Shown: positions 1 to 35,114 of the stretch, piece by piece
Layout: each line of letters begins with the position of its first letter
Numbering within the stretch: the stretch's first letter is position 1
Assembly: GCA_017308495.1 (NCBI GenBank)
Contig: JAFKES010000084.1
Span: forward strand, 1 to 35,114
Reading direction: 5' to 3'
Length of the DNA stretch: 35,114 nt
DNA from: Afipia sp.
Lineage (GTDB): Bacteria > Pseudomonadota > Alphaproteobacteria > Rhizobiales > Xanthobacteraceae
Notes under the pieces: generated by a model
The model's database searches: none
What the model was told of the DNA's origin: nothing
What the model saw: only the letters and a program-made list of their open reading frames with translations
Translations under genes and position numbers: made by a program

Positions 1-432
1 AATTTTCGAGCCAGGGGTGTGGGCGTGATTGGCGTCACGGCAGAAATGCACGATCTCCCGGACAGGAGTTGTAGTGCTGGATTATTGCGCAATGTCGCAT
101 CCAACGAGCGATTTTCGATCTATCTTGAAATGCAGCCCGCCCACACGTCCTGCCACCTCGATGCGAAGGGCGTTGAAGAGGCATTCGCTTCGGTGCTTTC
201 CGGTATTCCGGAGTGCGAACTCGTCGTGCTGAGCAAATTTGGAAAGCTCGAAGCTGCGGGGGGCGGATTGTTTCCGGCGTTTGGACGCACTATTGCTGCT
301 GGTCTTCCGTTGCTGACGACTGTCTCCTGCAAACATCGAGAGGCATGGCGATCACTCGTCCCCGAAGCGGAGTATATTGAAGCGACTGAAGCCGGAGTGA
401 ATGCGTGGTGGCGCTCCCTGATGAGCAATTAG
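1..432 (+). CDS. DUF2478 family protein (5' end outside window)
   Basis: The reading frame is open to the left edge of the window, so this is the C-terminal part of a longer protein. A GTG at 19 is the first possible start inside the window but is unlikely to be the true one. The visible part carries a run resembling the DUF2478 family: a central 'SCHLDAKGVEEA' segment, then 'LVVLSKFGKLEAAGGGL', then 'AAGLPLLTTV' and a final 'AW..L' block. DUF2478 proteins look like degenerate P-loop proteins and are often found beside molybdenum or sulfur genes. Their biochemical role is not established. It lies upstream of, and in the same direction as, the sulfur-transfer genes, but about 590 bp separate them, so operon membership is doubtful. 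Confidence 0.7.
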   Translation, partial: NFRARGVGVIGVTAEMHDLPDRSCSAGLLRNVASNERFSIYLEMQPAHTSCHLDAKGVEEAFASVLSGIPECELVVLSKFGKLEAAGGGLFPAFGRTIAAGLPLLTTVSCKHREAWRSLVPEAEYIEATEAGVNAWWRSLMSN

Positions 433-561
433 GCCAGCATACGAATACTCTGCCTTCACTTCTTCAAACGTACGTCTCGCCTCGCAGGCTCGCCATCGGC
501 GTCTATCGCGACCTGATGCTGCCCGACACCGCGATGCCAATCGTCTCAGCGCTACGTGTGA

Positions 562-762
562 AACTTCATCGCCTTCGCGTATCGTGCGGGCGTCGGCCTG
601 CCGAATGGCTGGTGTCAGCCGGCGAAGTTGTCGCGCGACATTCTTCGCGACCTGAAGTTGTCGCAGCGCGATGGACGCATCCAACTTTCATCGCAGGTGG
701 AGATGTTGCAGGAGACGGCCTCGAACGAAAACAAACTTGACCGTCCGAGAACGCCTTCATAA
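562..762 (+). pseudogene. Possible relic of a Crp/Fnr-type regulator C-terminus
   Basis: The stretch 433-1019 holds no convincing intact gene. In one frame, open from a TGA at 559-561 to a TAA at 760-762, the translation ends with 'LSRDILRDLKLSQRDGR' followed by 'IQLSSQVEML'. This resembles the recognition helix and winged end of Crp/Fnr regulators, where the pattern is roughly SRxxxSRxLxxLxxDGxIxL. Third codon positions are GC-rich, as in real genes here. There is no credible start codon and no cyclic-nucleotide-binding domain upstream, so if the resemblance is real this is a remnant. It could equally be a chance open frame. Nothing else is seen in 763-1019 apart from the ribosome binding site of the next gene. 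Confidence 0.25.
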
Positions 763-1019
763 CATGCAGTCAGCGGTTTGGTTCAAACGTCGTGCCCCGT
801 GAGGGCTTTTTCCGTCGCATCGGTGCGCGGGATGTCTGTTGAATAAGCTGCTTCCGCTTACAGCCTAATCTGTCGGCCTGTTGTGCTCGTGCACGGCTCG
901 CTTTCATGACGTGTGACCTCGCGGTGCGCCTGCCAACGCAGGGGTTCCGCGAATGCGGAGGTGTGCCTGAATGATGATGCCGTGGCTTCGTCCCGCTGGT
1001 TTTCACGGGGGAGGGCCTC

Positions 1020-1262
1020 GTGGGTGAACGTGTCGAGGCGCGTGACGAATGGCACGCCGGCGATATGGGGTGCGGCGAACTGGTGATGGTGCTTCGCCGC
1101 AAGCTCCGCGATATGCCGGGTGAAGTCCTGAAGGTCATCGCACTCGATCCGGCGGCGCCGATCGATCTCGCCGCGTGGTGCCGGATGACGAACAATGAGC
1201 TGCTCGAAGTGGACGTCGCCAATCACAGTTATTGGATTCGGTCGCGTACGAATTGGAGCTAG
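1020..1262 (+). CDS. TusA-like sulfur-carrier protein
   Basis: An 80-residue protein of the TusA/SirA family, small cytosolic proteins that carry sulfur as a cysteine persulfide between sulfurtransferases. The active-site cysteine is at residue 18 in 'GDMGCGEL'. The usual CPxP is replaced by CGEL, so the prolines are missing. A second cysteine (54) lies in 'DLAAWCRMTNNELL', a block shared with the TusA domain of the fusion at 4007. The GTG start at 1020 is chosen because a GGGGGAGG ribosome binding site sits about 5 bases upstream and the frame is closed by a stop at 972-974. The DsrE-like gene follows after 69 bp, and TusA-DsrE pairing is typical of sulfur-trafficking operons. The partner enzyme cannot be read from this gene alone. 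Confidence 0.85.
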   Translation: MGERVEARDEWHAGDMGCGELVMVLRRKLRDMPGEVLKVIALDPAAPIDLAAWCRMTNNELLEVDVANHSYWIRSRTNWS

Positions 1263-1331
1263 GCCAGGCAGGTCAGTGTGACCAGTTGATTTCGAACGCG
1301 GGGATACCCCGCAATATGAGGAGGGAAGAGA

Positions 1332-1694
1332 ATGGCGGGGAAATTCGTGATCAGCCTCACCTGCGCCAAGGAAGATACCGACAAGGCCACCGTGGCCTTC
1401 GTTGTCGCCAATGCCGCGGTCGCGTCCGACAAGGACACCGTGGTGTTCTTGTCGACAGAAGGCACGCGCCTCGGGGTCAAGGGTTATGCCGATGGTGTCC
1501 ACGAAGAAGGGTTCGCGCCGCTTAAGGATCTCATGACCAATTTCGCTGAAGCTGGCGGCAAGATCTACGTCTGCTCGCCCTGTTTCAAAAAGCGCGGACT
1601 CGACGACGGCAATTTGGTCCCCGGTGCGGTGATTGTCGGTGGCGCCAAGCTGGTCGAGTTCATGGGCGAGGGTAGCCCCAGCATTTGCTACTGA
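1332..1694 (+). CDS. DsrE/DsrF-like family protein
   Basis: A 120-residue soluble protein of the DsrE/F fold, whose members pass sulfane sulfur to and from TusA-type carriers. The N-terminal strand 'KFVISLTCAKED' and the segment 'DTVVFLSTEG' are typical of the fold. Cysteines are at 11, 81, 84 and 119; the 'YVCSPCFKKRG' block holds the CxxC-like pair 81/84, the likely sulfur-binding site. The ATG at 1332 follows a GAGGAGGGAAGAG ribosome binding site. It lies between a TusA-like gene and a membrane protein gene with short gaps, consistent with one transcript. Assignment to the broad family is firm. Whether it is a sulfurtransferase or only a carrier is inferred from context. Confidence 0.85.
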   Translation: MAGKFVISLTCAKEDTDKATVAFVVANAAVASDKDTVVFLSTEGTRLGVKGYADGVHEEGFAPLKDLMTNFAEAGGKIYVCSPCFKKRGLDDGNLVPGAVIVGGAKLVEFMGEGSPSICY

Positions 1695-1715
1695 CGCATT
1701 TTGGGGGAGGGCATC

Positions 1716-2276
1716 ATGCTTCCATGGCGGAGGATGGCGCTGCTGTTCGTCATCGGTGCGCTCGGCTATGCCGCGCTCAGCTATCTGACGTTCAAGATGC
1801 CGGCGACGCTGGCTGACGGCGAATTGTGCGGCTTCGTCGAGCAGGACTTCAACGCGTCCGGACAGTTCGTTCATGCGCCTGTCTCGGCGTGGTGGATCAG
1901 CTTCACCCGCCTGCAGGAGTACTGGACCGCGATCTCGGTCGGCCTGTCGGTCGCTTTCGTCGGCTTTGCTTTGATGGTCGGTCGCCGTGCCGGCGGCCGC
2001 ACGGCGGCGGGTGCGGCGATGGGCGGCGGCGTGCTGGCGCTGTCGGCCCTGTGCGTCAGTTGTCTGGCGCCGGCCCTGTCCGTCGTTGGTTTCGGCATCA
2101 TGGGAACATGGTTGGCCGGTGTGCCGAAATGGCTGATCGCGTTCAACACGCTGCTTTTGACCGGATGGGGCACGCTGTTCCTGTCGCGTCGCCTGTCCTC
2201 CTGTGCATTGCCTGCGACATCACAACCGGCGAACGCGGAACCTGCGCGCCATTCGCCGGAAGGCCGCTTCGCCTGA
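1716..2276 (+). CDS. Small membrane protein with CxxC pair, unknown function
   Basis: A 186-residue protein with about four predicted membrane segments: roughly residues 7-27, 70-92, 98-128 and 134-158. The third contains 'ALCVSCLAP' with cysteines 113 and 116. The start is placed at ATG 1716, which has GGGGAGG five bases upstream; a TTG at 1701 in the same frame has no such site. A pair of membrane-embedded cysteines followed by a glycine-rich helix recalls MerT/MerC-type transporters, but the similarity is too weak to name it. The hydrophilic tail (about residues 165-186) is probably cytoplasmic. It sits 21 bp after the DsrE-like gene and 55 bp before the secreted protein, so a role in moving a sulfur or thiol compound across the membrane is a reasonable guess only. 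Confidence 0.7.
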   Translation: MLPWRRMALLFVIGALGYAALSYLTFKMPATLADGELCGFVEQDFNASGQFVHAPVSAWWISFTRLQEYWTAISVGLSVAFVGFALMVGRRAGGRTAAGAAMGGGVLALSALCVSCLAPALSVVGFGIMGTWLAGVPKWLIAFNTLLLTGWGTLFLSRRLSSCALPATSQPANAEPARHSPEGRFA

Positions 2277-2331
2277 GAACACCGGAAAGGGTCGAGCGGA
2301 TCCGAGCCAATCACTCTGACGGGAGGATTCG

Positions 2332-3894
2332 ATGACACGTCGTGGATTGTGGAGTATTGCGACTGCAGCGGCTCTGCTGAGCGTTGTGCCGGGCGCATTC
2401 GCGGAGGACTATGCCAAGGTGTTACGCCCGGCGAAGCCCGGAATGCCGCTGGCCCATCCTATTGCGGAGAAGGACATCGCGCCGCCGCCGTTTTCCCTGA
2501 TCGCGGATCGGCCGGTGCGTCCGGCTTACGTGCCGGGACTTCCTGGCCTGATCGAAGGCAAGCCGGTGACAGACGATTTCGGCCGCAAGCCGCCGAAATT
2601 CGACGCCGTGTTCATCCGCCAGAGCCGGGTCGAGAACGGCGAGGTGGTGATCCCGCCGGGCGGCCTTGCCTATCACGAGGACACCTGGGGCGGCGAGGTC
2701 GCGTTGCGCGGCGAGCAAATCCCGGTGCTCGGGCGGCTGCCGACCTATGTCGATTACGACATGACGGTCGTGGTAAAGGAGAATATCACGATCCCGGCGG
2801 GGCAGAGCGTCGTCGTCGGCGGTACGGTCTATCAGTATTACGCGACAGTTGGGCACAACAAGACGGCCAACCACACCCTCCATGTGAAGACCATCGCCGG
2901 CACGGATTGGGAATGGGCATTCGGCTCGCCGGTGCTCTCCACCACGCAGACGGACTGGTGGAACGGTTTGCAATTCACCCAGCTCTATAATCAGGGCAAG
3001 GCGCGCGAAGCCACCGCCAAGCAGATCGTGTTCGACTGGCTGGCCGGCGTCCGGATGGATCGTATCGTGTTGGCCGACGACAAGGTGTTCGCGGGTCTCG
3101 CGGGTGCCGGTGACGAATGGAAGGCCGGTAGTCGCACGGTGAAGGTCGCATCCATCGATGCTGCGACGGGCACCGTCAATATCGAAGTTGTTGAGGATGG
3201 CAAAGTCGTCCTCGCCAAGACGCTCGGCCCGGTGCAGAACGAACTTCTGATCGAGGACACTGGCGCACGCAAAGCTCTGGTGTTCGAACATGGCGACGTG
3301 ATCGGTTTCCTCTCGCCCTGGCCGGAAGCTTTCAAGGATGGCAAGGCCAATCTGAAGATCTACGACAAGGCGTTCAGCCTGCGTTATGGTGACACCTATG
3401 CCGCCGACGCGCGCTTTGCAGTTTATCCGGTGGGGTGTCCAACCGGGCACAATTTCGGCTTCATGCTTGTCAACCGCGAGGAGATCAGGCTCAAGCCGGG
3501 GGCGTCGGTCGATGGGCCGGAAGGCTATTTCAAAGTCGCCGTCGATCGCATCGAGGGCGAGAAGGTGCTGGCCTGGCACATTGCCGACAGGCAGGGCAAC
3601 CGCTCGGCAAATCTCGGCGGCCCGACCATCACCAATGTCGACCTGGTGCTCGGGCAGGGCCGGGTGGCGGGCCAGGCGATCCTGAAGGATGTCGGCCGCC
3701 AGATGCTCACCCGAACCTATGACAACATGCAGGCCAATACCGCGTCGGGACCGACTGCCGTGGTAGCTGCGACGGCGGCACCCGCGCCGCACGCTGCGTC
3801 TTTCTCGCCCGGCCTGATCGCGGCGCTCGGCGTATTCGCGGCCGGCATCGGTGCGGTCGGCTACGAGATCGGTCGGCGCCGGGCCGGATCCTGA
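2332..3894 (+). CDS. Secreted, C-terminally membrane-anchored protein of unknown function
   Basis: A 520-residue protein I cannot assign to a family. It has a clear signal peptide with likely cleavage after 'PGAFA' (about residue 24), a long beta-rich region without membrane segments, an Ala/Pro linker near 475-492 and a single C-terminal hydrophobic helix (about 494-513) followed by 'GRRRAGS'. The bulk therefore sits in the periplasm, tethered to the inner membrane. The mature part has one cysteine, in 'VYPVGCPTGHNFG', and motifs such as 'YYATVGHNKTANHTLHV' and 'VLGQGRVAGQAIL'. The start at 2332 has GGGAGGA just upstream. It lies between the membrane protein gene and the TusA-MetE fusion (112 bp away), which ties it to the sulfur cluster. 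No catalytic signature is recognised. Confidence 0.8.
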   Translation: MTRRGLWSIATAAALLSVVPGAFAEDYAKVLRPAKPGMPLAHPIAEKDIAPPPFSLIADRPVRPAYVPGLPGLIEGKPVTDDFGRKPPKFDAVFIRQSRVENGEVVIPPGGLAYHEDTWGGEVALRGEQIPVLGRLPTYVDYDMTVVVKENITIPAGQSVVVGGTVYQYYATVGHNKTANHTLHVKTIAGTDWEWAFGSPVLSTTQTDWWNGLQFTQLYNQGKAREATAKQIVFDWLAGVRMDRIVLADDKVFAGLAGAGDEWKAGSRTVKVASIDAATGTVNIEVVEDGKVVLAKTLGPVQNELLIEDTGARKALVFEHGDVIGFLSPWPEAFKDGKANLKIYDKAFSLRYGDTYAADARFAVYPVGCPTGHNFGFMLVNREEIRLKPGASVDGPEGYFKVAVDRIEGEKVLAWHIADRQGNRSANLGGPTITNVDLVLGQGRVAGQAILKDVGRQMLTRTYDNMQANTASGPTAVVAATAAPAPHAASFSPGLIAALGVFAAGIGAVGYEIGRRRAGS

Positions 3895-4006
3895 AGGGGA
3901 TAGCGAGCACCGGACACAGAAGGCAGCGCGTGACATGCGATGATTTTCGTGTCGATCACGAGTCGAGATGGTGTTCGGCCTTGTTCGGGCCGATTGAGGA
4001 TGATGG

Positions 4007-5530
4007 ATGAATGCGGTGAACGATGAGACTTTTCAGCCGGACGTAAGTTTCGATGGTGGCGATCTTGACTGCGGCAACGGATTGCTGCTGCTGATCCGCA
4101 AGCATATCGATCCGCTGCCGCGGGGTGGCCTGCTGGAGATTCGCTCCACGGAAATCTCGGTCGATGAGGATCTGCCGGCTTGGTGCAGGCTTACCGGCAA
4201 CGAACTGGTGACTTGGTCGAAGGACGGCAAGCAGCGCAGGTTCCTAGTCTGCAAGGGCAGGCTCGAGGAACGTGGCAAGTCTGAAGCGCCAAAGGTCCCT
4301 GCGACACCCATGGCTACTGTCGTGTCCGACGCGGCGCTCTCGCCTCTGACGCGCCGGAAAGAGAGGGTGCCGGCGCCGTCCGTCCCGCCCCTTGCGGTGA
4401 TGGGGATCGGGAGCTGGCCACGGCCGCGCTGGATGATCGAGGCGATGCACGACTACGTACAGGGACGATTGGACGAGGCGTCGTTTCAGGAGACCGCCAA
4501 TGACGCCGTGCGGCTTGTCGCCGCCGCGCAGGAGCGCGCCGGCGTTGACGTCATGACTGATGGCGAGCAGCGCCGCGACAGTTACGCGAGCTTCGTCGCG
4601 ACGCGGCTCGACGGGTGCCAGCTGGTGCCGCTGATCGATCTGCTGCCGCTGGTCGATCATCCCGAGGAGTTCGAGGCGGAGCTGCGAGCGCTCGACGTTC
4701 CGGCCGGCGAGGTGCGGCATCCAGGCGTGTTCGGGCCGATCCGGCGTACGCGACCGATTGTCGGCCATGAGCTCGATTTCATGCGCGGCATCACCAGGAA
4801 GCCGATCAAGGTCGCCCTGCCGGGACCGTATCTGCTCACCCGGACCATGTGGATGGAGTGCATTTCGGAGCAGGTCTACGCATCGCGCGAGCAGATCGCC
4901 GGCGACATCGTCCGCGCGCTGCGCGAGGAAGTGATCGATCTGCTCGACGGCGGAGCCGCGCTGGTGCAGCTCGACGAGCCGGTGCTGTCCGAGGTGGTGT
5001 TCAGCGGCGCCAAGAACAAGCGCAGCTTCATGTGCGGCGCCTTGTCGGAATCGCTGGGGCCGGAACACGAACTGGCCTTTGCGCGCGACCTGATGAATGC
5101 GGTGGTCGATGGCCTGCCGCAGGAGCGTGTCGCGCTGCATGTCTGCCGTGGCAATTGGACGCCGGATGAAAGCGTCGCGCTTGCCGGCAGCTACGCGCCT
5201 CTTGTCGACACCCTCGCACAGATGCATGTCGGCGCCTATTTGCTGGAGATGTGCACGCCACGGGCTGGCGAGATAGAGGTCCTGCGTCAACTACCGGAGA
5301 ACGCTCGCATCGGCATCGGCGTCGTCAATCAGAAGCACCTCGACCCTGAGGCAGTTGATGACGTCGCGGCGAAGATTGGTCATGCCATCGCGCTGTTCGG
5401 GCGGGAGCGGTTGCTGCTGCATCCCGATTGCGGCTTTGCGACATTTGCTGACAATCCGATCTGCTCGGCGACATCTGCCGAGGCCAAGCTCGGCGTGATC
5501 GCCCGCGCCGCCGCCCGGTTCACGAACTGA
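4007..5530 (+). CDS. TusA domain fused to cobalamin-independent methionine synthase (MetE) core
   Basis: A 507-residue two-domain protein. Residues about 13-86 are a TusA-like domain with cysteine 22 in 'LDCGNG' (in place of CPxP) and cysteine 60 in 'DLPAWCRLTGNEL'. A Pro/Ala-rich linker (about 87-128) leads to a MetE C-terminal-type barrel beginning 'VMGIGSWPRP'. The zinc/thiol-activating ligands are all present: His378 and Cys380 in 'LHVCRGNW', Glu414 in 'LLEMC' and Cys475 in 'LHPDCGF'. The 'CRGN' form and the longer loop between Cys380 and Glu414 resemble YxjG/H-like and core-MetE proteins rather than the two-barrel E. coli MetE, whose N-terminal half is missing. The barrel should transfer a methyl group to a zinc-bound thiol. 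The methyl donor and the acceptor are unknown. GAGG precedes ATG 4007. It is the last gene of the sulfur cluster. Confidence 0.88.
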   Translation: MNAVNDETFQPDVSFDGGDLDCGNGLLLLIRKHIDPLPRGGLLEIRSTEISVDEDLPAWCRLTGNELVTWSKDGKQRRFLVCKGRLEERGKSEAPKVPATPMATVVSDAALSPLTRRKERVPAPSVPPLAVMGIGSWPRPRWMIEAMHDYVQGRLDEASFQETANDAVRLVAAAQERAGVDVMTDGEQRRDSYASFVATRLDGCQLVPLIDLLPLVDHPEEFEAELRALDVPAGEVRHPGVFGPIRRTRPIVGHELDFMRGITRKPIKVALPGPYLLTRTMWMECISEQVYASREQIAGDIVRALREEVIDLLDGGAALVQLDEPVLSEVVFSGAKNKRSFMCGALSESLGPEHELAFARDLMNAVVDGLPQERVALHVCRGNWTPDESVALAGSYAPLVDTLAQMHVGAYLLEMCTPRAGEIEVLRQLPENARIGIGVVNQKHLDPEAVDDVAAKIGHAIALFGRERLLLHPDCGFATFADNPICSATSAEAKLGVIARAAARFTN

Positions 5531-5667
5531 AGGCTCAAATCTGGTATTTGATAGGCACAAGTTAATGCCTGATCAAGTTACGAGATCTCTCCCGCTCAAT
5601 GTCCATGCTCGTGTATTCAGGGATTCGCGTGACCTTGGCCGTGACGAGGTCTCTCGCGCGTGACTTT

Positions 5668-5690
5668 CTCGCCAAGAGCGCGCTGGCGAG
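5668..5690. terminator. Hairpin between convergent genes
   Basis: A 7-bp perfect inverted repeat, CTCGCCA (5668-5674) and TGGCGAG (5684-5690), with a 9-base loop. It lies in the 257-bp spacer between the TusA-MetE gene and the 3' end of livM, which point towards each other. The plus strand has TTGTTTCTC about 10 bases further on, a poor U-tract. It may end transcription from either side, but the call rests on position and pairing only. Confidence 0.35.
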
Positions 5691-5787
5691 CGTGGCTGCG
5701 TTGTTTCTCACAAGGTGAGAATCCGGAAAAGACCCGCCATTGAGATTTCGTTCGGTCGAAGCCGCGTGAAAACCGGTTCGCAGCATT

Positions 5788-6876
5788 TTACTCGTCGGCG
5801 GGGCCGGCGGCCTGTTGTGGTTTGGTTTTCCCGCGCAACTCGCCGACGACGCCTTGCGGGAAGAAGTAGACGCTGGCGATGAACAGCAGGCCCAGCCACA
5901 AGAGCCAGCGGTCGGGGTGGAGAATGCTCGGCAGCAACGGAATTCCCGCCGTGCTTGCCGCTTCGGCCGCAACGCCCATCAGCTTCTGCAGATAGTTCTG
6001 GGCGGTGACCAGCAGGGCCGCGCCGATGATCGCGCCATACATGGTTCCCATGCCGCCGATGACCACGATCAGAAGGATGTCGATCATGATCGCGAATGAG
6101 AGCGATGTGTCCGGCCCGGCATAGCGCAGCCAGATGGCGTTCAGCATGCCCGCGCTGGCGGCGACCAGCGCCGCGACCACGTTGGCCACGGTGAGGTGGA
6201 TCACCGTGCGATAGCCGAGCGCCTCGGCCCGAAACCGGTTCTCCCGGATGGCCTGCAGCACCCGGCCGAACGGCGAGTTGACCACCCGCAGCAGCCCCAG
6301 CACCATCACAGCGCAACACGCGAAGATGATATAGTATGATAAAATCCGACCGTTCACCGCTATCCCGAAGAAATCCTTGATGAACACCGTGCCGGGGCGG
6401 AGAAGCTCGGGAAGCTGGAAGGTTCTGCCGTCTTCGCCTCCGGTCAGCCATGATAGCTGCGAGGCCATGACCAGGAATGCCGAGGCGACGGCCAGCGTGA
6501 TCATCGAGAAGAAGATGGTCTGCACGCGCATCGAGAACAGGCCGATCGCCAGCGCCAGCGCGACCGCCGCCGGCAGGCCGATGATCACGCCGACAGCCAT
6601 CGCGGGCCAGGTCGGCCCCAGGGTGTAGAGGGCGATGGCGATGGCATAGCTGCCGATGCCGTAGAACATCGTGTGGGCAAATGACACCGAGCCGGTATAG
6701 CCGAGCAGCAGGTCGTAAGACGCGGCCAGCGCGGCGAAGATGCAGATCTTGGCCGCTACGTTGATGGGCTTGGCTCCCGGAAACAGAATCGGCGTCAACA
6801 GCAGCGCGATAATGATCGCGATCAGGATGACGGACAGGACTATGCTGCGCGGTGGATCGCCCGAAAGTATTTTCAT
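5788..6876 (-). CDS. livM: Branched-chain amino acid-type ABC transporter permease LivM
   Basis: A 362-residue inner-membrane permease of the LivM family, one of the two channel subunits of a HAAT-type importer. It has many hydrophobic helices and the characteristic blocks 'LLLGYTGSVSFAHTMFYGIGSYA', 'VLQAIRENRFRAEALGY' and 'VIGGMGTMYGAIIGA', the last being the loop that contacts the ATPases. The start is ATG at 6876, overlapping the TGA of livH in an ATGA, so translation is coupled. It is the last gene of the five-gene operon. The C-terminal tail 'KTKPQQAAGPADE' is hydrophilic. The substrate cannot be inferred from the permease. Confidence 0.93.
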   Translation of the reverse strand: MKILSGDPPRSIVLSVILIAIIIALLLTPILFPGAKPINVAAKICIFAALAASYDLLLGYTGSVSFAHTMFYGIGSYAIAIALYTLGPTWPAMAVGVIIGLPAAVALALAIGLFSMRVQTIFFSMITLAVASAFLVMASQLSWLTGGEDGRTFQLPELLRPGTVFIKDFFGIAVNGRILSYYIIFACCAVMVLGLLRVVNSPFGRVLQAIRENRFRAEALGYRTVIHLTVANVVAALVAASAGMLNAIWLRYAGPDTSLSFAIMIDILLIVVIGGMGTMYGAIIGAALLVTAQNYLQKLMGVAAEAASTAGIPLLPSILHPDRWLLWLGLLFIASVYFFPQGVVGELRGKTKPQQAAGPADE

Positions 6877-7883
6877 CGGTTCACCACCGCGAACAGGCCG
6901 CGCGGCCGCCACATCAGGATCGCGACCATCAACAGGATGTTGGACATGAGAGCGAGCTTGGGAACGAGAAAACCGCCGTAGTTCGCCACCATGGCGACAA
7001 GGATGGAGCCGATGAAGCAGCCGCCGATCGATCCCAGGCCGCCGATGATGATGACGATGAAAATCAGGATCATCATGTCGGCGCCCATGCCACCATAAAT
7101 CTGCTCGCGATAGAGCGCCCACATCACGCCGCCCAGTCCGGCCAGCGCCGCGCCCACCATGAAGACGCCGAGGAACAGGCGGCGGATGCCGTATCCCAGC
7201 GCTTCTACCATCTCTCTGTTCTCGACTCCGGCCCGGATCAGAAGGCCGATCTTGGTGCGGTTGAGAACCGCGAAGATGGCGAAAAAGATCACAAGTCCGA
7301 TGGCCATGGCGAAAAGGCGATATTTCGCGATGGCGATGTCTCCGATGATGAAGGAGCCTCGCAGCGCTGTCGGTAGCGGGATGGGGATCTGCGTCGGCCC
7401 CCAGAACACGAACAGCAGTTGTTCGACCACGACGAGGCCGCCGGTGGTGATGAGAATCTGCTTCAGGTGATTGCCGTAAACCGGCAGGATCAGCACGCGC
7501 TCGAACACGGCGCCAAGCAGGGCCGCGGCTGCCATCGCCAGCAGTGCGGCCGGCGCCAGCGCGGCCAGATTGAGCCAGAGGGAATCGGCCTGCAGCCATA
7601 CGGCCATCGGGATCAGCACCAGCGTGGCGATATAGGCGCCGGCGGTGATGAAGGCTCCGTGGCCGAAGTTCAGGACATCCATCAGCCCGAAAACCAGGGT
7701 GAGGCCCGAGGCCATCATGAAGATCATCATGCCCATGGCGAGGCTCGCCACGGTGAGTGTGACCCAGGACGATGCCGAGCCGACCAGGGGAAGCATCAAA
7801 AGGCTGAGCGCCACCGGCAACAGCGCCGGAATGTAGTCTCTCGACTGACCGGGAAGCGGCTCGCTTTCAGTGATGTTGGTCAC
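6873..7883 (-). CDS. livH: Branched-chain amino acid-type ABC transporter permease LivH
   Basis: A 336-residue membrane permease of the LivH family. It shows 'SGLTLVFGLMDVLNFGHGAFITAGAYIA', the family's hallmark near the N-terminus, and the ATPase-contact region 'IRAGVENREMVEALGYGIRRLF', then 'GGLGSIGGCFIGSILVAMV'. The N-terminus carries an extra hydrophilic stretch of about 17 residues before the first helix. The start is GTG at 7883, overlapping the TGA of livF as GTGA, while its own TGA overlaps the ATG of livM. It should pair with LivM to form the translocation pore. Confidence 0.93.
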   Translation of the reverse strand: MTNITESEPLPGQSRDYIPALLPVALSLLMLPLVGSASSWVTLTVASLAMGMMIFMMASGLTLVFGLMDVLNFGHGAFITAGAYIATLVLIPMAVWLQADSLWLNLAALAPAALLAMAAAALLGAVFERVLILPVYGNHLKQILITTGGLVVVEQLLFVFWGPTQIPIPLPTALRGSFIIGDIAIAKYRLFAMAIGLVIFFAIFAVLNRTKIGLLIRAGVENREMVEALGYGIRRLFLGVFMVGAALAGLGGVMWALYREQIYGGMGADMMILIFIVIIIGGLGSIGGCFIGSILVAMVANYGGFLVPKLALMSNILLMVAILMWRPRGLFAVVNR

Positions 7884-8602
7884 GTATGCACCTCAAAGCT
7901 CAGTCCCAGCAGGCGTTCCTGCAGCGGCCGGTCGCTGACGAGTTCTGCCATCTGGCCGTGATGGACGATCTTCCCGTTGTCCATCACGGCGACAGCGTCG
8001 CCGATTTCCTTGGCCACGAAGACGTTTTGCTCGACCAGCAACGTGGTGACGCCCTGCCGCCTGATCTCGCGCAGACAATCCACAAGGGCGAGCACGATGG
8101 CGGGGGCGAGACCTTTGGTGGGTTCGTCGATCAGCAGAAGCTTGCGGGGCTCGACGATGGCCCGGGCGATGGCCAGCATCTGCTTCTGTCCGCCGGAGAG
8201 CGAGCCGGCCCGCGACAGCCAGAACTTCCGCAGCGCAGGAAAGAAGCCGAAAATCCATTGCAGCCTGTCGTCGTCGAGCGGTCCCGAACGCGCCGCGAGA
8301 ATGAGGTTCTCCTTGATCGTGAGATCGGAGAAGACGGCCATGTTTTCCGGGACGTAACCGACGCCGAGCGAGGCGATGGCGGGTGTGGTCAGGGTGTCGA
8401 TCCGTCGTGAATCCAGCGTGATTTGGCCGGAGGCGCAGCGCCAGAGGCCCATCACGGTTCGCAGCGTCGTGGTTTTGCCGGCCCCGTTGCGCCCAAGCAG
8501 CATGGTCACCTTGCCCGGCGGCACGTGAAGGTCCACGCCATGCAGGATGTGATAACGCCCGATATTGGTGTGGACATTGTCCAGTTGCAGCGTGCTCGTC
8601 AT
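7880..8602 (-). CDS. livF: ABC transporter ATP-binding protein LivF
   Basis: A 240-residue ATPase. Walker A is 'GRNGAGKTT', the signature 'LSGGQKQM', Walker B 'LLLIDEPTKGLAP' and the switch segment 'TLLVEQNV', the 'EPTKGLAP' form being typical of LivF/UrtE proteins. The start is ATG at 8602, forming an ATGA overlap with the end of livG. The frame stays open upstream of this point, but that part reads as the complement-frame shadow of livG. It drives import together with LivG. Confidence 0.93.
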   Translation of the reverse strand: MTSTLQLDNVHTNIGRYHILHGVDLHVPPGKVTMLLGRNGAGKTTTLRTVMGLWRCASGQITLDSRRIDTLTTPAIASLGVGYVPENMAVFSDLTIKENLILAARSGPLDDDRLQWIFGFFPALRKFWLSRAGSLSGGQKQMLAIARAIVEPRKLLLIDEPTKGLAPAIVLALVDCLREIRRQGVTTLLVEQNVFVAKEIGDAVAVMDNGKIVHHGQMAELVSDRPLQERLLGLSFEVHT

Positions 8603-9366
8603 GGGGCGCCCCGGTCCGGCGCCACGCCGAGATAGGCTTCCTGTACGATCGGCGAGGCGATGACGTCGGCCGGAGGACCGTCGGCGACGAGGCGGCCGTT
8701 GTGCAGAACGATGATGCGATCGGCCAGCGAGCGGACCACGTCCATCTTGTGCTCCACCAGCAGGATGATCTTGGAGCGATCGCCCTTCAGCTTTTCGATG
8801 AGTTTCAGCACCACCGGAACCTCGTCCACGCTCATGCCGGCAGTCGGTTCGTCGAACATGAAAACGTTCGGCGCCAGCGACATCATCAGCGCGACTTCCA
8901 GCTTGCGCTGGTCGCCGTGGGACAACGAGGCGGCCAGCGCCTCGCGCCGGCCCAGCAGCGATGTACTCTCCAGAACAGCGTCGGCCTTTTCGATCAGGTC
9001 TTTTCGCGCCGTCCATGGGCGCAGCATCTCGTAGTGGACGCCGGCCGCGGCCTGAACCGCAAGCCTGACATTCTCCGCCACCGACAGGTTCGGGAACAGG
9101 TTGGTGAGCTGGAAGGCCCGGCCGATGCCCGCGCGCGTGCGCATCGGCGCGGACATTTGGGTGATGTCGGCTTCATCGAGCAGCACCGTGCCCCGGGTGG
9201 GACGAAGCTGGCCGGAGATCAGATTGAAGTATGTTGTCTTTCCGGCGCCGTTGGGGCCGACAATGGCGGTCAGCTCCCCCGGATGGAACGTACAACTGAC
9301 GGAATCGACGGCCAAATGGCCGCCGAACCGAATGCTCAGATCGCGCGTTTCCAGCTTTCCAGCCAT
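8599..9366 (-). CDS. livG: ABC transporter ATP-binding protein LivG
   Basis: A 255-residue ATPase of the LivG family. It has Walker A 'GPNGAGKTT', the LivG-type segment 'GIGRAFQLTNLFPNLSVAENV', a signature region 'LSHGDQRKLEVAL' (LSHGDQR in place of LSGGQ, common in this family), Walker B 'NVFMFDEPTAGMS' and the H-loop histidine in 'LLVEHKMD'. The start is ATG 9366, 25 bp after the binding-protein gene. The last codons overlap the livF start as ATGA. Confidence 0.93.
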   Translation of the reverse strand: MAGKLETRDLSIRFGGHLAVDSVSCTFHPGELTAIVGPNGAGKTTYFNLISGQLRPTRGTVLLDEADITQMSAPMRTRAGIGRAFQLTNLFPNLSVAENVRLAVQAAAGVHYEMLRPWTARKDLIEKADAVLESTSLLGRREALAASLSHGDQRKLEVALMMSLAPNVFMFDEPTAGMSVDEVPVVLKLIEKLKGDRSKIILLVEHKMDVVRSLADRIIVLHNGRLVADGPPADVIASPIVQEAYLGVAPDRGAP

Positions 9367-9391
9367 GGAGGATGCCGACCGATAAAGCTGT

Positions 9392-10573
9392 CTATCGCTT
9401 GTTGCGGATGGGGATGTCCATGTCCTTGATCTGCAACTCGCGGACCAGCTCGTTGACGGCCCAAGGCACGTTGGGATCGATCTTCACCCGGAAGTGATAC
9501 ATGGATTGCAACGCCTGATGGTCTTCCTTGCGAAAAACCATCTTCCCTTTGGGGGTGTCGAATTCCATCCCCTCCATGGTGGCGATCAGCTTTTCCGTGT
9601 CGGTCGATTTGGCGTTCTTGACCGCGGTGATGATGGCGGAGGCCGCCGCAAAGCCGCCGGGCGTGAAGAAATCCGGGGGGGTCTTGTAGCGCTTGGTGTG
9701 CTCCGCGATCAGCCAGTCGTTGATCGGGTTTTTGGGAATGCCGTAATAATAATAGGTGGCTCCCTCCATCCCGGGCAGTCGCTTGAAGGCCACGAGATCC
9801 GCCAGCGGCGCGCCGCCGGTGGAGATTTCGATATTGTACCGCCCCGGATTCATGTCCTGCAATTTGGTCAGCGGATCGCCGCCGCCGGCCCAGATCACCC
9901 AGATCATTTTGCGGCCGGGCTTGTCTTTCAGTGCGTCGAACAGTCTTTGGCCGACGGCCGTGAAGTCCGTCGTCGAAGCCGGCACGTATTCCTCGGCGGC
10001 CAGCGTCGCCCCGGTCTTCGACAGTGCTTCCCTGAAGGCTGCGACGCCGTCCCGGCCGAACGCGTAATCCTGCGCCAGCGTCGCCACGGTCACTCCCGGC
10101 TTGCCGATCGCAACCGCGTTCGAGATGGCATCCTGCGAGGAGTTGCGGCCGGTGCGGAAGATGTAGCGATTCCACTTTTCGCCGGTGATCGAATCCGCGA
10201 CCGCCGGCTCGACGATCAGGATTTTCTTGTTTTCTTCCGCGACGGGCAGCATCGCCAGCGCGGCGGCGGATGATGTGGTGCCGATGGCGAAATCGACCTT
10301 GTCATCCTGATAGGCCTCGGCGAGAGCGGCTTTGGCCAAGTCCGGCTTGCCCTGATCGTCCTTGGTGATCAGCACGATCTTGCGGCCGTCCACCATCATC
10401 GTATTGTTGGTGAGATATTCGAGGCCCAGTCTCACGCCGGCCTCGGTCTGCCTTGCATAGGATTCCAGCGGCCCTGTTTTGCCGTGAATGAGGGCGATCT
10501 TCAGATCATCGGCCCAACTTGCCGACGAAATCATGCTCGCTGCAAGACAGCAGGTCGCGAGTAGCTTCTTCAT
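9392..10573 (-). CDS. HAAT-type ABC transporter substrate-binding protein
   Basis: A 393-residue periplasmic binding protein of the branched-chain amino acid (Leu/Ile/Val-binding) superfamily. The signal peptide 'MKKLLATCCLAASM..SASWA' is likely cleaved near residue 21. The mature part opens 'DDLKIALIHGKTGPLESYARQTEAGVRLGLEYL', typical of the Peripla_BP_6 domain. It lacks the acidic and glycine pattern that would name a specific ligand; amino acids, amides, urea or aromatic acids are all handled by relatives. The ATG at 10573 follows AGGAGGAAACGG in the minus strand, a strong ribosome binding site. It is the first gene of the importer operon, divergent from the LOG gene. Confidence 0.92.
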   Translation of the reverse strand: MKKLLATCCLAASMISSASWADDLKIALIHGKTGPLESYARQTEAGVRLGLEYLTNNTMMVDGRKIVLITKDDQGKPDLAKAALAEAYQDDKVDFAIGTTSSAAALAMLPVAEENKKILIVEPAVADSITGEKWNRYIFRTGRNSSQDAISNAVAIGKPGVTVATLAQDYAFGRDGVAAFREALSKTGATLAAEEYVPASTTDFTAVGQRLFDALKDKPGRKMIWVIWAGGGDPLTKLQDMNPGRYNIEISTGGAPLADLVAFKRLPGMEGATYYYYGIPKNPINDWLIAEHTKRYKTPPDFFTPGGFAAASAIITAVKNAKSTDTEKLIATMEGMEFDTPKGKMVFRKEDHQALQSMYHFRVKIDPNVPWAVNELVRELQIKDMDIPIRNKR

Positions 10574-11099
10574 TCCGTTTCCTCCTGGTTCGTCCTCTTG
10601 AAGAATGAGGCTCGTCGTTTCTCGCCGGGGGGCTTCGGCCGCCAAATGGCTACCATCAGTCGCCGCCCCCGGGGCGCTGGTTTGCTCTGCGGGACGGCAA
10701 ATCGCTTGCGCCGATCCCGGTTCGAATGAATATCCCCTCCGGCCGCGGAAGCTGGGTTCGCCATCCTGCCGCGATGGGTGCCCGCCTTTGTGGCCGTTGT
10801 CTTTGCGGGGCGGTCTTGCGCCCACAATTTTCCCCGCCAAGGCTGAATCCCTATCAGAGGCAAGTGCGTATACGAGTGCACAGCAGAAGAAAATCCGCAA
10901 TAGGTATCCTCTGCCTCCGGAGGGGGAATGCCCATTCGATTGTGGTTTGCAATTTATTGCTGGGATGGAGCCACGGAAGATTCTGTCATAAAGGCGTTAT
11001 GGCCGGATCCGGGCCATAAGCGGCGCGGCCGTCGTGTGGCGGTGGGGCCAGCAGCGATGTGTTATAAGGCGTGTCGCCTGTGCCGGCCCCGGAGACATC
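10574..11099. promoter_or_regulatory. Divergent intergenic region between importer operon and LOG gene
   Basis: 526 bp without a convincing gene. It must hold the promoters of the importer operon (leftward) and of the LOG gene (rightward). The left half is GC-rich (a CGCCCC-C-GGGGCG palindrome at 10664-10676); the right half is richer in AT around 10860-10960. A perfect inverted repeat is listed separately at 10997-11019. I could not place -35/-10 boxes with confidence; a TATAAG at 11063-11068 is a weak -10 candidate for the LOG gene. Confidence 0.4.
10997..11019. repeat. 8-bp perfect inverted repeat, possible operator
   Basis: TTATGGCC (10997-11004) and GGCCATAA (11012-11019) are perfect complements around a 7-base spacer that contains a BamHI-like GGATCC. 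The dyad lies about 80 bp before the ATG of the LOG gene, in the shared intergenic region. There is no U-tract, so an operator is more likely than a terminator. The binding protein is unknown. Confidence 0.45.
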
Positions 11100-11921
11100 A
11101 TGAACCAGAACAATACGACCGTTCCGAAAAGTTACCTGCTCGCGGTGGAGGATACCGATTTCCTGCTGCGTGACGAAATGCGGTCGATCCGCTTCGCGCT
11201 GGAATATTCGAAGGCCGAACTGGCGCTGAGGGACTGGGGCATCCGCTCGACGATTATCGTTTTCGGCGGCGCCCGCATCCCGTCTCCCGAACAGGCCGAG
11301 GCGGCCGCGACGGCGGCGCAGAGCCCAAAGGACAGGCAGCTCGCGGAGCAACTGAAATCCAAGTCCGCCTATTATGAGATGGCTCGGGAATTCGGACGGA
11401 TCGCCTCCGAGCGCGGCGGCGCATTTTCACCCCGTCATCGCTGGCGGGACAATGTGATCGCCACCGGCGGCGGCCCCGGGATCATGGAAGCCGCCAATCG
11501 CGGCGCGGCCGATGTCAACGCGCCGAGCATCGGATTCAATATCTCGCTGCCGCACGAGCAGAACCCCAATCCTTACATCACGCCGGAGCTCACCTTCCGC
11601 TTTCATTATTTCGCGATGCGTAAAATGCACCTCGCGATGCGGGCGAACGCGCTCGCCGTCTTTCCCGGCGGCTTTGGTACGCTCGACGAATTGTTCGAAA
11701 TGCTGACGCTGCAACAGACCCGGAAAGCGCCGCCCGCACCGATCGTTCTGTTCGGCAAATCCTATTGGAGCAGGATCATCAATTTCGAGGCGCTTGTCGA
11801 AGACCATGCGATTGCTCCGCAGGACCTCGATCTGTTCGAGTTCGTGGACACCGCCGAAGAGGGGTGGGCTTCGTTGCTGCGCCGTGGCTTGAAAGCACCG
11901 TCTGATCAGGCCATGCCTTGA
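11100..11921 (+). CDS. LOG family protein (TIGR00730-type)
   Basis: A 273-residue Rossmann-fold protein of the LOG ('lonely guy') family, long mis-annotated as lysine decarboxylase. The nucleotide-binding motif 'GGGPGIMEAANRGA' is at residues 123-136 and the catalytic 'PGGFGTLDE' at 189-197. Characterised members are phosphoribohydrolases that release cytokinin bases or hydrolyse nucleotide 5'-monophosphates. The protein has an N-terminal extension of about 100 residues relative to short LOGs, as in the larger bacterial group. The start is placed at ATG 11100 with GGAG five bases upstream. It points away from the importer operon and precedes the dehydratase gene by 120 bp. The physiological substrate here is not known. 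Confidence 0.9.
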   Translation: MNQNNTTVPKSYLLAVEDTDFLLRDEMRSIRFALEYSKAELALRDWGIRSTIIVFGGARIPSPEQAEAAATAAQSPKDRQLAEQLKSKSAYYEMAREFGRIASERGGAFSPRHRWRDNVIATGGGPGIMEAANRGAADVNAPSIGFNISLPHEQNPNPYITPELTFRFHYFAMRKMHLAMRANALAVFPGGFGTLDELFEMLTLQQTRKAPPAPIVLFGKSYWSRIINFEALVEDHAIAPQDLDLFEFVDTAEEGWASLLRRGLKAPSDQAMP

Positions 11922-12041
11922 GGGGGATCTGCCGGGCGTCAGTGCCATCGGTCTCTGGTTGAAAACCTCATCTTCCGCGCCGTTGCCTGCAACACTGTGC
12001 AAAAATGGCAGGATAAACATGAGCATCGCCAAGAGGCCATT

Positions 12042-13781
<1,740 letters not shown>

Positions 13782-13958
13782 CCACCCCGCACGCAAGATC
13801 TGGCCTGCCCGGTGCGATCCCGGCCGTGATCCGCGCCAGAAAGGTCTTGTCAATCCGGAGCGGTGGACCGATCATTTAAAACACCGCGACGGTCGATGGT
13901 GCGTTTGCATCGCAGTGCGGCTCGGGATTTGATCATCGTTATCGTCGGCGGACAGGTC

Positions 13959-15422
13959 ATGGATAAGCCTCGTTACAGCAATTTCGACCAAGGCTATTTT
14001 GAATCGCTTTCGAATACCCGTCGGGGAGGGCTGCACAACTTCGTGGAGCCGCGCTCGTCCCGCAAGGAGCGGTTCGAAATGGGCAAGGCCCTTCGCCATG
14101 AGGTTCCTCGAAGCGCGCATGCGGTATGGCGGCCGGGCAAGAAGCGCGTCGATCCGATGAGTATCCTCAAGAAGCAGAACGCGACGCGCGTGCCGAAATT
14201 GGTGCCGCTTCGCAATGCACGCATGCTGGGTTCGCCTTTTAGCTTCCTGCGCGGCGGGGCGGCGATCATGGCGGCGGACCTGTCGCTCACGCCGAGCACC
14301 GGCGTTCTGGTTGCAGCCTGTGGCGACATGCATGTCGCCAATTTCGGCGCTTTCGGTTCGGCGGAACGGAAGCTGATCTTCGCTATCAATGATTTCGACG
14401 AGGTCTATCCCGGCCCCTGGGAATGGGATCTCAAGCGGCTGGCGGCAAGCGCCGCCGTGGCCGTCAGCTTCATGGGCGGCGACCGCGTCGAGGCCGAGGA
14501 CGCGGCGCAGCGGGCGGTATCGTCGTATCGTGAGCACATCCGTCGCTATGCGGACATGCCGTTTCTCGAGGTGTGGTACGACAGGATCGAGGACGAACCG
14601 ATCCTCGAGGCCGCGCCGCCGGATGTGCGTCGGCGTATCGAGACGGTGATCGGAAAGGCACGGACGAAGGGGCACCTGCGTACGCTGGACAAGCTGACCG
14701 AGACGGTTGCCGGTCAATCCCGGATCGCCGAGGACATTCCGCTGATCGTGCGCGAGACGCATCGCGACGACGGTGCGCCGATGGCCGGAGTGATCGATTC
14801 GGTGATCCGCAGCTACTTTCATTCGCTTCCCGACGACCGCAGGCGGCTATTGTCGCGCTATCGCATCGTCGATGTGGCGCGCAAGGTGGTCGGTGTCGGC
14901 AGCGTCGGCACCAGTTGCTGGGTGGCCTATATGCAGGGGCTCGATGAGAACGATCCGCTGTTCCTTCAGGTCAAGGAGGCGCTGCCGTCCGTGCTGGCGC
15001 CGTATTCACCGGTCCGTCTGCCGTTCGACAATCAGGGACGCCGTGTCGTCGCGGGACAGCGATTGACCCAGGGCTCCCCGGATATTTTCCTGGGCTGGGG
15101 CGAATCCGAGGGCGGGCGGCATGTCTATGTGCGCCAGCTCGCGGACATGAAAGGGGGCATTCAGATCGTCGCCGATGACAAGGAGCAGCGCGAGCGCTTT
15201 CCTCTTTACTGCGGGCTCTGCGGCTGGGCGCTGGCGTTGGCTCATGCCAAGTCGGGCGACGCGGCGATGATCGCTGGCTATGCCGGCAAAAGCGCTGCGC
15301 TGGACGAGGCCATAGGTCAGTTTGCGCTCGCCTATCTGCGTCAGACCGAAAAGGACTATGCGGCAATGGCGGCCTTGCGTCGCGCCGGGCGCATCGCTGT
15401 CGATACTTCCGTTCCTACCTGA
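13959..15422 (+). CDS. DUF2252 family protein
   Basis: A 487-residue DUF2252 protein. The hallmark blocks are 'FSFLRGGAAIMAADL', 'GDMHVANFGAF' (from residue 122) and 'INDFDEVYPGPWEWDLKRLA' (NDFDE at 144-148). The GDxHxxNF and DFD motifs resemble the catalytic loop and metal-binding Asp of kinase-like phosphotransferases, so an atypical kinase activity is often suspected but not proven. In-frame GTG 13863 and ATG 13896 lie upstream, but ATG 13959 is preferred: homologues begin shortly before 'YFESLSNTRRGG' and a purine-rich GGACAGG precedes it. No substrate can be named. Confidence 0.85.
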   Translation: MDKPRYSNFDQGYFESLSNTRRGGLHNFVEPRSSRKERFEMGKALRHEVPRSAHAVWRPGKKRVDPMSILKKQNATRVPKLVPLRNARMLGSPFSFLRGGAAIMAADLSLTPSTGVLVAACGDMHVANFGAFGSAERKLIFAINDFDEVYPGPWEWDLKRLAASAAVAVSFMGGDRVEAEDAAQRAVSSYREHIRRYADMPFLEVWYDRIEDEPILEAAPPDVRRRIETVIGKARTKGHLRTLDKLTETVAGQSRIAEDIPLIVRETHRDDGAPMAGVIDSVIRSYFHSLPDDRRRLLSRYRIVDVARKVVGVGSVGTSCWVAYMQGLDENDPLFLQVKEALPSVLAPYSPVRLPFDNQGRRVVAGQRLTQGSPDIFLGWGESEGGRHVYVRQLADMKGGIQIVADDKEQRERFPLYCGLCGWALALAHAKSGDAAMIAGYAGKSAALDEAIGQFALAYLRQTEKDYAAMAALRRAGRIAVDTSVPT

Positions 15423-15668
15423 TCCGGATGAGCCGATCATCCCGGCGAACGCGGACGCGCGCTTCGCCGGTGGCGCACGATAGCCTTGCGGCAGATGGCC
15501 GCGGCCTGTCGGCCGGTCATGCGCCGATGCTGCATGGTGGGATTGTACTTGAAATCCGATCGATCCGGTATGTGGCGCGAGGCCGGTTCGGATTTGATGC
15601 AAATCAAGATGGCGATGCTTCCCGCAAGGCATGAGAAAGGAGTGAAAGGAAGAAAAGGAGTTTCGATC

Positions 15669-16055
15669 ATGGTCGACATGAAGGATCTGACACCCAGCTT
15701 CCGGCACGTGCGGCTGCTGCTCGCGCGTGAGAAAGGTCACCCGGAGGGCGAGCAGGACGAAGGCTACGATTTGCTCGTGCCGCTCGATGGCGATAGCCGT
15801 CTCGATCCCCATGAATGGAAAACCCATCAGGCCGTATGCCGTGTGCGCCGCTTCGACAGGCATGGCGATGTCAAGATCGGACGTCTGCGGCGCAAGCCCG
15901 GCGGCCAGTGGTATTTCGATTACGAAGAAGGTGACAGCGATGACGAAATCGGGTTCCGCCTCGGCGAGGAACGTTTCATCACCGGAGAATATGTGTCGAT
16001 CCAGCAGGGATCGGCCTTCCATCCCTATCGCGTCGTCCGCGTCGAAAGGCCGTAA
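15669..16055 (+). CDS. Conserved small alphaproteobacterial protein, unknown function
   Basis: A 128-residue soluble protein. It starts at ATG 15669 with AAGGAG eight bases upstream; an in-frame ATG three codons later is possible. The sequence 'FRHVRLLLAREKGHPEG', 'GYDLLVPL', 'KPGGQWYFDYEEGD', 'DDEIGFRLGEERFI' and 'GEYVSI' looks like a family I recall as common and well conserved in Hyphomicrobiales, without known function. It is acidic in the middle and has one cysteine. It lies between the DUF2252 gene and a YdcH gene, all on the plus strand. No domain of known activity is visible. Confidence 0.8.
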   Translation: MVDMKDLTPSFRHVRLLLAREKGHPEGEQDEGYDLLVPLDGDSRLDPHEWKTHQAVCRVRRFDRHGDVKIGRLRRKPGGQWYFDYEEGDSDDEIGFRLGEERFITGEYVSIQQGSAFHPYRVVRVERP

Positions 16056-16190
16056 CCGTCTCCACTCTTCGGCACCATGACCCCGCCATCATCCGGCTGC
16101 AGATGGTGATTACGACAGTCAGGATGTCTCATTCTATCTCCCTCTCGTGCGGTGGCCGATGCCATCGCGAAACAACCAAGGAAACTACAA

Positions 16191-16430
16191 TTGTCCAACA
16201 CCCCTCACACGCTTCGCGACGAATTCCCCGACCAGATGGACAAGATCCATGCCCTCAAGGTGAGCAATCCAGAGTTCGCGCGTGTTCTTGAAAAATACGA
16301 CGAGGTCAATGATCAGATTCACCGGGCGGAAACCCGCATCGATTCCATCAGCGAACAGGCCGAGGAAACCCTGCGCAAGCAGCGTCTGGTTTTGAAGGAC
16401 ACGATCGCTGCGGCCCTGAGCGCGGCGTGA
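16191..16430 (+). CDS. YdcH/DUF465 family small coiled-coil protein
   Basis: A 79-residue, highly charged helical protein of the YdcH/DUF465 family. The pattern 'TPHTLRDEFPDQMDKIHALK', then 'FARVLEKYDEVNDQIHRAE' and the closing 'LRKQRLVLKDTIAAAL' is typical. A TTG start at 16191 is chosen because the family N-terminus begins just before 'TPHxL' and AAGGAA lies seven bases upstream; the frame is open to a GTG at 16152, which would add 13 atypical residues. The function of the family is unknown. The gene faces the 3' end of the polysaccharide operon. Confidence 0.85.
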   Translation: MSNTPHTLRDEFPDQMDKIHALKVSNPEFARVLEKYDEVNDQIHRAETRIDSISEQAEETLRKQRLVLKDTIAAALSAA

Positions 16431-16444
16431 GGCGGATTTGACCG

Positions 16445-16494
16445 AGGGCAGCGGCACAGCTTCCATAAACAATATGGAAAAGCGCCGCTGCTCT
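16445..16494. terminator. Long two-part hairpin between convergent genes
   Basis: The outer stem pairs 16445-16455 with 16484-16494 (11 bp with one G-U; core GCAGCGGC/GCCGCTGC). The inner stem pairs TTCCAT (16461-16466) with ATGGAA (16474-16479) around a 7-base loop. It lies downstream of both the YdcH gene (ends 16430) and the flippase gene (ends 16547). No strong U-tract follows on either strand, so it is a transcript-stabilising or bidirectional terminator structure by position. Confidence 0.55.
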
Positions 16495-16546
16495 GTTTGA
16501 CGCTGCCCGGCAAGAGTGGTGCTGGCCGCCAGTGTTGGTGTTTCCG

Positions 16547-17929
16547 CTATCGCGTGCGGTGAAACGGCACATTTTTGTCCGAGGAATGCGCGGCTGGATT
16601 TGTCCTGAATATCGATTGGAGCACAAAGATCGGGCTCGGCACCAGGCGCATGCGATACCAGATGGCGACGGCCATTGCGACATTCCAGACAATGAGCGAG
16701 ATCGTGGTTGAGATTGCCGCGCCCGCCAGTCCCAGCGGGTTAACGAGCAGGGCGCTGAGGAGAAGGCTGAAAAGCGCGCTCACGATGAGAAGCAGCGCGG
16801 CCATCCGCTCGCATCCGGTCATCGTCATGATCGATAGCTGCGACCCGAAGCTCGCGGCGATCACCTGTCCCACGAGGAGGATGTGCAGGGCGGGAATGCC
16901 GGCCTCATAACCGTGGCCGAACCACGTCAGAAAAGGTTCTGCAATCACGGTCAGCGCCAGCGCGCTGGCGGTGGCTCCGCACAGCGTCCACACCGCGATC
17001 CTCGCGGTCAGCACTTGCAGCGAGTGGTGCTGTCGCCTGATAAAAAGATCCGCGATCGTAGGCGCAAGAAGGGTGTTAGCGGCAGTGCGCGGCAGGGCGA
17101 CCAGAAACGAAATGCTGAAGATGAGCGCATAAATGCCGGCGTCCCGGTTGGATTCGATCCAGCCCAGCACCAGAACGCCGCTGCGATTGAAGGCGGATTC
17201 CGCTGCGGCGATCGCCATCAGAGGCAGAATCGTCTTTCGCCATAACGCCGCATCGTAAGTCGGCACGACGTCGTCCATTTTCGGAAGTGGAATTCGCCGG
17301 ACAGCGATGCTGGTCAGCAGAAGGGCGATCGCCGCACTGGCAACCGTGGCCATCATGATCAGGGAAGCGTCGAGCTCCCATTTCAATTGCCAGGCCAGGA
17401 ACAGGAGGATGCATATGAGCGCGCTGTCGCGCACCACACGATCCGGGGCGACGGCAGATATCACGCCACCGAATGCTCGCACGATCGAGCTGCGGATCCA
17501 TATCAGCGCCCAGATCGGCACCAGAACGAATCCAGCAAGAAATGTGTCTCTCAATTCGGTTGTGATCCGGTCGGTCGACAACGTGATTGCGGTCGCGCCG
17601 ACCAGAACGGTCAGGGCGCCGACGATCATCGTTCGCCGCTCCGCGTATCGGATCACGCCGCGGAGCAGCCCCCACGACCGGCTGACGCGGTAGGCGGACA
17701 CGAAACGCAAAAGCGCGATGTCGAAGCCGAGTGCGGAAAAATAAGCAAGAACCGTGACCCAGGCGAGAACGTAGGAATACACGCCGAAAGTTTCTGCTCC
17801 GACCAGCCTCGCAATCAGGAATTGCGAACATGCGGTCAATCCGGCCCCTGCGACATAGACCATCAGCGCGGTCACTCCGCCGATCGTCACGCTTCTGACC
17901 GATCCGCTGCCCAGTATTCTGTCAAGCAT
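16547..17929 (-). CDS. Wzx-like polysaccharide flippase (MOP superfamily)
   Basis: A 460-residue polytopic membrane protein with about 12-14 hydrophobic segments and the layout of oligosaccharide flippases. The N-terminal region contains 'LTACSQFLIARLVGAETFGVYSYVLAWVTVLAYFSALGFD', typical of Wzx-type MOP transporters. The role would be to turn lipid-linked repeat units from the cytoplasmic to the periplasmic face of the inner membrane before polymerisation. The ATG at 17929 overlaps the end of the upstream kinase-like gene by 8 bp. It is the last gene of the seven-gene operon. The C-terminus 'KNVPFHRTR' is basic and probably cytoplasmic. The glycan substrate is unknown. Confidence 0.85.
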   Translation of the reverse strand: MLDRILGSGSVRSVTIGGVTALMVYVAGAGLTACSQFLIARLVGAETFGVYSYVLAWVTVLAYFSALGFDIALLRFVSAYRVSRSWGLLRGVIRYAERRTMIVGALTVLVGATAITLSTDRITTELRDTFLAGFVLVPIWALIWIRSSIVRAFGGVISAVAPDRVVRDSALICILLFLAWQLKWELDASLIMMATVASAAIALLLTSIAVRRIPLPKMDDVVPTYDAALWRKTILPLMAIAAAESAFNRSGVLVLGWIESNRDAGIYALIFSISFLVALPRTAANTLLAPTIADLFIRRQHHSLQVLTARIAVWTLCGATASALALTVIAEPFLTWFGHGYEAGIPALHILLVGQVIAASFGSQLSIMTMTGCERMAALLLIVSALFSLLLSALLVNPLGLAGAAISTTISLIVWNVAMAVAIWYRMRLVPSPIFVLQSIFRTNPAAHSSDKNVPFHRTR

Positions 17930-18728
17930 GAGGAAGACTTTCGTTAGGGAAACATTCGCGGACCGTGCAAGGTCTCTGAAGAGGGGCGCGGAGCGATGCT
18001 CTCACCTGATCCGCGATTTCGGTCACCGCATCGTCGAGCGAATTCGGATCGAACGAACTGAAGCAGGTCACGGCCTGTCCGCGCTTTCGCAGGAGATCGT
18101 GCAGCCAGTCGAAAACACGGATTTCCCCGCTGTTGAATTCAGGATCGACTTCCAGCATGCGTTCGGCCGGGCTTTGGCGGCGCTGACGGTCATGGAGACG
18201 TGCCGAGAGAATATCGGCAGGTGCATCGAGCCGGATCAGCATGTCCGACTTGGGGATGACGTCGAGCGCGCACTCGATCGATGTTTCGCCGCCGGATCGA
18301 CTGGACAGCAGTAATGAACTCACCACCTGAACGAAAGCCTGGTCGAACAGGGAGATGTGGCTGGACGCCGACGCCAGGCGCCATGAGTGCGACAGACGAA
18401 GAATGTACTGGCTCAATCTGATCGATGAAACGAGAGTCCGTGGCGGCAAGGCGCGCAACAGCTTCGCGGACGTATCGAGATCGCGCCAGTAAGCGAGGGG
18501 ATGGAGCGTCATGGCAAGCAGTTCGATCGCCGGGCGCGCAATGCGTATGGCGACGGCGGCTGCCGGAGCCCGCACGGAAGGTCCGCGGGAATTGCGTACA
18601 AACCGCTCAGCCGGCCGATAACTGAGAACGAGATCGACCGTCTGGCCCTGCTGCTGCAACCGGCCGGCGAGCGCGCGGCAGAAGGTTGTTTTACCGACGC
18701 CTTGTGGGCCGAATATCTCGATGATCAT
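17922..18728 (-). CDS. P-loop kinase-like protein of polysaccharide operon
   Basis: A 268-residue soluble protein with a Walker A motif 'GPQGVGKTT' at residues 7-15. A hydrophobic beta strand ends in an acidic residue at 'HISLFDQAFVQ' (Walker B-like), and a lid-like basic region 'SARLHDRQRRQSPAERML' fits a nucleoside or nucleotide kinase fold. Asp in 'IRLDAP' matches the strand before the lid of thymidylate-kinase-like proteins. The catalytic activity is not proven. The gene starts 21 bp after the larger kinase fusion and overlaps the flippase gene by 8 bp, so it is translated with the polysaccharide machinery. It may act as a partner or regulator of that fusion. Confidence 0.7.
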   Translation of the reverse strand: MIIEIFGPQGVGKTTFCRALAGRLQQQGQTVDLVLSYRPAERFVRNSRGPSVRAPAAAVAIRIARPAIELLAMTLHPLAYWRDLDTSAKLLRALPPRTLVSSIRLSQYILRLSHSWRLASASSHISLFDQAFVQVVSSLLLSSRSGGETSIECALDVIPKSDMLIRLDAPADILSARLHDRQRRQSPAERMLEVDPEFNSGEIRVFDWLHDLLRKRGQAVTCFSSFDPNSLDDAVTEIADQVRASLRAPLQRPCTVRECFPNESLPHA

Positions 18729-18749
18729 GCATCAGTTCCCCGAGACAGC

Positions 18750-20282
18750 CTACAGGAGGCGCCATATCTCCGATTTGGCGAGGCGCAAGACTTCGGACAA
18801 AGGTTGTTCGGCATCGATGGTCACCACACGTTTGGCTGCAAAGTTCAGTTTCCGCAGATCGTCGATACGTTTGCGGATCATCGCAGGATCCATGGCCGGC
18901 TCCCGCGCGGCCGCTGTTTCCGCGGTCACTTGTAGTTTGATGACGAGATCGGGTGAAAGGCGCTCTGCGAGCACATAGGACGATGCTTCGAGGCGGCGAA
19001 GCCACAGCGGCGCAGCGGGAATCCGCTCAAGGAGGGGCCCGTCGTTGTAGCTGGGAATTTCGTTCTGCGGATATCGATCGGTTAACACGATCAGCCCTCG
19101 GTTGGCGCCGCGCCGCGCAGCCGTGAGCTTGCTTCGCTTTTCCCGCGCGACCGCGATGGCCCACACCATCAGCAACGTGCTGTAGGCGAGGCCCGGTTCG
19201 CGCTCATCAATTCGGCCGTGGGACGCGCCTTTCGGTCGCGTCCGGAAGATGCGTGTCATGAGCGGCATCATCATCTTGAACGGGCGGAGCAGGAGGGACG
19301 GCCTGCCGTCGCCGGTGCCAAAATACATCGGAACCACGTCGATCTCCGAACCGAGCCACGCGCCGATGGTCGCAACGGCCGTGGATTTTCCACTGCCATC
19401 GACGCCGACGATCGCCACGATCGCGCCGCCGCCCGGCGCGCGCCGGCTCCATGGCCGCGGCCAGTGAAGAAAATCCTTATTGAGGCCGCCTGCAATCCAG
19501 CGGACCGCGGCAATGGACGCTCGCAGGCGTGCTTCGACCGTGCCGTAGGTCCTGTAAGGAGCGAGATATGCTCGAATGTGCCGTGTCAGGATGGTCCGAT
19601 GTTCAAGCGGTTTGTCGTCGAAGAAAGCCGCGACGATTTCCGCGGCAAGGTGTTCGCCCATCAGGCTGGCGGCCAATTGATGCAGCGCTGTCGGGTCAAG
19701 GCAGGACGTGAGCGCCTCGCGATCCTTGGCAAATTTATGCGTTGTAGTGGCCCAGTGGCGCATCGTGACCGGATCTCGCCTAGTCAACTCCAGGCAACCG
19801 CGGACCATCAGCAACAGGGCCTCGCTCGCCGGATCGAGAATCCTGATGGGAAAGGTCGAGTGCTGGATGGCGCGCGCGAGAATCGCGTTCTCCCATGGTG
19901 GGCGGATGTTCTTGAGGAGCCGTTCGCCGATCATCAGGCGGAAGTGCAGGTGCACATGAACCAGACGGCCGGTCAGATCGTCGTAGCCGAGGAAGCTCAG
20001 AGTCGACGGGTCATCCCGGCCTGGAACGGATGGAAACAGCTTCAGACCGTGCGCAAGCAAGATGGACTGGCAGCGGTGCTGATCGTTCCGCGCGACGAGA
20101 AGATCGAGATCGCCTTCTCCGATCAGGACGGAATGAACGCTTCTGCTGCTCTTCCAGAAGCAATAGGCGATGTCCTGCTGGTGAAAATCCTGGAGAATAG
20201 CCAGCAGGAGGAGCGAGACAGGGGCGTCCCCATGAGGTTGCGGGGTCCGTTCGAGGTCTTTCTGGATATTCACCTGTCGCAT
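18750..20282 (-). CDS. Nucleotidyltransferase-like domain fused to thymidylate-kinase-like domain
   Basis: A 510-residue two-domain protein. The first half (about 20-270) has 'YCFWKSS' and 'GEGDLDLLVAR' (from residue 55), the GxxDxDxxV pattern of nucleotidyltransferase-fold proteins, followed by a helical region. The second half (about 285-510) has Walker A 'GVDGSGKST' with Lys299, 'VLTDRYPQ' as in the DRY/DRH motif of thymidylate kinases, and a strand 'PDLVIKLQV' before an Arg-rich lid. Similar fusions sit in exopolysaccharide clusters, but their substrate is unknown; a true dTMP kinase is unlikely in this context. The ATG at 20282 lies 62 bp after the tyrosine kinase gene. Confidence 0.75.
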   Translation of the reverse strand: MRQVNIQKDLERTPQPHGDAPVSLLLLAILQDFHQQDIAYCFWKSSRSVHSVLIGEGDLDLLVARNDQHRCQSILLAHGLKLFPSVPGRDDPSTLSFLGYDDLTGRLVHVHLHFRLMIGERLLKNIRPPWENAILARAIQHSTFPIRILDPASEALLLMVRGCLELTRRDPVTMRHWATTTHKFAKDREALTSCLDPTALHQLAASLMGEHLAAEIVAAFFDDKPLEHRTILTRHIRAYLAPYRTYGTVEARLRASIAAVRWIAGGLNKDFLHWPRPWSRRAPGGGAIVAIVGVDGSGKSTAVATIGAWLGSEIDVVPMYFGTGDGRPSLLLRPFKMMMPLMTRIFRTRPKGASHGRIDEREPGLAYSTLLMVWAIAVAREKRSKLTAARRGANRGLIVLTDRYPQNEIPSYNDGPLLERIPAAPLWLRRLEASSYVLAERLSPDLVIKLQVTAETAAAREPAMDPAMIRKRIDDLRKLNFAAKRVVTIDAEQPLSEVLRLAKSEIWRLL

Positions 20283-20344
20283 GGTGGCGTCACTCCGGAT
20301 GCAGGTCCTCGGAGGTGAAGGCGTGAGGTCAGCTTCTCTTGCTG

Positions 20345-22276
20345 TCAGAAGCGATTTGGACGCGAGTAGTAATTTTCGTAGGTTGCGAGCGCTTCGCCGG
20401 CATCACCGTAGCGATAACTGGCGTGAACTTTCAGGTCGGCCTGGGTAAGAACGGCGATCGGGATGTCCACGTCATCGGCGAGGCGATCCTGCTTGCGCAG
20501 AAGGTTGATGGCGTTTTGCGCCACTTCACGTCGTGTGCTGCCCCACTTCACCACGAAGACGACCTTGTCCGCCAGCAGCGCGAGCAGGCGCGCCTCGACA
20601 AACCCGAGGAGTGGCGGTCCGTCAATGACGACGCTATCGTAGCTTTCGCTCAGTTGGCGCAACAGCAGCGGCAGGCGCTGGTTGACGAAGCTCGGCAGGG
20701 CGTCGAGCGGCGAGGCCGACATCGCGAGATAGTCGATCCCGAGATCGGGAATATGCGTGACGACCTCTGCGACGGGCCGGTTGCGCAGCAGAATGTCGAA
20801 AATTTCCTTATCCGTGTCGTTGCCCAGTTCGCGGGCCACAGACGGCCGTTTGAAGTCCAGATCGATCAGCAGAACCCGCCGCCCAAGCGAGGCTGCGCAT
20901 ACAGCGATGCTGACGGCGGCCGTGGTCTTTCCTTCTCCGGGGACGCTCGAACTGATCAGAACCGCGCGCGGCGCGCGCTGGGGTGTCGTCAGCCACAATT
21001 GGCCGACAACCGAACGGATGCTTTCGGTGTAGGCGGAGAACGGCTCGGTCAGCATATGCTGATGCGGCTTCATGTTCTCCTTATCCGGCAGCCGGGGAAT
21101 CAGGCCAGCGCAGGCTATGCCGAGCGTATCCCTGATATCTCGCTCGCTGCGCAGTCCCGTGTCGCTCTGTTCCATGATCACGGCGACGAAGCTTCCGCCG
21201 ATGAGGAGGATGATCAAAATAGGAAGGATGAACAAAAGCGGATTATGGGAGCTCGGCTGGGTCGGCGGCTTGGCGAGGGACACAACCCGGAGACGGGGGC
21301 TGGTAGCGCCCCGCTGGTTGAGGATTTCATTCTCCCGCCGCTGGAGTCTGGCGTAATTCAACGCGCTTGCTGCTGCGTCACGTTCGAGCATACGAAGGCG
21401 TGCATCGGCGTTGCGCGCCTCTTCGCCGGCTTGACCGGAAGGGGTTTCAGCCTGTTCCCGAATGGCTTTCTGGACGGCGGCTGCTGACCGCGCGACATTG
21501 TCGCGAGCTTCCGACAATTGGCCGCGCAGTTGCGCAAGGTCGCGGCTCTCGTAACCCGACCGTTGCGCTTCCTGGCCATCGACGTACAACTGAACGGCTC
21601 TGTTGGCGACGAATGCCGCTTCCTGCGGGGATCGTGACGTATACCTGACGGTGATGATGCGCGAGCGGTCCTCCTGGGTGACGTTCAAACGTCGCTGGAG
21701 GTCTTCGATATCAAGAGGCGCTCCGTTCCGGTTTCTGAACAGCGTGCCGGTCCAGATGTGAAGACGATGGTTGATCTCCGATATCCACGATCTCTCGGTA
21801 TCGGCGAGCGCCGGCTCGGGTGAAGTGTTCTCATTAGCCGTGTGTGTTGCTTTACCTGATCGGTTTGTTCTGGAGGTGAATTTCGGATCGGCCAGCAAGC
21901 TCTCTACGACCCGCTGCAGATGATCGTATGACGTCATCATCTTGACCTGCGTATCGACAAGGGACTCATCCGACGTCTGAGAGCCCGACTGACCGTTGAC
22001 GCCCGGTGCGGGTTCGACAATGATCTGGGCGGCGGCGGTATATTTCGGCGCGATCAGCAGCGCTAATGCGGCCGCCAACAGCGTTCCGCACAATGCAATC
22101 GTGAGGATCAGTTTTCGACGTCGTCGCAGAATGTCGAGCAACTCCGCCAGATGGAGTCCCGGCGTTGACTGTCCCGCGGGAAATGGAGCGGAACCGCTGT
22201 TATATCGTCCGGCGAATGGCTGTACCGTCGGAGTGATGCCGCAGGCGATATCCCTGTCGATGCGTGCCCAATTCAT
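20345..22276 (-). CDS. Wzc-like polysaccharide co-polymerase / tyrosine autokinase
   Basis: A 643-residue inner-membrane protein. It has a Wzz domain after 'HLAELLDILRRRRKLILT' with the first membrane helix near 58-75, a periplasmic coiled-coil part, a second helix near 348-368 and a cytoplasmic BY-kinase domain. Walker A is 'SSVPGEGKTT' (Lys450), Walker A' 'VLLIDLDFKRPS' and Walker B 'VVIDGPPLL'. The tail holds a tyrosine cluster, Tyr621, 623, 633, 636 and 637, the expected autophosphorylation sites. Such proteins set chain length and couple polymerisation to export by cycles of phosphorylation. Start ATG 22276 forms an ATGA overlap with the amidotransferase gene. No cognate phosphatase is in the window. 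Confidence 0.92.
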   Translation of the reverse strand: MNWARIDRDIACGITPTVQPFAGRYNSGSAPFPAGQSTPGLHLAELLDILRRRRKLILTIALCGTLLAAALALLIAPKYTAAAQIIVEPAPGVNGQSGSQTSDESLVDTQVKMMTSYDHLQRVVESLLADPKFTSRTNRSGKATHTANENTSPEPALADTERSWISEINHRLHIWTGTLFRNRNGAPLDIEDLQRRLNVTQEDRSRIITVRYTSRSPQEAAFVANRAVQLYVDGQEAQRSGYESRDLAQLRGQLSEARDNVARSAAAVQKAIREQAETPSGQAGEEARNADARLRMLERDAAASALNYARLQRRENEILNQRGATSPRLRVVSLAKPPTQPSSHNPLLFILPILIILLIGGSFVAVIMEQSDTGLRSERDIRDTLGIACAGLIPRLPDKENMKPHQHMLTEPFSAYTESIRSVVGQLWLTTPQRAPRAVLISSSVPGEGKTTAAVSIAVCAASLGRRVLLIDLDFKRPSVARELGNDTDKEIFDILLRNRPVAEVVTHIPDLGIDYLAMSASPLDALPSFVNQRLPLLLRQLSESYDSVVIDGPPLLGFVEARLLALLADKVVFVVKWGSTRREVAQNAINLLRKQDRLADDVDIPIAVLTQADLKVHASYRYGDAGEALATYENYYSRPNRF

Positions 22277-24279
22277 GATGCCGCCTCCGCATGATACTTG
22301 ACTTGGGCAGGCTCGGGTGCGGGGGGAGCCGCGCCCACGCTGCGATGTGCATCAAGCCATGACTGAACCATGAGGACCGACCATAGATATCGCGACTGGT
22401 CGTGCCGGCCCGTCAGGTGTTCCTGCCACGATGCCTGGACATTCCGCAGATCAAGAAGGCCATCGTCGCGGATGCGGTTCATGTCGAGCAACCCTTGCGC
22501 CCAGTCGCGCAAGGGACCGCGCAGCCAGCCGCCGATCGGCACGTTGAAGCCCTGCTTGGGTCGCTCGAAAAGATACTCCGGCACATAGCGCCGCAGAACC
22601 TGTCGCAGCAGCCATTTGCCTTGCCCACGCCGCACCTTCAGGTTCGTTGGCAAACGCCATGCGAATTCAACAACATTGTGATCGAGGAACGGGCTCCGCG
22701 CCTCCAGCCCCGTCGCCATGGTTGCCCGGTCGAGCTTGACCAGAATATCGGCGACGAGATAGCTGGCCATGTCGCAATAAATGAGGCTTGCCGCGATATC
22801 GGGTAAATCTGGGATGTTGTCATCCCCGATCAGTTCGGCTGGGGTCGATTGCCATCCGCAGCCGGACGTCATGAGCCGCTGATAGATATGGCCTCGATTT
22901 GCGGCGCTGAGCACTTGCTCGAGCTTTCTCAGGTTATCCGCGACAAGCAGCGTACGCGCGCCTTCGGAAAGCGGCAGGTTGCGAAAAAACCTTTCCCAGC
23001 TTGTGCTATCGAGCGTGCGTAGCGCGGAGAGAGCCAAATGGCGGATCTTCGGCGGAAGCCTGAAGAGAGGCGCGAGACGCGCGGCCATGATATGGCGCGA
23101 ATAGCCTCCAAAGCATTCGTCTCCGCCGTCTCCCGACAGCGCGACCGTGACATGCTGCCGTGCCAGTCGGGACAGCAGCAACGTGGGAATTTGTGATTCG
23201 TCCGCGAATGGCTCGTCCCACGCATGTGCAATCTCGGGAATGATTGCGAGCGCCTCCTTCGGCGTGACGCGAAATTCCGTGTGTTCCGTGCCGAGATGGC
23301 GTGCGATCTGTGAGGCGTGATGCGCTTCATCGTAACCGGATTCGGCAAAGCCGATGGTGAACGAGCGAACGGGCTGTTCGGACTGCGACTGCATCATCGC
23401 TGCGATCATCGTGCTGTCGATTCCTCCGGATAGGAAAACGCCGAAGGGAACATCAGCCTTCATGCGCTGTTGCACGGCGGCGCGCAGCAGTTGATCGAGT
23501 TCGTTCTCCAGATTTTCCTGATCCGTTGCAGCAGATAAGCGTTGCCCGTCCCGCGCAATCTCGTCGAGGCGCCACCAGCGCCGCACCTCTTGACGCAGGG
23601 CGGAGACGATTGTGCTTCGGAGGGCGTCGGCAGATATCGACAGGCTTGCACCGGGTGGAAGCTTGAAGACATTCTCCCAGATGCAGCAATGATCCGGAAT
23701 GAAACCGTATTGCAGCACCGTGGTGATGGCGCTGTGATTGATTCTCGGTTCGAAGCCTCGATAGGCCAGAATGGCCTTGAGCTCCGACGCGAAGGCGATC
23801 CCTCCACGAACGACGGCGATGTACAGAGGTTTTTTTCCCATCCGATCGCGAGCTAGATGGAGAACGCGACGGTTGCGGTCCCAAACGCCCAGCGCGAACA
23901 TTCCGGAGAATTGGGGCAGGGAAGCCTCGAAGCCGAAACTTTCAAATGCGGCGAGGATGACTTCGCTGTCGCTGTGTCCTCGAAACTGGTGGCCGATCTG
24001 TTCCAGCTTCAGCCGGAGTTCGGAGAAATTGTAGACTTCGCCGTTGAAAGTCATCACCAGGCTTTTGTCGTGCGACAGCATCGGCTGTTGGCCGGCGTCC
24101 GACAGATCGACGATGGAGAGGCGGCGGTGGCCAAGGCTGACGCCGCTTTCGGCATCAATCCAGGTGCCGCCGCCATCCGGTCCGCGATGGTACAGGGTGG
24201 CGGTCATCGCGGTGATGGAGGCGAACTGGCGCGGATCGGCGATTTTCGGATCGAGAAAAATCCCGGCTATTCCGCACAT
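22273..24279 (-). CDS. asnB: Asparagine synthase (glutamine-hydrolysing)-type amidotransferase
   Basis: A 668-residue two-domain enzyme. The N-terminal glutaminase (class II amidotransferase) starts 'MCGIAGIF' with the Cys2 nucleophile and includes 'LGHRRLSIVDLS' and 'FNGEVYNF'. The synthetase domain has the ATP pyrophosphatase loop 'SGGIDS' at 284-289 and 'ALSGDGGDECFGGY'. It uses glutamine ammonia to make an amide with ATP. In polysaccharide loci such AsnB paralogues are thought to amidate a sugar acid or a glycan substituent rather than make asparagine. It is longer than E. coli AsnB (554 aa). The ATG is one base after the stop of the ligase-like gene, and its own stop overlaps the next start as ATGA. 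Confidence 0.9.
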   Translation of the reverse strand: MCGIAGIFLDPKIADPRQFASITAMTATLYHRGPDGGGTWIDAESGVSLGHRRLSIVDLSDAGQQPMLSHDKSLVMTFNGEVYNFSELRLKLEQIGHQFRGHSDSEVILAAFESFGFEASLPQFSGMFALGVWDRNRRVLHLARDRMGKKPLYIAVVRGGIAFASELKAILAYRGFEPRINHSAITTVLQYGFIPDHCCIWENVFKLPPGASLSISADALRSTIVSALRQEVRRWWRLDEIARDGQRLSAATDQENLENELDQLLRAAVQQRMKADVPFGVFLSGGIDSTMIAAMMQSQSEQPVRSFTIGFAESGYDEAHHASQIARHLGTEHTEFRVTPKEALAIIPEIAHAWDEPFADESQIPTLLLSRLARQHVTVALSGDGGDECFGGYSRHIMAARLAPLFRLPPKIRHLALSALRTLDSTSWERFFRNLPLSEGARTLLVADNLRKLEQVLSAANRGHIYQRLMTSGCGWQSTPAELIGDDNIPDLPDIAASLIYCDMASYLVADILVKLDRATMATGLEARSPFLDHNVVEFAWRLPTNLKVRRGQGKWLLRQVLRRYVPEYLFERPKQGFNVPIGGWLRGPLRDWAQGLLDMNRIRDDGLLDLRNVQASWQEHLTGRHDQSRYLWSVLMVQSWLDAHRSVGAAPPAPEPAQVKYHAEAAS

Positions 24280-24280
24280 G

Positions 24281-25585
24281 TCATCGACTCCGGTTTGGCA
24301 GAGTGAACGGAATATCCACCTCTGCTTCCATCACCAGGACGAAAGCGATGGCGAACCAGAACAACGGCTGGCGAATGATCAGGTGGAAGACGCTGAGGAC
24401 GACAACGCCCCACATCATCACCGTCAAGGCGTCGAAATTTCTGCGATAGGCTGATCGAAATGCTGCAACCACAAGCCACGTCAGTGCCAGAACTGCGATC
24501 AGGCCGCCTTGCGTGAACAGGTCCAGGAACGTGTTGTGGGCCTCGAAGTTGGGCGTGCCGTTGACCTGGGGATGTTCGATATACTTGGGCTCTACGCTGT
24601 CCCGCCTGGCCGCGACGAGAACGAGGGGAATCTCGATATGCGGCCCCGGCCCCAGTCCGAGCATTCCCGATTCAATGCCTCGGTCGATGGCCCGATTCCA
24701 TGAATTCAGCCGGATGTTCGCGGTTTCCGATGTCTCCTGGCTGTTGCCCTTGGCCATGGTGCGGGCGAGATCGAACGCCTCAATCTCGACGATGTTCGCG
24801 AACAGAAGCGTGGTTGCTGCGATGACCGGCAGCCCAAGAGCGATGATGCCGGCGCCGGCCCGCCTGAGCGGGAGGCCGCGCCCGGGCATCATCAGCCATG
24901 AACGAAGCTTGAGCGCCGCGAAAAGCAGAACTCCGGTCACGAGAATGAGGCCGTACGTGTCGCTCCTGGTCAATCGGCCGATATAGACTGAGAGAACGAC
25001 ACAGAGAAACGCGATCGATTTTTTGCCCCAACCCGAAGCGTGTTCGGCGAAGTGAAGCGCAAGGAACGTCAACACCGCACAGAAGATCGCGAGCTGGTTC
25101 GGGTTTTCCGACAGGCCGCGCAATCTGTCCCAATACCAAGGGGACATCTGCGGAATGCTCAACAGGTCCCACGCCATGGCAAGCTGAATGCCAAGAAATG
25201 CGGTGCTGAAGAGGATCAGCAGCCATGCCGTACGCTGAAGGATCGGGCCATCGTCGAGCTGCACTGTGCTCAGGATGCTGACGGTCGCGACGAGCAGATA
25301 GGCGAGAATATCGTGGATGAACAGGTTGGGGTCGTGGGTATCTCCGGTCACGAATGCCGTGGCCGAACCGAGGCAAAGGGAGATGATGAACAGTGTCCAG
25401 AAGATCAGCATGCGCTGAACCGGCGGCGTGATCCTGGCCCGCAGCAGGTTTTTGGCATCGCCAATTGTCAACCCGATCCACAGAACGAGGCAAATTTCCC
25501 CGGGCCCGATCGGAAATCCGGTTGAACGCAGTTGCGACGCTGTCGATAGCACAAGCCCGAGAGCCAGCAGGATATCCCGTATCAT
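24281..25585 (-). CDS. O-antigen ligase / polymerase-like membrane protein
   Basis: A 434-residue protein with about ten to twelve membrane helices and the Wzy_C (O-antigen ligase) region: 'NIRLNSWNRAID', 'MLGLGPGP' and, after a periplasmic loop, 'EAHNTFLDLFTQGGLIAV'. The His in this last block and the Arg in 'IRLNSW' fit the conserved residues of the WaaL/Wzy family. In an exopolysaccharide operon with a flippase and a Wzc protein it most likely polymerises repeat units in the periplasm, though ligation to a lipid or protein acceptor is possible. The start ATG 25585 overlaps the glycosyltransferase stop as ATGA. Confidence 0.87.
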   Translation of the reverse strand: MIRDILLALGLVLSTASQLRSTGFPIGPGEICLVLWIGLTIGDAKNLLRARITPPVQRMLIFWTLFIISLCLGSATAFVTGDTHDPNLFIHDILAYLLVATVSILSTVQLDDGPILQRTAWLLILFSTAFLGIQLAMAWDLLSIPQMSPWYWDRLRGLSENPNQLAIFCAVLTFLALHFAEHASGWGKKSIAFLCVVLSVYIGRLTRSDTYGLILVTGVLLFAALKLRSWLMMPGRGLPLRRAGAGIIALGLPVIAATTLLFANIVEIEAFDLARTMAKGNSQETSETANIRLNSWNRAIDRGIESGMLGLGPGPHIEIPLVLVAARRDSVEPKYIEHPQVNGTPNFEAHNTFLDLFTQGGLIAVLALTWLVVAAFRSAYRRNFDALTVMMWGVVVLSVFHLIIRQPLFWFAIAFVLVMEAEVDIPFTLPNRSR

Positions 25586-26913
25586 GTGCGGGCCTCCTGC
25601 GGAGACGCTGGGTGGATTGCGTTTTGATCGAAGTCACGCAACGCGGAAGGATTGATCAATTCGTTGTACGCTTCCGCATACCGATCTGCCGTCAACTGAA
25701 GGCCGAACTCCCTGCGAACCAGTGCACCGGCAAGGCGAGCCATGGTCCGGGCGGCTTCGCCATCACGCAGCATGTCCAGGATTCTCGCTGCCAGCAGGGC
25801 CGGATCACGGGGCGGGACGACAAATCCGCTCGATCGGTCGGTGACCACGTCGGTACATCCGGGCATGTTCGTGGTTACGATTGGCAAATTTGCGAGCGCC
25901 GCCTCAAGCAGTACGCGCGGCACGCCTTCGCGATATTCTGTCGGGAACGCAAAGACGTCCGAGAGGCCAAGCAGTGCGGGGATATCCGACCGCATGCCGA
26001 GAGGGATGACGTAAGGCGCGTGACGGCTGATGTCAGCCTCGGGAACTGCGGACGATCCTTCGCCTTCCCGAGGTCCGACCAGCAGGAAACGTACATCGGG
26101 ACGCACGCTGTTTACCAAGGCCGCCGCTGCAAGAAGTGTGGGAATTCCTTTCTGACGAGTCATTCGGGTCACCGTCAGCACGATCTTCGATCCGCCGAGA
26201 TTTAGTTCGTGCCGAATCTGTTCCGAAGAAGGGGCCGAGAGAACCGCGCGCTCGAAGCCTTCGATGTCGACGCCGGAGCCGGGAATCAGCCGGCTTCGTC
26301 CTTTTCCCGTCATCCGGTGGCTGTCGAAGAAGGTCTGGTCGTCACGATTCTGGAAGATCGTCAAGGCGGTAAAGCGCGCCGCGGCGCGATGGAGCGCGGG
26401 AAATATCAGGCGTAGCGCCATCGCGGTGGCCGAGCGGGACGAGTAGACCTGCCCCAGCCCGTTGATGGTGCGGACGACGTGAATGCCGGGAAGCTGCCGT
26501 GCGGCAAAGGGAGTGAGTAGATTGGGCTTTGTATCGAAACTTTGAACGATGTCGGGACGGGTTTTGACCAGAAGCGCTGTCAAGGCATCGATCGCAGATC
26601 GGTCCGCGCGCGGGTTGACGAACCGGTCGAAGTGGAAGGGATGAAATTCAATGCCGTGTCGGATGAAACCTGCGCCATCGCCAGATCCTGCCGCGGTTAC
26701 GCGGAAGCCTCGCTCCCGCAGTGCCAGCAAGAAAGGGATTCGCAGGTGATGATCCTCACCCCCGACGCATAGAAGATGCGGATTACCGCGCGGACGGATG
26801 AAAATGGGATTTGTGATGTTTTCCGCGCGAATGATATTCGGAAAGATATCGCGGGACTGTTGCCGATGATCGCGGGGCGCGCTTTCGTTATCGTGGGACA
26901 AACCATCGATCAT
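25582..26913 (-). CDS. GT4-type glycosyltransferase (GT-B fold)
   Basis: A 443-residue cytosolic or membrane-associated transferase. After a non-conserved stretch of about 45 residues, the acceptor domain has 'LCVGGEDHHLRIPFLLALRERGFRVTAAG' and 'RTINGLGQVYSS'. The donor domain has 'LTVTRMTRQKGIPTLLAAA' and the EX7E motif 'EGVPRVLLEAALANLPIVTTNMPGC'. This resembles GT4 enzymes that use UDP-linked sugars such as galacturonic acid or N-acetylated sugars; the donor is not determined. It is the first gene of the operon. ATG 26913 has AGGAACT about 10 bases upstream, and the long variable N-terminus leaves room for a later start. Confidence 0.88.
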   Translation of the reverse strand: MIDGLSHDNESAPRDHRQQSRDIFPNIIRAENITNPIFIRPRGNPHLLCVGGEDHHLRIPFLLALRERGFRVTAAGSGDGAGFIRHGIEFHPFHFDRFVNPRADRSAIDALTALLVKTRPDIVQSFDTKPNLLTPFAARQLPGIHVVRTINGLGQVYSSRSATAMALRLIFPALHRAAARFTALTIFQNRDDQTFFDSHRMTGKGRSRLIPGSGVDIEGFERAVLSAPSSEQIRHELNLGGSKIVLTVTRMTRQKGIPTLLAAAALVNSVRPDVRFLLVGPREGEGSSAVPEADISRHAPYVIPLGMRSDIPALLGLSDVFAFPTEYREGVPRVLLEAALANLPIVTTNMPGCTDVVTDRSSGFVVPPRDPALLAARILDMLRDGEAARTMARLAGALVRREFGLQLTADRYAEAYNELINPSALRDFDQNAIHPASPQEART

Positions 26914-27075
26914 GAATGAAGTTCCTGCAAAGGCGCGGCTGTGAAAACATCGATGCCGCTGTAACTATTGCGCCTCGCTATCGAATCGTCGGTCCTCTGG
27001 GGGCTGTTTTCAGATTGAAGAGAACGTGATGCTATCAGCAGAATGGCGGGTCGGGTTGATGCATTAGGGAGTACC

Positions 27076-27091
27076 TATGTCGAGGTATGTC
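27076..27091. repeat. TATGTC direct repeat with 10-bp period
   Basis: TATGTC occurs at 27076-27081 and again at 27086-27091, one helical turn apart, 163 bp or more upstream of the glycosyltransferase ATG. An overlapping inverted pair TACCT (27072-27076) and AGGTA (27083-27087) is also present. Two sites on one face of the helix suit a dimeric regulator, but six-base repeats can arise by chance. Confidence 0.3.
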
Positions 27092-27179
27092 CCCAAGCGA
27101 GGCGCAGGCCATGTGATGATCCTGCGATCAATATGACGGTCGCAGCTACTCGCATTCCGTGGCGGGAGGTCGCCGCGGT

Positions 27180-27195
27180 GAATGACGGGTCATTC
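27180..27195. repeat. Perfect 16-bp palindrome, possible operator
   Basis: GAATGAC and GTCATTC are perfect 7-bp complements around a GG spacer. The dyad lies 52 bp downstream of the LuxR-type gene stop and about 270 bp upstream of the polysaccharide operon start. The short spacer and absence of a U-tract favour a protein-binding site over a terminator. Confidence 0.45.
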
Positions 27196-27247
27196 GATTG
27201 TCGTCGCTAGCAATATTCAGGCAGTCGAGTGGATCGGCCGGGAGCGG

Positions 27248-27910
27248 TTACACGACGAGCCAGATTGGACCGGTATGGGTGGTTGCCATCGCAACCAGCG
27301 CGGCTCGGTTTCTGATAGCAAGCTTGTTGTAGATATGGTGCAGATGAATCTTGATGGTGCCTTCGGAAATGTTCAGCCGCCGAGCGGCTTCCTTGTTTGA
27401 AATTCCATCGGAGATTTCATACATGATTTCACGTTCGCGCTCTGTCAGGCATGCGAGAGGCTGGGCGCGCTCGACTCCGGGCGGATAACAATGGCGCTCC
27501 GCTGAATGACTTTTGTGGGCAGAGGGCGCAGGCGCTGAAAATCTTTGGTTGTTTGTGATCTGCCGCAGACAATGCGCCAATGCCGTTCCCTTGAGAGGTA
27601 GCCCGTAGGAGGCATTCGCCGATGCGATCGTCAGATCACGGAGCTCAGAGGAGGCCGTCAGAAAGATCACGCGTGTGAATAGGCAGCCTGCTGCGACCGC
27701 CGCTGGAATATCGAGTTTAGGCGTATGGTTGGACATCGGCGTCTCGATGATCGCGATATCCGGACATTCGCTCCGGACGATCCGGAGACATTCAAAGATG
27801 CTTGTGCAGCCCGCGATGACGTTGAAATTGTCTTCCGCATTAAGAAGGTTCGCGAGGCCCTGGGACACCAACGGGTCCTTATTGGCAATAACTACCTTCA
27901 CGCAACGCAT
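27248..27910 (-). CDS. LuxR/NarL-type regulator with degenerate receiver domain
   Basis: A 220-residue transcription regulator. The start is placed at ATG 27910, with GAGGTGG five bases upstream; an ATG at 27946 is in frame but lacks a site. Residues about 3-115 are a receiver-like domain and about 155-215 a LuxR helix-turn-helix ('LTEREREIMYEISDGISNKEAARRLNISEGTIKIHLHHIYNKL'). The phosphate-accepting Asp of the receiver is replaced by Glu56 ('DIAIIETPMS') and the two acidic pocket residues read Asn10-Lys11, so normal phosphorelay is unlikely; Glu may mimic the active state. The Thr in 'FLTASS' and the Lys in 'LPLKG' are kept. It sits next to the polysaccharide operon promoter and probably controls it. 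No sensor kinase is nearby. Confidence 0.88.
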   Translation of the reverse strand: MRCVKVVIANKDPLVSQGLANLLNAEDNFNVIAGCTSIFECLRIVRSECPDIAIIETPMSNHTPKLDIPAAVAAGCLFTRVIFLTASSELRDLTIASANASYGLPLKGTALAHCLRQITNNQRFSAPAPSAHKSHSAERHCYPPGVERAQPLACLTEREREIMYEISDGISNKEAARRLNISEGTIKIHLHHIYNKLAIRNRAALVAMATTHTGPIWLVV

Positions 27911-27991
27911 AGCCCACCTCTGAAATGAGTGTCGGCTCACTATCAATTCGCGCTTCGAGGCATATCCTCTCGCGCGCGTATGGGTAGAAAG

Positions 27992-28007
27992 GTGGACCTA
28001 GTTCCAC
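27992..28007. repeat. 16-bp near-palindrome upstream of LuxR-type gene
   Basis: GTGGACCTAGTTCCAC pairs in seven of eight positions about its centre. It lies about 80 bp upstream of the ATG at 27910, a normal operator position for a LuxR-type dimer. It is a candidate autoregulatory site. Confidence 0.4.
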
Positions 28008-28272
28008 ATTTATGTAACTCGAGCAAATCAAGATTTCGTAATTTGAGAAAAATTGGTTACTCTTTTTGAGGTATCGGCTGCCGCCATTCTGTGGCGCGCC
28101 TCGAGAATTCGGGCCGATCAAGCCTGATCACTGCGAGGTCTGTTCTGATCTCGATCGATCGTTTGCATCGAATTTGCAATCTGAAAGCACCGAGGCTCTC
28201 CCGGGCGATGCGGCCTGTCATGCATAACGAACGATATATATGGGGCGCGTTGATTGTCATTTATATTTTATG

Positions 28273-28296
28273 AAAACGCGATCGGATACGCGTTTT
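28273..28296. terminator. AAAACGCG/CGCGTTTT hairpin in leader region
   Basis: A perfect 8-bp stem, AAAACGCG (28273-28280) and CGCGTTTT (28289-28296), encloses an 8-base loop. It ends in a T-run on both strands, so it can act as a short bidirectional terminator or attenuator. It lies 174 bp upstream of the right-hand LuxR-type gene, inside the presumed leader. An operator role is the alternative. Confidence 0.4.
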
Positions 28297-28469
28297 GGAA
28301 TTTTCAATAGTCGATCAGCTTCTCCAGCAGATGCGGTGCCGGAGGAGAAGGGTTTGTTGTCGAAATGCTTGCTCGAACCTGATTGCCAACGTTTCATTTG
28401 GCTTGCGGTCAGCGATGATTTCCGGAACCCGGAACCGAACGGAAGCAGAAACAATTATGGAGTAGCGCG

Positions 28470-29330
28470 ATGCGTGCCGCCGTTATTGTTGGATCAAACA
28501 ATCTCTTTCGTGAAGGTCTTATTAGAATTCTCATCGGCGAGAATTTCATCATTCTTGATGCTGTTGCGCATATTGATGGCGCGGTTCTGGATGCCATGGC
28601 TATGCATGACAGCATCCTATTCATTATCGATGCCGGCGAGGGTTCAAATGCCGTGCTGGATCAAATCCGGCTCATCAAGGCGCGGAATCCGAAATGGTGT
28701 GCGGTCGTGCTCGATCACGTCAATCAGTTGCCAAGCGCCATCTCCGTCTACCGCGCGGGTGCGAGCGCATATCTGGTCAATGTTGCGACCCCCGTTGCCT
28801 TTATCAAAATCCTCGAGCTGGTGATGTTGGGGGAAACCATCTTGCCGGCGGCGTTCCTGCCGTTTGTCCTCGAACACGAGAGCCTTGATGAGACGGACGG
28901 AGAACGACACGGCGAGGGGGAGATTTCCGGAATCGGAGTAGGGCAGGAGGGGAGAGTCCCGGCCGATGATGCGCCGCTGCGGCAGTTGTCGGCGCGGGAG
29001 AAGGTCGTCCTGCGCTGCATTATCGGAGGGTGTTCAAACAAGGCGATCGCTCGCAGGATCGCCATTTCAGAAGCCACCGTGAAGGTTCACGTCAAATCGA
29101 TCCTGCGCAAGATTCGCGTTCATAGCCGCACCCAAGCCGCGATCTGGGGCATGAATTGCGGGCTTTCCGTCTGGCAGGTTGGAAACGGCGCGATGTTGCC
29201 CGCCACGATATCGCCGCAGCCGGTCGAGCCGCGGCAACCGCAACAGCCATTGCCGGCATTGCCTCCGGTCAGAAGAAGCGAGTCGTCGCTATTCACGGCC
29301 GCTGCTCTGCGACGGAGCGAGCCATGGTGA
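28470..29330 (+). CDS. LuxR/NarL-type regulator with degenerate receiver and Pro-rich tail
   Basis: A 286-residue regulator. Residues about 3-115 form a receiver-like domain; Asp54 ('FIIDAG') sits at the phosphorylation position, but the acidic pair is replaced by 'GSNN', the Thr position reads Asp ('VVLDHV') and the conserved Lys reads Asn ('YLVNVAT'). Residues about 172-230 are a LuxR helix-turn-helix ('LSAREKVVLRCIIGGCSNKAIARRIAISEATVKVHVKSIL'). A tail of about 50 residues rich in Pro and Gln follows, which is unusual for this family. ATG 28470 has GGAG seven bases upstream. It begins a plus-strand group with the propeller and export genes and is divergent from the other regulator. Confidence 0.87.
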   Translation: MRAAVIVGSNNLFREGLIRILIGENFIILDAVAHIDGAVLDAMAMHDSILFIIDAGEGSNAVLDQIRLIKARNPKWCAVVLDHVNQLPSAISVYRAGASAYLVNVATPVAFIKILELVMLGETILPAAFLPFVLEHESLDETDGERHGEGEISGIGVGQEGRVPADDAPLRQLSAREKVVLRCIIGGCSNKAIARRIAISEATVKVHVKSILRKIRVHSRTQAAIWGMNCGLSVWQVGNGAMLPATISPQPVEPRQPQQPLPALPPVRRSESSLFTAAALRRSEPW

Positions 29331-29397
29331 ATGACATGTGGTGGGATGTAAAAGCGGGGTTCTTTAATCCAGCGATCTTTTCGGCGGTCCAGTCGCG

Positions 29398-30666
29398 ATG
29401 AGTGGAATCGGCACACAGAGCGCGAGAGGTGCGTGCTGCAGCTTGATTCTGATAATTGCGCTAATTGCTCCGGCGCTCGCCTATGATGAATTGAACGCGG
29501 TACGTTCCATTGCGACTCCTGTGCTGCCGGATGTGGGTTACCTTCAGGAGGCGCGGGACCCAGTCTTCGGCACGCTGGTGACGCGCATCACGGATCCCGG
29601 CGCAAAAATGCCCGGCGGCGTTGTCTGCAAGCCTGCCTATTGCACCCACAGATATTCCAGTTCGCAAGCCTGGAATGCCGATCAGAGCCTGCTGGTGATC
29701 GTGAACGGATGCGCAGGGCTGTGTTTTTTGGATGGCCAGACCTACGTTCCCCTGTTTCATCGCTCGACGCCCGACGAATGTGAATGGCATCCAACTGATC
29801 CGAGGCTGATGATCTGTGTCGGCGGCCGGACGATCTACACGTGGAATCCGCGGAGCGACATGAAGACCATAGCGTTTGTCGGAGATGGTTACCGCGATCT
29901 TCAGTTCGGTCCCTACAAGGGCAATCCGTCGCGTGATGGCGCACGACTGGTTGTTCGCGCGGCGACGGATGCCGGGACGCTCGTCGCCTTCGCGTTCGAT
30001 ATTCAGGCCAAGATCAAGTTCGCGGATATCAATCTTTCGGAATTGCCGGGCAGGAATGGCTATTGCGGCATCTCGCCCTCGGGTCTTTACATTTTCTGTG
30101 CGCAGAAGATGCCAGGGGATATCGATGAAGGGTATGTATTTTCAGTGAATGGCGCGCAGATCCAGCACTGGACTGACCATCACCGTCCGGGTCACGGCGA
30201 CATGACGATCGATGCGGATGGCAGCGATGTCTATGTCGGAATCAGCAAGGACAATCCGGACAAATTTCATATCATCAAGCGGCGGCTGATCGACGGCAAG
30301 GTCACAGACCTTGCGCCCTATGGCGAGGGACAGCATGCCTCGCTCCGCAACGTCAATCTACCAGGATGGGTTTTTCTGAGTTATGGCGGATATTTCTCGG
30401 AGGTATCCAGGCATCGTGACTGGGCGCCCTTCTATCAGGAGATCGTCGCGCTTCGCATCGACGGCAGCGGAGAGGTGCGCCGGATCGCACAGACCCGCAA
30501 TCCGAAGCATGATTACTGGAGCGAAACCCATGCGTCGCCTTCGCCGGATGGCTCGCAGGTCATCTGGTCCAGCAATTGGGGGAGTGTCGGCGGTCCGGTC
30601 GCGGATTACGTGACGCGATTGTCCTGGCCAAAGGAACAACTAAAAGAATCGTCAATGCGTCAATAG
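29398..30666 (+). CDS. Secreted beta-propeller-like protein
   Basis: A 422-residue exported protein with a signal peptide ending near 'LIAPALA' (about residue 28). The mature part shows repeated propeller-blade signatures such as 'SSQAWNADQSLLVIVNG', 'EWHPTDPRLMICVGGRTIYTWNP', 'GYCGISPSGLYIFCAQ', 'GHGDMTIDADGSDVYVGIS' and 'HASPSPDGSQVIWSSNWG'. These recall TolB-like and oligogalacturonate-lyase-like (PL22) propellers. A glycan-binding or glycan-cleaving role in the periplasm is plausible because the export gene follows only 22 bp later, but lyase residues are not confirmed. It has several cysteines in pairs ('CKPAYC', 'CAGLC'). The ribosome binding site before ATG 29398 is weak. Confidence 0.75.
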   Translation: MSGIGTQSARGACCSLILIIALIAPALAYDELNAVRSIATPVLPDVGYLQEARDPVFGTLVTRITDPGAKMPGGVVCKPAYCTHRYSSSQAWNADQSLLVIVNGCAGLCFLDGQTYVPLFHRSTPDECEWHPTDPRLMICVGGRTIYTWNPRSDMKTIAFVGDGYRDLQFGPYKGNPSRDGARLVVRAATDAGTLVAFAFDIQAKIKFADINLSELPGRNGYCGISPSGLYIFCAQKMPGDIDEGYVFSVNGAQIQHWTDHHRPGHGDMTIDADGSDVYVGISKDNPDKFHIIKRRLIDGKVTDLAPYGEGQHASLRNVNLPGWVFLSYGGYFSEVSRHRDWAPFYQEIVALRIDGSGEVRRIAQTRNPKHDYWSETHASPSPDGSQVIWSSNWGSVGGPVADYVTRLSWPKEQLKESSMRQ

Positions 30667-30688
30667 CTATCAACACGAGGGTTGCGTC

Positions 30689-31999
30689 ATGACAACACTT
30701 CGGTTGCCGTTGAAGGCGGGCATCTTGTTGCAAAGAGCGGTTCGGGCGCCTGATATCGCCGGCGTCATGTGGGCGTTATGCGCAATTCTCTTGTTGTGCG
30801 CGACAACGCAGGCTAAGGCCGATTATCGGTTGCATGTGGGCGACGTCATCGAGATCTCGGTGGCGCGGGCGCCGGAGCTAAAACAACGCGTTCCCGTGCA
30901 ACTGGACGGATCGATTTCGTTTCCTATGCTGGGTTCTCTTCGCGTTGTCGGCCTCACGCCCGCGGAGGCGCAAAGCAGAATTCAGGCAATCCTGGCCACC
31001 AAGGTGCTGCGTCAGCGAGCGTCGGACGGGCGCGATAGCGAAGTCATGATCGATCGCGACGAGGTATCGGCCGCTGTCGTGGAATATCGGCCGGTCTATA
31101 TCAACGGCGATGTCGCCAAGCCCGGCGAATACGCCTATCGACCGTTGATGACTGTTCGTCAGGTGGTGGCGCTTTCGGGTGGTTACGAGTTGATGCGTTA
31201 CCGGATGCAGAATCCGGTTCTCGAAGCTGCCGATCTGAGAGCTGAGTATGAGACGCTCTGGGCTGAATTTGCCAAGGAGCAGGCCCATGTCTGGCGGCTG
31301 AAGGCCGAACTCGGCGAAAGCCGAACTCTCGAGCAGGGCGGCCTGAAGAACTTGCCGCTCGCTGATTCGACGATCTCCGAAATCGTGCGTGTCGAGAAAG
31401 AACAACTGAAAGCCAGTCAGTCTGACTACGATCGGCAGAAGACGTTTCTGAAGCAGGCAATCGAACTCGGACAGAACCAGATCGGGGTGTTGACTGAGCA
31501 GCAGAAGCAGGACGACGAAGGCGCGCAGGCCGATATCGACGAGTTGCAAAGGACGATAGATCTTTATGGCAAGGGCGCTCTCCCGAGCCCGCGCGTCGCC
31601 GATTCACGTCGCGCGGTTTTGATGTCTTCGACGCGGAAGCTTCAGACCTCGGCGCAACTGATGCAGATCAGGCAGCAGCAGGACGACTTCGCGCGACAAC
31701 TCGGAAAGCTGGACGACCAGCGCCGGATGGACCAGCTTCGCGAGTTGCAAGACGCCAATATGAAGCTCGCCGGCGTTCGGGCGAAATTGCAGAGCACCGC
31801 GGAGAAGCTGCAATACGCCACGCTCGTCAGGTCGCAGTTCGTTCAGGGCAGCGGAAGTCAGCCCGAGATCGCCATTATTCGGATGGGCGAAAAGGGTCAG
31901 GCACGACTGGTAGCTGATGAGAACAGCGAGTTGCAGCCCGGCGACGTTGTGGAAGTTGCGCTGCGGCCGGGCCAGTCCGTCGAACAGCGAACACAATAA
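30689..31999 (+). CDS. Polysaccharide export (OPX) protein, ExoF/Wza-like
   Basis: A 436-residue exported protein with a signal sequence of about 45 residues including a long basic lead ('..ATTQAKA'). The Poly_export domain begins 'DYRLHVGDVIEISVARAPELKQRVPVQLDGSISFPMLG', followed by an SLBB domain ('VYINGDVAKPGEYAYRPLMTVRQVVALSGG'). The rest is largely coiled coil (about 180-370) with a final beta segment 'LQPGDVVEVAL'. This architecture matches ExoF-type proteins of rhizobia rather than the all-domain Wza of E. coli, and it lacks the usual lipobox. It should form or line the periplasmic/outer-membrane export path for the polymer. ATG 30689 lies 22 bp after the propeller gene. Confidence 0.88.
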   Translation: MTTLRLPLKAGILLQRAVRAPDIAGVMWALCAILLLCATTQAKADYRLHVGDVIEISVARAPELKQRVPVQLDGSISFPMLGSLRVVGLTPAEAQSRIQAILATKVLRQRASDGRDSEVMIDRDEVSAAVVEYRPVYINGDVAKPGEYAYRPLMTVRQVVALSGGYELMRYRMQNPVLEAADLRAEYETLWAEFAKEQAHVWRLKAELGESRTLEQGGLKNLPLADSTISEIVRVEKEQLKASQSDYDRQKTFLKQAIELGQNQIGVLTEQQKQDDEGAQADIDELQRTIDLYGKGALPSPRVADSRRAVLMSSTRKLQTSAQLMQIRQQQDDFARQLGKLDDQRRMDQLRELQDANMKLAGVRAKLQSTAEKLQYATLVRSQFVQGSGSQPEIAIIRMGEKGQARLVADENSELQPGDVVEVALRPGQSVEQRTQ

Positions 32000-32001
32000 G
32001 C

Positions 32002-32034
32002 GGGCGACGACGTGCCATGAGGCATGGATCGCCC
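32002..32034. terminator. Two-part hairpin after the export gene
   Basis: Immediately after the export gene stop, GGGCGA (32002-32007) pairs with TCGCCC (32029-32034), and inside it CCATG (32015-32019) pairs with CATGG (32023-32027). A second small stem TGCCG/CGGCA is at 32061-32074. Both lie in the 197-bp spacer between convergent genes. There is no U-tract, so the terminator role is by position. Confidence 0.45.
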
Positions 32035-32196
32035 ATACTGAGCCGGATGGGCTTTGAGGTTGCCGACGACGGCAGGATTTAAGGGGACATTGGACGAACG
32101 ATGTCTGCCGGCCACGGCTGTGACATGGATTTTTCGCCCATGCCGGAATGCGTAAATTGCGCCCGATGTCTCCGGCGTGGGTTATGGTGACGTCAA

Positions 32197-33615
32197 TTAT
32201 CGTTCCCGAAGGACGTCATGTCTGTATCGTGCCAGCGGCGAAAGCAGATAACTGATGATCCGTCTCGATCCGGTCTTGATTTCAGCCGTCACCGCCATGC
32301 CGGGAGAGAGTGACATGAGCCGGTCATCGATCTGGATCCGGGTGCGATCGAGAGCGATCCGGGCGGCATAGGAAGGTTCCGGATAGTCTGGTTCGCCGGA
32401 AGCATTTTCGGGCCGCTGCGGCGGCTCCCGGGGCCGCTCTGGAGAGATCGCGTCGCGGGAAACGTCGATGATATGTCCACGGATCAGGCCATAGCGGGTG
32501 AAATTAAAGGTATCGATCTTGATTTCGGCAGCCTGCCCGGCGGACACGAAACCGATATCCCGATTTGAGACCATGGCCTCGATCTCCACGCCATCATTGG
32601 TGGCAACGACGACGGCGAGAGCCTGTGCCGGCGTCACCACGCCGCCGACGGTATGGACTGCCAACTGTTGAACGACCCCGTCAATGGGCGCCGTGAGAAT
32701 CTGCTGCCGGGCCTTCTGTTTCGCCTTGACGACATCCTGAGCGAGGCCGGCGATCTTCTGCTCTGCTTTGGTCAGGTCATCGAACAGCGCTCGACGGAAT
32801 TCCGCGTTCACCCTGGACCGGGTCTCACCCAGCGTCGCAATAGCTGCGTCTGCTTCGCGTCCTCGGCTTTTCTGAACGAGAATTTCGTGCTGTTGGCCGA
32901 CAAGATCTTGCAGATCCGCGAGATAGGTGATTTTCGAGCCGAGCTTGCTCTCATAGAGGTATTCCCGCAGGTTCGCTCGCTCCTCGAGCAGCGGGGTCGT
33001 TGCCTCAAGTTTGGCCACGTTGGCTGTGAGCGTGTCCCGCTCGGCCTGTTTTTGGGCGATCTGGCGATCGATTTCGCCGATCTTTGCGCGATGCTCATGA
33101 GCCTGTGTCGCGAGCAGCTGACGCTGTGTTTCGATGAGATCGCCGGGTGTTCCGTCCGGCGGCGTGAAACCTTTGAGGAGATCATCGCTGTCTGCGAGGA
33201 TCGCCCGAAGGCGCGCCGCATCCAGTTCGGCGGCAGCCAGATCGATTCTCATATGTTTGAGGTCGGCGGCGCTGATGGTGGGATCGAGTTCGATCAGCAC
33301 GTCTCCGGCCTTCACCGTCGATCCATCGCGAATATGAATGGCTCGAATCACGCCGGCCTCGATCGGCTGGATAATCTTGGTGCGACCGCTCGCGACGATT
33401 TTTCCCGGCGCGATGGCGACGATATCGACGCTGCCGAGCCAGGCCCATGCCAGCGCCGCTCCCAGCAGCGCAATGATGGCTGCGCCCATCATGCGCACGG
33501 TGGGAGAGGCGGGGGTTTCGACGATCTCAAGCGCTGCCGGCAGGAACGCCGTTTCGTCGGGACGAAAGAATTTCCGCCGTTCCGGAAACTGGATGATCTT
33601 TCTGGTGGAGGTCAT
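32197..33615 (-). CDS. Type I secretion membrane-fusion (HlyD-family) protein
   Basis: A 472-residue periplasmic adaptor of the HlyD/PrsE type. The N-terminal segment 'FLPAALEIVETPASPTVR' and a single membrane helix (about 42-64) are characteristic. They are followed by a lipoyl-like half ('IQPIEAGVIRAIHIRDGSTVKAGDVLIELDPT'), a long coiled coil (about 120-300), the second lipoyl half ('LTAPIDGVVQQLAVHTVGGVV') and a beta-barrel C-terminal domain ending 'LSPGMAVTAEIKTGSRRIISYLLSPL'. It links the inner-membrane ABC exporter to a TolC-type channel. ATG 33615 is preferred over ATG 33636. The 5' end overlaps the ABC gene by 89 bp. Confidence 0.9.
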   Translation of the reverse strand: MTSTRKIIQFPERRKFFRPDETAFLPAALEIVETPASPTVRMMGAAIIALLGAALAWAWLGSVDIVAIAPGKIVASGRTKIIQPIEAGVIRAIHIRDGSTVKAGDVLIELDPTISAADLKHMRIDLAAAELDAARLRAILADSDDLLKGFTPPDGTPGDLIETQRQLLATQAHEHRAKIGEIDRQIAQKQAERDTLTANVAKLEATTPLLEERANLREYLYESKLGSKITYLADLQDLVGQQHEILVQKSRGREADAAIATLGETRSRVNAEFRRALFDDLTKAEQKIAGLAQDVVKAKQKARQQILTAPIDGVVQQLAVHTVGGVVTPAQALAVVVATNDGVEIEAMVSNRDIGFVSAGQAAEIKIDTFNFTRYGLIRGHIIDVSRDAISPERPREPPQRPENASGEPDYPEPSYAARIALDRTRIQIDDRLMSLSPGMAVTAEIKTGSRRIISYLLSPLARYRHDVLRER

Positions 33616-35114
33616 GGAAACCCGCCTGTATCGCATGAAGGCTGGCGTAGCGTCCGTTGGTCTGGATCAGTTCTTCGTGCGTTCCGTCCTCGATAAGGCG
33701 TCCCCGATCGATGGTGAGAATTCGATCGGCGCGGCGAACCGCAGACAGGCGATGGGCTATCACGATCACCGTGCGCCGCTCGCAGATGCGTCGCATGTTG
33801 AGATGGATGATCCGTTCGCTCTCGTAGTCGAGAGCGCTGGTGGCTTCATCAAAAATCAGGATGCGCGGATCGGTGGCGAGCGCGCGGGCGATCGCGATCC
33901 GTTGCCGCTGCCCGCCCGAGAGAGAACAGCCGCGCTCGCCGACCTGCGTGTCGTAACCTTCGGGAAGCTGGAGAATGAAGTCATGCGCGCCGGCAAGCGT
34001 AGCCGCGCGCATGATCTGCTCCATCGTCATCGCCGGGTCCGCGAGCGCGATGTTGTCGCGCACGGAACGGTTGAACAGCATGTCTTCCTGAAGAACGACG
34101 CCGATCTGGCGGCGCAACCAGGCTGTATCGATCATCGCAAGATCGATGCCGTCCACGAAGATGCGGCCGGCTTCCGGGACATAGAGCCGCTGAATGAGCT
34201 TGGCGAGGGTGCTTTTCCCCGAGCCGGATGGCCCGACGATGCCGACGAATTGACCGGCCGGAACATGAAACTGAACATCATGCAGGATTTCCGAGCCATC
34301 GATACGATAGCGGAATCCGACATGCTCGAAGGCAATTTCGCCGCGGATCGGCGGAAGTGCTGCGCGGTGGGCCGCGGCAGCTGATTCCGGTCGCGTGTTC
34401 AGGATGTCGCCGAGTCGTTCGACGGAGAGGCGGGCCTGATGGAAATCCTGCCAGACCTGCGCGAGCCGCAGCACCGGCACATTGACCCGGCTTGCCAGCA
34501 TGTTGAACGCAACCAGTTCGCCGACGGTCAGCTTGCCGTCGATGACCAGTTTTGCGCCCATGAACAGGATGGCGGCGGTGACCAGTTTGCTGACGAACTG
34601 CACCGCCTGACTCGCCACGTTGCCGAGATTCAGCACGCGGAAGCTCGCTGTCACATAGCCCGCGAGCTGTTCTTCCCAGCGCCGCTGCATCTGCGGCTCG
34701 ACTGCCATGGCCTTCAGCGTTTCGACGCCGACGATGCTTTCGACCAGGAAGGCCTGGTTCTCCGCACCTCGCCTGAATTTTTCGTCGAGGCTGCGGCGGA
34801 ATAGCGGCGTCGCCCCTGCCGAGATAACGATATAGACGGGAAAAGCACCGAGTACGATCCAGGTCAGCAGCGGAGAATAAACGAACATCACGGCCAGAAA
34901 GACAATCGTGAAGGCGAGATCGATGACCAGTGAGAGCGCCGAGCTTGTAAGAAAATTTCGGATGTTTTCGAGCTCGCGGACGCGCGCGACGGAATCGCCG
35001 GTGCGCCGGTTCTGAAAATAGGCGAGCGGCAGCGACATCAGGTGCCGGAACAACTGCGCGCCAAGCTCGACATCGATCCGGTTGGTGGTGTGGGCGAAAA
35101 GATAGGTGCGCAGG
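33527..35114 (-). CDS. Type I secretion ABC transporter (permease-ATPase; N-terminus outside window)
   Basis: The frame runs off the right edge, so only the C-terminal 528 codons are seen; an in-frame TTG at 35053 is not the real start. The part present has the membrane domain ('NRIDVELGAQLFRHLMSLPLAYF', 'VARVRELENIRNFLTSSA') and a full ATPase: Walker A 'GPSGSGKST', signature 'LSGGQRQR', Walker B 'ILIFDEATSALD' and H-loop 'IVIAHRLS'. This is the HlyB/PrsD/LapB group that exports repeat-rich proteins with C-terminal signals. Whether a peptidase C39-like domain precedes it cannot be seen. The C-terminal tail after 'YASLHAIQAGF' runs 30 residues into the adaptor gene in another frame. The exported protein is not in the window. 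Confidence 0.92.
   Translation of the reverse strand, partial: LRTYLFAHTTNRIDVELGAQLFRHLMSLPLAYFQNRRTGDSVARVRELENIRNFLTSSALSLVIDLAFTIVFLAVMFVYSPLLTWIVLGAFPVYIVISAGATPLFRRSLDEKFRRGAENQAFLVESIVGVETLKAMAVEPQMQRRWEEQLAGYVTASFRVLNLGNVASQAVQFVSKLVTAAILFMGAKLVIDGKLTVGELVAFNMLASRVNVPVLRLAQVWQDFHQARLSVERLGDILNTRPESAAAAHRAALPPIRGEIAFEHVGFRYRIDGSEILHDVQFHVPAGQFVGIVGPSGSGKSTLAKLIQRLYVPEAGRIFVDGIDLAMIDTAWLRRQIGVVLQEDMLFNRSVRDNIALADPAMTMEQIMRAATLAGAHDFILQLPEGYDTQVGERGCSLSGGQRQRIAIARALATDPRILIFDEATSALDYESERIIHLNMRRICERRTVIVIAHRLSAVRRADRILTIDRGRLIEDGTHEELIQTNGRYASLHAIQAGFHDLHQKDHPVSGTAEILSSRRNGVPAGSA

Follow-up and report, generated by a model that had tools for sequence, protein, structure and literature searches.

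Near its start, the stretch of DNA analysed here (the window, 35,114 nucleotides in full) carries a run of forward-strand genes, hereafter the cassette, that ends in an open reading frame joining a TusA-like carrier domain to a MetE-type barrel (Table 1). A first-pass annotation had singled out this last gene and had described it as an N-terminal TusA domain, with carrier cysteines at residues 22 and 60, tethered through a Pro/Ala linker to a barrel that retains all four zinc-site residues of MetE. The fusion exists as described: the cysteines and the zinc-site residues lie at the positions given, and, as the same layout recurs in relatives, the gene is not an artefact of assembly or reading frame.

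Table 1. Genes of the cassette and parts of the fusion protein, with positions in the window.
Feature	Position	Strand	Basis
Free TusA-like carrier, 80 aa, GCGEL in place of CPxP	1020..1262	+	PF01206, 36.3 bits, above cut-off
DsrE-like protein, 120 aa, motif VCSPCFKKR	1332..1694	+	PF02635, 58.1 bits
Small hydrophobic protein, probably membrane-embedded (judged by eye), with conserved C-x-x-C	1734..2276	+	No known family
520-aa protein, probably exported (judged by eye), with hydrophobic C-terminal tail	2332..3894	+	No known family
TusA-MetE fusion protein, 507 aa, ATG start	4007..5530	+	ORF, Pfam, 28-row alignment
TusA domain of fusion, residues 13-84	4043..4258	+	Pfam, TusA structures, alignment
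Cys22 codon	4070-4072	+	TusA domain of fusion
Cys60 codon	4184-4186	+	TusA domain of fusion
Variable Pro/Ala-containing linker of fusion, residues about 85-130	4259..4396	+	Alignment
MetE-type barrel of fusion, zinc ligands His378, Cys380, Glu414, Cys475	4397..5527	+	PF01717, alignment

The domain search that the same annotation had proposed, with PF01206 and PF01717, gave a clear answer for the barrel and a borderline one for the carrier. In Pfam, the barrel matched Meth_synt_2 (PF01717) at 92.4 bits, well above the cut-off of 21, whereas residues 27-83 matched TusA (PF01206) at 25.0 bits alone, under the cut-off of 28.6, and at 28.7 bits with neighbours in frame. Two solved TusA structures, 1dcj and 3lvj, align to residues 9-84 (E-values of 7.7e-4 and 7.9e-4), and up to an E-value of 0.1 Pfam returned no family for the fusion besides the MetE-type and TusA ones. 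The CPxP signature of TusA is replaced by CGNG in the fusion; CG likewise occurs in the free TusA-like protein of the cassette, and the ordinary TusA of the genome has CPLP.

Conservation was examined in an alignment of 28 fusion rows, including two nearly identical Paracoccus rows, and seven unfused relatives, namely the genome's own MetE and six others. Two of the fusion rows end at a contig edge before the TusA domain, leaving 26 that hold the N terminus. The four ligands of the zinc, a metal predicted here from the sequence, are invariant in all 28 fusion rows, and Cys22, which is the first-helix carrier cysteine, and Cys60 are invariant in all 26 rows in which they could be seen. Functional positions for zinc and homocysteine in E. 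coli MetE were taken from section 11 of PMC7857596, and those for homocysteine are also kept: Ser136 in 27 of the 27 rows with this region, Glu187 in 28/28, and Asp323 in 27/28 (Asn in L008). Three further barrel cysteines, Cys204, Cys285 and Cys343, are present in every fusion row, but all seven unfused relatives lack them. Between the two domains, the linker varies from 35 to 50 residues and consists of 33-63% Pro plus Ala over the 26 intact rows, in agreement with the Pro/Ala linker first described. Over 18 rows, only 3 of its 41 positions are invariant, while the TusA domain has 42 invariant positions out of 72 and the barrel 166 out of 382. A flexible tether between two conserved domains suggests that the domains work on each other. 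Among the matches listed, other fusions are at least 62% identical to the window's protein and unfused relatives at most 32%, so that, judged by identity, the fusions appear to form a group of their own.

The gene block and its distribution

How widespread the fusion might be was a question already posed by the first-pass annotation, and a survey of genomes found it recurring, patchily, in alpha- and betaproteobacteria, a span that it reached by descent or by transfer. It is present in 13 of 198 genomes drawn from the window's family, in 10 of 268 genomes from the family of Pigmentiphaga humi (the TusA part of one, G671, being lost at a contig end), at five loci of Paraburkholderia and betaproteobacterial MAGs (L007 is from the same genome as G040, and L008 is cut N-terminally), and on three Paracoccus plasmid records from two Paracoccus species. 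Its patchiness is evident from a draw across the phylum, in which 1 of 398 genomes, the window's own, carried it.

The surroundings of the fusion were compared at 27 loci (P. versutus is not counted beside P. ferrooxidans), with gene calls in unannotated loci coming from a custom codon-usage script. Sequence upstream of the fusion is available at 24 of these; L008, L065 and L067 run into contig ends, with part of the 520-aa gene still visible in L065. TusA and DsrE genes lie upstream of the fusion at all 24 (TusA only partly matched in L005 and L043), and the small hydrophobic and 520-aa proteins are encoded at 20, being missing in L005, L006, L038 and L042. Because the genes flanking this block differ between lineages, the block itself is the unit. 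The first-pass annotation had treated the fusion as a single gene; the fusion is real, but the conserved cassette to which it belongs had been missed.

Among the smaller members of the block, all 10 aligned sequences of the DsrE-like protein keep Cys81 and Cys84, and in the small hydrophobic protein, for which an alternative start at TTG 1701 is possible, both cysteines of the C-x-x-C (C107 and C110) are conserved without exception in 11 sequences. No Pfam family matches the small hydrophobic protein above cut-off; a possible likeness to MerT found no support in Pfam. The protein is possibly a transporter for a thiol- or selenol-bound species. For the 520-aa protein, no Pfam or NCBIfam family was found apart from stray single-member Pfam matches, and PDB profile searches gave no credible relative (E-values of 0.12 or worse), so no function is proposed for it from homology. 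It occurs in 11 of the 198 genomes from the window's family, all 11 of which also carry the fusion, and its family awaits a functional assignment.

At four of the 24 loci (L005, L007, L035 and L039), a three-gene PhnDEC-type importer is inserted between the front genes and the fusion. In L007, its permease and ATPase score above the phosphonate equivalog cut-offs, and its binding protein scores above the cut-off of the phosphate/phosphite/phosphonate subfamily (149 against 112) but below that of the PhnD equivalog (168 against 261) and far below that of a putative selenate-binding model (76 against 250). The substrate of this importer could be a selenium oxyanion or an organoselenium compound.

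Downstream, the window's cassette is adjoined by a branched-chain-amino-acid-type ABC transporter set on the reverse strand (5788-10900), which lies outside the conserved block. Transporter genes of a similar type are found near the block at some loci; as a partner of the cassette this operon was rejected, the block having other flanking genes in relatives. A DUF2478 protein, of a family known from molybdate transport loci, is encoded at the contig start (19-432). Between positions 400 and 5900, a promoter scan gave a single promoter-like site, no more than chance would produce, and a terminator scan gave 8 candidate sites where shuffled sequence averaged 3.8; neither result is used as evidence.

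Association with selenium genes

At a few loci the fusion is accompanied by genes of selenium metabolism. In Paracoccus ferrooxidans, the fusion is followed after 77 bp by a co-directional selA and then by trxB. About 8 kb separate the cassette from selB on its upstream side, and a gene for a SufS-type cysteine desulfurase is divergent from the cassette; the gene order on the P. versutus plasmid is the same. In genome G069, according to our own gene calls, the next gene after the fusion, at a distance of 127 bp and co-directional, is selD (438.5 bits), with selB, selA and fdhE within 9 kb. Such neighbours occur in two lineages only (L031 and L033) among the 27 loci compared, and the other loci, the window included, gave no selA, selB or selD match. 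The chance of two co-directional sel neighbours is about 4e-5 by a rough, post hoc estimate that assumes 4,000 genes, three sel genes and 25 loci.

After this adjacency had been noticed, the co-occurrence of the fusion with SelD was tested across genomes. In the draw of 198 genomes from the window's family, SelD is present in all 13 genomes with the fusion and in 76 of the 185 others (p = 2e-5), although the fusion genomes are related to one another, so that this overall value overstates their independence and the p-values given here are to be read as guides. The association is also seen within genera: in genus g1, SelD occurs in 4 of 12 genomes and the fusion in three, all of them SelD-positive (p = 0.018), and for the four SelD-variable genera combined the product is about 0.001, counting only the members listed. 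As a further control, family genomes in which the family search, at its threshold, found only unfused relatives hold SelD in 16 of 31 cases, against 13 of 13 (p = 0.0015). SelA behaves similarly, being found in 12 of the 13 fusion genomes and 68 of the 185 others; the single miss is G116, which is 72% complete, and the match in the window's own genome is partial and under cut-off (87.5 bits), which leaves 11 of 13 over it.

Beyond the window's family, SelD was found in the genomes of L004, L005, L006 and L008. All ten fusion genomes of the Pigmentiphaga family (that of L004 among them) carry SelD, which says little because SelD is so common there (214 of 268 genomes overall; p = 0.10). The fusion was found only together with SelD, in 13 of 13 genomes of the family draw, 10 of 10 of the Pigmentiphaga family, and L005, L006 and L008, in counts that leave Paracoccus chromosomes aside and include two sequences, G671 and L008, whose TusA part is lost at a contig end. 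A planctomycete locus, L009, that encodes a distant relative and not a TusA-MetE fusion comes from a genome without SelD. The selD matches in the genomes of L005 and L008 (G585 and G588) contain an in-frame TGA, and SelD itself may therefore be a selenoprotein there.

The main competitor to selenium as the element handled by the cassette is sulfur. The barrel might act on a methylated sulfur compound such as methanethiol, dimethyl sulfide or a sulfonium, with TusA carrying the freed sulfur, and the sel genes would then be a by-product of a lifestyle built on formate and selenium-dependent formate dehydrogenase. TusA and DsrE proteins are, after all, best known as sulfur carriers; the cassette is carried by two Paracoccus species; the fusion occurs in bacterium 62-47, whose record name, SCNpilot, we take to mean a thiocyanate reactor; and in L033 fdhE lies near selA and selB. 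The selenium link could be an indirect one through selenium-dependent formate dehydrogenase. Against this stand the positions of selD and selA directly 3' of the fusion in two lineages and the behaviour of soxB, which was used as a control and shows no association with the fusion (it is present in 7 of the 13 genomes that carry the fusion and in 118 of the 185 that do not; p = 0.56). The soxB counts led us to reject sulfur oxidation as the role of the cassette, and we regard the wider sulfur reading as unlikely. Given the sel neighbours in two lineages, the tracking with SelD and SelA, and the failure of soxB to track, selenium is the likelier element, and the cassette probably serves it.

A candidate role for the cassette

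The first-pass annotation had envisaged methyl transfer combined with a chalcogen carrier. The invariant catalytic and carrier residues fit this pairing, with the amendment that the chalcogen is more likely selenium than the sulfur originally assumed. The mechanism that we put forward, tentatively and with slightly less than even confidence, is one of demethylation and relay, in which the cassette (1020-5530) would supply selenium to the SelD/SelA pathway. Uptake of a selenium compound would fall to the exported protein and the membrane protein, joined in some genomes by the PhnDEC-type importer. In the cytoplasm, a methylated selenium compound would give up a methyl group at the zinc barrel, and a thiol would accept it. 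Homocysteine is the most likely acceptor, since the residues that bind it are retained; donor, acceptor and direction are all conjectural, with methanogen precedents (see below) backing the reaction and its direction. The products would be methionine and a demethylated selenium species. Cys22 on the tethered TusA domain may then capture the selenium, possibly with the fusion-specific barrel cysteines as intermediates, and the free TusA-like protein and the DsrE-like protein could hand it on in the direction of SelD. For a thiolate to demethylate a neutral methyl selenide is chemically demanding when no corrinoid takes part, and a selenonium donor would be easier. The same activity might alternatively serve repair: selenide is reported to become methylated without an enzyme (PMC3511371; PMC10418091), and cells may therefore need to recover it from the methylated form.

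The barrel might instead run in the opposite direction and methylate selenide or selenohomocysteine, to give methylselenol or selenomethionine for detoxification or storage. The same residues would serve both directions, and an enzyme of a different family, ClMlp2, is described as methylating selenide in an assay (PMC10418091). The sel neighbours, however, are selA and selD, which are genes of assimilation, four of the 24 cassettes include an importer, and nothing among the cassette genes was recognisable as serving export or resistance. We consider methylation a decidedly unlikely account.

Slightly less probable still is that the protein is a core methionine synthase that converts homocysteine to methionine and has the TusA domain as an accessory part. 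The retained zinc and homocysteine residues are those expected of such an enzyme, and NCBIfam methionine synthase models do match the protein, with a best E-value of 7.7e-45, but all of their scores fall far under the cut-offs (153.5 bits against 406 for the best) and a scan of cassette proteins revealed no DUF1852 (MesX). A plain methionine synthase, moreover, would leave the tracking with SelD unexplained. The genome encodes both a full-length MetE (an open frame of 806 aa) and another core MetE (363 aa) elsewhere, which argues against a plain methionine synthase, and this reading was accordingly set aside as first choice.

Finally, that the barrel is no methyltransferase, its zinc site instead binding a thiol or selenol, either to transfer an alkyl group or to store chalcogen, is very improbable given that MetE's homocysteine-binding residues are kept, even though zinc-site relatives of MetE that move other alkyl groups exist (epoxyalkane:coenzyme M transferase is one) and the three extra cysteines set the 28 fusion rows apart from the seven unfused relatives.

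Comparison with known systems

The fusion shares its barrel family, zinc ligands and homocysteine-binding residues with the core methionine synthases (MesA-MesD; PMC7857596) and with the C-terminal barrel of MetE, and it differs from them in its TusA domain, its three invariant cysteines, its selenium-linked cassette and its distance below the NCBIfam cut-offs. Among the open-access titles and abstract openings listed as matches, none described a TusA-MetE fusion, a result that is no proof of absence, and such a fusion is not mentioned in the portions of PMC9312934 and PMC13188914 that were covered. Should the demethylation and relay mechanism hold, the cassette might amount to a corrinoid-free methyl-selenium demethylase fused to its own carrier, with direct transfer of selenium, a TusA-DsrE relay to SelD that avoids free toxic selenide, and dedicated uptake by two undescribed protein families; in this full form we think the proposal doubtful. 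The cassette offers a concrete, testable candidate that brings together two functionally uncharacterised protein families, a pair of carriers and a methyltransferase tethered to a carrier.

An association of TusA- and DsrE-like domains with selenium has a precedent in YedF, a selenium-associated protein that is described as combining TusA/SirA-like and DsrE-like domains (PMC5322559). The cassette likewise links TusA-like and DsrE-like proteins to SelD, but it encodes them as separate genes, has CG and CSPC where YedF has CPXP and CGXC, and adds the methyltransferase fusion.

Methyltransferases tied to selenium use are also found in the Type I mlp clusters of anaerobes, which a preprint links to methyl-selenide metabolism and one of whose methyltransferases is reported to methylate selenide from methylcobalamin (PMC10418091). 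Demethylation of methyl selenide has been proposed for Type I mlp and SdmABC, as it is here, but those systems are described as relying on an SCMT-family methyltransferase and a corrinoid protein, whereas the fusion has a MetE-type barrel, and Pfam found no corrinoid domain in the window's cassette proteins. The hosts of the cassette include aerobes, while Type I mlp and SdmABC are systems of anaerobes. If the demethylation mechanism is true, the cassette would add another enzyme family to the corrinoid systems with which anaerobes use methylated selenium.

The canonical TusA-TusD relay, which serves tRNA thiolation, shares with the cassette the position of the carrier cysteine and a DsrE-like partner; the cassette differs in being an extra set beside the ordinary TusA of the genome and in tracking with SelD. 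In Methanococcus maripaludis, transcripts of TusAD are reported to rise by 4.5-4.6 log2-fold under selenium depletion, together with the operon of a probable methyl-selenide Sdm system, and the authors state that a greater demand for thiolated tRNA is not obvious under these conditions (PMC11097638). A selenium relay of the kind proposed for the cassette would fit this rise of TusA and TusD in selenium-depleted cells.
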